A DNA stretch of 47,866 bases from Microscillaceae bacterium (GTDB lineage Bacteria; Bacteroidota; Bacteroidia; Cytophagales; Microscillaceae), in NCBI GenBank assembly GCA_025455045.1, contig JALONJ010000012.1, positions 1-47,866 of the forward strand. Reading direction: 5' to 3'. Below, in pieces: positions 1 through 47,866 of this stretch. The notes beneath the pieces are model-generated. The model searched no databases. It saw nothing but the letters and a program-made list of their open reading frames with translations, and was not told the origin of the DNA. The translations under genes were made by a program, and so were the position numbers. The stretch's first letter is position 1. Every line of letters starts with the position of its first letter.

Positions 1-18
1 TTGATTTGTACAAATCAA
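1..18. repeat. Perfect 18-bp palindrome at window edge
   Basis: TTGATTTGTACAAATCAA equals its own reverse complement. It carries the same TTGAT and ATCAA half-sites as the dispersed palindrome family, but spaced 8 bp apart instead of 1 bp. It may be a spacing variant or an operator, and the window edge cuts off its context. Confidence 0.4.
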
Positions 19-52
19 CCGGCTTTTTGGCTATTTCAAAAAAAATTCAAAT

Positions 53-547
53 CTATAATTCTTTTACTTCGTTTTCCATAATAAATCTTACTTGTCCGTT
101 TTCAGCCACTTCAAAACGTTTGCCGATAATGTTGTAACTCACGGCATCATACATTGGCGCAATGATTTCTTTGCCTTTTTCATTGACAAAACCAAATTTG
201 CCTTTGATTTCTACTTTGGCAATCCCCCGCGAAAAACCATATACCTTGTCGTATTTGGGTGCAACTACTTCTTTGCCTTCTTTATTGACAAAACCATATT
301 TATTATTCAATTTTATTTTGGCAACCTCACCCACAAAAGGGGTAATGTCATCATATTGAATAGGAACAATCTCTTTACCTGATTGGTCAATACAACCAAA
401 TTTACCACTTTTGCTTACTTGGGCTATGCCATCAATGTATTGCGCCTGCGAGTCGTATTTGCTTCCACAAGCCGACAAGTATAGCAAGGTTACCAGACAT
501 AGCATAGTAGAGTATAGTTGTGTGGGGGTGTTTTTTTGCCAATTCAT
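53..547 (-). CDS. WG-repeat lipoprotein
   Basis: A 164-residue protein starting at the ATG at 545-547. A longer ORF begins at 607, but the internal start puts a proper lipoprotein signal at the N-terminus: a hydrophobic stretch and lipobox LSAC about 27 residues in. Three WG (KWG-type) repeats follow, with the signatures KFGCIDQSGKEIVPIQYD, KYGFVNKEGKEVVAPKYD and KFGFVNEKGKEIIAPMYD. WG repeats form beta-rich binding modules, and their ligands are mostly unknown. The protein is probably anchored in the outer or periplasmic membrane. Most WG proteins have more repeats, so this is a minimal member. It is divergent from the next gene and I cannot assign a specific function. Confidence 0.75.
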   Translation of the reverse strand: MNWQKNTPTQLYSTMLCLVTLLYLSACGSKYDSQAQYIDGIAQVSKSGKFGCIDQSGKEIVPIQYDDITPFVGEVAKIKLNNKYGFVNKEGKEVVAPKYDKVYGFSRGIAKVEIKGKFGFVNEKGKEIIAPMYDAVSYNIIGKRFEVAENGQVRFIMENEVKEL

Positions 548-865
548 ACAATAAATATTAAGGATTTTTGAAAACTCGAGTTTACTACTAATTTTTGGAT
601 TTAACAATTATGCAATATTACGCAAAGCCTTTAAAAACAGTTGTTGGGTGTAGGTAAATTTGTATTTTATTGATTTAATGTCTTTTCCCCTCTTAAACTT
701 ACATTCCTAAGATTATGTTTGTTTTTGGCTAAATAAAACTTGAAATAATCATACTTTATCAGCCATAGTTCATAAACGCTGGTTGCTAGATTTGCTATCT
801 GCAAAAGACTGAGGGCTTTTCAAAATACTCCATTCTTACAACTTGCAGGCGGGCTTATCTAAAAT

Positions 866-892
866 ATAAACCATTGATTATCAATAACTTAC
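866..892. repeat. Intergenic palindrome copy (874 core)
   Basis: Exact core TTGATTATCAA at 874-884, right arm TAACTTAC. Confidence 0.8.
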
Positions 893-1015
893 AAAAACAT
901 TGAGAGGCAAAAATTGTTAATTCATTGATTTTCAATTTTTTATTAAGTAATTTGCTTTCGCAAAAATGAATAGGTTTGATTTTTGATTTATAAAAATATA
1001 ATTGCTAAGTTTTTT

Positions 1016-1042
1016 ATAACTACTTGATAATCAATTAGTTAC
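1016..1042. repeat. Intergenic palindrome copy (1024 core)
   Basis: Exact core TTGATAATCAA at 1024-1034. Both arms are preserved (ATAACTAC left, TTAGTTAC right), which makes it one of the best full-length copies. Confidence 0.85.
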
Positions 1043-1233
1043 GTAATAATTGCAGTTCTAGCACGTAAGTTTTGGGAGTTTGAACAATCATTGGGCTTCG
1101 TTTTTCAGATATGTAAATAGGCTCAATTCTCAATACCTACTCTTCCTGAAAATTACATTTAATAAACTTTTATTTTTCTAAACTTTTTGAATTGGTAGAT
1201 TAAATCGGCTATCGGTCAAACTCAAGCAAAACT

Positions 1234-2943
1234 ATGCAACAATCGTTGAAGTATAGGCTTACTTCTAATTACTTATTGGCTTTGGGGCTCATTGCCTTGC
1301 TCACAGTAGTAAGCTACTTGATTGTGCGCTCGTCTTTGGTTGCCAAACGTGCCGATGCGCGAGTCATTAGTGTTGCCGGACGACAGAGTACCCTCGGGCA
1401 AAAAATTATTCGCACTGCCTTAGTTTTGGAACACAAAGAGCGCAACGAGGACTTTGGCGGCGATTTAATCAATTTGAAACAAACTTTTGAAGAATGGGCA
1501 AAAAACCATCAGGCATTGCAAGCCGGTAATGTGGATTTGGGGCTGCCCGGCAAAAATAGCCCCGAAGTACAAGCCTTGTTTAAAAAAGTAAATCCGCATT
1601 TTGAATCTATCCAAAAAGCCACCCAAATCATCATTGCCCTGCACCCGCAACACGATGAGCCGACTTATGCCACCCTCAAAATAGCTGTTGATACCCTTCT
1701 GCGGCACGAAAACTATTATTTGCGGGGAATGAAAGACATCTCGGCTCGTTATGACCGCGAAGCCAACCAACGCCTGCGAGCTACCCAAAATTGGCAATTT
1801 GGGTTTATGATTTTGACTTTGACTGCCATTGTTTTACAAATCATTTTTATTTTTCGCCCGGTAGTCCGCCGCACCATCATCTACTTGGATCAAATCCTTG
1901 AAAGCAAAGCCGCACTTGAAAAACTCAATGCCAGCCTCAAAATTTCGGAAGAAAGTAATCGCCAAAAAGCCGAAGAACTGAGAGCCTCCGAAGAAGAAAT
2001 CCGGCAAAATATGGAAGAACTTGCCGCTATCAACGAAAACTTGGTGCGCAGTACCGAAGAACTGCGCCAAAAAAATGATATTTTGAAAGAAGCGGCACAA
2101 ATGATGGACTTGAAAAACAAAGAAATCAAACGCAACCGCGACCAACTTTTTGAAGCCAGCCGCCTACTCGAAGCCAAAAACGAAAGCATTACCAACAGTA
2201 TTCGTTATGCCCGCCGCATCCAAGAAGCCATTATCCCCGAACCACCCGAAGTAATTAGCCATTTCAAAGATGCTTTTATTTTTTATCAACCGCGCGATAT
2301 TGTAAGTGGTGATTTTTATTGGTTTTCAGACCGCCACCACAAGAAAGTGGTCATTGCTGCCGACTGTACCGGTCACGGTGTACCCGGGGCTTTGATGACT
2401 ATGATGGGCAATTCGCTCATCAATGAAATTGTAAATGAAAAAGGGATTACCAATCCTTCGGAAATTTTGAGTGAATTGGACAAAAAAATTGTGCAAACCC
2501 TCCAGCGTACCAGCGATGCCGACAAAAAACCGATTCACGATGGGATGGATGTGGCAGTTTTGACCATTGATTCCGAAAAACTGGAAATTGAATTTGCCGC
2601 CGCCCACAACCCGCTGTACTATATGCAAGATGGTGAAATGTTGCAAATCAAGGGTTCAAAGTTTCCGGTAGGCAGTTCCCAATATGGCGAAAAAGCCTTT
2701 GATTACAACCTAGTCAAAGCCAAAGAAGGTGATGTGTTTTATATTTTTACTGATGGCTTTCAAGACCAATATAGCCAAGAATCGCAACGCAAATATATGA
2801 GTAAGCGATTTCGAAGTTTTTTGTTGCTCATCAGCCACTTACCGATGGAAGAACAAAGACAAAAACTGATTGAGGAATTTCATTTTTGGAAAAGTGATTC
2901 GCCCCAAACTGATGATATTTTGGTGATTGGGATTAAATTTTAG
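1234..2943 (+). CDS. Membrane PilJ-like sensor with SpoIIE (PP2C) phosphatase
   Basis: A 569-residue signalling protein. Segments in order: TM helix about 14-32; a PilJ/nitrate-sensor-like extracytoplasmic helical domain about 35-175 (AGRQSTLGQKI motif region); TM about 187-208; a long Glu/Lys-rich coiled coil about 220-325; and a SpoIIE/PP2C-type Ser/Thr phosphatase to the C-terminus. Metal-binding motifs visible are SGDFYWF, ADCTGHGVPGALM, DGMDVAV and FTDGFQDQ. Family knowledge: such phosphatases dephosphorylate anti-anti-sigma (STAS) proteins in partner-switching or stress pathways. No STAS or anti-sigma gene lies nearby. The catalytic module closely resembles that of the 7TMR protein at 30330-33767, so the two are paralogous outputs with different sensors. 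Confidence 0.88.
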   Translation: MQQSLKYRLTSNYLLALGLIALLTVVSYLIVRSSLVAKRADARVISVAGRQSTLGQKIIRTALVLEHKERNEDFGGDLINLKQTFEEWAKNHQALQAGNVDLGLPGKNSPEVQALFKKVNPHFESIQKATQIIIALHPQHDEPTYATLKIAVDTLLRHENYYLRGMKDISARYDREANQRLRATQNWQFGFMILTLTAIVLQIIFIFRPVVRRTIIYLDQILESKAALEKLNASLKISEESNRQKAEELRASEEEIRQNMEELAAINENLVRSTEELRQKNDILKEAAQMMDLKNKEIKRNRDQLFEASRLLEAKNESITNSIRYARRIQEAIIPEPPEVISHFKDAFIFYQPRDIVSGDFYWFSDRHHKKVVIAADCTGHGVPGALMTMMGNSLINEIVNEKGITNPSEILSELDKKIVQTLQRTSDADKKPIHDGMDVAVLTIDSEKLEIEFAAAHNPLYYMQDGEMLQIKGSKFPVGSSQYGEKAFDYNLVKAKEGDVFYIFTDGFQDQYSQESQRKYMSKRFRSFLLLISHLPMEEQRQKLIEEFHFWKSDSPQTDDILVIGIKF

Positions 2944-3046
2944 ACCAATTGAAACCATTGTATATTTTTAGAAATCGTTATGTTTTTTTTGAAAATAATT
3001 AAAATGATTCTTGTAGCGCAAAAAAGTAGAACGTTTATATTTTTAA

Positions 3047-3073
3047 TTAATATACTGATTATCAATGACTTGC
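3047..3073. repeat. Intergenic palindrome copy (3055 core)
   Basis: Exact core CTGATTATCAA at 3055-3065, followed by TGACTTGC. It is the only copy in this gap. Confidence 0.75.
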
Positions 3074-3163
3074 AAAATAATCTTTAAGATTTTGGAAACT
3101 ATCAAGATTAATTTAGAAAATTAAAAATTGTGTTTTTTTAATATCCGCCAATATTTTATGTGA

Positions 3164-4315
3164 ATGAATCAAGGTATGAATGAACCTAGCCTTGTCCAAC
3201 GCCATACCGAGTTAAGTGCCAATGTGGTGGCATTTTGCCGTTATTTGCGCCAACATCAATTTGCGGTGGGGGTTGGCGAAGCTCAAGATGTATTGCAAGC
3301 TCTTCAATGGATTGATTGGGCAAATCCGGCGCATTTTCAAGCGGTACTAAAAGCTATCTTGGTCAAAAACCTGCGCCAACAAAGCCAATTTGATGAGTTG
3401 TTCTCGAGTTATTGGCAAGAGTTGGACAAAGCCGTCGATGCCAAAATCAAAGACCAAGCCCAAAGCCCGCCCGTCAAAAACAAAAATCAGATCACCTTAC
3501 AAGCCCTCAAAAACTGGCTCAAGGGCAATCAAAACAATGAAGATTTGGATTTAGCCACCTACAGCCCGGTCGAGGCTTGGGGCAAAAAAGATTTTGCCCT
3601 GTTCAACGCCACCGAAATAGAAGAATTTAAAAAATGGGTACAACTCTTTGCCCAAGTACTCACCCAAAGACGGCATCGGCGTTGGCAAAAAAGCCCATAT
3701 CAGTCCAAACTCGATATTCGGCAAACTTTCCGCGAGTGTATGCGAAAAGGCGGAGAAATCACCCGTTTGCATTTCAAACAAAAACAAGTCCACCCCCCTA
3801 AATTGCTGATTTTGTGCGATATAAGCCGGTCAATGGATTTATACAGTCGCTTTTTTTTGCAATTTATGTATGCTTTTCAAAATTATTATCGCCGAATTGA
3901 TACGTTTGTATTCAGCACCCATTTACAAAAAATCAGCGATGAACTCCAACGCCAAAGCATCGCGCAGGTACTCCAAGAAATTGGCGAAAAAGTAAGTCAA
4001 TGGTCAAGTGGCACCCAAATCGGGCTTAGTTTGACACAATACTGGCAAGACTACGGCAAACGCACTTTGGACAAACAAACTACCGTAGTAATAGTAAGTG
4101 ACGGCTGGGACAATGGCGATGCGCAATTGATCAGCAATAGCCTACAGAAAATCAGCCAAAAATCTGCTCAAATGATATGGCTCAACCCTTTATTGGGCAA
4201 TCCCGCCTACGAACCGGCTACTCAAGGAATGAAAGCCGCTTTGCCTTTTATCGATGTTTTTGCCCCTATCTATAATATCGACAGCCTCGTTGCCTTGATT
4301 CATCGCTTGCGCTAA
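3164..4315 (+). CDS. CoxE-like von Willebrand factor A domain protein
   Basis: A 383-residue soluble protein. The N-terminal half is a CoxE-like helical region, including an Arg-rich RRHRRW stretch. The C-terminal half is a VWA domain with a MIDAS signature DISRS (in LLILCDISRSMD), the downstream SSGTQIG threonine loop and the VSDGWDNGD acidic loop. Family knowledge: CoxE/VWA proteins usually work with a MoxR-type AAA+ ATPase as metal-cofactor-insertion or assembly chaperones. No MoxR gene is present here, which is unusual. ATGs at 3164 and 3176 are both possible starts, and the second is preceded by a weak purine stretch. The protein being remodelled is unknown. Confidence 0.8.
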   Translation: MNQGMNEPSLVQRHTELSANVVAFCRYLRQHQFAVGVGEAQDVLQALQWIDWANPAHFQAVLKAILVKNLRQQSQFDELFSSYWQELDKAVDAKIKDQAQSPPVKNKNQITLQALKNWLKGNQNNEDLDLATYSPVEAWGKKDFALFNATEIEEFKKWVQLFAQVLTQRRHRRWQKSPYQSKLDIRQTFRECMRKGGEITRLHFKQKQVHPPKLLILCDISRSMDLYSRFFLQFMYAFQNYYRRIDTFVFSTHLQKISDELQRQSIAQVLQEIGEKVSQWSSGTQIGLSLTQYWQDYGKRTLDKQTTVVIVSDGWDNGDAQLISNSLQKISQKSAQMIWLNPLLGNPAYEPATQGMKAALPFIDVFAPIYNIDSLVALIHRLR

Positions 4316-4342
4316 CAAACCCTTTGATAATCAAGGACATAG
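4316..4342. repeat. Intergenic palindrome copy (4324 core)
   Basis: Exact core TTGATAATCAA at 4324-4334, starting 9 bp after the VWA stop codon. The arms are degenerate. Confidence 0.7.
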
Positions 4343-4452
4343 CTTTTGTATAAGTTTTATGGCTAAAAGTTGAAAAATAAATTTACACAAAAACTTGAAT
4401 CACTGCTAAGATTTAGCTAATTTCGGCTTTCTGTTTTACTAAATAATAAAAT

Positions 4453-4770
4453 ATGTTTTTACAATCTATTTGGGAACTGGTCTCGAGGGCTGTGGCAGGC
4501 TATCGGGGCGAGTCGGCATCGATTGGCAGATTGGTGTCTTCCCCACACAACTGGACGGGGGCGAGTCCACCCCGCGAAAGATTTTACCTCAGTACCGATG
4601 AGCTTAAAATGGTAGGTCTGGCTTTGAATCATTACAAACAGCGACTTAGAAGCCAAAAAGAATGGGAAAAAGTAGAAAAAATCGCCGATTTGGACAATCG
4701 GTTGTTCAACTTTCTTACTTTTTTGGAAAGCAAAACTTTGGAAAAACCGCAAATTTCTGAAGTAGCCTAA
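4453..4770 (+). CDS. Small protein of unknown function
   Basis: A 105-residue protein that I do not recognise. The second half looks real: a charged amphipathic helical region with STDELKMVGLALNHYKQRL and a Lys/Glu-rich tail. The first half is encoded by a stretch (about 4485-4580) clearly richer in G and C than its surroundings and gives an unstructured-looking peptide. An alternative start at the Met of MVGLALNHYK would drop that stretch. No signal peptide or membrane segment is evident. A strong intrinsic terminator follows directly, so this is the last gene of its transcript. Confidence 0.55.
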   Translation: MFLQSIWELVSRAVAGYRGESASIGRLVSSPHNWTGASPPRERFYLSTDELKMVGLALNHYKQRLRSQKEWEKVEKIADLDNRLFNFLTFLESKTLEKPQISEVA

Positions 4771-4781
4771 ATGGATCAAGA

Positions 4782-4810
4782 AACCTCACCAAGTTTGGTG
4801 AGGTTTTTTT
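4782..4810 (+). terminator. Rho-independent terminator
   Basis: A perfect stem, AACCTCACCAA paired with TTGGTGAGGTT, followed by a T run, 12 bp after the 4453-4770 stop codon. This is the clearest intrinsic terminator in the window. Confidence 0.9.
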
Positions 4811-4893
4811 TATGTGCTGTAGCGCGTAGTCGATTGAATAGAGAAGTTTAGCCCCCCCCACCTACAATTGTCTGCAAACCCTCTAATCAAAAT

Positions 4894-4920
4894 GTAAGTA
4901 TTTGATTTTCAGGCACTTAT
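4894..4920. repeat. Degenerate palindrome copy (4902 core)
   Basis: Core TTGATTTTCAG at 4902-4912 has one change from the consensus, followed by GCACTTAT. Confidence 0.55.
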
Positions 4921-5001
4921 TACAAAATTTTGAATCCATTTTCAAAGCAATTCCGATTGTAGAAGTTTTAAATGAATATTAAAAAAATTTCAACATTTTA
5001 A

Positions 5002-5009
5002 TAAATTTG
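5002..5009 (+). promoter_or_regulatory. Candidate -7 box for the 5029 gene
   Basis: TAAATTTG matches the Bacteroidota TAnnTTTG -7 element and ends 19 bp before the start codon. No convincing -33 TTG is visible. Confidence 0.4.
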
Positions 5010-5028
5010 TAAAATCAAATGAAGTACT

Positions 5029-5640
5029 ATGGGCTATAGCAATTATAAAAAACTACGACAAGTAACCCAAAAATTTGGTTTAAAATCGGAATTGGCAGAT
5101 TTATTCAATACTTTCAACCTAGTTGAACCAAGTGCTTGGCTGAGTGAAGCCTTGAAAAGAGCCGAGAGAATGCCCCTTACCAATGAAAAGAATAAATCTG
5201 AAAGGTTGGTCTCACCTATTTTATTGGAGGTAGTATTGGCTTTTCAAGATAAGGTTACTTTATTTTCGGGAGAAGAAATCAATATTTCCGCCCAAGATGA
5301 TTTGGCTGGTTCTTGTGATTTTTTTATCACTTTACAAAAGCCTTCCATTATTTTTGAAACGCCTATTATTTCTCTTGCCGAAGCCAAAGATGAAGATTTG
5401 GAGTGGGGAATCGCCCAATGCGCCGCCCAAATGTACGGCGCAGATTTGTATAATAAGCAAGATGGAAAAAATATAGCAATTTTGTATGGCTGTGCTACTA
5501 CAGGTGTAGAGTGGCGATTTATGCGTCTAGAGAACCAAATTTTCTACATAAACCGCCATTCTTTGACCGATTTAACCCAAATTTTGGGCGTGTGGCATTG
5601 GATAATACAATTTTATTTGGATAATTATTCTCAACAATAA
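5029..5640 (+). CDS. PD-(D/E)XK-like protein of unknown function
   Basis: A 203-residue soluble protein. The central part has the layout of a PD-(D/E)XK nuclease-fold core: an acidic DLAGSCDFFI strand, then about 20 residues later ISLAEAKDED (E-x-K). A helix with GIAQCAAQMYGA and a strand ILYGCATTGVEWRF follow. Similar stand-alone proteins are common in cyanobacteria and Bacteroidota, and I know of no established function. It has its own -7 box candidate and stands alone between palindrome-containing gaps. It could be a nuclease, or a nuclease-fold domain serving another role. I assign the fold from motifs only. Confidence 0.65.
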   Translation: MGYSNYKKLRQVTQKFGLKSELADLFNTFNLVEPSAWLSEALKRAERMPLTNEKNKSERLVSPILLEVVLAFQDKVTLFSGEEINISAQDDLAGSCDFFITLQKPSIIFETPIISLAEAKDEDLEWGIAQCAAQMYGADLYNKQDGKNIAILYGCATTGVEWRFMRLENQIFYINRHSLTDLTQILGVWHWIIQFYLDNYSQQ

Positions 5641-5684
5641 AAATCTTAGGAATGAATAGTGAATAATGTAAAATAAATAATTTT

Positions 5685-5730
5685 GTAATTGCCTGAAAAT
5701 CCACCAGAGGCGGACACAGTCAGGTAATTA
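5685..5730. repeat. Palindrome copy split by a 20-bp unit
   Basis: The outer arms TAATTGCCTGA (from 5686) and TCAGGTAATTA (to 5730) pair with one mismatch. Between CTGAAAATC (5693-5701) and AGGTAATTA lies the 20-bp insert CACCAGAGGCGGACACAGTC (5702-5721). The insert ends in TC, as does the sequence just before it. Confidence 0.75.
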
Positions 5731-5766
5731 AATAATTCCTAATTCTCAATTATTAATTCCTAATTC

Positions 5767-5793
5767 CTAAGTGCCTGATTATCAAGAGGTAGC
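5767..5793. repeat. Intergenic palindrome copy (5775 core)
   Basis: Exact core CTGATTATCAA at 5775-5785. It lies between an AT-rich stretch of repeated TTCCTAATT motifs and the phoH terminator. Confidence 0.7.
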
Positions 5794-5810
5794 AAGTTTA
5801 ACACTCACCA

Positions 5811-5840
5811 ACAAAAAAGTCGCTCTCCTGAGCGACTTTG
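5811..5840 (-). terminator. Rho-independent terminator of phoH
   Basis: On the minus strand, AAAGTCGCTC and GAGCGACTTT pair around a short loop and a T-rich tract follows. It lies immediately after the phoH stop codon. Confidence 0.85.
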
Positions 5841-5843
5841 GTT

Positions 5844-6857
5844 TTATTCAGCTTCTTTTTTATTGAATTTTTCCGATGATTGATGCGCGTTTTGGGCTTT
5901 GATTTCCTCTTTTTCGTGCTTGTCATACGCCTCAATGATGTGGCGTACAAGGCGGTGGCGCACTACATCTTTGGCATCGAGGTTTACAAAACCAATACCG
6001 GCAATCCCTTGCAAAATTCGTACACACTCTGCCAAGCCGGATTTCTGCTTGCGCGGCAAATCCACCTGCGTAGGGTCGCCGGTGAGTATTACTTTGGAGT
6101 TGGGCCCCATCCGCGTCAAAAACATCTTGATTTGCATAGGTGTTGTATTTTGGGCTTCATCTAAGAGAATAAAGGCGTTGTTGAGGGTGCGCCCGCGCAT
6201 ATACGCCAGAGGGGCAATCTCAATAATTCGATTCTCGAGATAATACTTCAGCTTTTCGGCTGGCACCATATCATCAAGGGCATCATAAATCGGGCGCAAA
6301 TAAGGATCAACTTTTTCTTTCATATCACCGGGCAAAAAACCCAAGTTTTCGCCGGCTTCTACCGCCGGACGGGTGATGATGATTTTGCGCACTTCTTTGT
6401 TTTTCAAAGCCTTGACCGCAATAGCTACCGAGATATAGGTCTTGCCGGTACCCGCCGGCCCCAATGCAAACACCAAATCGTGTTCTTGGGCAACTTTGAC
6501 CAGTTCCATCTGATTGGCGGTTTTGGGCTTGATGGCTGTGCCTTTGGTACCATAGACCAATACATCTAAGTCGTTGGGATCTTCATCGGCGTAGCTGATT
6601 TCAATTCCGTCTTTCAAATAAGTATTGACATTGTCTTGGGTGATTTTGCCAAACTTATGATAATGGAGAAGGAGGGAATTGATGATTTCATTGATTTTGA
6701 TAATTTCGGGAGTAGAGCCTTGAATACGTAGCTCATTGCCGCGCGACACTATTTTGCTGCGGGGAAAGGCGGCGGCTACCTCTTTGATGTTGTTGTTTTC
6801 TACTCCTAGAAAATCAACCAAAGAAACATTGTCTAGTTGAATAATTTTTTCTACCAA
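5844..6857 (-). CDS. phoH: PhoH-family ATPase
   Basis: A 337-residue cytoplasmic P-loop ATPase. A KH-like N-terminal region about 1-110 precedes the PhoH domain. Walker A is GPAGTGKT and Walker B is FILLDEAQN. Other family blocks are TRPAVEAGE, LGFLPGD, GRTLNNAF and TGDPTQVDLP. The length is typical of the PhoH/YbeZ type, which works with YbeY in ribosome and RNA metabolism; ybeY is not adjacent here. The start is a TTG codon at 6855-6857, because no in-frame ATG fits the conserved N-terminus. A Lys/Glu-rich C-terminal tail precedes a strong terminator. It is probably monocistronic. Confidence 0.92.
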   Translation of the reverse strand: MVEKIIQLDNVSLVDFLGVENNNIKEVAAAFPRSKIVSRGNELRIQGSTPEIIKINEIINSLLLHYHKFGKITQDNVNTYLKDGIEISYADEDPNDLDVLVYGTKGTAIKPKTANQMELVKVAQEHDLVFALGPAGTGKTYISVAIAVKALKNKEVRKIIITRPAVEAGENLGFLPGDMKEKVDPYLRPIYDALDDMVPAEKLKYYLENRIIEIAPLAYMRGRTLNNAFILLDEAQNTTPMQIKMFLTRMGPNSKVILTGDPTQVDLPRKQKSGLAECVRILQGIAGIGFVNLDAKDVVRHRLVRHIIEAYDKHEKEEIKAQNAHQSSEKFNKKEAE

Positions 6858-7008
6858 ATGATTAAAAGTTTAGTTTAAATAATTTTTTTGAAAAGGTAGG
6901 TAATCTCAGCCAAAAAATCAATTTTATTCGACCAAAAATATGTTACTTTTTGATGAATTTTTTTGTGAAATTGGGCGAGAAATATGAGTTTAGAATGGTC
7001 AAATTCCT

Positions 7009-7036
7009 GCAACTATCTAATTATCAGTTAGTTATG
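7009..7036. repeat. Degenerate palindrome copy (7017 core)
   Basis: Core CTAATTATCAG at 7017-7027, with a full right arm TTAGTTATG and left arm AACTAT. Confidence 0.65.
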
Positions 7037-7213
7037 TTATAAATACAATTTTACTACCCCAAAATCGAACCCGCCAAAGATTGTTACTTGGATAACGCAT
7101 TTTGCGACAAAATTATTCATTTTGTATCAAAAAATTAAAATTTTGTTTTGCGACTTCGAGTTCTGGGTTTCGAGTTTCTAGTTTTTAAGCTAATTCCTTG
7201 CAAATCAAGCGAA

Positions 7214-7305
7214 GGAATGAATAGTGTAGAGCGGATAATTTTTTAATTACTTGAAAATCAATGCGTTATCAAAAAATATTGTACGCATTATTTTGTTTTT
7301 GTTAG
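7214..7305. repeat. Dispersed repeat C, copy 1
   Basis: A direct-repeat partner of 45960-46047. The best conserved block reads CAAAAAATATTGTACGCATT in both copies. A degenerate palindrome core TTGAAAATCAA (7251-7261) lies inside, and AATGCGT / ACGCATT form a short inverted pair. A partial third copy may begin at 5650. Confidence 0.7.
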
Positions 7306-7395
7306 GAAATGACTATTTGTAAGAAAAAATCCGAAATCCAAAATCATAAAATCCGAAATTTCGCAAATTTGAAAATTCAAAAATCTGAAGATTCT

Positions 7396-8298
7396 TCAAA
7401 GCCAACCTTTTCGTTTGAACCAAAAATAAATTCCTACTGCAATTACCAACATTGCCGACCACGTAAGCCCATAGCCAAAGGGCGATTTAAGCTCGGGCAT
7501 ATATTCAAAGTTCATTCCATACACCCCCGCAATAAAGGTAAGCGGTAAGAAAAAAGCCGAAAACAAGGTCAATACTTGCATAATTTCGTTGGTGCGTTGC
7601 GAAGAAAGTGAAAAATAGACATTGATAAGGTAGCCGGTATTGCCCAAAATGGTTTTATACAAGTTCTCGAGGCGCAGGTGCATATCCTGCACATCGCGCA
7701 AGTAGGTACGCTTGGGCAAAAATCGCGCAGCACTGGTCAAAATATCGCGGTAGAGAATAAGCAAGCGTTCCATCGTATCCGATTTTTTTTTGATAAAATA
7801 TATCTCCGGCAAAACCGGCGGAATAGTTTTATCAAAAAATATCTTGTTCTCAATTTGATTCAACTCATCAATGAGCATATTGGCGGGTTTTTCATAGCTC
7901 CACAAAGCAAACTCGATAAGTTTGACCAATATTTCTTCCGAAAAGAGGTGTTTTTCGCGTCCGGCAAAAAACTTTTTCAAATCTTCGGTCAGAGGAATCA
8001 CCGAGCGTTGTACAGTAATGATAAAATCGGGTGTGTGAAAAAGCGCGATTTTACGGGTCAGTTGTTGGATAGTAGTGGCTTTGTAATCACAGTCCACATC
8101 ATACACCCTAAAAATCATAAAATTGATGCCTTCCAGTTCTTCAAACTTGGGCAAGTGGTTGGGTTCGAGGCAATCTTGCAAAGAAGCCGCCGGAAGTTTA
8201 TATTTTTCGGCTAAAAAATCCATTTCTTCCTGAGTAGGGTTGATGACCTCGAGCCAGTCCAGCCCATTTTGATTGCCTTCAATAATTTTGTGTATCAT
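7396..8298 (-). CDS. corA: CorA-type magnesium/cobalt transporter
   Basis: A 300-residue inner-membrane channel. A large cytoplasmic N-terminal domain (about 1-235) is followed by two C-terminal TM helices. The family GMN selectivity motif is present as YGMNFEYMPE between them, and the protein ends in a basic KRKGWL tail. Family knowledge: a homopentamer mediating Mg2+, Co2+ or Ni2+ uptake. I chose the ATG at 8298 (MIHKII). A TTG-initiated extension to 8331 would translate the dispersed palindrome at 8321-8331, which is unlikely. No transporter partner is expected or seen. Confidence 0.92.
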   Translation of the reverse strand: MIHKIIEGNQNGLDWLEVINPTQEEMDFLAEKYKLPAASLQDCLEPNHLPKFEELEGINFMIFRVYDVDCDYKATTIQQLTRKIALFHTPDFIITVQRSVIPLTEDLKKFFAGREKHLFSEEILVKLIEFALWSYEKPANMLIDELNQIENKIFFDKTIPPVLPEIYFIKKKSDTMERLLILYRDILTSAARFLPKRTYLRDVQDMHLRLENLYKTILGNTGYLINVYFSLSSQRTNEIMQVLTLFSAFFLPLTFIAGVYGMNFEYMPELKSPFGYGLTWSAMLVIAVGIYFWFKRKGWL

Positions 8299-8312
8299 TG
8301 TACTAAAATTAG

Positions 8313-8339
8313 TAAACTTGCTGATAATCAATGTATTAG
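8313..8339. repeat. Intergenic palindrome copy (8321 core)
   Basis: Exact core CTGATAATCAA at 8321-8331, 23 bp upstream of the corA ATG. Confidence 0.75.
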
Positions 8340-8485
8340 AAAAAATAAGCTCACTAGCTCACTATCCTGATTCAAATAAAAGATTTATCTGTGAGAATTT
8401 CAAGTTTGCCAATTCAATACTTGATTAAAATTTTGTTCCTTGGGCAATGATTTTGAATGTTGTTGAAAAACTCAAGTTTGGGGGA

Positions 8486-8573
8486 GGGTGCATTTCAAAT
8501 TTACGTTTTAAGACCTCACCCCTGCCCTCTCCTCTGAGGGAGGGAATCTAAGGAATAAATTTGAAATGCACCC
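8486..8573. mobile_element. MITE-like element with 18-bp inverted ends
   Basis: GGGTGCATTTCAAATTTA at 8486-8503 is perfectly inverted at 8556-8573. The 52-bp interior is G/C-richer (CCTCACCCCTGCCCTCTCC and GAGGGAGGG). One arm recurs alone at 9538. No target duplication is obvious and no transposase is present. Confidence 0.55.
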
Positions 8574-8626
8574 TTGGGGGATTAAACTTATTGGCTTACT
8601 AATCATTCAATCTCCAATTCAACAAT

Positions 8627-9397
8627 TCAGCCAATCTCAAAGCGAAAGGTTTGCTCCACAGGTTCTCGCGTGGGGGTATTGTATAATCTTTCGGTAAATT
8701 CCACTCGGTTTTGCCAGTCGACCAGCACTACTGCCGTAGAGCAAGTGCCATAATCAGGGCTTTGGATAAACATAGGCGACAACATTCGCTCTTTTTCAAG
8801 GCTTAAGCCGGTCTGTTGGACTTGCGAATCGGGCGGAATCACCGAATCGTGCATCAGAGTCAAGAGTTCGCCTGCCGAAACTTGGTTTTGGGCTAGGGCT
8901 TGAGCTAGTTTAGTTTTGACTTGTTGTACTTTATACCATTCGGTATCGAGCAAATGATTGCTCAAGCCATACAAACCTTGAGTCAGTTTGCGGATTTGAT
9001 TTTGATAGTTGGAAAAATAATACAATTCGTTTGCCGATAAATTGCCGGTCAATAAATTGTAGCCATTGTAAGTTGCCGCACGTGGGGCAATGTTTTGCAA
9101 ATAAGTTGGCAAAGTATGGAACTGAAGCAAAAAATCAGCCGTCAGATAACCGCGCGAAGGGGCTTGGGTTTTGAGGTTTGCTAAATCTCGATAATTGGTC
9201 AGGGCGGCAAACTTCCCATTTTGATGTATGCCCAACCAAGTGCCTCCGGCTTCGAGGTCTTTACCGGCGAGTAGATGGGAGTCTTCTTGCCAAAAGTGCG
9301 CCGATTGCGTCTTGCGCGCATAAAACTCGTCGCGGTTGGCTACTACTATGAGTTTATATTTGGGGTGATTTTGCCAATTAAATGCGATTAAACACAC
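8627..9397 (-). CDS. NRDE (TANGO2-like) family protein
   Basis: A 256-residue protein starting MCLIAFNW. It carries the family-defining NRDE motif (VVANRDEFYARKT) near residue 21, the GGTWLGIHQNGKFAALTNYR block near 51-71 and the C-terminal YGTCSTAVVLVDW segment. The catalytic-type Cys2 after the initiator Met, typical of N-terminal-nucleophile-like relatives, is present. Family knowledge: bacterial NRDE and eukaryotic TANGO2 proteins have been linked to haem handling and Golgi/mitochondrial function, but the bacterial biochemical role is not settled. It stands alone in its transcript. The assignment to the family is firm and the function is open. Confidence 0.88.
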   Translation of the reverse strand: MCLIAFNWQNHPKYKLIVVANRDEFYARKTQSAHFWQEDSHLLAGKDLEAGGTWLGIHQNGKFAALTNYRDLANLKTQAPSRGYLTADFLLQFHTLPTYLQNIAPRAATYNGYNLLTGNLSANELYYFSNYQNQIRKLTQGLYGLSNHLLDTEWYKVQQVKTKLAQALAQNQVSAGELLTLMHDSVIPPDSQVQQTGLSLEKERMLSPMFIQSPDYGTCSTAVVLVDWQNRVEFTERLYNTPTREPVEQTFRFEIG

Positions 9398-9564
9398 TTG
9401 TTTTTAATTTTTTGTGAATATTAAAAAAAAATGAAATTGTCTATTGGGCTGTTAGGTTTCTAATTTGGCAATTTTTGCTCTCACACATCGCCAAACGCGC
9501 CTTTTTTATCAATAAGTACTTCTAGATATTTGGTCTATGGGGTGCATTTCAAATTTGTATAAAC

Positions 9565-9591
9565 GTAAATTACTGATAATCAGCCGTTTAA
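9565..9591. repeat. Intergenic palindrome copy (9573 core)
   Basis: Exact core CTGATAATCAG at 9573-9583, followed by CCGTTTAA. Confidence 0.7.
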
Positions 9592-9624
9592 ATCTTCTAA
9601 GGTTTTAAAAACCTTAGAAGATTT
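9590..9624. repeat. Perfect 35-bp hairpin
   Basis: The 17-nt arms AAATCTTCTAAGGTTTT and AAAACCTTAGAAGATTT are perfect complements around a single A. There is no T run after either end, so I do not call it a terminator. Confidence 0.7.
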
Positions 9625-9725
9625 GTCTAAACAAATTTCAAAAAAGATATTGACTTACAAAATCTCGTGAAGTTTCCGGTTTCGAGTTTCTAAGCCCCAG
9701 CCCCGCCGGAGGCGGAGGCTCTAGG

Positions 9726-9752
9726 CTAAGTAATTGAAAATCAAGCAATTAA
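9726..9752. repeat. Degenerate palindrome copy (9734 core)
   Basis: Core TTGAAAATCAA at 9734-9744 with arms GTAAT and GCAATTAAC. Confidence 0.6.
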
Positions 9753-9780
9753 CTAAAAACTTGGAATCTTTACCCATATT

Positions 9781-9868
9781 CAGGAAATGCCGGCTTTATT
9801 CTAAGCCTAAACTCACACCGCGCGCAGGCTAGACAGCCTGCGTTACAATTTTCCTGAAAAGTGGTAAA
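9781..9868. repeat. Dispersed repeat A, copy 1
   Basis: Inverted relative to 19481-19566 over roughly 85 bp. A GCAGGCTAGACAGCCTGC hairpin is at its centre, with conserved flanks (TTCCTGAAAAGTGGT on one side, GGCTTTATTCTAAGCCT on the other). Confidence 0.75.
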
Positions 9869-9889
9869 AAATCAAAATTTATGAGTTTT

Positions 9890-9957
9890 ATAAATGATTG
9901 ATAATCCGCCAGAGGCGGACAAGTTCCGCCAGAGACGGAATATGGTCAATGAGTTAT
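9890..9957. repeat. Palindrome copy split by two tandem 20-bp units
   Basis: TTGATAATC (9898-9906) is separated from AATGAGTTAT (from 9948) by CGCCAGAGGCGGACAAGTTC (9907-9926) and a 21-bp variant (9927-9947) that begins CGCCAGAGACGG and ends in TC. Removing both units restores an exact core, TTGATAATCAA. Confidence 0.8.
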
Positions 9958-9997
9958 AAAATATACTTAGCCTCACTCCACACTCCTAATTTCCCCA

Positions 9998-10654
9998 CTA
10001 ACTATTGGCTTTTTTGTGGTCAGCCAAAAACTTCTCGAGACCAATATCAGTCAAAGGATGTTTGAGCAAAGCCATAATCGCACTCAGAGGGCAAGTAGCC
10101 ACATCAGCCCCTAGTTCGGCACATTTTACAATATGAACCGGATGGCGAATAGATGCTGCCAAAACCTCCGTTTCGAAGCCATAATTGCTATAAATATCCA
10201 CAATTTGTTCTATCAATTGCAAGCCATCAACACTCACATCATCTAAGCGACCGATAAAAGGCGACACATACGAAGCCCCCGCCTTAGCTGCCAACAAAGC
10301 CTGCCCGGGTGAAAATATCAAAGTGCAATTGGTACGAATACCTTTGTCATAAAAATATTTGATGGCTTTAATCCCGTCTTTAATCATTGGAACTTTGACG
10401 ACTATATTGGGGTGAATTTCGGCAAGTTCTTCGCCTTCGCGGACAATATTTTCAAAGTCGGTCGCTATTACTTCGGCACTTACATCGCCATCTACAATTT
10501 CACAAATAGCCCGATAATGCCGAAAAACATTGTCTTTGCCACTAATACCTTCTTTTGCCATCAACGAAGGGTTGGTCGTAACGCCGTCCAACACACCTAA
10601 GTCGTTTGCCTCTCGAATTTCATTCAAATTGGCAGTATCAATAAAAAATTTCAT
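9998..10654 (-). CDS. fsa: Fructose-6-phosphate aldolase / transaldolase-like
   Basis: A 218-residue single-domain (beta/alpha)8 enzyme of the short transaldolase subfamily. Signatures are [13 protein letters not shown] at the N-terminus, [14 protein letters not shown], the Schiff-base lysine strand [26 protein letters not shown] and the SPFIGRLDD block. Family knowledge: members either cleave fructose 6-phosphate reversibly or act as transaldolases in the pentose-phosphate pathway, and sequence alone does not settle which. A candidate -7 box at 10771-10778 would give a leader of about 110 nt with a dispersed palindrome in it. Confidence 0.9.
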
Positions 10655-10699
10655 TGCTTTAAAATTAAATTTAAAATTATTTTATCTAAATGCTTGAAT

Positions 10700-10726
10700 A
10701 TAAATAACTGATAATCAAGTGATTAA
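10700..10726. repeat. Intergenic palindrome copy (10708 core)
   Basis: Exact core CTGATAATCAA at 10708-10718. It lies between the putative fsa promoter and the fsa start, so it would be transcribed. Confidence 0.75.
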
Positions 10727-10770
10727 ATCTTTATTCTGATTTGATATTTCTATTCATCGAAGATTTGTTG

Positions 10771-10778
10771 CAAAATTA
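10771..10778 (-). promoter_or_regulatory. Candidate -7 box for fsa
   Basis: The minus strand reads TAATTTTG, matching TAnnTTTG, and is followed by CAAC. No clear -33 TTG. Confidence 0.45.
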
Positions 10779-10929
10779 AGCCTTAGCCACGAATAATTGA
10801 TACCTTACTCGATATTGATACCAAAATTTATCACATAAATGCATAAATACTGTTTGTAGGGTTTCTGATCCTATGAGTCAACTCTTTACAGATTTTTTTA
10901 GGAATTATGGTTTTAAAGGGCTCGTAAAT

Positions 10930-11044
10930 AATACTACTATACAAAATATGTATTCACGCAAAGACACTAAGGCACAAAGTACTGATAATCAATAAATTGT
11001 GCCTTAGTGTCTTAGTGGCGAATTAAAAAATGTATAGTAGTATT
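10930..11044. mobile_element. MITE-like element with 9-bp target duplication
   Basis: A 115-bp element with perfect 14-bp inverted ends, AATACTACTATACA (10930-10943) and TGTATAGTAGTATT (11031-11044). It is flanked by a direct duplication CTCGTAAAT (10921-10929 and 11045-11053). An inner perfect 17-bp inverted pair, AAGACACTAAGGCACAA and its complement (10961-10977, 10997-11013), surrounds an exact palindrome core at 10982-10992. No ORF or transposase. A diverged relative lies at 21465-21565. Confidence 0.8.
10974..11000. repeat. Palindrome copy at the centre of the MITE (10982 core)
   Basis: Exact core CTGATAATCAA at 10982-10992, in the loop between the inner inverted arms of the element. 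Confidence 0.75.
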
Positions 11045-11232
11045 CTCGTAAATAACAAGTCGGTCATTTTTTTTAGATAAACTATTGACTGCGTCTCGCC
11101 CTTAGCGGATAATCAGGGCTTTGAATTAGCACATCAGCCCATTTTAAAATTAACACTTGACTTATTCATTTAAAAAAATTCTAGGTGTAGGAATTACTAG
11201 GTAGGTTTCTTTTGTATGCCTTGTTTGGTTAA

Positions 11233-12516
11233 TCAGTTTTTCATCACCAAAATCTTATCAATTCGATTGCCGTCCATATCAATTACTTCTAAGGTATAGC
11301 CCGAGTATTGAAACTTATCGCCCGTTCTGGGAATTTTTTGGAGATGATGCAAAATAAAACCGGCAAGGGTATGAAATTTAATCTCTTCAATTTTTTCGGG
11401 ATATTCCAATTCAAAAAATTTCAAAAATTCATAAAATGGAATAGCCGCATCAATCAACCAAGATTTTTCATCACGTTGGATAATTTCCTGATTTTCTATA
11501 TTTAATCTATTGTCATCTTGTACCAATGCCTCCAAAATATCATTCATTGTTACCAAACCTTGCAATAAGCCGTACTCATCGCGCACACAAGCGTAGTGGA
11601 TTTTGGTCTTTTTGAATTCCTCGAGTAGTTTGTAAACCGACATACTTTCGGGAACAAATAAGATTGGTCGCAGATTTTTGCCAAAAACTCGATTATCTAA
11701 AGCTTCATTGGAGTCAAATACATCTTTTAGGTGAATGATTCCCAGTACATTATCAATATTTTCTTGACAAATGGGGTAGGCACTATGCTTATTTTCCCGA
11801 ATTTTGTTTTGATTGACAATAAAATCATCTTCCAAATTGACCCAAACAATGTCTTTTCGTGGCACCATCAAGGAGATAACCCTAATATCTCCCAAGAAGA
11901 ATACCCTTTCCATTATTTGCTGTTCTACCGGTTGTACTTCGCCCGATTTAGTGCCTTCGTGAATGATGGCTTTGATTTCTTCTTCGGTAATTTTGTCTTC
12001 ATCGGTTTCTTTTACTCCCATCATTTTGAGCAATAAAGTAGTGGAAGCCGACAGTAAAAAAATAAAGGGATATGCCAAGCGTGAAAGCGACTGCATAGCC
12101 ATAGCCGTGCGTTTGGCTATGCCCTCAGCATTGTTTAGCCCCAAGCGTTTGGGAACTAACTCTCCTAATACCAAAGAGAAATAAGTAATGAAAAAAACCA
12201 CCACAAATACTGCCAAAACGTGACTATAAGGCTTGGTAGCAGCAAATTGATTGAAAAAAACCGTAATATCATCGGTGATTTGCGCCCCGCTAAACACCCC
12301 AGTCAAAATCCCAATCAAGGTAATACCGATTTGCACAGTTGATAAAAACTCATTGGGCGAGTCGGCAAGTTTGAGGGCGGTTTGGGCTTTTCTATCCCCT
12401 TTTTCGGCATCACTTTCCAATTTAAAACGCCGCGCCGAAAGAATGGCAATTTCGGACATCGAGAATATACCATTCAAAAGGATTAAACCCAAAATAATTA
12501 AGATTTCGATAAGCAT
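11233..12516 (-). CDS. CNNM/CorC-type hemolysin-family membrane protein
   Basis: A 427-residue protein with the CNNM (DUF21) transmembrane domain in about the first 190 residues (three to four hydrophobic segments; motifs FSMSEIAILSARR, GITLIG, FSLVLGELVPKRLGL). A pair of CBS domains follows (about 205-335; VPRKDIVWVNL, RDEYGLLQGLVTMNDILEAL), and then a C-terminal CorC_HlyC domain. Family knowledge: these are Mg2+ or other cation transporters or efflux regulators; the historical hemolysin label is not a function. Two TAnnTTTG-like boxes at 12576-12595 could serve it. It has no operon partner unless the 33-residue ORF upstream is co-transcribed. Confidence 0.9.
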   Translation of the reverse strand: MLIEILIILGLILLNGIFSMSEIAILSARRFKLESDAEKGDRKAQTALKLADSPNEFLSTVQIGITLIGILTGVFSGAQITDDITVFFNQFAATKPYSHVLAVFVVVFFITYFSLVLGELVPKRLGLNNAEGIAKRTAMAMQSLSRLAYPFIFLLSASTTLLLKMMGVKETDEDKITEEEIKAIIHEGTKSGEVQPVEQQIMERVFFLGDIRVISLMVPRKDIVWVNLEDDFIVNQNKIRENKHSAYPICQENIDNVLGIIHLKDVFDSNEALDNRVFGKNLRPILFVPESMSVYKLLEEFKKTKIHYACVRDEYGLLQGLVTMNDILEALVQDDNRLNIENQEIIQRDEKSWLIDAAIPFYEFLKFFELEYPEKIEEIKFHTLAGFILHHLQKIPRTGDKFQYSGYTLEVIDMDGNRIDKILVMKN

Positions 12517-12527
12517 AAAAATATTTT

Positions 12528-12554
12528 ATAAAGTGTTGATAATCAGGTATTTAT
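12528..12554. repeat. Intergenic palindrome copy (12536 core)
   Basis: Exact core TTGATAATCAG at 12536-12546, right arm GTATTTATG. It lies between the CorC-type gene and the 33-residue ORF. Confidence 0.75.
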
Positions 12555-12557
12555 GAT

Positions 12558-12659
12558 TTACCACCAAATTGATAGCAAAGCTAGGCTCAAAATTAAGATT
12601 AAAATAATAAATCTAATCCAAAAACCATCAGAGGTAGTATAGGGGGTGTTTTTTTTCAT
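12558..12659 (-). CDS. Putative 33-residue single-span membrane protein
   Basis: ATG at 12657-12659, 33 codons then TAA. The peptide begins MKKNTPYTTSDGFWIR and continues as one hydrophobic helix (FIILILILSLALLSIWW). A basic, polar N-terminus followed by one TM helix is typical of small regulatory membrane proteins. Each side of this ORF has its own dispersed palindrome, which in this window is the pattern at gene boundaries. Against it, two TAnnTTTG-like boxes for the downstream gene fall inside, and a hydrophobic peptide can arise by chance in AT-rich DNA. Confidence 0.4.
   Translation of the reverse strand: MKKNTPYTTSDGFWIRFIILILILSLALLSIWW
12576..12595 (-). promoter_or_regulatory. Two candidate -7 boxes for the CorC-type gene
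   Basis: The minus strand carries TAATTTTG (12588-12595) and TAGCTTTG (12576-12583). Either would give a leader of roughly 50-70 nt including the palindrome. Confidence 0.35.
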
Positions 12660-12680
12660 AATTGTAAAATTTAATTTTAT

Positions 12681-12707
12681 ATAAAATTCTAGTAATCAGG
12701 TAATTAC
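12681..12707. repeat. Degenerate palindrome copy (12689 core)
   Basis: CTAGTAATCAG at 12689-12699, followed by GTAATTACG. Confidence 0.45.
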
Positions 12708-12746
12708 GATAGACGGTTATCCAAAACCATTGCGACTTTCTTAGGT

Positions 12747-14177
12747 TTACTGCCAGCCCCCACCCAATGCCTTATAAATTTTGACTCTTGATAAAAATTG
12801 ATTCTTTTTGGTAAATATCAATTCCATTTTGGCTTGTAGCGCATTTTGTTGAGTTATTAAAATTTCCAAATAATTGGCTCTACCCGTGCGAAAAAGTTCC
12901 AAAGAAGTGTTGATACTTTCATTCAAAAGTGCTACTTCTTGGGTTTTTAAATCATAAATTTGTTTAAGATTGTTGATTCTAAACAACTCATTGTAAACTT
13001 CGGTATAAGCCGTCAAAATTGTTTTTTGGTAATTGTATAGGGCTTCCAATTGATTGGCTTTGGTCAAATTAAAATTAGCTTTGAGCGCACTGCGATTGAG
13101 CAAAGGGGCAGTTAATCCGCCCAAAATTCCATAGGCAATTGACTCTGGACTTTGCAGCAAAAACTTAGGCTGAAAGGCTTGAAAACCACCATAGCCCGTA
13201 ATCATTAAGGAGGGATAGAAAGCCAAGCGCGCCACTTGAGCATCGGCTTTAGCGGCTATTAGTTCAAACTCAGCTTGGCGAATATCGGGGCGATTTTTTA
13301 GCAAATTGGCGGGAATACCAGCTTGAATAGCTCTCGGCAAAGTATTGTTAAAAAAAGTAGAATCTCGAGCTATATTTTGTGGGTAATTGGCTGATAATGA
13401 ATTGATTATGTTTTGAGTTTCTATAATTGCCTGTACGGTTTCCAAGCGAATTCCTTTGAGCCTAAGCAATTGATTTTCAAACTGTTGGACCGCTAGAGAG
13501 TTAGCCAAAGCTGCTTCTTTTTGAACTTTTACGATCTCCAAAGCATTTTCTTGCAATTGAATAGTCTCGTCAATGATTTTGAGGCTGTTGTCTAATGCCA
13601 ACAATTCATAATAAGCCAAAGCTATGTCAGCAATCAAATGGGTGATTATCAGATTTTTACCTTCTTGACTTGCCAAAAAACGGGCAAAAGCGGCTCGTTT
13701 TTGGGTCTTCAATCTACCCCAAATATCGGCTTCCCAAGCCGTTTGTAAACCGATAAAATAATCAGGCAGGTGAATAGGTACAATTTGATTGGGTCTAATA
13801 TCAGTGGTAATATTACCGGCTCCGTCCATCGTGTATAACCCAAATTTCCGCAAGGAAGCCGTAAACGAAGCATTTACAATCGGTTTTAATAAACCTTTGG
13901 TAAACAACACATTGCTTTGGGCGGCTTCGATTCTTTGTTGGGCAATCAACACGTCCCAATTTTGTTTGAGGGCATTTTCAATCAATTGATTTAAGTTGGG
14001 ATCCGCAAAATACGCTCGCCAATTGATACTTGCCGAATTAAGCGTGTCGCTATTAGCCAAGAAGTTATTGGGTAGTTTTTCGGGGGAATAGTCGGGCAAT
14101 TTTTCCAAAGGTTTACAAGCCCAAAAACTCAAATTGAGGACAAAAAAAACAAATATTAAAAAGTTTAATGATTTCAT
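12747..14177 (-). CDS. TolC/NodT-type outer-membrane efflux lipoprotein
   Basis: A 476-residue outer-membrane channel of the RND outer-membrane-factor family. A signal peptide with lipobox SFWAC ends at Cys20, typical of the NodT subgroup. Two duplicated OEP halves follow with long helices; landmarks are NWDVLIAQQRIEAAQSNVLFTKG, broken here by description only at the family NV-F region, LLKNRPDIRQAEFELIAAKAD in the second half, and AYTEVYNEL near the end. It is the third gene of the efflux operon, 108 bp after the pump gene, and that gap contains a palindrome. It probably forms the periplasm-to-exterior conduit for the AcrAB-like pair. Confidence 0.9.
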   Translation of the reverse strand: MKSLNFLIFVFFVLNLSFWACKPLEKLPDYSPEKLPNNFLANSDTLNSASINWRAYFADPNLNQLIENALKQNWDVLIAQQRIEAAQSNVLFTKGLLKPIVNASFTASLRKFGLYTMDGAGNITTDIRPNQIVPIHLPDYFIGLQTAWEADIWGRLKTQKRAAFARFLASQEGKNLIITHLIADIALAYYELLALDNSLKIIDETIQLQENALEIVKVQKEAALANSLAVQQFENQLLRLKGIRLETVQAIIETQNIINSLSANYPQNIARDSTFFNNTLPRAIQAGIPANLLKNRPDIRQAEFELIAAKADAQVARLAFYPSLMITGYGGFQAFQPKFLLQSPESIAYGILGGLTAPLLNRSALKANFNLTKANQLEALYNYQKTILTAYTEVYNELFRINNLKQIYDLKTQEVALLNESINTSLELFRTGRANYLEILITQQNALQAKMELIFTKKNQFLSRVKIYKALGGGWQ

Positions 14178-14200
14178 TTTTTATTTAAAATTAAAAAACA

Positions 14201-14229
14201 CATAACTAATTGATTATCAATTACTTATG
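14201..14229. repeat. Near-perfect palindrome copy (14210 core)
   Basis: Left arm CATAACTAA, exact core TTGATTATCAA (14210-14220) and right arm TTACTTATG, with one mismatch over the whole 29 bp. It sits inside the efflux operon between the pump and channel genes. Confidence 0.9.
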
Positions 14230-14285
14230 AAATATTATTAAAACTAGCTTTTTGACTATAAGGAAATTGCTGCTCATTTTATTTA

Positions 14286-17200
14286 TTAAACCTCCTCGGT
14301 CAAGGGTATTTCTAATTTCTTTTTGGTTGTATTGGCTGATTGTCTTATTTGGGCAAAAATGACATACAAACCCGGAATGATAATCACGCCAAAAATAGTT
14401 CCGATTAACATCCCGCCCGCCGAAGCCGCCCCAATCGTGCGATTGCCTACCGCACCTGCTCCCGAGGCAAACACCAAAGGAATCAACCCGGCTACAAAAG
14501 CAAAGGAAGTCATCAAAATAGGTCGTAAACGCTCTTTGGCACCTTCCATTGCCGCCACAAGGGGAGTTTTGCCTTCCCTCTGACGAATAGAAGCAAATTC
14601 GACTATCAAAATGGCATTTTTGCCTAGTAAGCCAATGAGCATAATCATCGCAATTTGGGCATAGATATTATTTTCCAAGCCCATCAGCCATAAAAAAAGA
14701 AAAGCCCCAAAAATACCCGTAGGCAAAGATAAAATAACCGGCAAGGGCATTAAAAAACTCTCGTATTGCGCCGAAAGCAACAAATACACAAAAACCAAAC
14801 ATATTATAAAAATATACAATGCTTCATTTCCGGCTGATACTTCATCTCGGCTAATGCCCGCCCAATCAATATCAAATCCTTTGGGCAGTTTGGTTTGGGC
14901 TACTTCTTGAATGGCTTGAATGGCACTACCACTACTGTAGCCCGAACTAGCTTCGCCATTCAACTCCGCCGAAGGATACATATTATAGCGGGTAATTTGC
15001 TCCAAGCCATAAATTTTTTCCAAACGCAAAAAAGCCGATAAAGGTACCATTTCACCGTTTTCATTTTTGACATACATTTTCAAAATATCTTCGGGTTTGG
15101 CTCGGTATTCGGGAAGGGCTTGTACCATTACTTTATACATTTGCCCAAATCGAATAAAATTGGTGGCATACTCACTTCCAATCAAGGTTTGCAGGGTTTG
15201 CATTGCCTCTTCTACCGAAACTCCTTTTTGGGCGGCTCGGTCATTATCAATATGCAACATATATTGCGGAAAACTGGCATCAAAAATTGTAAAAGCATTC
15301 TCAATTTCCGGTCGGGCTACCAAATCTTGAATAAATTGTTGCGTTATGGCTTCCATCTTTTTGTAATCGCCAGAGCCGGTTTTGTCCAATAATCGTAGTT
15401 CGAAGCCACTGGCATTGCCATAACCCGGCACAGCCGGGGGCGGAAAGAACTCAATTTTAGCATCTTTGATATATTTAGTTTTTTCGCTTAATATTTCAAT
15501 GACTTCCTCGAGTGTCTCTTCGCGCTTTTCCCATTCTTTCAAATTAATCAGACAAGTGCCATACGTTGCGCCGGTTCCGTCAGATAACACATTGGTTCCG
15601 GCAAGGGTAGAAACTGATTCAATGGATTTAATTCCTTGACAAACTTTTTGAATTTCGTTTACTACTGATTTAGTACGCTCCAGAGTTGCTCCCGAAGGCG
15701 TAGTGATGCTGGCATAAAACATTCCTTGGTCTTCGTTGGGGATAAAACCTACTGAGATGATTCTTCCTAACAAACCTGTACCCACACAAAAACCCAGCAA
15801 AATGAGGTAAGTAATGATGTTTCGAGAGGCAATTCTGCCAATTAAGTTTTGATAACGCTCGGCAAGGCGATTGTATTGATGGTTAAATCCAGCAAAAAAT
15901 CGTTGAATAAGGTTTCTTTTGGGTGAGTGATGATGCGTGTTTTTCAATAACAAAGCACAAAGTGCCGGAGTAAGGGTAAGTGCCACTATCCCCGAAATCA
16001 CGATTGAAACTGCCATTGTCAAGGAAAATTGGCGATAAAAAATACCTGAAGGACCAGACATAAACGCCACCGGCACAAATACCGCCGACATCACTAAAGT
16101 AATCGCTACGATAGCTCCACTAATTTCACGCATTGCTTTTTCGGTCGCTTTTTTTGCCCCCATTCCCGAATGTTCCATTTTGGCGTGTACAGCTTCTACT
16201 ACCACAATTGCATTATCGACCACAATCCCAATAGCCAAAACCAAGGCAAATAGGGTAATTAGATTCAAGGAAAACCCCATTAATTGCATAAATAGAAATG
16301 TACCAATCAAAGAAACCGGAACAGCAATTGCCGGAATCAAGGTAGATCGAAAATCTTGTAAAAAGATAAAAACGACCAAAGAAACCAATAAAAAAGCCTC
16401 TATCAAAGTTTTGACAACCTCATAAACTGCCGCATCCAAAAAACGTGAAACATCATAACTCACTTCATAATCCATTCCTTGCAAAAAAGTTTTGGCTTTG
16501 ATTTCTGCCATTCTGGTTTTCACGTTTTTAATAACTTCACTGGCATTAGAACCGGGCAATTGCTTAAGCATTATTGCGGCGGTAGGTTTACCATTAAATT
16601 TGGCTTCTACATCATAATAAGCCGTACCAAACTCGATATCAGCTATATCTTTAATCCGTAAAATATCGCCCTCGGCATTGGCTTTGATGGGAATATTGCC
16701 ATATTGGTCGGGTGTATTGTATTTGCCGGTATATTTTAATACATATTGCAAACTCTGGTCGGTTTTATCGGAGTTTTCGCCTACTTTTCCGGGGGCGGCT
16801 TCCAAATTTTGTTTTTGCAAAGCCTCACTTACATCATTAGTTGAGATGTTATAAGCCAACATTTTGTCGGGCTTTAGCCACACTCGCATCGCATATTCCT
16901 TAGCTCCCAAAATATCGGCATAGCCTACACCTTTGATTCTTTTGAGTTCAGCCAATACATTGATATCCACGAAGTTGTACAAAAATTTTTCTTGCAAAGT
17001 AGTATCTTGGCTAAAAATATTTAAGTACATCAACATACTGTTTTCTTCTTTGGCGATTTTTACCCCATTGCGCGTAACCTCCACCGGAAGCTCACCCATC
17101 ACTGCTGTAACCCGATTTTGCACATTGATAGCCGCTACATCGGGATTAGTGCCTACTTCAAAAATAATCTGCACAACCCCCACCCCGTCGTTTCCGGCAT

Positions 17201-17441
17201 CCGAAGACATATATTTCATTCCCGGCACGCCATTGATGGCTCTTTCTAAGGGCACAATAGCGGCTTTGGTAACCGTTTCGGCATTAGCCCCGGTATATTC
17301 TACAGTTACATTTACTTCGGGAGGGGCAATACTCGGAAATTGCGTCATAGGTAATTGCAGCAATGACAATGAACCTAAAAGGGTGATTATCAAAGAAATA
17401 ACAATAGACAAAATCGGTCTATGAATAAATTTAGCCGTCAT
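14286..17441 (-). CDS. RND efflux pump inner-membrane subunit (HAE1/AcrB type)
   Basis: A 1051-residue pump, the normal length for AcrB/MexB relatives. It has the classic duplicated 6+6 TM layout with two large periplasmic loops. The N-terminus FIHRPILSIVISLII and the PVSLIGTF / SLPTGIFGAFLF segments are typical. The proton-relay aspartates are in GIVVDNAIVVVEA (TM4) and the lysine is in LIGLLGKNAILIVEFA (TM10). It exports hydrophobic drugs or detergents using the proton gradient. It follows the adaptor gene by 21 bp, the only gap in the window without a palindrome. The substrate range cannot be read from the sequence. It is not the heavy-metal (HME) type, since the HAE1 charged residues are present. 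Confidence 0.93.
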   Translation of the reverse strand: MTAKFIHRPILSIVISLIITLLGSLSLLQLPMTQFPSIAPPEVNVTVEYTGANAETVTKAAIVPLERAINGVPGMKYMSSDAGNDGVGVVQIIFEVGTNPDVAAINVQNRVTAVMGELPVEVTRNGVKIAKEENSMLMYLNIFSQDTTLQEKFLYNFVDINVLAELKRIKGVGYADILGAKEYAMRVWLKPDKMLAYNISTNDVSEALQKQNLEAAPGKVGENSDKTDQSLQYVLKYTGKYNTPDQYGNIPIKANAEGDILRIKDIADIEFGTAYYDVEAKFNGKPTAAIMLKQLPGSNASEVIKNVKTRMAEIKAKTFLQGMDYEVSYDVSRFLDAAVYEVVKTLIEAFLLVSLVVFIFLQDFRSTLIPAIAVPVSLIGTFLFMQLMGFSLNLITLFALVLAIGIVVDNAIVVVEAVHAKMEHSGMGAKKATEKAMREISGAIVAITLVMSAVFVPVAFMSGPSGIFYRQFSLTMAVSIVISGIVALTLTPALCALLLKNTHHHSPKRNLIQRFFAGFNHQYNRLAERYQNLIGRIASRNIITYLILLGFCVGTGLLGRIISVGFIPNEDQGMFYASITTPSGATLERTKSVVNEIQKVCQGIKSIESVSTLAGTNVLSDGTGATYGTCLINLKEWEKREETLEEVIEILSEKTKYIKDAKIEFFPPPAVPGYGNASGFELRLLDKTGSGDYKKMEAITQQFIQDLVARPEIENAFTIFDASFPQYMLHIDNDRAAQKGVSVEEAMQTLQTLIGSEYATNFIRFGQMYKVMVQALPEYRAKPEDILKMYVKNENGEMVPLSAFLRLEKIYGLEQITRYNMYPSAELNGEASSGYSSGSAIQAIQEVAQTKLPKGFDIDWAGISRDEVSAGNEALYIFIICLVFVYLLLSAQYESFLMPLPVILSLPTGIFGAFLFLWLMGLENNIYAQIAMIMLIGLLGKNAILIVEFASIRQREGKTPLVAAMEGAKERLRPILMTSFAFVAGLIPLVFASGAGAVGNRTIGAASAGGMLIGTIFGVIIIPGLYVIFAQIRQSANTTKKKLEIPLTEEV

Positions 17442-17462
17442 AAATGATTATATTTATTGTTT

Positions 17463-18620
17463 TTACTTTTGAGCAATTGGTGAATTTATGCTTTTTGAGC
17501 CTTTATTTTCTGCCAAGATTTTATCTCCGGCTTTGACTCTTTGAATACCCTCATAAATGATTTTATCTTGTGGTGAAAGCCCCGATTCAACTACATAAAA
17601 ATTAGGAATACTTTGTTTGACTTTAATTTTTCGCAACTGTGCTGTATTCTTGGCATCCAAAGCATAAACGTAAATATCTTCTTGAATCTCAAAAGTGGAT
17701 TTATGCGGCACTAACAAAGCATTTTTCAAGGGCAGATTCACTCGCACTTTGCCACTCGCCCCGTGTTTAATCAATTGGTTGGGATTGGCAAATCGGGCGC
17801 GGAAAGCAATATTGCCGGTACTTCTATCTATCTCATTTTCAGCCGTTTCTATCACACCTTCTGCGCTGTGCAACTCATTATTGGCTAAAACCAACTGTAC
17901 TTTTTGGGAATTATTCAACTTGCCTTGTTTGATAAAGTCAAAATATTCTTTTTCTGAAACTTTAAAATAGGCAAATACTTCTTGATTGTTAGAAATGCTC
18001 GTCAATAAATTACCTTCTTCGACCAGACTACCGGTTTTTAGGGGGTGGCGATTAATAGTTCCACTAAAAGGAGCTTTGACTTGGGTAAAAGCCAGATTAA
18101 TTTGCGCGCTTGCAACTGCTGACTTTGCTTCCTCAATTCTGGCTTGAATTGCCTCCATTTTGGCATTAGCCATAGCTAATTCAGAAGCGGAAACTATGTT
18201 TTTATCGGCTAAAACTTTGGTATTATTGCGTTCTACTTCGGCAATTTTTAGTTCGGCAAGGGCATTTTTTAATTGGGCATTAGCTTTCAACAAATCTTCT
18301 CTAAATTCTTGAGCACTAAGGGTGAAAATTACTTGCCCGGTTTGGACCGAAGTTCCTTCATCCACGTGTATTTGTTCAATAAAACCTCTTACTCTTGAGC
18401 GAATCTCGACATTTTGTATCGAGTGAATTTCCGCTACATAATCTGCCACTATCAACGTATCTTTGGCAATTGGATTTATTATTTGGAATTTATCTTCAGT
18501 TTGGGCAATTTGGGACTTATTGGAAGAACAACTAAAACTCACTATTATTGGAAATGCTAATAAAGAGTAGCGTATGTAGTAAACCAAGAATATGTATTTC
18601 AATTTGGGTAAATAATTCAT
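17463..18620 (-). CDS. RND efflux periplasmic adaptor (AcrA/MexA type)
   Basis: A 385-residue membrane-fusion protein. A signal peptide with a lipobox (SFSCSS, Cys30) predicts lipid anchoring. Family blocks are the lipoyl-domain halves (VEIRSRVRGFIEQIHVDEGTSV, seen as two adjoining motifs, and KAPFSGTINRHPLKTGSLV), an alpha-hairpin between them (about 95-170) and the beta-barrel/membrane-proximal region. It is first in the operon adaptor-pump-channel. The start at 18620 is the only one giving a full signal peptide. It couples the pump to the outer-membrane factor. Confidence 0.92.
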   Translation of the reverse strand: MNYLPKLKYIFLVYYIRYSLLAFPIIVSFSCSSNKSQIAQTEDKFQIINPIAKDTLIVADYVAEIHSIQNVEIRSRVRGFIEQIHVDEGTSVQTGQVIFTLSAQEFREDLLKANAQLKNALAELKIAEVERNNTKVLADKNIVSASELAMANAKMEAIQARIEEAKSAVASAQINLAFTQVKAPFSGTINRHPLKTGSLVEEGNLLTSISNNQEVFAYFKVSEKEYFDFIKQGKLNNSQKVQLVLANNELHSAEGVIETAENEIDRSTGNIAFRARFANPNQLIKHGASGKVRVNLPLKNALLVPHKSTFEIQEDIYVYALDAKNTAQLRKIKVKQSIPNFYVVESGLSPQDKIIYEGIQRVKAGDKILAENKGSKSINSPIAQK

Positions 18621-18664
18621 TTTTTTGGAAAATTTTTAGGATTATAAAACACAATAAATAAAAG

Positions 18665-18691
18665 ACAAATGATTGATAATCAGATAGTTAT
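18665..18691. repeat. Intergenic palindrome copy (18673 core)
   Basis: Exact core TTGATAATCAG at 18673-18683 with a full right arm ATAGTTATG, upstream of the efflux operon. Confidence 0.85.
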
Positions 18692-18841
18692 GCAATAACA
18701 CAAGGTTCTGATTAGCAACTATTCATCAATAACTTTTCATCAAGCATTTGAGCTTTTGCAGAGCAAAGACCCTCAAAATACTTTTGAGTAAGAATATTAA
18801 ATGGAAAACTAAAATGGAGAAATGTATAAAACAATGATGCT

Positions 18842-18868
18842 ATTAATCAATTGAAAATCAATTGATTA
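18842..18868. repeat. Degenerate palindrome copy (18850 core)
   Basis: Core TTGAAAATCAA at 18850-18860, flanked by ATCAA and TTGAT, which extend the dyad. Confidence 0.6.
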
Positions 18869-18896
18869 GCTCATTTATCATTTCATAAAGGGAGGC

Positions 18897-19277
18897 TTAG
18901 ACTTCGGGGGGCTGAATGATTTCTTTGGTAAAATCAAAAAGATAATGATTAGATTTATAGATTCGACCGATGGGTTTAGAGTTGTAACTTACTATTACAA
19001 AACTTTGAAAGAGGTCTTTTTGATGTAGAAATTCAGTTTTTTTGTTTAAGGGTGAATTATTATCTTCATCTGGCTCATCTTGTTCCGAGATAGCGTCTTC
19101 TAATCCCAAAAAATCTTCTAAAACCAGCTCTACAATACTTTCAATGTCGTTGATTGCCAAGTTTTCGGGCAAATAATCCGGCTGGGCATCGGGCGCATCA
19201 ATGCTAAAGTTGAGTAGTTGAAAAATGACTACAAAACAAAGGATTCTGAAAATAATATTTTTCCGAAAAAACTTCAT
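18897..19277 (-). CDS. Small acidic exported protein of unknown function
   Basis: A 126-residue protein. The N-terminus is an uncleaved or cleavable signal anchor (basic MKFFRKN then IIFRILCFVVIFQLLNF). An acidic middle region contains NDIESIVELVLEDFLGLEDAI followed by an Asp/Glu-rich linker, and an aromatic C-terminal part follows. I recall similar short proteins in Bacteroidota close to RND-type efflux genes, but no function is established. A perfect -7 box (TAACTTTG, 19282-19289) ends only 5 nt before the ATG, so the message would be nearly leaderless. It is 276 bp upstream of the efflux operon, in the same direction, with two palindromes in between. Confidence 0.65.
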   Translation of the reverse strand: MKFFRKNIIFRILCFVVIFQLLNFSIDAPDAQPDYLPENLAINDIESIVELVLEDFLGLEDAISEQDEPDEDNNSPLNKKTEFLHQKDLFQSFVIVSYNSKPIGRIYKSNHYLFDFTKEIIQPPEV

Positions 19278-19281
19278 ACTG

Positions 19282-19289
19282 CAAAGTTA
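19282..19289 (-). promoter_or_regulatory. Candidate -7 box, near-leaderless
   Basis: The minus strand reads TAACTTTG, matching TAnnTTTG, immediately upstream of the 19277 start codon. Confidence 0.5.
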
Positions 19290-19437
19290 GACTATTTTTC
19301 TATTAACTTAGTTGAATATTAGTTAATTAACTTATTATTAAAATAAATTGTTCAAAATAATACCTACACGTTAATAAAATGAAGTTTTCTTAAACAATAG
19401 TTCGGATAGTTTCTGGTTTCTAGTTCCGAGTTTTTTG

Positions 19438-19464
19438 TTAAGTGCTTGATAATCAATTAGTTAC
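19438..19464. repeat. Intergenic palindrome copy (19446 core)
   Basis: Exact core TTGATAATCAA at 19446-19456, right arm TTAGTTACA. It directly abuts repeat A. Confidence 0.8.
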
Positions 19465-19480
19465 AAGAAATATTTGGTTC

Positions 19481-19566
19481 TTCACCACTTTTCAGGAAAA
19501 TTGTAATGCAGGCTGTCTAGCCTGCCCGCGTAAATGAGTTGAGGCTTAGAATAAAGCCAGAATTTC
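19481..19566. repeat. Dispersed repeat A, copy 2
   Basis: Inverted partner of 9781-9868. It reads CACCACTTTTCAGGAAAATT, then a GCAGGCTGTCTAGCCTGC hairpin, then GAGGCTTAGAATAAAGCC. More diverged relatives lie at 30126-30200 and 47736-47760. Confidence 0.75.
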
Positions 19567-19580
19567 AATATTTGAAATAA

Positions 19581-19609
19581 CATAACTAACTGATAATCAA
19601 TTACTTATA
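19581..19609. repeat. Full-length palindrome copy (19590 core)
   Basis: Left arm CATAACTAA, exact core CTGATAATCAA (19590-19600) and right arm TTACTTATA. Confidence 0.85.
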
Positions 19610-19664
19610 AAAAATATCCGAAGTATTGTATAAAGAAAATTTTAAATATTTTTTGTGAAAATGT

Positions 19665-19691
19665 ATAAAACACTGATAATCAATTGATTAG
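19665..19691. repeat. Intergenic palindrome copy (19673 core)
   Basis: Exact core CTGATAATCAA at 19673-19683, followed by TTGATTAGA. Confidence 0.75.
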
Positions 19692-19731
19692 ATAATTACT
19701 GATTGGTACGTAGATTCCAAAACGAAATGGC

Positions 19732-19775
19732 AAAAAAATATTCCCATTTTTCGGCAGAGGGGTGAAAAATGGGAA
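19732..19775 (-). terminator. Rho-independent terminator of the ion-channel gene
   Basis: TTCCCATTTTTC (19741-19752) and GAAAAATGGGAA (19764-19775) form a perfect 12-bp stem. On the minus strand it is followed by a T-rich tract (19732-19738). Confidence 0.8.
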
Positions 19776-19842
19776 TTGCGGTTTATTTATACGCGCGCGG
19801 CACCTTACCAGCGTGCGAGCCTAGCTTATGAAGATTGATTTT

Positions 19843-21438
19843 TTAGCGATTTATAGACTTGAGTTGTTCAGATAATTCAGCAATTAATTCATAAAACACA
19901 TAATTATCCAATGCCTTGCGGCTTATCTCTATTTGATAAACTTCTAAATTCAAAGCGGCAAGCCATTTGAACAAGTCATTTTCCTGCGTGTGTGCATCAT
20001 CTACTTTTTGAATACGATAGTTTTCGGAGAGGTCTGCCACCGCAAAGACCCAAACAGGCTTTTGACCCGCCAGCGATTGAACATCTTGTTTGAAATGCTC
20101 CATAGCTATTTTGGGCAAGGGGACTTTTTTAAGTTTTTTCTTGGAATGAGGTAAGGTAGTATCTTCAAAAAACAAGGGATTGTGCAGAAAAGAAGCATCG
20201 TACAAGCTATTGAGCGAATTGGTCTGAAACAACTCATTAGAAATCAGATGCGCTTGGTGCAATTCGCTCACCGCATAAGCAAAATAACCAATTCCTTTGT
20301 TCTCGAAAGCATCTGGGCAAATGATGGTTACTTTGGCATTTTCTAGGGTTCTTTTCACGCCATACTCCGTAAGTGTTCCGTAGCCATAAAACTCTACCAA
20401 ATTGGTATCGCTATATTTGCCGCTATCATCGGATTGCACAGCCCTCAGCCTAAACCCGGGCTTAGTTTCTAAGATATTGAAGAGATTATTTTGATGAATA
20501 TAAAGGGCGTTTTGGAGGGTAAAAACGGTTCTAGGACGCTCGTACAATTTGACTTTGAGAATAGAATTATATTTTGGTCGGAAGGCTTGCATCAAAACTT
20601 TGAACAAGGCTTCAATTTTTTTCTGCTCCAAAACTTCCAAAAAGCCCGAAGCAATGATACCCGTGGGAATGACCACAATGGCAATATTCAAAAAGCCTAA
20701 CAATCCGGCGATAAAACGACCCAACGGCGTAGTAGGCATAAAACCACCTTCTACATATCCGGCAAGGTCGCCTACAAACATAGAAAAACACCAAATCATC
20801 GAAGCCCAAATATCTGTAAACTTCGTTGGTTCTCCATTGGCTTGGGCTTCTTTGTTGGGTTGGCTAAAGGCAAATTCAAATTTGTTTTCTGCCTCATATA
20901 GCAAAACCGCCAGAAAAACCGTCATTATTACTACAATAATGGCGGTTTTGAATAAAATATCTTTTTTAATGATAATTGCTCTCAAGACCAACTCCACCGA
21001 ATCATCGTGGCGGAAGGCTTTGAACACTCGCAAAAGACGCAGGGTCAAAAAATAATCGTGATGCTCTGAACCTAAGGCAAATAATACTGCCGGTAAAACG
21101 GCAAGGAAATCAATGAGCAGATAAAAAAACAATAGAAAACGCTCCCAAGGGGTTTTGGTGTGCGCATACAAATCGTTGATTACAAAAACGCGCAACAATA
21201 ATTCAATTAAAAAAACCGCCATCGCTATATCTTCAAAAATCAGCAAAGATTGGTACAGCGAAGGATTCGATTTGATAGCCGGAAGGGTTTCTAAAATAAC
21301 CCCCAAGCTACTTGCCAAAATCAGTAAATAGATGCTTCGATCAATTTTTTTTTGCCACAGAGGAGAATCTACATTCAACTCAAAAAGAGAAACCAAATGT
21401 TGTCTAAATTTTTTCATCTTTTTTATTAAATACTTCAA
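19843..21438 (-). CDS. Voltage-gated-like ion channel with atypical filter
   Basis: A 531-residue membrane protein. S1-S4-like helices occupy about 28-165; the S4-like helix LTLRLLRVFKAFRHDD carries regularly spaced Arg/Lys. S5, a pore loop and S6 (GLLGFLNIAIVVIPTGIIASGF) follow. The C-terminal 250 residues are soluble, ending in a helical region, and resemble no domain I can name. The expected potassium filter TxGYGD is absent; the pore loop reads WCFSMFVGDLAGYVEGG. PTTPLGRFI before S6 is typical of the Kv family. It could be a non-selective or modified K+ channel. The start may instead be MKKFRQ at 21417. An intrinsic terminator follows. Confidence 0.8.
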   Translation of the reverse strand: MKYLIKKMKKFRQHLVSLFELNVDSPLWQKKIDRSIYLLILASSLGVILETLPAIKSNPSLYQSLLIFEDIAMAVFLIELLLRVFVINDLYAHTKTPWERFLLFFYLLIDFLAVLPAVLFALGSEHHDYFLTLRLLRVFKAFRHDDSVELVLRAIIIKKDILFKTAIIVVIMTVFLAVLLYEAENKFEFAFSQPNKEAQANGEPTKFTDIWASMIWCFSMFVGDLAGYVEGGFMPTTPLGRFIAGLLGFLNIAIVVIPTGIIASGFLEVLEQKKIEALFKVLMQAFRPKYNSILKVKLYERPRTVFTLQNALYIHQNNLFNILETKPGFRLRAVQSDDSGKYSDTNLVEFYGYGTLTEYGVKRTLENAKVTIICPDAFENKGIGYFAYAVSELHQAHLISNELFQTNSLNSLYDASFLHNPLFFEDTTLPHSKKKLKKVPLPKIAMEHFKQDVQSLAGQKPVWVFAVADLSENYRIQKVDDAHTQENDLFKWLAALNLEVYQIEISRKALDNYVFYELIAELSEQLKSINR

Positions 21439-21464
21439 TAAAGGAACGAGTTAATTGGCTGGAT

Positions 21465-21565
21465 ATACTACTATACAAATTTCAAATTGGCAAATATCAA
21501 TCATTGATAATCAGCATTTTGCGCCTTAGCGTCTTAGCGTGAAAACATATTTTGTATAGCAGTAT
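21465..21565. mobile_element. MITE-like element, diverged relative of 10930-11044
   Basis: Ends ATACTACTATACAAA (21465-21479) and TTTGTATAGCAGTAT (21551-21565) match 14 of 15. One inner arm (GCGCCTTAGCGTCTTAGCG) is kept and the other is lost. A palindrome core TTGATAATCAG (21504-21514) is near the middle. No clear flanking duplication. Confidence 0.7.
21496..21522. repeat. Palindrome copy inside the second MITE (21504 core)
   Basis: Exact core TTGATAATCAG at 21504-21514, in the same relative position as in the first element. Confidence 0.75.
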
Positions 21566-21668
21566 TGTACTTGTTTATAAGCAAAGTTTTAAATGAAATT
21601 CTTATAAGAACAAAAAAAGGGGTCTAATGTTTGGAATTAGGAATTAATAATTATGAATTAGAAGTTAT

Positions 21669-21695
21669 ACAAATATTTGATTATCAATTAGTTAC
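21669..21695. repeat. Intergenic palindrome copy (21677 core)
   Basis: Exact core TTGATTATCAA at 21677-21687, right arm TTAGTTACA. Confidence 0.8.
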
Positions 21696-21751
21696 ATCTC
21701 AATAAATGTTTACTTTATTTTGTAATCGTTCCTTTATTTAATAAACTTTTG

Positions 21752-21778
21752 TTAATTGACTGATTTTCAATCACTTAA
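21752..21778. repeat. Degenerate palindrome copy (21760 core)
   Basis: Core CTGATTTTCAA at 21760-21770, followed by TCACTTAA. Confidence 0.55.
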
Positions 21779-21862
21779 CTCTCCATTTGGAACTAGAAAT
21801 GAGAAAATATGCGAACTATTGATATTTACGGAAATGTGATTTTGTTCCTACACTCCGGCGAT

Positions 21863-24154
21863 TTATCGCATTACTTGCACCCAGCCTTTATAAACTCTAT
21901 CGTGGCGCGGGTGCGTAAGTTCATAATAGTACATATCATTGGCGACTTTTTCGGCGCGCCAATCATTTTGATAATCAGGATTTTGGTAAACTAAATCGCC
22001 CAAGCGGTTGTAAATTTTCATTAACCAGCCTTTGGTAACAATGCCATTGACAAAAAAAGTTTCGTTTTTGCCACGGTTATCCGGCGTAAAAATATTGGGA
22101 ATCCAAAAATCTTCATCGGGGTTAAATATATCACAATCAATGAGTTGCAATTCTATAGAATCGCGCCGGATACAATTGCCGATTTGGGCTTCTACCCAGT
22201 ATTTGCCCGATTTATTGACCGAAATACGTGCTGTAATTGCGCCATTACTCCATCGGTATTTTACTTGCGGAATCTCGGGAATTGCCAAGGTATAATTTTC
22301 GCGGAAACAACCCCGAAAATTTGCTCCCAAATCAAAATTCAAATCTACAAAATTGACCCGAAGCGAGTCGCGCCTTACGCAGCCACCGCGCGTAACTTGT
22401 ACCCAATACACGCCACTCTGCGTAATTTCATAGTTGGCAGAGGTGGTATTGTCTTGCCAGCGATAACTGGCTTCGGATTGACTCACGTTGAACTGTAATT
22501 TTTCGCCCACACAAAGTACCGTATCCCGCCCAAGGTTTAAATTGGGGGGAATTGAATAGTTTACCACTAAAGTATCGGTAATTGAGCATCTGCCTTTTTT
22601 GATTTCTACCCAATATTTCCCCGGCTGGCTGATGGTATAAAGGAATGAAACCGAGCCGTCTTGCCAACGATAAGTTGCACCATTTTGAAATACATTGAAA
22701 GTAAGTTGCTCATTTTGGCAAAGAAAACGCTCATTGCCTAATTCAAGGGTAAGTTTATCTACCCGAATACTGTCCCTAACTTTACAATCGCCTTTACTTA
22801 CTTCTACCCAATACAAACCGCCGTTTTGAATGGCATAATTAGGGTTGCTTGAGCCGTCTTGCCAGCGATAAGTTGCGCCGTTTTGAAATACATTTAAGAC
22901 TAAACTTTCATTTACACACAAAATCGTGTCTTGACCTAAATTAACAATAGGCGGGCTAACTAGCTGAATATCAACGGTATCTCGAAAAACACAATGTTTT
23001 TTCCGTACCTCTACCCAATACTTACCGCTTTGGTTCACCGTAAAAGTTGGCGCAGTCGAGCCGTCTTGCCAGCGATAAGTTGCGCCCATAAATGTTGCAT
23101 CTAAGACCACTGTTTGGGTATTGCAAACCGTGCGGTCAGCTCCCAAATCAATTTTTAGCTTCTCAACTCGAATGGTATCCGAAATTTTGCAATTATCTTT
23201 AGTCAATTCCACCCAATAAACGCCACTTTCGCTTACCTGAAACTTAGATTGCGTAGAGCCATCTTGCCAACGATAACTCACATTGGGCTGGGAGGCATTG
23301 AGTTCTAAAATATCATTGGCACATAGCAAAGTATCATTGCCCAAATGGAGAATTGGTAAGATAACAAACTGAATATCAATTGAATCCCGAAAAATACAAT
23401 GCTTTTTCTTGATTTCTACCCAATATTTACCGCTTTGATTGACTTCAAAAGTAGGGGCGGTTGAGCCGTCTTGCCAGCGATAAGTTGCGCCTTCAAAAAA
23501 AGCATTCAATTCCAAAGGTTCATTTTGGCAAAGGCTTTGGTCATTGCCCAAGTCAATTTCCAAGATTTCAACTTTGATGCTATCAATCCGCCGACAATCG
23601 CCCTTGCTAACTTCTACCCAATACATACCGGCTTGATTTACTGTGAATTGCGGATTGCTAGAACCATCTTGCCAACGAAAACTAGCTTCGGGCTGATTGA
23701 CATTCAAAACCAAACTTTGCCTTACACACAAAAGCGTATCTTTGCCTAAATTGACCACCGGCGGGTCGGTAAAATCAATCAAAACCGTATCGGAAGTAAT
23801 ACAATGTTTTTTTCGCACTTCTACCCAATATTTGCCGGGTTGCGTAACCGTAAAACTCGGATTGGTAGAGCCGTCTTGCCAACGATAGCTCGCCCCGACA
23901 AAAAAAGCATTTAATTCAAACGGTTCATTTTTGCACAATAATTTGGGTTCACCCAATTCAATTTTCAAAACTTCGACCAAAATACTATCTCGTTTTTTGC
24001 AGTCGCCTATGCTGACTTCTACCCAGTACAAGCCGGTTTCTGAAATGATGTATTGGGGATTGGTAGAGCCATCTTGCCACTCATAAGTAGCATCGGGCTG
24101 GCTCACATCTAAATTCAAAAAATCATTTTCGCACGACAAAGTATCTTTGCCCAA
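21863..24154 (-). pseudogene. Repeat adhesin, C-terminal part (after second in-frame stop)
   Basis: The 763-residue C-terminal part of a giant secreted protein that reads in one frame from 26266 to 21863. It carries nine and a half copies of a 66-69-residue Ig-like repeat. Each copy has the signature YRWQDGSTxP, GxYWVEV and a Cys-x-x-x-D near its end; the Cys pairs with LxLGxDxxLC at the start of the unit. The last 90 residues are a gliding-motility-associated (CHU_C) domain (WIPNIFTPDNRGKNETFFV, MKIYNRLGDLVYQ), a type B type IX secretion sorting signal. Only this part carries that signal. The nominal start here is an internal TTG, so it is probably not translated alone. The true upstream frame continues back to 24259 without a stop. 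Confidence 0.85.
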
Positions 24155-24259
24155 GGCAACGATAGGAGGAACAGTAAAATCAATTTGGATGGAATCCCGG
24201 AGAATACAATTACCTTTTGTAACTTCTACCCAATAGGTACCGGCTTGATTTACAAGGAG

Positions 24260-25270
24260 TTACGGGTTGGCAGAGCCATCACTCCATAGGTATTTTTCGG
24301 CTTGCGCTTTGGAAGCATCAATCAAATAAGTTTCGCCCAAACATAGTAATTTATCATCTTCTAACTCAAATTGAAATTCCTCAATCACAATGGTATCGCT
24401 TACCACACAACTATCGCGGCGCACTTCTACCCAATACTTGCCGGGCTGAGTAACCGTAAAACTTGGATTGATAGAACCATCTTGCCAACGATAAGTAGCA
24501 TTTTCTTGAAAAGCATTTAAAGTAAAAGAATTAAAAATTTGATTACAAAAATAAATATCCTCGCCCAATTCTACTTGTAAGGGTGGGTACAAATAAATTT
24601 CAGTTTCTAAGGTTTCTTTGAAGCCATTGGTATATTCAATATCAACCCTTACGCGAAAACTGCCCGCCCGCGAAAAAGTATGAATTGGATTGCGTAAAGT
24701 GGAAGTATTTGCCCCGCCACTTGCCGGGTCGCCAAAATCCCACGTTTGAGTTTTGATGGGTTCGGTAGAAATTAAATCAAACTGCACGCTAAGGTCTTGA
24801 CAATTAGCCGAATACACCAATTCGGTGAGTGTACAACGCGCTACATTGACACATTTGAAAATGAAAGTTGAAACTCCACATTTAAAAACTTGGGCAGAAA
24901 CGCAATATTGTCCGGCTTGGCTGAAAAAATGCGATACGCGAAAACCTCTATCGGTATTTAAAGCTCCACTGCCAACATCATCAAAATTCCAACGAACCGA
25001 ATCAACCGCCAAAGAATCTTCAAACGTAAAAAATGACTCGGTAAACAAACAAACATCTGAAGTTTTGAAATCCAAGGGGCGGGCTTTGACAAAATTGGGT
25101 AAGCCTTGCTGCGAAGTTTTATTGCCTAAACCAAAACTATTATCTCGATAAAATGCAAAAAATGGGTCATCGGGATTGCCGCTTACCTCGGCATTAGGAT
25201 TGGGAATTACCCCCAAAAAATTACGATTATTTTTGGCTACATAAATTTTGCCATCGGGAGCAACTTGCAA
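24260..25270 (-). pseudogene. Repeat adhesin, middle part (between two in-frame stops)
   Basis: 336 residues in the same frame as the flanking pieces. It begins QVAPDGKIYVAKNN, the end of a WD40/beta-propeller-like N-terminal region. Two PKD-like domains follow (WNFDDVGSG, VSHFFSQAGQYCV; WDFGDPASGG, HTFSRAGSFRVRV), then the first one and a half units of the 12-unit Ig-like repeat array. It ends at TAA (24260-24262) in the middle of a repeat: the residues before (WSDGSANP) and after (NQAGTYWVEV) fit the repeat consensus exactly, with Gln or a similar residue expected at the stop. The TTG at 25270 is not a plausible natural start. Confidence 0.85.
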
Positions 25271-25303
25271 TGCCCCAAAGCTGTTGTTTACGCCCCCACT
25301 GCC

Positions 25304-26266
25304 CTATGGAGTAGTTTTTCCGGCATTTTTTTTAGTATTTAAACCATTGCTCAAATCATATTGATAAATCAAACCACCAAACCAAACCGATACATACAAA
25401 AATTGGTCATTGGGTGAAAACTCAATACCATACGCATTCGGCACCAAATCAGAACGAAGATTGCTGATAACTCCGTTCGCATTATTAAAATTAAATAATT
25501 CTACTCGGTCTTGGGGTGTAGCTTGGGCGCAATTGCTCACCGCCAAAGCCAGCCGATTGCCGGCAAAATTGGCTTTCATATACCCAATACTGCCACAAAT
25601 GCCTTGATGGGTAGAACCAATTTTAGAAATAATGGGCGTAGTTTGTACGCCGGTTTGTCCACTGATTAAAAAAACTTTGAATTGGTCACTATCCGCTTCG
25701 TGGCTAATGAGCCAATAATCCAATTGGTTGGCGTGGCGCACCGCCGTAATCTTTTCGGTCATTTTAGTAGATAAAAGAATATTTTTGCTAGTAATATCGC
25801 CCTTACCACCATTCAAGCGCATATCCACCATTGAATAGCGCAAATCATTTTTTGCGCCTTGTCCGGCAGTAAAAATATAATAAATACAAGTGCGGGGCAA
25901 ATTGACTATCAAAGCCGATTGGGTAGAAGTCAAATCTCCGGCAAGGTTTTGTCCATTGGGCATTGCTTGGTGATTTTTGTCCCAAACCGTAATTCCATTG
26001 GTATAAAACAATAAATTTCCGGCAATATCTGCCACACTTGCCGCGCCTTCTTGAGTGTCTAAAGCCCCATCAGACAAAACCCGCGCATTGTAAAATAGAG
26101 TATCGGAACAAGACCGCTCGCCCTTGCCACAGCTTGCAATGTTGTCAAATTTTAGTCCGGCATTTTTGCCAAAGTACCAATAACTTTGTTCGTTTTGGGC
26201 AAAGCCCATATCGCTACTAACAAGCAGCCCCAAGAACAAGCCAATAACTCGAAGCAATATTTTCAT
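25304..26266 (-). pseudogene. Repeat adhesin, N-terminal part (before first in-frame stop)
   Basis: The true start is the ATG at 26264-26266 (MKILLRVIG), giving a signal peptide ending near GFAQ. An upstream extension to 26293 would run through a palindrome. The N-terminal domain matches that of many Bacteroidota gliding or T9SS adhesins (QSYWYFGKNAGLKFD, EGAASVADIAGNLLFYTNG, YGIEFSPNDQFLYVS), likely a beta-propeller. It stops at TAG (25304-25306, codon 321). The same frame continues as GSGGVNNSFGALQVAPDG, the normal continuation of this domain. Intact, the protein would be about 1467 residues and surface exposed. Confidence 0.85.
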
Positions 26267-26274
26267 TAAATTAT

Positions 26275-26301
26275 ATAACACCTTGATAATCAATTGGTTA
26301 T
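26275..26301. repeat. Full-length palindrome copy (26283 core)
   Basis: Exact core TTGATAATCAA at 26283-26293, left ATATAACA, right TTGGTTATG. It begins 9 bp upstream of the adhesin ATG. Confidence 0.85.
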
Positions 26302-26339
26302 GAAAAATATCTATTTCTTCACACTTTTTTAGGAAAAGT

Positions 26340-26412
26340 ATTTTTTTCTGAAATTTATCAATTTCAGTGATTCTTCGCTATGCTCAGAATCTGAAGCTCT
26401 TGATAATCTTTG
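26340..26412. repeat. Dispersed repeat B, copy 1
   Basis: Shared with 47768-47838. A CTGAAATTTATCAATTTCAG hairpin is followed by a second hairpin GATTCTTCGC...AGAATC, then CTGAAGCTC and a partial palindrome (TTGATAATC). The loop-proximal part of the second hairpin is inverted between the two copies. Confidence 0.7.
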
Positions 26413-26432
26413 ACTTTTGACAAATAGAATGT

Positions 26433-26477
26433 ACCACAGCCTTTAGGCTTTGCCTATCACAGCCTAAAGGCTGTGGT
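26433..26477. repeat. 17-bp hairpin with T run on the plus side
   Basis: ACCACAGCCTTTAGGCT and AGCCTAAAGGCTGTGGT pair perfectly across an 11-nt loop, followed on the plus strand by GCATTTTTT. The flanking genes are on the minus strand, so the T run is on the wrong side for their termination. It is more likely a dispersed hairpin element. Confidence 0.6.
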
Positions 26478-26486
26478 GCATTTTTT

Positions 26487-26513
26487 ACAACTCATTGATA
26501 ATCAATACTTTAG
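26487..26513. repeat. Intergenic palindrome copy (26495 core)
   Basis: Exact core TTGATAATCAA at 26495-26505, right arm TACTTTAG. Confidence 0.75.
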
Positions 26514-26605
26514 ACTCCTCGTTTCTTGGAATCAGTGAAAAATGAAAACTTTTCAGAAAATAATTCCCGAAAATAAGCAAAGAACTAAACCCATTTACCC
26601 AACAT

Positions 26606-27946
26606 TTAAAACCCAACTTGCAACTTTGCGCCAAAAAAGCGCGGTTCGCGTACCAGCGTTTGCGCTTCGAGATTTAAAATACCTGAAGGGTCAAAATCCA
26701 AGTCATCCAGAATGGGCGCGTTGATGTTGGTAATCATTTGCCCACCATAATTGAGGTAGCGTTTGTTGCCGGTAAAGTCAATTAAATTCATCGCAAAAAT
26801 TTGCAAAGTCATTTTTTCATTCACTTGCAAAGAAGCCGACAAATTGAACCTAAAATCGGCTTGATAAAATTTTTGCGCCCGCATTTTATTGATAAATCGT
26901 TGATAATCAGCATCTTCAAAAAAACCTTCCTCATTTTGAAAATCACTTATTTCCGAAAACTGGCGGTCAAATTCTTTTTGGCTGTCGCGGAAAGCCCACA
27001 CGCCCCGCAGGTCGGCGTGAAAACTCAAACGATTGTGCCAAACCGCTTTCCTGAGCCAAAGTTTGAGCGATTGATTGGGCAAATTTTGAATAAATTGATA
27101 TCTAACATTTACATTGGGGTCTGCCAAAAAATCGTCCAAACCGCGAATCCGCTCTGTTACTTGATAACTCACCGAATTGAGGGCTTGGTTGAATCCGTAA
27201 TTGAAGCCAATTTGCCAGTCTTGCTGGCGGTAGCGCATTTCATATTCGAAGCCCACAAAATTTGTACTGCCTTTCTTTTCGCTTTGTGCGAGGCGTTCAT
27301 TCCAATTAAAATTATCTACTTGATTCAAATAAACCGAAAAGTTGCTAAACAAATCCTTAGCCCATAAACCACTGTAAATCAACTCAATCGCATTGACATT
27401 TTCTACTGGGGTGGCTTGATTAGCCTGTTTTTGCATCCACAAAAATTCATTGGGCAAAATGCGTTTAGCTTGTTGAGCAATCAATTTCAAAACATTTTTT
27501 TCGTTCAATTCCGAAATCAAAGCCAAACGCGGCGAAAAAGCCAAATCCGAAAGGCTATTTTTATCAACTCTTACATTGAATAAGGCGCGCAAAAACGGCG
27601 AAAAATTGAAATTAAACTCCCCAAAGGCTGAAATAGTTTGCACATTCCAGCCATTGCCTATCCGATAATACGCAGGTCTTTCGCCGGAAAAATTGTAAAA
27701 AAAATCGCTATAATTTCGCAATTGAAAATAATAAGAACTGCTATCGCTAAAAATATTGCCCACTTCGCCCAATCGCAAACTTCGCTCATCTTTGCCCCAA
27801 GCTTTGCCAATTTGATTATAAGCATATTCTATCCCTACACTGGCTTGGTATTTTTCATTGAAAGGCATTTGCAACACACTGCGAAAATTGATTTCGGTTT
27901 CGGCAAAATTGCGGCGCAAATAAACCGGATGGGTTTTGTCCATCAA
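26606..27946 (-). pseudogene. TonB-dependent receptor, C-terminal part (after in-frame stop)
   Basis: 446 residues of the beta-barrel, in the same frame as 28007-29134. Alternating aromatic/charged strands and long extracellular loops run to a proper terminal strand ending FFGAKLQVGF, with a C-terminal Phe as expected for BAM-dependent barrels. The open frame continues upstream of 27946 to the TAA at 28007 and encodes QRVNEFYTYSFEEKLPIKQ, fully barrel-like. The nominal start is an internal ATG within MMDKTHPVYLRRN. Without the plug and signal peptide it cannot function alone. Confidence 0.85.
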
Positions 27947-28006
27947 AATCTGTTTGATGGGTAATTTTTCTTCAAATGAATACGTATAAAATTCATTGAC
28001 TCTTTG

Positions 28007-29134
28007 TTAAAAATCCAGACTATAACCACTCAAGCGAGTATCCAATTGCCAACCATTTTCAAAAGTATGTTGTTTTTGCAATGCCAAGGTAATTTGGCGT
28101 TGGCGATTCATTGAGAGTTCGCTCAATTCACCATAAACCGGCGAACGATAATAAATCGGAAAACCGTTTTGGTCATTGACCACCGAATCCAACTGAAAAT
28201 TGATTTGTGGTGCCGATTGGGTAAACTGCACACCCATTATGCTTCTTCCTGATTGGGTATAACGGGCTGACAAATCCCAACCTTTGCCCCAACTTAAGCC
28301 GGTATGAATTTTGACTTGCGGAATCCCATCAAAATCGCGCAAATAGCGCAATGCCGGATTACTAAGCGGATTGTCTAAAGGGAAATCTTTGCCAATAAAA
28401 CCCGTAGCCGGATTTTCAGCAAGCAATTCGGTGGCATAAATATCAGCATTTGCCCCGCGAGTTTGCACTACCGAGCCATAAGCATAAAATTTAAAGTCAT
28501 CATTTTGGGTAATATGGCTGATGCTCAAGCCATTAGAGTTATAAACTCCGGCAGTTTGCAAACTTACGTTGGTTCCGGCGGGCGAGTGAGCATTTTTGGT
28601 AATCAAATTAATGACTGCCGATTGCGCGCCCGCCCCAAAAACTGCCGAACTCGCTCCGCGAATGACCTCAATGCGCTCAATATCGGCTAAATTCCAATTT
28701 TCGAGTTCCGTTATTGCTCCTTTAGATGATTTTTGGTTGAGATTGATGCCATTGACCATTAAAATAAAATTCACATTGCCCCAGCCCGTGATGCCACGAA
28801 CGCCTAAAGTAGCTCCACTGGTTTCGTTGAGCCAAGCGGCACTGGGAACGTATAACTCCAACAAATCCAAGATATTACGGGCTGGAGTTTGTAAAATATC
28901 AGCTTGGCTGATAATAGTTACTGAAGCTGGTGTTTGGCTAAATTTGTGTTCGCCCCACTGCCCTAAAGAAGTTTTTTGTTGGAAAATTTCGGCTAAACTC
29001 AGGCTGTCGGAATAAAATTTCGGGGAAATTTCGTTAGCCGCTTGTTTAGTTTTTGGTCGATTTTGCCCAAATAAGGCTTGGCTGGAAATTATTCCAACTA
29101 TCATAAATAGTAGGAATAAGCGTTTTTTTTGCAT
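28007..29134 (-). pseudogene. TonB-dependent receptor, N-terminal part (ends at in-frame stop)
   Basis: 375 residues: a signal peptide (KKRLFLLFMIVGIISSQALFG), a short linker, a plug domain about 55-185 (SQTPASVTIISQADILQTP, GVRGITGWGNVNFILMVNG, IERIEVIRGASSAVFGAGA) and the first barrel strands. No N-terminal carboxypeptidase-like (SusC) domain is present, so it is a classical small-ligand receptor (for example siderophore, cobalamin or haem); the ligand is not readable. It ends at TAA 28007-28009 directly before an uninterrupted in-frame continuation. Intact, it would be about 843 residues. No TonB or periplasmic binding partner is nearby. Confidence 0.85.
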
Positions 29135-29186
29135 TTTTTTGTAAATTCTTAAATAAATACAATCTTATAATATTTCTCATAAAAAC

Positions 29187-29213
29187 ATAAAAACTTGGTT
29201 ATCAAATGGTTAT
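29187..29213. repeat. Degenerate palindrome copy (29195 core)
   Basis: Core TTGGTTATCAA at 29195-29205, right arm ATGGTTATG. Confidence 0.6.
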
Positions 29214-29232
29214 GAATCTTGTAAAAAATTCT

Positions 29233-29259
29233 ATAACTCATTAATAATCAATAGATTAC
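29233..29259. repeat. Degenerate palindrome copy (29241 core)
   Basis: Left ATAACTCA, core TTAATAATCAA at 29241-29251, right TAGATTACA. Confidence 0.6.
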
Positions 29260-29406
29260 AACTATAAAATGCTTAAATTTGGTAAGTGTCTGCTTTGAAG
29301 TATTGCTTTATGATTGGGCAAAATTAATTTAATTATTCCAAGATTGCAAATAAAATTCATTCAGCATAATTCTGCATTTTCTTTCTTACAATTTGTCAAA
29401 ATTCCC

Positions 29407-29414
29407 TACTTTTG
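29407..29414 (+). promoter_or_regulatory. Candidate -7 box for the macro-domain gene
   Basis: TACTTTTG, matching TAnnTTTG, 28 bp before the start codon. Confidence 0.45.
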
Positions 29415-29442
29415 AATTGCATATATAAATTTTTCTACCTCG

Positions 29443-30042
29443 ATGCACTATTTATTGATTGATAAAAATCCCCGATTAATTTCAGCTTGGCGAGAACAAT
29501 TTGCTCAATTTGAAAATATTAAAATTTTAGAAAGTGATATTACCAACGTAAGTTGTGATGCGATTGTCAGTCCGGCAAATTCTTTTGGCTTTATGGATGG
29601 TGGTTTGGATTATGCCATTTCTGAGCGATTGGGCTGGGATTTACAAACTGAGGTTCAGCAGTTTATCAAAAACTTGCCCGAGGGTGAATTGCTAGTGGGC
29701 AAAGCCGAGGTTTTTCCAACCCAAGATGAGCTAATTCCTTACTTGATAGTTGCGCCTACAATGCGAATTCCTACCAATTTTCAAATTTCAACCTCGATTA
29801 ATGCGTATTTGGCAATGAAAGCCATTTTAATTGAAGCCAAAAAACACGAAAAAATTGAATATGTAGCCATTCCGGGTTTATGTACCGGTGTGGGTAGGAT
29901 GCAACCCGAAATTTGCGCTCGCCAAATGCTTTACGCTTATCGAGAAATCGAGTTGGGCGAAAAAATGAATTTTACTAACTTTGGAGATGCCCAAAAATAT
30001 CATTGGAATATCAATCCTCAAGGGCAAATTTGGGATTTTTAA
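29443..30042 (+). CDS. Macro-domain (ADP-ribose-binding) protein
   Basis: A 199-residue soluble macro domain. Visible family elements are the strand IKILESDITNVSCDAIVSPANS, whose VSPANSFGFMDGG part forms the ligand loop, and the second glycine-rich loop PGLCTGVGRM near the C-terminus. Family knowledge: macro domains bind or hydrolyse ADP-ribose derivatives, including removing ADP-ribose from proteins or nucleic acids. This version has the SPANSFGxMDGG loop seen in stand-alone bacterial/phage-type macro proteins. It is alone in its transcript with no sirtuin, DarT or ADP-ribosyltransferase beside it, so the target is unknown. Confidence 0.85.
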   Translation: MHYLLIDKNPRLISAWREQFAQFENIKILESDITNVSCDAIVSPANSFGFMDGGLDYAISERLGWDLQTEVQQFIKNLPEGELLVGKAEVFPTQDELIPYLIVAPTMRIPTNFQISTSINAYLAMKAILIEAKKHEKIEYVAIPGLCTGVGRMQPEICARQMLYAYREIELGEKMNFTNFGDAQKYHWNINPQGQIWDF

Positions 30043-30048
30043 CTATAA

Positions 30049-30075
30049 TTAAAATCTTGATAATCAACGAGTTAG
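30049..30075. repeat. Intergenic palindrome copy (30057 core)
   Basis: Exact core TTGATAATCAA at 30057-30067, right arm CGAGTTAGA, 14 bp after the macro-domain stop. Confidence 0.8.
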
Positions 30076-30125
30076 ACGTATCAAAGTGGGATTTACTGGG
30101 TTCTTGTTATCTTTACCGAAATTAT

Positions 30126-30200
30126 TTAGCCTAAATGCTGTCTGAAATCGCTTGCGCGCGCAGGTAACAGCCTACGTTACAACTTTCTTGAAGAATGGTG
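30126..30200. repeat. Dispersed repeat A, diverged copy 3
   Basis: TAGCCTAAATGCTGTCTGAA, then GCGCGCAGGTAACAGCCT and CGTTACAACTTTCTTGAAGA align with 9781-9868 in the same orientation, with many substitutions. Confidence 0.5.
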
Positions 30201-30314
30201 AATATTCAAAGTAATTCTTCACATTTTCCATTCTTGAAAAAATGCGAAGAAGCCAATCGTATTTTGAAAAAAAACGCCAGTTTGTATGCCTTGACCATTC
30301 ATAACTCTTCCTAA
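30195..30314 (+). CDS. Doubtful 39-residue ORF
   Basis: ATG at 30195, TAA at 30312-30314. The peptide begins MVNIQSNSSHFPFLKKCEEA and contains a Lys/Asn-rich helix. Codon use resembles the surrounding genes (Gcc, ttg, gaa), but the ORF starts within a repeat, has no ribosome-binding site I can see and ends 15 bp from the convergent neighbour. It may be a gene remnant. Confidence 0.25.
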   Translation: MVNIQSNSSHFPFLKKCEEANRILKKNASLYALTIHNSS

Positions 30315-30329
30315 ATCAGTGGCAAAATC

Positions 30330-33300
30330 TTAAGACAATTTGAATCCCAAAACCAAAACATCATCGGTTTGTTCGTACTTGCCTTTCCATTCTTTGAATC
30401 GGGACTCAAGAATTTGTTTTTGGGTTTTCATAGGTAAGTTGTGTCCGGCAAAAAGCATTTCGCGGAAGCGTGTACTCAAGAATTTTTTACCCTTTTCACC
30501 CCCCAACTGGTCGTGATAGCCATCGGAAAACAAATAAAAAGTAGTAGGTGAACTATAATCAATGGTATGATTTAGAAAAGGCTCATCGATTTTGCCCCCT
30601 CCCACCGAAAACCTCCCACCACGTATATTGAAAATTTCTTGATTTTGCACATATACCAAGTTACTCTGCGCTCCGGCAAACTCTAGGGTTTGATTTTGTT
30701 GGTCAATTACACATATCCCGACATCCATACCGTCATTAATATCACTTACTTCTTGTTTTAGAATGGTATTTACGTGGCGGTTCAACTCATACAAAATATT
30801 ATCGGCTTGCAATACTTGATTTTGAATCACAATTGAATCCAAAAAACTATTGCCCAACATACTCATAAAAGCTCCGGGTACGCCGTGACCGGTACAATCC
30901 ACAACTGCCAAGACAATTTTGTCGCCTACCTGTTCCATCCAATAAAAATCGCCCGATACTACATCTTTGGGTTTATACATTACAAAATAGTTTTTGAGCA
31001 ATCGACTGGCTTGCGCATCGGTAGGCAATACGGCTTTTTGCATCCGACTGGCGTAGTTGATACTATCTTTGATTTGTTTGAACTGATAACGAATTCTTTG
31101 TCCTTGTTCTTCCAAACGTTGGTTATTTTGAATGGCTTCGGCATTCATCAAAATCAAAGTTTTTTCCTGAATTTTGCGCTCCGTTATGTCTTCATAGAGC
31201 CACAAATGCCCCAAATACTGCCCATTCAGTACAATAGGCACATAATCGCGCTCCAAAAACCGCCCGTCTTTCAATTCTAAGACCTCATCTACTACCGGCT
31301 TTTTCTCTAGCAAAATTTTATCTACTCTTTGCACAAAAGCTTCGGAGTATTTGAACAAATGTTTCGATTGTTCGGCGGATTGCGAGCAATCGGCACCTAT
31401 CAACAAACTTTTATCTACCGGAATCTCAAACAACTCACAAAAAACCTGATTGACCAATACAATTGTTCGATGCTCGGTTTCCAAAAGCACGCCGGCTTGC
31501 ATACTTTCAATGAGCGTAGTCAATCGAGAGGCTATAGTTTGCATTTTTTCTTCGGCTTCTTTGCGCGGGGTAATGTCTTGGACTACTGCCTCTAGCTTGG
31601 GGTTGCCCAAGTCGTCCTCGATTTTGGTAATAAAATAATTGACCCACTTGCCATTGCTAAATTTGATTTCAAACTCTTGGGTAGCTCCGGTTTCGGCGGT
31701 GTGCATTATTTTATCATAGACCAGTTCATCGTGTTCGGTGTTGTATTGCGCACTGTTGTTGCTAATCAATTGGAAATCAGAAGGTAAGCCGATGATGTTA
31801 TTCAACTCATCGCTGCCCATAAACTCATCGGTTTGGAGGTTATATTCCCACGCCCCGATTTTGGCAAAGCGTTCCATTTCGCGGAGGAGTTCTTGTTGGC
31901 GGCGGACTTTTTCTTCGGCTTTTTTGCTTTCGGTAATATCATTGGCAACTCCCAAATAGCCGATTACCTCTTGAAACTCATCTTTGATTTCTGAAACGCG
32001 CAATAAAACCAACATTTTAGAACCATCTGCTCGGCGATAAACCCACTCAATTGCTTCGTCGGGGCGGGTTTTATAGTTTTTGAGAATTACCTCAAAACTG
32101 AGTTTGGTTTTGATAAGTGGCTCATTATCAACGACTTCTAAATCCATCAATTCTTTCTTTGCCAGAAAAATATCGACTGAGCTTTTGCCAATCAGCTCAG
32201 GAGCTTGGTAGCCCAGCCATCGTTCGCTTGTGGGGTTAAAACTGGTAATCACTCCCGACAAATCGGTAGAAATAATGGACAATTCGGCACTATTCAAAAT
32301 ACTTTTTTGAAAAAATGAGAGTTTTTCCAATTCCAATTTGGCAGTGGTAAGTTCGGTATTGACATCTAACAAGTCGATGGCATTGCGCAGTAGTTTCTGC
32401 TCGGCGGCTTTGAGAGTTTCTTGTTTTTTGACTAATTCTTGGTTAGTTTCTTGCAAAGATTGGGTTTTCTGCTCCACCAATTTTTCCAAATTTTGATTGG
32501 TGTAATTCAAGGCTTCTGCCAAGTTTTCTTTCTCAATAAAGGCTTTGGAAAAACGCACCGAAAGCAAAAAAGCTTGCGAAAATATAAACGCAAACAAACC
32601 AAACCCCACACTCACATAGCGTACTGTGATGATATTGTTCACAAACAATAAATCGGTAATGTAGCCTGTAAGCAATACCCCAAAACCAATCGCAAAAGCA
32701 ATAGAACCTTGACGGCTACGAATGAGTGCCAAGCAAATCACATAAAACATATAAGCCGCCAGACTAAGACTTACTAGCTGAAAAGGCGGGGCTAAATAAG
32801 TAAAAATTTTGGGACCAGTAAACAAAACTACTCCACTGTATAAACCGGCACTTATGAAACAAAACTCATTGACCCAGCGCAGGCGTTCTTGACGAAAAAC
32901 CGAATTGACAAACACAATAATCATCGCAATGCTTGGGTAAAAAGATACAAACTCCCACCGCACCAACCAAAACCAATCAACTTGTAAAAAGCTATGAATC
33001 AGATAGTTATCGCTAAATAACATTCGCATTGCTACCAAAAAACAGACTAGGCTAAAGTACAAAGGCGCGCGGTCGCTCCGGCGTATGCCATACAAACCCA
33101 AATGATACAAAGCCATAATCAAAATACTGCCCAGCAAAAAAAACTGCATTGCCAACATTAGATTATAGGTAGGAATCATTTTTTTTGCCAAACCCAGCTC
33201 CATACTCTCCCACAAACCTCCCTTGCGATAGTGAAAGTTTGATACTTGAATAATAATCTCGGTTTGGTTTTGGCGAGGGGTAAATTCAACAATTTGTGGG

Positions 33301-33767
33301 TAAAAATCCGGCAGCGATGTCTTTTTGTCTTTACCGACTTGCCCCACTTCCAACAATATTTGCCCATCAACCATCAATTTGAAAGCCGTAGAAATAGTAG
33401 GTAATCTGAGGGCAAGTTTTTCTTGATTATTGGGCAATCGCACCTTGAGTCGGTAGGTAGCATAGCCGTCTGCCCCAATGGTTTTGGTATTGATTATTTT
33501 GCCATTCCAAGGGGCAGGAACTCGAGCAAAGTGGCGAGTTTGTGAAGGATTATCAGCGAGATAATCTCGAGCATTTAAAAATTGCCGCCAATAAAACTCC
33601 CATTCGCCATTGAGAGCTATGCTCGATTGCCCAAAATTCCAATTATGCAAATCCATTTCCCCTTTTTGGGCAATGGGGATTGTTTTTTTTTGCGCCCAGC
33701 CAATTTGCCAAACTCCTAAGCAGACAAGGAAAAAAATCAGGTAATATTTTTTAGTAAAAATTGGCAC
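30330..33767 (-). CDS. 7TMR-DISM sensor with PAS domains and SpoIIE phosphatase
   Basis: A 1145-residue protein. Segments in order: signal peptide (about 1-25, ending GWAQ); a 7TMR-DISM extracellular jelly-roll domain about 35-195 (WNFGQSSIALNGEWEFYW, GADGYATYRLKVRLP); seven TM helices about 205-410; a coiled coil about 415-485; and PAS/PAC domains near 490-615, 630-740 and 750-870 (VYRRADGSKMLVLLRV, ITERK and ITPRK ends). A final SpoIIE/PP2C phosphatase has SGDFYWMEQVGD, VVDCTGHGVPGAFMSM, DGMDVGICVID and LFSDGYHDQLGG. It probably senses an extracellular carbohydrate-like ligand and intracellular signals to control an anti-anti-sigma protein. It is a paralogue in output to 1234-2943. Confidence 0.92.
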   Translation of the reverse strand: MPIFTKKYYLIFFLVCLGVWQIGWAQKKTIPIAQKGEMDLHNWNFGQSSIALNGEWEFYWRQFLNARDYLADNPSQTRHFARVPAPWNGKIINTKTIGADGYATYRLKVRLPNNQEKLALRLPTISTAFKLMVDGQILLEVGQVGKDKKTSLPDFYPQIVEFTPRQNQTEIIIQVSNFHYRKGGLWESMELGLAKKMIPTYNLMLAMQFFLLGSILIMALYHLGLYGIRRSDRAPLYFSLVCFLVAMRMLFSDNYLIHSFLQVDWFWLVRWEFVSFYPSIAMIIVFVNSVFRQERLRWVNEFCFISAGLYSGVVLFTGPKIFTYLAPPFQLVSLSLAAYMFYVICLALIRSRQGSIAFAIGFGVLLTGYITDLLFVNNIITVRYVSVGFGLFAFIFSQAFLLSVRFSKAFIEKENLAEALNYTNQNLEKLVEQKTQSLQETNQELVKKQETLKAAEQKLLRNAIDLLDVNTELTTAKLELEKLSFFQKSILNSAELSIISTDLSGVITSFNPTSERWLGYQAPELIGKSSVDIFLAKKELMDLEVVDNEPLIKTKLSFEVILKNYKTRPDEAIEWVYRRADGSKMLVLLRVSEIKDEFQEVIGYLGVANDITESKKAEEKVRRQQELLREMERFAKIGAWEYNLQTDEFMGSDELNNIIGLPSDFQLISNNSAQYNTEHDELVYDKIMHTAETGATQEFEIKFSNGKWVNYFITKIEDDLGNPKLEAVVQDITPRKEAEEKMQTIASRLTTLIESMQAGVLLETEHRTIVLVNQVFCELFEIPVDKSLLIGADCSQSAEQSKHLFKYSEAFVQRVDKILLEKKPVVDEVLELKDGRFLERDYVPIVLNGQYLGHLWLYEDITERKIQEKTLILMNAEAIQNNQRLEEQGQRIRYQFKQIKDSINYASRMQKAVLPTDAQASRLLKNYFVMYKPKDVVSGDFYWMEQVGDKIVLAVVDCTGHGVPGAFMSMLGNSFLDSIVIQNQVLQADNILYELNRHVNTILKQEVSDINDGMDVGICVIDQQNQTLEFAGAQSNLVYVQNQEIFNIRGGRFSVGGGKIDEPFLNHTIDYSSPTTFYLFSDGYHDQLGGEKGKKFLSTRFREMLFAGHNLPMKTQKQILESRFKEWKGKYEQTDDVLVLGFKLS

Positions 33768-33802
33768 GCCCTTAATTGGAATATTTGATAATAGTATAAA
33801 AG

Positions 33803-33829
33803 CTAATTAATTGATTATCAGATATTTAT
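33803..33829. repeat. Intergenic palindrome copy (33811 core)
   Basis: Exact core TTGATTATCAG at 33811-33821, right arm ATATTTATG, about 40 bp upstream of the 7TMR gene start. Confidence 0.8.
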
Positions 33830-34101
33830 GCTTTTTGTTCAAGTATCTGATTCTTAAAATTCAAAATTAATTAAAATCAACTACAATAAACGAAATATCA
33901 TACCAAATCACCTAACAGGTGTAAGTTTTGCGGTGAATTTGAATAAAAAATCGTTGAACGGCTCAATCAAAGAGGCGAAAAACAGCCAAGTATTTTTTAA
34001 TTTTTTGGTATTTTCCCGATTTGAGATAAAACCAAGCAAAGGCTAGGGTTGAATTGTAGTTACAATTTTCCTTGAAAAATGTGATGCTTTATTAAAAATA
34101 T

Positions 34102-34128
34102 ATAACTAATTGATAATCAGTCAGTTAC
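34102..34128. repeat. Full-length palindrome copy (34110 core)
   Basis: Left ATAACTAA, exact core TTGATAATCAG at 34110-34120, right TCAGTTAC. It ends about 4 bp from the BatC-like stop codon. Confidence 0.85.
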
Positions 34129-34131
34129 ATA

Positions 34132-34881
34132 TCACCAATCCGGCTTATCTTTATCCTCCGATAGTTTTTTCTTTTGTCGTTGGCGTTGTTGGATATACTT
34201 GCTTTCTTGGTTTTTGAGGGCGTTCAAAATGGCTTCGGCTTTTTCCCGATTGAGTTTGAGTTTTTCAAGTTTTTCGGGTTGCAAGTTTTTGTTTTCGGCT
34301 TTTGATTCATCATTGCTTTCGGCTTTTTGGGTTTTTTCCGAGCCTTGTTTGTTTGCCTCCAAGCGCGTAGTAATGCGGCGAATGCGATTGCCGGTATTGA
34401 TATCTAGAGTATCGTTGCCAATTTGAGTAGAATCAGGGCTATTGCCCATTCCACCGGCGTTTTTGGGCAGGCGTTTTTTGGTGAGTTCGTAGTTGTAGCG
34501 GGCTTCTTCGTTTTGCGGATTGCGCAAAAGAGCCAATTTGAAGTACTTGAGGGCATTGTTCAAATCGCCGTCCACATCTGCCAAATAGCCCAATTGATTG
34601 AAGGCAATGGATTGATAAATCGGATTGTTGTTGTCAAGCAATTTGCTGTAATAAAAAGCGGCTTTGTCGGCGTTGCGCAAATTGAAGTAAGCGTGGGCGG
34701 AGTTTAAAAAAATTTCGGGGCTTTCGGTTTCCAAACCGTCCATTATATACAAATACTCTTGCAAAGCCAAGCGATAATCTTGGGTACGAAAATACTGTCC
34801 GGCTTTGGCTTGCCTTTCGTTGGTTTCGGCAATAAAAGTAATCGGATTGATAATGAGCAATATGGAAAGCAAAAATTTCAA
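34132..34881 (-). CDS. BatC-like TPR protein
   Basis: A 249-residue exported protein. The signal peptide (MKFLLSILLIINPITFIAE) is followed by tetratricopeptide repeats about 25-135 (AGQYFRTQDYRLALQEYLYI, ALKYFKLALLRNPQNEEARYNY). A low-complexity Asn/Lys/Glu linker leads to a basic C-terminal helix LEAMK-like (EAILNALKNQESKYIQQRQ) ending in KDKPDW. The helix and the terminal Lys-Pro-Asp-Trp are typical of BatC from the Bacteroidota aerotolerance (BatABCDE) operon. Here it stands alone, without batA, batB, batD or a MoxR gene, so its partners must be elsewhere or lost. Confidence 0.75.
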   Translation of the reverse strand: MKFLLSILLIINPITFIAETNERQAKAGQYFRTQDYRLALQEYLYIMDGLETESPEIFLNSAHAYFNLRNADKAAFYYSKLLDNNNPIYQSIAFNQLGYLADVDGDLNNALKYFKLALLRNPQNEEARYNYELTKKRLPKNAGGMGNSPDSTQIGNDTLDINTGNRIRRITTRLEANKQGSEKTQKAESNDESKAENKNLQPEKLEKLKLNREKAEAILNALKNQESKYIQQRQRQKKKLSEDKDKPDW

Positions 34882-34907
34882 ATCAGTATTTTAAGTTTGT
34901 AATTATT

Positions 34908-34934
34908 ATAACTATCTGGTTATCAATGTTTTAT
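34908..34934. repeat. Degenerate palindrome copy (34916 core)
   Basis: Left ATAACTAT, core CTGGTTATCAA at 34916-34926, right TGTTTTATG. It fills most of the 67-bp gap between two co-directional genes. Confidence 0.7.
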
Positions 34935-34948
34935 GAATATAAAAAGTA

Positions 34949-36346
34949 TTAATGCAACGCATAGATTGTTTCAGCCTCCTCGACTTCCATCAGCATCTGT
35001 TCATTGATGAAGCTGAGTTTTACGGTTTTGAGTTCATTAATCAACATCGGGTCATATTTGGCAGTTACTCGGATATAATTTTCGGTAAATCCGTGCATTT
35101 TGCCATTCTCGACATCATTTTCAAACAATACTTGAAAAGTTTTGCCTAGATTTTGTTCATAAAAATAGCGTCTTTTTTTGTCCGACAAGATATGCAACAT
35201 TTTGCTCCGCCGATTGCGCTCCTGCATCGGCACTACCGGTTTGAGACCCAGTGCGTGGGTATTGGCGCGCTCCGAATATGTAAAAACGTGCAAATAAGAA
35301 ATATCCAATTCATTCAAAAATTGATAGGTTTCCAAAAAATCGGCTTCGGTTTCGCCCGGGTGTCCCACAATCACATCTACCCCAATACAACAATGCGGCA
35401 TCAAAGCCTTGATTTTGGCAACTCTATCGGCATACAACTCGCGCTGGTAGCGGCGGCGCATTAGTTTCAATATTTTGTTGCTACCCGATTGCAAAGGGAT
35501 ATGAAAATGGGGTACAAATCGCTGAGAATGAGCCACATACTCTATTATATCATCAGTCAATAAATTGGGTTCAATAGACGAAATTCGGATTCTTTCAATC
35601 CCATTTACCGTATCTAAGGCTTTGACCAAATCGACAAATCGCTCTACTCGATTACCATTTTGCAAGCCAAAATCGCCGGTATTTACACCCGTCAAGACTA
35701 TTTCTTTGACTTCGCTTTGGGCAATTTCTTGCGCTTTGAGCATTATATTGGCAATGCTGTCGCTCCGACTCTCGCCTCGGGCTAAAGGAATAGTACAAAA
35801 AGCACAACTATAATCACAGCCATCTTGCACCTTGAGAAAAGTGCGAGTACGGTCGCCGTAAGAATACGAAGTATGAAAAGTGGTGGCTTCTTTGATTTCG
35901 CTCACAAAAATTTTGGCTTGGGCAATATCGGTACACGAGTTAGCCGACTCATTACTAACAGGTTGATTATCAATACTTTGCAATAAATCCGTTTGTTTAT
36001 TTGGCTTTTCAAATGTGCCTAATAAATCCAATAATTGGAATTTTTCGGCAGCACCCAACACTGCATCTACCCCGGGAATACCGGCTATTTCTTGAGGTTT
36101 AAGCTGGGCATAGCAACCCATAATGGCAATAAAAGCATTGGGCGAAATTTTTTGGGCTTCTTTGACCAATTTGCGGCATTTTTTATCGGCATTGTCGGTT
36201 ACAGAGCAAGTATTGATGATAAATATATCAGGATTATCGTTAAAATCCACTTTAGCGAAGCCTCGTTCTACAAATTGCCGCGCAATTGTGGAGGTTTCGG
36301 AGTAATTCAATTTACAACCCAAGGTATAAAAAGCAACTTTTTTCAT
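34949..36346 (-). CDS. mtaB: tRNA t6A37 methylthiotransferase MtaB
   Basis: A 465-residue radical-SAM enzyme that adds a methylthio group to t6A37 of tRNAs. The N-terminal MTTase domain has its three cluster cysteines (TLGCKLN, INTCSVTD, IMGCYAQ). The radical-SAM CxxxCxxC is GCDYSCAFC, and a C-terminal TRAM-like segment follows. MtaB rather than MiaB is supported by the GCKLN start and VTDNADKKCR block. An extra linker of about 30 residues (about 112-145) before the SAM domain includes SIDNQPVSNES, which is the translation of a dispersed palindrome. A -7 box (TAATTTTG) ends 7 nt before the ATG, so the transcript may be leaderless. Confidence 0.9.
   Translation of the reverse strand: MKKVAFYTLGCKLNYSETSTIARQFVERGFAKVDFNDNPDIFIINTCSVTDNADKKCRKLVKEAQKISPNAFIAIMGCYAQLKPQEIAGIPGVDAVLGAAEKFQLLDLLGTFEKPNKQTDLLQSIDNQPVSNESANSCTDIAQAKIFVSEIKEATTFHTSYSYGDRTRTFLKVQDGCDYSCAFCTIPLARGESRSDSIANIMLKAQEIAQSEVKEIVLTGVNTGDFGLQNGNRVERFVDLVKALDTVNGIERIRISSIEPNLLTDDIIEYVAHSQRFVPHFHIPLQSGSNKILKLMRRRYQRELYADRVAKIKALMPHCCIGVDVIVGHPGETEADFLETYQFLNELDISYLHVFTYSERANTHALGLKPVVPMQERNRRSKMLHILSDKKRRYFYEQNLGKTFQVLFENDVENGKMHGFTENYIRVTAKYDPMLINELKTVKLSFINEQMLMEVEEAETIYALH
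35955..35981. repeat. Palindrome copy inside mtaB coding sequence
   Basis: Exact core TTGATTATCAA at 35963-35973 with left arm CATTACTAACAGG. It is in frame and falls in the non-conserved linker of MtaB, not in a catalytic block. Confidence 0.7.
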
Positions 36347-36353
36347 AAGGTTG

Positions 36354-36361
36354 CAAAATTA
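36354..36361 (-). promoter_or_regulatory. Candidate -7 box for mtaB
   Basis: The minus strand reads TAATTTTG, then CAACCTT and the start codon. Confidence 0.5.
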
Positions 36362-36465
36362 CGAATTATCGGATTTATATTAAAAAAAGCCTCGTTAATT
36401 TCTTCAAAAAATCCAATAAAATACCAACAAACTCTTTTATTTCAATCATCAGCAACCAACATTCA

Positions 36466-36505
36466 TAAAAAAATCCCTAGCAAATTTTTACACTTGATAG
36501 GGATT
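36466..36505 (-). terminator. Likely Rho-independent terminator of rho
   Basis: On the minus strand AATCCCTA and TAGGGATT pair across an 18-nt loop and run into a T tract. It lies about 130 bp after the rho stop codon. Confidence 0.6.
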
Positions 36506-36543
36506 AAGAAATTAGGAATTAATAATTAGGAATTAAAAATTAT

Positions 36544-36570
36544 TTAATTGTCTGATTTTCAATTAATTAT
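36544..36570. repeat. Degenerate palindrome copy (36552 core)
   Basis: Core CTGATTTTCAA at 36552-36562, right arm TTAATTATA. It is next to the GGAATTAATAATTAGGAATT direct-repeat tract. Confidence 0.6.
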
Positions 36571-36636
36571 ATTTTTAAAAGTATCACTTTATTTTGAATC
36601 TGTTCCTAAATGATTTTAAATATATTGTTGATGATA

Positions 36637-38274
36637 TCAATTGTTCATCGATAACAAAAACTCTCGGTTGTCCATTGTACCACGCATCCGCTCGAGCAAG
36701 AAATCCATCGCTTCGGAGGAGTTCATACCGTCCATATACTTACGCAAAATCCATACTCTTTGCAGTTCTTCTTTGCTCATCAACAAGTCCTCGCGGCGTG
36801 TACCCGAAGCCGGCACATCGATTGCCGGAAACACTCGTTTGTTGGAGAGTTTGCGGTCAAGTTGAAGCTCCATATTGCCGGTTCCTTTAAACTCTTCAAA
36901 AATCACTTCGTCCATTCTCGAGCCGGTTTCAATCAGTGCGGTGGCTATGATGGTGAGCGAACCGCCATTTTCGACATTGCGAGCCGCGCCAAAGAAGCGT
37001 TTGGGTTTGTGCAAAGCATTGGCATCTACCCCACCCGATAGTATTTTGCCCGACGAAGGCACTACGGTATTATAAGCCCTTGCCAAGCGCGTGATAGAAT
37101 CTAAAAGAATGACTACATCGTGTCCACATTCAACCATTCTTTTGGCTTTTTCCAGCACAATGCTCGATACTTTTACGTGGCGTTCGGCTTGCTCGTCAAA
37201 AGTAGAAGATATTACTTCGGCTTTTACGTTGCGAGCCATATCCGTTACCTCTTCGGGGCGTTCATCTATCAACAAAATAATCAAAAAGACTTCGGGGTGA
37301 TTTTCGGCGATGGCATTGGCTATTTTTTGCAACAAAACGGTTTTTCCGGTTTTGGGTTGGGCTACGATCATACCACGTTGTCCTTTGCCGATGGGGGCAA
37401 ACAAGTCCAAAATACGGGTCGACATTTCATCGTTTTTGGTACTCAGCTTTAGTTTTTGATTGGGGAAAAGTGGGGTCAAATACTCAAAAGGAATGCGGTC
37501 GCGGATTTCGTCGGGGGTTTTGCCGTTGATGCTACCTACTCGGATTAAGGCGAAATATTTTTCGTTTTCTTTGGGCGGGCGAATTTGTCCGCGAATGGTA
37601 TCGCCGGTTTTGAGGCCAAAAAGTTTGATTTGCGAAGGCGAAACATAAATATCGTCGGGGCTGGCAAGGTAGTTATAATCTGAGGAGCGTAAAAAGCCGT
37701 AGCCATCTTGCATAATTTCGAGAACCCCCTCATTTTCGATAATTCCATCAAAGTCTCGAATGGTTGCGCCCGGATGTTTTTTCGCTTTATCGTTGTTATT
37801 TAGTTCGGCGGTGTCTTCCGAAGTGTCGGCATCTTCATCAGGTGGCAATACCAAATCTTCGTCCTCGATTTTTATATCCAATTCAAAATTATCGTCAAAT
37901 TCGATGGTTGAGGTCTCGCTTGTATCTTCTTTGATGACGGCAACCGGCTCTTTTTTCTCGGATTTGACCACTTGGTTGCCATTTTTGGCAGGCATATTAT
38001 TGTTTTTTTTGCCGGAGTCGGAGGTAGAATATGCTTTTACATTTTCACGTTTGACTCGGGGACGTTTGCGCGGTTCTTCTTCTTCTTCTTCTTCAGCCAA
38101 GGTTTCGGTAGTGGCAGAGGCGAAGCTGGTATCAGGTAGAAGGGCTTGCTTGTCAAGAATTTTGTAGATGAGTTCTTTTTTAGAAAGTTTGGCGTGATTG
38201 TCCACGTCCAACTGTTTGGCAATGTCCTTCAGTTCGGATAGAAGTTTTAGATTTAATTCTTCAATGTTATACAT
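36637..38274 (-). CDS. rho: Transcription termination factor Rho
   Basis: A 545-residue RNA-dependent helicase, about 125 residues longer than the E. coli protein. I prefer the start MYNIEELN at 38274; an ATG three codons earlier is possible. The Rho_N domain ([14 protein letters not shown]) is followed by an acidic, low-complexity insertion about 50-185 that begins with seven consecutive Glu codons and a basic RKRPRVKRE patch. The cold-shock RNA-binding domain ([15 protein letters not shown]) and the ATPase follow: Walker [21 protein letters not shown], and the Q/R-loops [20 protein letters not shown] and [20 protein letters not shown]. Large insertions are common in Bacteroidota Rho and can change RNA binding. 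A very long leader is suggested by the nearest -7 box. Confidence 0.95.
38074..38094 (-). repeat. Trinucleotide microsatellite in rho
   Basis: Seven TTC units on the plus strand encode seven glutamates in the Rho insertion. Slippage would change the length in frame. Confidence 0.85.
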
Positions 38275-38406
38275 ACGATTCACAAAAAGTTTAACCAGAC
38301 TTTTAAGGTTAAGATTGATTAATTAAAGAGTTTGGATAAGTTGATAATTGATTTAAAATTATAATTTTTCAAATTTTGTTTCCTTGTTGGAAGGTAATGA
38401 GTAAAG

Positions 38407-38433
38407 TTAATTGGCTGATATTCAATCAAATAC
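38407..38433. repeat. Degenerate palindrome copy (38415 core)
   Basis: Core CTGATATTCAA at 38415-38425. Confidence 0.5.
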
Positions 38434-38603
38434 TAAAATAAATGAATAAAATTAAGTATTAGCTTATTGGATAATATGACTTCGAGGTTTTTAGATTTGA
38501 GATTGTTATTTGCAATAATAGGTCATTAAAAATTAGAAAATAAAAGTTTTTATTTGGATTGTTTTGGGTAGTGTATCAAGGTCTATGTTTTTTGAGGTAC
38601 TCA

Positions 38604-38630
38604 ATAAACTATTGATAATCAATAATTTAT
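38604..38630. repeat. Intergenic palindrome copy (38612 core)
   Basis: Left ATAAACTA, exact core TTGATAATCAA at 38612-38622, right TAATTTATG. Confidence 0.8.
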
Positions 38631-38928
38631 GAATTTTAGGATTTTCATTTTTACCAATTAAAATATCAAGGTGATTTGCTTAGGGTTTGTCATTTGGGTT
38701 ACAGTAAGATATTTTGGGATTACACAATTCCAACAAACAAGGCAAAAAATCCTTTGCAGAATAAACTTTTTACTTGAAGTGTAAAAACTTGGTTTGTAAT
38801 TGCCTTTGGTAAAAGAGAAAAGGCATTGGGAGTTATCTGAGTTGGTATGTGCGGTTTAGTATCCTAAAAAAGCACTAAAAAAGTATGTACTTTGACAAAC
38901 GTCTAAAATTCGCTTGCAATTTATAGCG

Positions 38929-38936
38929 CAAAATTA
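38929..38936 (-). promoter_or_regulatory. Candidate distal -7 box for rho
   Basis: TAATTTTG on the minus strand. It is far from the start codon and weak on its own. Confidence 0.3.
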
Positions 38937-39112
38937 AAATTGCAAAAATTATCTGATTTTTTTTCTTATTTTAGGTTAATTTAAGCCGGCAAGTGAAAGC
39001 CACAATTATAATGCTTCAAATATACACCTTAAAAACGAAAAATCCAATTTTATTTTACAATGTTTGAAAAAAATTTACCGATTTTTGCCCCGATTGCCCA
39101 AAAGCTTAGATT

Positions 39113-39120
39113 TACTTTTG
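39113..39120 (+). promoter_or_regulatory. Candidate -7 box for the 39239 gene
   Basis: TACTTTTG matches TAnnTTTG. The resulting leader would contain the split palindrome. Confidence 0.4.
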
Positions 39121-39156
39121 CCTACTTTGAGGGCATAAGTTTAATGCTTGGTTTAT

Positions 39157-39203
39157 ATAACGCATTGATTATCAGCCAGAAGCACACGTAGTCAATTACT
39201 TAT
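39157..39203. repeat. Palindrome copy split by a 20-bp unit
   Basis: TTGATTATC (39165-39173) and AATTACTTATA (from 39194) are separated by AGCCAGAAGCACACGTAGTC (39174-39193). Deleting the insert gives an exact core, TTGATTATCAA. The insertion point is the same as at 5701 and 9906. Confidence 0.8.
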
Positions 39204-39238
39204 AAAATAATTAGCTTGCTCCTAATCACTTATTTTTT

Positions 39239-39895
39239 ATGTTGGAATTTTTGAGTACCATTTTATTTATCCGAACTTTTACTTTTTTGTTTAGCACCAA
39301 ATCGGCTGATAATCAGGGCTTTAGCTATGTATTGGCTTTTATAGCCGGTATGATGGCTTTGGGAATTATGGGCGTGGGCTTCGACCTGTGGAATGATTTT
39401 CAAGGCAATCGTTTAGCCAACCGCACTTTTGACCAATGGCTCAATACTATCGGTATTGCCGGATTTTTGGCTTTCATAAGTTATGGTACTTGGCAGGCCT
39501 CGATGATTTTGCCCAAAGCCAATCCCCTGAGATACAATGAGTTGCAAGAGTTTCAAATCTATCAATCCATTGCTCGCAGTTTCAATATTATGTTTGGCGT
39601 GGTAATGGTATTTGTGGCTATCAATGCCGTGATGATGTTTTTGTTGTTGATAGGCGTAGTGATATTTTTGGTGATAGTGCTGGCAACTTTGGGTTTGGTA
39701 TTGCTCAACAAAGATTTTAAATTTGATGCTTTTGTCAGCGTACCTAGTGCTTTTTTTAAAGCCGAAAAAGACTATTTTGCGTGGGTAGGCATAGATGTAG
39801 CTTGGATTGTGCTGATTTGTGGCATCGTGATTTTTATCATTCCGGCTATTTTGGGTTGGTGGGTAGTCATTCGGCAAAAAGTTTTATTGGATTAA
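39239..39895 (+). CDS. Multi-span membrane protein of unknown function
   Basis: A 218-residue integral membrane protein with about five hydrophobic segments (near 27-50, 70-90, 115-135, 137-155 and 183-210). The polar loops are short, one containing NRLANRTFDQWLNTIG. I recognise no family. Residues ADNQG near 23 are encoded by CTGATAATCAG (39306-39316), an exact palindrome core inside the ORF, possibly by chance. The gene stands between a split palindrome upstream and another copy at its stop codon. It may be monocistronic or read through into the GH31 gene 92 bp downstream. Confidence 0.7.
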   Translation: MLEFLSTILFIRTFTFLFSTKSADNQGFSYVLAFIAGMMALGIMGVGFDLWNDFQGNRLANRTFDQWLNTIGIAGFLAFISYGTWQASMILPKANPLRYNELQEFQIYQSIARSFNIMFGVVMVFVAINAVMMFLLLIGVVIFLVIVLATLGLVLLNKDFKFDAFVSVPSAFFKAEKDYFAWVGIDVAWIVLICGIVIFIIPAILGWWVVIRQKVLLD

Positions 39896-39918
39896 ATAGC
39901 TGATTACCAAGTTATGAT
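39895..39918. repeat. Degenerate palindrome copy (39900 core)
   Basis: Core CTGATTACCAA at 39900-39910, directly followed by GTTATGATG. The right arm is closer to the core than usual, and the copy starts within 5 bp of the stop codon. Confidence 0.5.
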
Positions 39919-39987
39919 GTAAATTTAATTGCCTGTGGTTTCAAAATCAACAAATCTCCAAATCATCAATCAAATCGTCCAAATAAT

Positions 39988-42393
39988 ATGCACCAAGATA
40001 CCGCCACCCAAATTTTAACTCAAATCCTTGATTTTCAGGTAGTTGATAATTTAATCGAAATCCAAACTGCCGAAGCCCAAGTCCGGGTTTGGGTGTTTTC
40101 AGATGCGATCATTCAAGTTCGCGCCATTGCCTTAAATCGCCCTTTTGAGGATTTTTCTTACGCAGTGATTCAAAATCCGCAACCCATTGATTATCAATTG
40201 CTTGAATCAGAAAATCACTACGAAATTATTACCACGAAAATCAAATTAATCATTCAAAAAAATCCTTTAAGATTTCGCTTTTATAGTGCGGAGGGTGTAT
40301 TGTTGAATGAAGATGACCCCAGCTTTGGCATCACTTGGCAGGGCAATGAAGTTACGAATTACAAAAAACTTCAACCCGAAGAAAGATTCATTGGCTTGGG
40401 GGCAAAAAACGGCAATCTTGACCGGCGTGGCAATTATTATGTGCATTGGAACTCCGATTCTTTTGCCTACGAAACGGATACTGACCCGCTTTATACCACG
40501 ATTCCGTTTTTTATGGGTTTGGTGAGTCAAAAAGTGTATGGAATTTTTTTGGACAATACTTACAAAACGCATTTTAATTTTGGGGCTTCCAACGAGCGAT
40601 TTTCGTTTTTTCGGGCAATGGACGGCGAATTGCGCTATTATTTTTTTCACGATGAGTCGGTCGCCAAAATCCTTGAAAATTATACTTTTTTGACCGGCAG
40701 AATCCAAATGCCGCCTTTGTGGAGTTTGGGTTTTCAGCAGTGTCGCTATAGTTATTATCCCGAAGCCGAGATTATCAATGTAGCCGAAAATTTTCGCATC
40801 AAAAACATTCCGACTGATGTGTTGTATTTGGATATTCATTATATGGAACGCTACAAGGTTTTTACTTGGGATTATCAGCGTTTTCCACATCCGCAAGCCA
40901 TGGTTGAGAAACTCAAGGCAATGGGTTTTCGTTTGGTTTTGATTTTTGACCCAGGTGTAAAAGTTGAAAAAGGCTATCCGCAATACGAGCAAGGCATTGA
41001 AAATCAATACTTTGTCAAATATCCCGATGATACTTTTTATCAAGGGCAAGTGTGGCCCGGCTGGTGTCATTTTCCCGATTTTACCCAAGCTGAAGTCCGC
41101 GAATGGTGGGGTAAATCGTATCAATCTTTGACCGAAATCGGCATTTCGGGTTTTTGGAACGATATGAACGAACCCGCCGTGTGGGGCAAAGATTTTCCTG
41201 ATTTGGTAGAATTTCATTACGAAGGCTACGGCGCAAGCCACCGCAAAGCCCACAATGTGTATGGGATGCAAATGGCACGCAGCACTTTTGAAGGCACACG
41301 AAAATTGTTGAATAATCAACGCCCTTTTGTCCTCACGCGGGCGGGCTACGCGGGCGTACAACGCTACGCGGCGGTATGGACAGGCGACAATGTATCCAAA
41401 GACGAAAATATGCTCGGCGAAGTCCGGCTTTTAAACTCAATGGGTTTAAGTGGTTTGGCGTTTTGTGGCTACGATACGGGCGGCTTTGTGGGCGATGTAA
41501 GTGCCAATGTTTTTAATCGTTGGATTGCTTTGGGGGCGTTTGCGCCGTTTTATCGTTGTCATACAACCATCAATTCCAAAGATGCCGAGCCTTGGAGTTT
41601 TGGCGAAGAAAGCGAAGAAATTGCCCGCAATTATATCAAATTGCGGTATCGCTTGTTGCCTTATATTTATTCCCTGTTTTATGAAGCTACCCAAACCGGT
41701 ATGCCGATTCAGCGCAGTTTGGCGATTGATTACACTTGGGATGCCAATATTTACCAAGAAAATTATCAAAATGAATACCTTTTTGGACCTAATTTATTGG
41801 TTTGTGCCGTATTGGGCGAGCAATTGATCCATAAAATCTACCTGCCCAAAGGCGAATGGTATGACTTGTTCAATGACACATTGCATCAAGGCGGACAAGA
41901 AATTTATTTTGAAGCTTATAAAGATAAATTGCCGGTTTTTGTGAAATCCGGCGGGATTTTATTGCTCCAATCGCCGATTTACCACACCGGCGAACAACCC
42001 AGCGAAACCTTAGAACTACACCTATACGAAGGCGCACAAGACTCCGAATTTGTCTATTATGAAGATGATGGTGAAAGTTACGACTTTGAGCAAGGCAATT
42101 ATTACAAAAGAAGCATTAAATATATTGCTAATGATAATACATTGATATTCAATCAATTAGAAGGAAATTTATCTTCTAAATTCAAAAAAGTCAGGATTTA
42201 TTTGCACGGTTTTTATTTGTCAGATGAGCGCAAACAATCCGGCATTTATCAATTTACCAATTATCGTTTTGTAGAACCCATCTCCAATTTTGACCCTTGG
42301 GAAAAAGCAACCGACCTCAGCAAAACCATTCAAAACTTGGCTTATTTGGAGGTGGAATTATTTGAGGAAGCATTTGAGGTGGTGGTGAGTTGA
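39988..42393 (+). CDS. GH31 family alpha-glucosidase
   Basis: An 801-residue glycoside hydrolase. Domains: N-terminal beta-sandwich about 1-235 (FIGLGAKNGNLDRRG), a (beta/alpha)8 barrel about 235-600, and C-terminal beta domains including a DUF5110-like end (YEDDGESYDFEQGNYY). The catalytic nucleophile is the Asp of GFWNDMNEPAVWG and the acid/base is the Asp of AVWTGDNVSKDENM. Further family blocks are FQQCRYSYYPEAEI and YRCHTTINSKDAEPWSFG. There is no signal peptide, so it probably acts in the cytoplasm on alpha-linked oligosaccharides or glycogen-derived sugars. Its last ~90 bp are duplicated about 1 kb downstream. Confidence 0.93.
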   Translation: MHQDTATQILTQILDFQVVDNLIEIQTAEAQVRVWVFSDAIIQVRAIALNRPFEDFSYAVIQNPQPIDYQLLESENHYEIITTKIKLIIQKNPLRFRFYSAEGVLLNEDDPSFGITWQGNEVTNYKKLQPEERFIGLGAKNGNLDRRGNYYVHWNSDSFAYETDTDPLYTTIPFFMGLVSQKVYGIFLDNTYKTHFNFGASNERFSFFRAMDGELRYYFFHDESVAKILENYTFLTGRIQMPPLWSLGFQQCRYSYYPEAEIINVAENFRIKNIPTDVLYLDIHYMERYKVFTWDYQRFPHPQAMVEKLKAMGFRLVLIFDPGVKVEKGYPQYEQGIENQYFVKYPDDTFYQGQVWPGWCHFPDFTQAEVREWWGKSYQSLTEIGISGFWNDMNEPAVWGKDFPDLVEFHYEGYGASHRKAHNVYGMQMARSTFEGTRKLLNNQRPFVLTRAGYAGVQRYAAVWTGDNVSKDENMLGEVRLLNSMGLSGLAFCGYDTGGFVGDVSANVFNRWIALGAFAPFYRCHTTINSKDAEPWSFGEESEEIARNYIKLRYRLLPYIYSLFYEATQTGMPIQRSLAIDYTWDANIYQENYQNEYLFGPNLLVCAVLGEQLIHKIYLPKGEWYDLFNDTLHQGGQEIYFEAYKDKLPVFVKSGGILLLQSPIYHTGEQPSETLELHLYEGAQDSEFVYYEDDGESYDFEQGNYYKRSIKYIANDNTLIFNQLEGNLSSKFKKVRIYLHGFYLSDERKQSGIYQFTNYRFVEPISNFDPWEKATDLSKTIQNLAYLEVELFEEAFEVVVS
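40179..40205. repeat. Palindrome core inside the GH31 coding sequence
   Basis: Exact core TTGATTATCAA at 40187-40197, translated as part of PIDYQLLES in the N-terminal domain. It may be chance or a captured element. Confidence 0.4.
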
Positions 42394-42452
42394 TAATTTG
42401 TAAGTAATTGATAATCAGATAGTTATTTTTTATTTCTAAAAAAAGAAATTTT
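42304..42452 (+). repeat. Direct repeat, upstream copy (GH31 3' end plus palindrome)
   Basis: About 149 bp matching 43319-43467 with roughly 15-20 percent differences by eye. It covers the last 30 codons of GH31, the stop and the palindrome at 42408. Confidence 0.85.
42400..42426. repeat. Intergenic palindrome copy (42408 core)
   Basis: Exact core TTGATAATCAG at 42408-42418, right arm ATAGTTAT, 14 bp after the GH31 stop. Confidence 0.8.
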
Positions 42453-42456
42453 GGTG

Positions 42457-42464
42457 TATATTTG
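42457..42464 (+). promoter_or_regulatory. Candidate -7 box at the start of the cassette
   Basis: TATATTTG lies 34 bp before the ATG at 42499. It is just inside the inserted segment, so the cassette may bring its own promoter. Confidence 0.45.
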
Positions 42465-42498
42465 GTAAAAGCTTTACTTGTTAACTAAATTTGATTTT

Positions 42499-42705
42499 AT
42501 GAAAATCTATCAAATAGCTGTAGAGGACAAAGACAGTGACTTGTTATTTCAAATTTTACAAAACTTGAAGATTGTAAAATATATCCAAAATTTTGACAAA
42601 TCAAGCCCAACAACTTCATCAGAAAATGCTGAAGATGATAATTGGACTAAACAAGATTGGCAAGAATTAGCCGTTAGCACCAATAGTAATGAAGACACGA
42701 TTTGA
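42499..42705 (+). CDS. Small antitoxin-like protein of unknown function
   Basis: A 68-residue protein from the ATG at 42499 (MKIYQIAVEDKDSD); a TTG extension to 42478 is less likely. The order is a short beta/helix N-terminus, a Ser/Thr-rich linker and an acidic tail DNWTKQDWQELAVSTN. Size, acidic tail and position before a second small gene resemble type II antitoxins, but I cannot name a family. Its stop overlaps the TTG start of the next gene by 4 bp (TTGA), suggesting translational coupling. Both genes sit in a segment that looks inserted between two copies of the GH31 3' end. Confidence 0.55.
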   Translation: MKIYQIAVEDKDSDLLFQILQNLKIVKYIQNFDKSSPTTSSENAEDDNWTKQDWQELAVSTNSNEDTI

Positions 42706-43070
42706 AAATTGAGAAACTGGTTTTTCTTCTAAATGCAGAAGAAGGTAATCCTGGTATATATGAATTGACGTGGGAACTGGGACATTACGACCTTACAATT
42801 GAAGACAAGTATAAGATTGCAAGAATTGTGCTGACTGAGATTTTGAAAGAAGACTTGGTGGTTCTTGAAAAATTTAAGGACTTTACATTAAACGAAAAAA
42901 TTGAAACAATTGAAAAGGACGAATTTGACAAATTACTCAACAACCCATTTCATTGGTATCCGTGTAATGAAATTCTATCAATAAGTTTGACAAGTAAAGG
43001 TGTAGAATATTTAGATAAAGAGATGCCAAAATATGCAGACAAGATTAATGAAAGGCTTAGTGGAAAATAG
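42702..43070 (+). CDS. Small acidic protein of unknown function
   Basis: A 122-residue soluble protein with a TTG start overlapping the previous stop codon. Predicted mostly helical and acidic, with LNAEEGNPGIYELTWELGHYD in the first third and ISLTSKGVEYLDKEMPKY near the end. I do not recognise it. Its size and position in a cassette-like segment, next to an attC-like structure and a broken vapC, would suit an immunity, antitoxin or phage-type accessory protein. That is inference from context only. Confidence 0.55.
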   Translation: MKIEKLVFLLNAEEGNPGIYELTWELGHYDLTIEDKYKIARIVLTEILKEDLVVLEKFKDFTLNEKIETIEKDEFDKLLNNPFHWYPCNEILSISLTSKGVEYLDKEMPKYADKINERLSGK

Positions 43071-43076
43071 AACTAT

Positions 43077-43213
43077 TGGTGCTAACAGACGTTTGGCAAA
43101 AAAGCGGGTTCAGTGGTTAATTGAACATCCTGCCTCGAATCAACTTTCGTGCTGGGTTAACAGTTCAGTGCTTCGAAATCCGCTTCTTCGCCAAGTGCCA
43201 AAACGATAGATGC
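43077..43213 (+). other. attC-like recombination site of an integron-type cassette
   Basis: About 137 bp directly after the small-gene stop. The 5' end GGTGCTAACAGACGTTTGGC pairs with the 3' end TGCCAAAACGATAGATGC (GTTRRRY-like box with one change). Inner arms GGCAAAAAAGCGG and CCGCTTCTTCGCC pair imperfectly, with long further dyads inside. Outer boxes RYYYAAC / GTTRRRY and a long imperfect hairpin are the hallmarks of attC sites. No integrase or further cassette is seen. Confidence 0.55.
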
Positions 43214-43245
43214 AAACGTTTTTCAAGTTTTAATGTAGATGATTT

Positions 43246-43383
43246 ATGAAAGAAGTGTTGGTTGATACGGATATTATTTCTTTTTATTTGAAAAATGGTT
43301 TAAATTTATTCTTGATACAAAGCAATAGACCTGAGCAAAACCATTCAAAATTTGGCTTATTTGGAAGTAGAATTATTGGCTGA
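43246..43383 (+). pseudogene. Truncated VapC-type PIN domain toxin
   Basis: The ORF starts MKEVLVDTDIISFYLKNG, the exact N-terminal pattern of PIN-domain toxins (first catalytic Asp in VDTD). After about 20 residues it runs out of frame into the duplicated GH31 tail and stops. The remaining PIN acidic residues are missing, so it cannot be an active RNase. It marks the right-hand breakpoint of the cassette segment near 43315. Confidence 0.6.
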
Positions 43384-43408
43384 AGTGTTTGAGGTGAGGG
43401 TGGGTTGA
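43319..43408 (+). pseudogene. Remnant of the GH31 3' end
   Basis: Thirty codons, ending TGA at 43406-43408, matching the last residues of the intact GH31 protein (DLSKTIQNLAYLEVEL shared, then diverged). It has no start and cannot be expressed as GH31. Confidence 0.8.
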
Positions 43409-43413
43409 TATTT

Positions 43414-43440
43414 GTAAGTACTTGATAATGAGATAGTTAT
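43414..43440. repeat. Degenerate palindrome copy (43422 core)
   Basis: TTGATAATGAG at 43422-43432, right arm ATAGTTATG. It is the duplicated partner of the 42408 copy. Confidence 0.65.
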
Positions 43441-43480
43441 GTTTTTATTTCTGAAAATGAATTTTACTTAAAAAAAATCC

Positions 43481-43507
43481 ATAAACATCTGACAATGAGG
43501 CAATTAC
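43481..43507. repeat. Degenerate palindrome copy (43489 core)
   Basis: CTGACAATGAG at 43489-43499, followed by GCAATTACA. Confidence 0.4.
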
Positions 43508-43539
43508 ACTTTTCACATTTGTAAGCAAATCGTAAACTC

Positions 43540-45789
43540 TCACATCGCCAATGGCACGGTAAATTGAAACTTACTACCTTTGCCTTCTTCACTTTCCAGC
43601 CAAAGTTTGCCACCGTTTCTCTCCACAAAATCTTTGCAAAGCACCAGCCCCAAGCCTGTGCCAGGTTCGTTGGCTGTGCCACGAGTAGTGTAGGTGGTCA
43701 TTCCATTGAGCAGTTTTTTTTGATTTTCGGGCGATATACCTACCCCCTCATCTTGCACACAAATTGTAGCAAATTTGTCATCTTGAGCTACACTAAGGTT
43801 GATTTGGCTGTTTTCGGGCGAAAATTTGATGGCATTTGCCAACAAATTACGAATCACCAAATCAATCATATTCGAGTCGGCAACCCCTTGCACATTGGGT
43901 AGGTATGTGGCTTCAATCATCACCTTTTTTTCTTGGGCAAGGGCGGCAAAGAATTGGATATTTTTTTCCAACAGATGAATTAAATCAATGTTTTGCGGTT
44001 GAGGGACAAAATTGCTCATCTGGCTTCTTGCCCAATAAAGTAGGTTATCGAGCAAGGAAAGGGTAAAATCTACTTTGTTTTCCAACTCGCCGGAAATTTT
44101 TTTCAACTCGCTTTCATTGAGCAAATCATCTTGAAACAAATCCAAAGTACCTTTGATGACACCCAGGGGTCCGCGCACATCGTGCGAAATAATTGACAAC
44201 ATTCGGCTTTTGACTTGATTGAGCTTGCCCAACTCTTCGGTTTTATGACTCAAATCTTCTTTTTGCGACTGGATTTCTCGGTTTTGGGCTTGCAAAAGCG
44301 AACTTGTTCGCAGGCTTTTGCGATAGTTGCGTAAAATAATGATAAAAATCAGACCCATTAGAGCCAAAATTACAAACAAGGCATCGCGTAGGCGATTTTG
44401 ATAGCGGATTTCGGCTTGTTGTTTTTCTAATAGTTGGGCTTGGATTTTGGCTTGTTTTTGTTGGAAACGCAGTTCTTTTTGTTTGGCTTGGAGTTCTTCG
44501 GCTTGCAAAAATTTATCTTGATTGAGGAGCTTCATTGCCAAAGCTCGTTTTTCGGCTTCAATTTTTTGATTTTGATTTTCTACTTCCAACAAAGCAATCA
44601 ATTTTTGTTTGCGCTCGGCTTCAAATCGTTGGATTTCGCGGTCTTTTGCCAGCAAAGCAATTTCCTGTTGTTTTTTTCCCAAATCATAACCCGATTGCAG
44701 TTTGGCTATTTCTTTGGCTTTATTCAAATTAAACAAACTATCTTTCAAAGCAATATATCTTTCGTAATGATAATTGACAGCCTCGTATTTTTTTTGAATT
44801 TTATAAATCTGAGCAAGCCGCCAATGTGCCGGTTCTTCAATCAAAGGCATTGTATAGAGCTTGGCAATCGCTTGGGCGCGTTGGGCATAGTCTTCGCTAA
44901 GTTGGTATTGCTGGGTCTCAAAATACAAATCGGCAAGTGAGCGATAATTATCGGCAATACCCTCTTGGTTGCGCAGTTCTTGTTTGATTTGAAGGTCTTT
45001 GAGGGTATATTCGATGGCTTGGGGGTACTCTTTGCGAACTCGACAGATTTCACCCATATATCCATAAATCAAACCAATGCTTTGGCGGTCTTGCAGTTCT
45101 TCTTTGATAGGCAGGGCTTGTTCAAAATATTTGGAGGCTTCGGCAAAATTACCCATATATTTATAAATCAAACCCACTGTAATATAGCTCGATGAGTAAC
45201 CGGCTTTGTTTTGGGATTTTTCGTGAATTTTGAGCGATTTGAACGCATATTCCAAAGCCAAATTATAGTTTTCTTGGACAATATAAACAATGCTGATGTT
45301 GTTGAGGGTGGTTGATACACCTTTCAAATCTTGAACTGCCTCTCGGATTTTGAGTGCGTTTAGATTAAACTCGAGGGCTTTGGGATAGTTGCCTTGCTGA
45401 AAATTGGTGATTGCCAAGTTGTGATAAGCCGTAGCCTCGAGCGTACGATTTTTTAAATCTTTGGCTAAACCCAAAGCTTGATTGAAATAATTGGTAGCGG
45501 TAGCCAAATCGCCCCGCAAGCGATATACATTGCCTAAACTATTGATAGTGAGGGCTTTGCCCAAAGGATAATTGATTTTTTGCGCCAGCTCAAAGCCTTG
45601 TTGCCCAAAATACAAACTGCTGTCGGGCTTGCTAAATAGGTAGGCTTGTGCCAAACTGTTATAAATTTTGATACGTGAGGTATCGATTTTTTCTTGCCGC
45701 AATTGTCCCAATAACTCCGGTATTTTGACCTGAGCTGTCAAACGAAGCGAAAAGCAAAATACCAAAATTAAAATAAGGGTAATCTTCAT
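43540..45789 (-). CDS. TPR-containing sensor histidine kinase
   Basis: A 749-residue kinase. I prefer the start MKITLILILV at 45789 because it gives a clean signal peptide ending LTAQ. A periplasmic array of about six to seven tetratricopeptide repeats (about 40-345) is followed by a coiled coil about 360-460 rich in Glu/Lys/Gln, then a TM helix (DALFVILALMGLIFIIIL) about 465-485. HisKA follows with H-box SIISHDVRGPLGVIKG, then HATPase_c (LLANAIKFSPENS, DEGVGISPENQ, GTGLGLVLCKDFVERNGG). There is no receiver domain and no adjacent response regulator, so it is an orphan kinase. A TATATTTG box at 45931-45938 would give a leader of about 140 nt containing a palindrome. Confidence 0.9.
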   Translation of the reverse strand: MKITLILILVFCFSLRLTAQVKIPELLGQLRQEKIDTSRIKIYNSLAQAYLFSKPDSSLYFGQQGFELAQKINYPLGKALTINSLGNVYRLRGDLATATNYFNQALGLAKDLKNRTLEATAYHNLAITNFQQGNYPKALEFNLNALKIREAVQDLKGVSTTLNNISIVYIVQENYNLALEYAFKSLKIHEKSQNKAGYSSSYITVGLIYKYMGNFAEASKYFEQALPIKEELQDRQSIGLIYGYMGEICRVRKEYPQAIEYTLKDLQIKQELRNQEGIADNYRSLADLYFETQQYQLSEDYAQRAQAIAKLYTMPLIEEPAHWRLAQIYKIQKKYEAVNYHYERYIALKDSLFNLNKAKEIAKLQSGYDLGKKQQEIALLAKDREIQRFEAERKQKLIALLEVENQNQKIEAEKRALAMKLLNQDKFLQAEELQAKQKELRFQQKQAKIQAQLLEKQQAEIRYQNRLRDALFVILALMGLIFIIILRNYRKSLRTSSLLQAQNREIQSQKEDLSHKTEELGKLNQVKSRMLSIISHDVRGPLGVIKGTLDLFQDDLLNESELKKISGELENKVDFTLSLLDNLLYWARSQMSNFVPQPQNIDLIHLLEKNIQFFAALAQEKKVMIEATYLPNVQGVADSNMIDLVIRNLLANAIKFSPENSQINLSVAQDDKFATICVQDEGVGISPENQKKLLNGMTTYTTRGTANEPGTGLGLVLCKDFVERNGGKLWLESEEGKGSKFQFTVPLAM

Positions 45790-45827
45790 TCGGAGAGTGT
45801 GCAGAGCTATCAACTTAAGATTCTGTT

Positions 45828-45854
45828 ATAACCAATTGATTATCAGTAAGTTAC
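45828..45854. repeat. Full-length palindrome copy (45836 core)
   Basis: Left ATAACCAA, exact core TTGATTATCAG at 45836-45846, right TAAGTTACG. Confidence 0.85.
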
Positions 45855-45930
45855 GTACATCAATCATTATAATCAGTGCATCATCAAAAGCAAATTAGCG
45901 TCCAATTACTATGAGTTTATTTTTTCACCG

Positions 45931-45938
45931 CAAATATA
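45931..45938 (-). promoter_or_regulatory. Candidate -7 box for the histidine kinase
   Basis: The minus strand reads TATATTTG, followed by CGGTG. Confidence 0.45.
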
Positions 45939-45959
45939 AAGATTTAAGTAATGAATCGT

Positions 45960-46047
45960 GAATAATGTAGCGTGAATAGTTTTTTTAATTACTTGAAAGT
46001 CAATAGGTTAACAAAAAATATTGTACGCATTATTTTTTTCTTGTTAC
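45960..46047. repeat. Dispersed repeat C, copy 2
   Basis: Same orientation as 7214-7305. It contains the degenerate core TTGAAAGTCAA (45993-46003) and the shared block CAAAAAATATTGTACGCATT. Confidence 0.7.
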
Positions 46048-46200
46048 TAAAGTCAAAATGAAGGTCTAATTTTATAGATTAAAACTTCAAAATAACTACA
46101 CTCTATGATATAGTTTTAAAATTATTTTGGCTTATTTTTTTGAATTTGAATATTGCAAAATCTTTAATTTTTATGCAAAAGTATCAAGAAACTAAAAAAT

Positions 46201-46229
46201 CATAATTAATTGATAATCAAGTAGTTATG
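46201..46229. repeat. Near-perfect palindrome copy (46210 core)
   Basis: Left CATAATTAA, exact core TTGATAATCAA at 46210-46220, right GTAGTTATG. Confidence 0.9.
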
Positions 46230-46293
46230 ATAAATATTTGTTAAAGTTTAGTTAAACCAAGATTTAGCTGTGAAGCAAAGCGATCGGAAGCGT

Positions 46294-46301
46294 TATTTTT
46301 G
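46294..46301 (+). promoter_or_regulatory. Candidate -7 box for the TlpA-like gene
   Basis: TATTTTTG, matching TAnnTTTG, 17 bp before the ATG at 46319. Confidence 0.5.
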
Positions 46302-46318
46302 TAAATAAACTTTTGTCA

Positions 46319-46801
46319 ATGAAAAAAACGTTTTTTTTAGCCTTGTTGCTCGGATTGCTCGCCCAAGGAGCGCACAGCCAAACGATTCAAACCATCAAAA
46401 TCAAAGATTTGGTTAGCCACCTCCAAAAAAATGACGATACCTTGCGAGTCGTCAATTTGTGGGCAACTTGGTGTGCGCCTTGTGTCAAAGAATTGCCGTA
46501 TTTTGAGCAAGCCCACCAACATTTCAAAAATCAAAAAGTTAAAATCATTCTCACCGCCATTGAAGACGAACTGCCCAAAGTGCAAGCATTTGCCCAAAAA
46601 CGAAAACTACAATCAACGCTACTGTTTCTTGATGAGGACAACGCCAATGATTGGATACCCCAAATTGAGAAAAATTGGCAGGGCGAAATTCCGGTTACCC
46701 TCTTTGTAAAACAAGGTAAGCGAGAGTTTCACTCCGGCGATTTCACCGCCGAAGAACTTATGACTCAAATTGAGCAAAGGTTAAATGTAAGCAAAGAATA
46801 A
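46319..46801 (+). CDS. TlpA-like periplasmic thiol-disulfide protein
   Basis: A 160-residue exported thioredoxin-fold protein. I chose the ATG at 46319 over a TTG at 46313. The signal peptide KKTFFLALLLGLLAQGAHS is followed by the redox motif WCAPC in NLWATWCAPCVKELPYFEQ and a cis-Pro region GEIPVTLFV. Family knowledge: TlpA/ResA relatives reduce disulfides in the periplasm, for example for cytochrome c maturation or oxidised envelope proteins. The substrate is not evident. It is followed 62 bp later by another thioredoxin-fold gene on the same strand. Confidence 0.88.
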   Translation: MKKTFFLALLLGLLAQGAHSQTIQTIKIKDLVSHLQKNDDTLRVVNLWATWCAPCVKELPYFEQAHQHFKNQKVKIILTAIEDELPKVQAFAQKRKLQSTLLFLDEDNANDWIPQIEKNWQGEIPVTLFVKQGKREFHSGDFTAEELMTQIEQRLNVSKE

Positions 46802-46806
46802 TTACC

Positions 46807-46833
46807 CTAAGTTATTGATAATCAAATATTTAT
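46807..46833. repeat. Intergenic palindrome copy (46815 core)
   Basis: Exact core TTGATAATCAA at 46815-46825, right arm ATATTTATA. It occupies nearly half of a 62-bp gap inside an apparent two-gene unit. Confidence 0.8.
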
Positions 46834-46863
46834 AAAAAAATCCTTATTCAAATCTCAAAAAAT

Positions 46864-47472
46864 ATGAAAAAAATAAATCTCTTATTTGTACTTACTTTGG
46901 GGCTGATTTTCAGCCTCAGCAATGCAACTTTCAAAACGCAAGGCTACCAAGTAGGCGATACGGCTATTGATTTTAGCCTCAAAAATATTGATGGCAAAAT
47001 GGTTTCCTTGCAAGATTTTGCCCAAGCCAAAGGATTTGTGATTATTTTTACTTGCAATCATTGCCCTTATGCCATTGCCAACGAAGACCGGATCATTGCC
47101 CTCAACAAAAAATACGCCGCCAAAGGTTTTCCGGTGATTGCCATCAATCCCAACGACCCCGTAGCCTACCCTGATGATTCGTATGACAATATGAAAAAAC
47201 GCGCCCAAGAAAAAGGCTTCAACTTTCCGTATTTGCTCGACGATACTCAAGATATTGCCAAAACTTACGGAGCTACCAAAACTCCCCACGTGTATTTGCT
47301 TGACAAAAATCGGGTAGTCAAATACATTGGCGCAATTGACGATAGCCCCAAAGATGCCAAAAAAGCCAAAACTTCGCACTTGGCAAACGCCATAGACGCA
47401 TTGTTGGCAGGCAAAACCATTGCGGTATCTACAACTGCCGCCATAGGTTGTGGTATCAAATGGAAAAAATAA
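46864..47472 (+). CDS. Peroxiredoxin-like thioredoxin-family protein
   Basis: A 202-residue exported protein. The signal peptide (KKINLLFVLTLGLIFSLSNA) is followed by an AhpC/TSA-Redoxin-type thioredoxin fold. The active site is FTCNHCPYAIANEDR, a CxxC within the peroxiredoxin-like position. Further blocks are FPVIAINPNDPVAYPDDSYDN, seen as the family N-P-N-D loop, cis-Pro TKTPHVYLLD, and a C-terminal TTAAIGCGIKWK motif with an extra Cys. Family knowledge: such proteins are annotated as thioredoxin-family or AhpC/TSA, likely handling peroxide or thiol stress in the envelope. It is probably co-transcribed with the TlpA-like gene. Confidence 0.88.
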   Translation: MKKINLLFVLTLGLIFSLSNATFKTQGYQVGDTAIDFSLKNIDGKMVSLQDFAQAKGFVIIFTCNHCPYAIANEDRIIALNKKYAAKGFPVIAINPNDPVAYPDDSYDNMKKRAQEKGFNFPYLLDDTQDIAKTYGATKTPHVYLLDKNRVVKYIGAIDDSPKDAKKAKTSHLANAIDALLAGKTIAVSTTAAIGCGIKWKK

Positions 47473-47511
47473 TTAAAAAATATTTTGGTTCTTCCGACCT
47501 TTTATCGCAAA

Positions 47512-47571
47512 CTTGCCTGTGGGGACACAGGCAAGGGCTTATGTGCCGTTGCTTGTGTCCCCACAAGCAAC
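47512..47571. repeat. Twin hairpins with complementary loops
   Basis: Hairpin 1: CTTGCCTGTG / CACAGGCAAG, loop GGGA (47512-47535). Hairpin 2: GTTGCTTGTG / CACAAGCAAC, loop TCCC (47548-47571). The stems are perfect. The loops with their closing pairs are complementary, so the two are inverted copies of one unit with paired stem substitutions. Confidence 0.85.
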
Positions 47572-47677
47572 CATCATCGACCAACGGGTTAAAATCTCTG
47601 AAAAACCAATATTTTTTCAAAAAAATCATTTAATATCCATAAAAATAGACTGTGTAATTTGTATATTTCTAAAAATC

Positions 47678-47722
47678 AACGGAGTTGTCAGTCCGCCTTT
47701 GGCGAGAACAGACAACTCCGTT
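47678..47722. repeat. Hairpin with a nested 20-bp-type unit in its loop
   Basis: AACGGAGTTGTC (47678-47689) pairs perfectly with GACAACTCCGTT (47711-47722). The 21-nt loop holds GTCCGCCTTTGGCGAGAAC. Its complement contains CGCCAAAGGCGGAC, nearly the core of the unit found inside split palindromes. Confidence 0.8.
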
Positions 47723-47735
47723 AGTTTCTAAAAAA

Positions 47736-47760
47736 TTGGTTCTTCACCACTTTTCAGGAA
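47736..47760. repeat. Dispersed repeat A, partial copy 4
   Basis: TTGGTTCTTCACCACTTTTC followed by AGGAA matches the edge of the 19481 copy, then switches into repeat B. Confidence 0.6.
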
Positions 47761-47767
47761 TGAGAAC

Positions 47768-47838
47768 CTTTTTTCTGAAATTTATCAATTTCAGTGATTC
47801 TGAGCGAAGCGAAGAATCTGAAACTCTTGATAATCAAC
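47768..47838. repeat. Dispersed repeat B, copy 2
   Basis: Shares CTGAAATTTATCAATTTCAG and the following GATTCT...AGAATC hairpin with 26340-26412. The inner part GAGCGAAGCGAA is inverted relative to the other copy. It ends in a palindrome. Confidence 0.7.
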
Positions 47839-47845
47839 GCTTTAG
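47819..47845. repeat. Intergenic palindrome copy (47827 core)
   Basis: Exact core TTGATAATCAA at 47827-47837, right arm CGCTTTAGA. Confidence 0.75.
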
Positions 47846-47866
47846 ATTCTTCAGAGCTTCGCTCGC

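Follow-up and report, generated by a model that had tools for sequence, protein, structure and literature searches.

It has long been asked how transposons can spread in compact bacterial genomes without killing them, and the known answers are insertion at single safe sites, as by Tn7, and insertion into REP hairpins. IS10 and IS50 of the IS4 family, whose transposases belong to the YREK family, generate 9-bp duplications, and an IHF site lies close to one end of IS10. Correia elements, or NEMIS, of Neisseria are bacterial MITEs with an internal IHF site (PMC2229807, PMC10969869). REP palindromes serve as targets for IS1397, IS621, ISPsy8, ISPpu9/10, and ISRm22 (IS4 family); REP-using insertion sequences (ISs) insert inside or next to the REP, and the best-defined class inserts inside it, at a fixed base (PMC1525189). 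Tn7 inserts approximately 25 bp from the TnsD site, with no sequence requirement at the insertion point (PMC2918618), and the targets of the YPAL/RU-2 elements of Yersinia span or adjoin dyad symmetry, with duplications of 3 to 26 bp (PMC2229807). In the open-access literature, we found no description of the palindrome studied here or of a MITE with a fixed offset. To our knowledge, targeting by a distant dyad has not been described for the IS4 family.

The window, by which we mean the whole stretch of 47,866 nucleotides that was analyzed, contains a 115-bp MITE of subtype A-B at positions 10930 to 11044, recognized by its ends, its duplication, and comparison with its family (no strand is assigned to the elements, duplications, or palindromes described here). 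It lies upstream of a transaldolase-like gene (9998 to 10654, minus strand) and is flanked on its other side by a CBS-domain gene (11233 to 12516, minus strand), both named from their translations; no open reading frame of 60 or more amino acids overlaps it. The terminal inverted repeats, AATACTACTATACA on the plus strand (10930 to 10943) and TGTATAGTAGTATT on the minus strand (11031 to 11044), are complementary at 14 of 14 positions, and the target-site duplication CTCGTAAAT is found at 10921 to 10929 and at 11045 to 11053, in keeping with the family rule of 9 bp. The inner stem is formed by 26-bp arms at 10961 to 10986 (plus strand; a type A arm with RCRCWAAG-like 8-bp units) and 10988 to 11013 (minus strand; a type B arm), which are 88% complementary and pair over 17 uninterrupted bp in the fold. 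Folded as a single DNA strand, the element reached a z score of −9.95, a value that none of 200 shuffles equaled. The central 25-bp palindromic site, CAA-AGTA-CTGATAATCAA-TAAA-TTG (10975 to 10999), fits the genome-wide motif, and its dyad center at 10987, the middle base of the core TGATAATCA (10983 to 10991), coincides with the midpoint of the element. The perfect 14-bp inverted ends, 9-bp duplication, 17-bp inner stem, and exactly central palindrome of the original prediction were all borne out; its range of 10921 to 11053 does contain the element, but takes in the duplications as well. A second MITE in the window, of 103 bp and subtype D-A (21464 to 21566), has an intact central site and a duplication that is no longer recognizable.

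The ends of the element recur throughout its genome. In the draft assembly (6.8 Mb in 697 contigs, with a gene content that looks Bacteroidota-like), the 14-mer end had 294 matches with up to two mismatches, compared with 81 for a reversed control, an excess of about 213 ends, and these end counts suggest a total of about 105 elements. A BLAST search with the MITE likewise returned dozens of copies in its own genome, and several contig ends fall inside MITEs. A sample of loci, chosen for carrying element ends, was read and provided 69 distinct paired elements, on which the subtype counts given here are based and among which the common sizes are 103, 113 to 115, and 126 bp. Perfect 9-bp duplications flank 30 of these 69 elements, compared with 0.3% in a mismatched-flank control, and duplications with up to three mismatches flank 47, compared with about 5% when left and right flanks were mispaired. 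Because both the end matches and the perfect duplications so exceed their controls, chance is excluded as the source of the structure in the window. The elements are short and dispersed in many copies, with terminal inverted repeats, target-site duplications (recognizable in most of the paired elements), and no transposase reading frame. Judged by these comparisons, window positions 10930 to 11044 are one copy of a real, recently active non-autonomous MITE family, and the mobilized non-autonomous element of the original prediction is upheld. No MITE copies were found in 36 relatives from other genera of the same family or order, a search of a plasmid collection at the DNA level gave only an incidental weak match, and a scan of genome contigs for close relatives returned only distant Bacilli and Clostridiales. 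Like Correia elements and NEMIS, which measure approximately 100 to 155 bp, these MITEs combine terminal inverted repeats and duplications with an intergenic location and an internal site for an architectural protein, which is IHF in Neisseria and a putative protein here. Unlike them, they have no TA termini, duplicate 9 bp, have modular arms, and carry a site of different sequence that is exactly central. They share 9-bp duplications with IS10 and IS50, but here the site is central in the MITE and no parent with matching ends was found.

The arms vary around a nearly constant center. At least five types of half-element were distinguished, namely, A (CGCAAAGACGCTAAGRCGCAAA), B (CGCCACTAAGACACTAAGGCACAA), C (ACCACCAAGACACAAAGTCTCTAAG), E (AACCACTAAGAAGCTAAAGAAACTAAG), and a short D (ATTTCAAATCGATAAATATAAATCAT); types A, B, C, and E each consist of three 8-bp units of the RCRCWAAG kind. 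They occur in the combinations A-B, A-C, A-D, A′-E, B-C, and other mixtures, and the joint is nearly always the central palindrome. The full palindrome motif lies at the center of 56 of the 69 paired elements, and of 41 of the 47 with duplications, despite the differing arms; in short-D elements it lies 6 bp off the exact midpoint. A test for lower divergence at the MITE core is partly circular, the copies having been anchored on the core. Among the elements inspected, there were no half-MITEs broken at the palindrome that would point to a palindromic recombination hot spot as the cause of arm shuffling.

A second copy of the palindrome, outside the element, marks most insertion points. Of the 47 duplication-bearing MITEs, 29 have an external palindrome exactly 30 bp from the center of the duplication and 36 have one at 29 to 31 bp; six have one at 16 bp, and no other distance up to 300 bp accounts for more than two. 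Among 19 single-ended elements, which lie outside the paired set, 8 have a site at exactly the same offset. Taken together, these alignments indicate that the family usually inserts at a fixed 30-bp offset from a palindrome. Eleven of the 47 elements, the window copy included, have no site at 29 to 31 bp: the palindrome nearest the window copy (11078 to 11123) is split by an insert of about 21 nucleotides (TAAACTATTGA-CTGCGTCTCGCCCTTAGCGGA-TAATCAGGGCTTTG) and lies farther out than the canonical distance. By sequence comparison, then, the window copy is a member of the family in descent and structure, while its own insertion is not at the canonical offset. The suggestion in the original prediction that the MITE grew around or inserted into the palindrome is thus only partly right, in that insertion usually occurs 30 bp from another copy and not into the palindrome itself. 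In three further loci (L138, L133, and L127), the external palindrome is at index 56 to 58 instead of 34, roughly two helical turns further, a class too small to judge.

This offset separates the family from the described systems. From Correia elements and NEMIS, it further differs in that it inserts at a set distance from a second copy of its site. As with REP-targeting ISs, an abundant extragenic palindrome is the target landmark, but the MITE inserts outside it, 30 bp from its center, leaves it intact, and itself carries the palindrome. For the target step, the closest match in mechanism is Tn7 with TnsD at attTn7, where insertion also takes place at a set distance from a bound site, binding being presumed in our case; unlike Tn7, which has its own target selector and one site per genome, a MITE is here confronted with thousands of sites. 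YPAL/RU-2 is also a small repeat whose targets have dyad symmetry, but it differs from the MITE in its duplications of 3 to 26 bp and internal inverted repeats, and no fixed offset has been reported for it.

We consider it quite probable that this is a trans-mobilized MITE family (approximately 103 to 126 bp, about 100 copies), dependent on a DDE transposase for which the IS4 family is the likeliest source, and that its insertion is usually guided by a protein-bound palindromic landmark. Beneath this model lie the family itself, its 9-bp duplications, its modular arms with a constant center, the genome-wide site without covariation, and the fixed 30-bp offset, all of which are read directly from the sequences compared. 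A DDE transposase, presumably of the IS4 family, would move the MITE in trans, duplicating 9 bp. A homodimeric host protein would occupy the 25-bp palindromes and either contact the transposase complex or deform the flanking DNA, thereby placing the staggered cut some 30 bp, or about three helical turns, from the palindrome dyad. At the center of the MITE, the bound protein may bend the DNA and help to pair the ends. Since the MITE carries the palindrome at its own center, each insertion would add a new copy of the landmark.

Clues to the transposase were sought in the ends. The genome contains five DDE_Tnp_1 genes, one of which is the IS4-family gene L148 (NCBIfam NF033591; E value, 1e-56), and all five were ruled out as the parent because their ends differ from those of the MITE. 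The ends of L148, TACTCTACC, match AATACTACTATACA only if offset by 5 bp, and an apparent left-end match of L148 via AATACTACTTTACA was dropped, as this sequence lies 61 bp inside the IS. No intact autonomous parent with MITE ends was found in the draft assembly, where every exact 14-mer end that was examined belongs to a short element, and no IS4-family element with an intact transposase had ends identical to those of the MITE. IS4-family relatives in seven genomes (G018, G049, G034, G089, G098, G060, and G129) do have 9-bp duplications, so that the duplication length of the MITE fits the IS4 subgroup, and the ends of the multi-copy relatives read TACTSTACCC, TACAGTACTG, or CTAAGTACATG. Read as AATAC plus TACTRTACA, the MITE end is related to these ends but has 5 additional bases. 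Near-matching ends precede decayed or truncated IS4-family genes in two same-family genomes: CATACTACTATACA at L162 (G005), where the other end is AATACTACCTACA and no duplication is recognizable around the decayed IS, and CAGACTACTGTACA at L166 (G002). Of the two features that the original prediction sought in an IS, the 9-bp duplication was therefore found among IS4-family relatives and the shared ends, approximately, on two decayed ones, but no intact parent was found. On the strength of the 9-bp duplications in these relatives and the near-matching ends on the decayed genes, it is reasonably likely that the MITE is or was mobilized by an IS4-family transposase whose own element has ends of the AATACTAC type.

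The transposase itself, and not a host protein, might recognize the palindrome both within the element and beside the target. The presence of the palindrome in the element would fit this explanation, as would the view that the transposases of IS1397 and ISKpn1 are themselves responsible for REP targeting (PMC1525189). In addition, a near-palindrome with a TGATAATGA core is centered approximately 31 bp inward from the right IS end at L148 (L148:2324-2348) and in the 66%-identical L159 of G013. This near-palindrome overlaps the end of the transposase reading frame in both ISs, however, so coding constraint may explain it, and the IS4-family relatives in G018 and G049 have no near-palindrome near their ends. 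Moreover, the core form of the palindrome, AA-N4-YTGATWATCAR-N4-TT, occurs in 7 to 93 copies in genomes of the same family, most of which lack this transposase, and in 0 to 74 copies elsewhere in the order (reversed control, 0 to 1). The palindrome also centers unrelated elements. In G019, from another family of the order, a different inverted-repeat element, whose arms contain GAGNGTGTCCGAAAAGT, has it in the middle. A third element, with arms CCTCCCCAGAGGGGAGG, is centered on it in G007, from another genus of the same family; neither pair of arms resembles the MITE. The idea in the original prediction that the palindrome is internal to several element families is therefore partly right, in that it centers the MITE subtypes and unrelated elements in two other genera. 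The simplest reading of these arrangements is that a shared host factor has been recruited to the middle of several elements, and we regard recognition by the transposase itself as unlikely.

The distribution of the palindrome bears on what the landmark might be. The core form occurs 4,820 times in the genome, compared with 0 for its reversed control, and the extended consensus is TAA-N4-YTGATWATCAR-N4-TTA with AT-rich flanks; within the window, TGATWATCA was observed 37 times against an expected 0.6. Over 395 kb with crude ORF calls, site density was 2.7 per kb in the gaps between ORFs and 0.14 per kb in the ORFs themselves, an approximately 20-fold depletion in the latter. There is about one site per intergenic gap, with similar density in tandem, convergent, and divergent gaps, a pattern that led us to reject a regulon operator as the main reading. 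Counting against the guidance model, only some 2% of the 4,820 sites are contributed by MITEs, so most of the palindromes were not spread by them. A short intergenic palindrome in thousands of copies, lying at the palindromic, well-folding center of a MITE, could also be a REP-type hairpin or RNA structure around which the MITE grew. In a hairpin, the variable positions of the two arms should change together, but across 410 sites the N4 and Y/R positions of the two half-sites vary independently, with no clear covariation. Furthermore, the consensus lacks the GTAG and CGTC tags of the REP superfamilies (PMC3733652), and no Rfam match was found within the window. A hairpin origin is thus very unlikely, and the absence of covariation makes the palindrome look like the binding site of a dimeric protein.

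AT-rich tracts flank the palindromes, and a MITE that merely prefers AT-rich or bent intergenic DNA, where palindromes are common, might be expected to land near them. This is highly improbable given that 29 of 47 elements share the same offset to the base pair while AT-rich control positions at the same loci have a site at 29 to 31 bp in 2.6% of cases, and it can be considered refuted unless the palindrome itself sets the bending. The offset is also not confined to one repeated context. Among non-redundant flanks, defined by less than 60% identity over 70 bp, 25 have the canonical offset compared with 0.5 expected (Poisson P value, 1.5e-33), and the 13 bases separating the duplication from the external site are not conserved. 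The 16-bp class is accounted for by pairs of palindromes 46 bp apart (16 plus 30). One of these pairs, TAAGTAATTGATTATCAGCTAGTTATGCTATTTTAAATATTTCTTGTAACTAACTGATTATCAAGCACTTA, recurs as a repeat, with both empty and filled copies in the genome. In filled copies, the MITE sits 30 bp from one site or the other, at positions that mirror each other; L130, L140, and L001 are filled at the second position as judged by eye. It is scarcely credible that the constant spacing merely reflects the copying of a larger repeat containing both palindrome and MITE, since, even though some loci do share the paired-palindrome repeat with several MITEs in it, this repeat has been entered at both positions and is also found empty, the offset persists in the non-redundant flanks with their unconserved spacers, and the 9-bp duplications differ from locus to locus.

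Returning to guidance by a protein-bound landmark, a broader form of the model can be offered tentatively. The palindromes may mark almost all intergenic gaps as sites for an abundant DNA-organizing protein, with the transposon using the mark as a ruler, inserting at 30 bp and carrying the mark at its own center; we hold this to be possible, somewhat short of probable. If true, it would give bacteria a genome-wide safe-harbor strategy that can be compared with targeting by chromatin-bound factors in eukaryotes, with genes spared from insertion and each new copy providing another landing pad. The palindromes at the centers of unrelated elements in other genera would then mean that the partnership evolved several times in the order. 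It would also make an unexplained palindrome of 4,820 copies experimentally approachable.

Several further arrangements of the palindrome and the MITE were observed. The paired-palindrome repeat, with its sites 46 bp apart and a semi-conserved linker (AGTTATGYTATTTTAAATATTTYTTGTAAC), is present in many copies, either empty or MITE filled; examples are L110:1952, L125:3637, and L116:7597, and a partial copy lies at about 19560 to 19600 of the window (minus strand). Another repeat, GGTGCATTTCAAATTTACTACCTATCACCCTCTCCTTCGGAGAGGG, is inserted in or near MITE ends at L107, L067, and L118. Several percent of the palindromes in the sampled loci have an insert of about 20 nucleotides, of the form CYGYGTCYGCCTYTGG, near their center, often with YTGA repeated. 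In addition to the window palindrome at 11078 to 11123, this type of insert is found at L107, L108, L110, L111, L120, L121, L132, L145, and other loci; in some cases (L131 and L145) it is symmetric in both half-sites, and at L121 and L132 it lies within MITE centers. Finally, at positions 118,700 to 122,200 of G033:C1 (L217, L221, L225, and L229), units of approximately 132 to 143 bp are arranged in tandem, each with the same palindrome.
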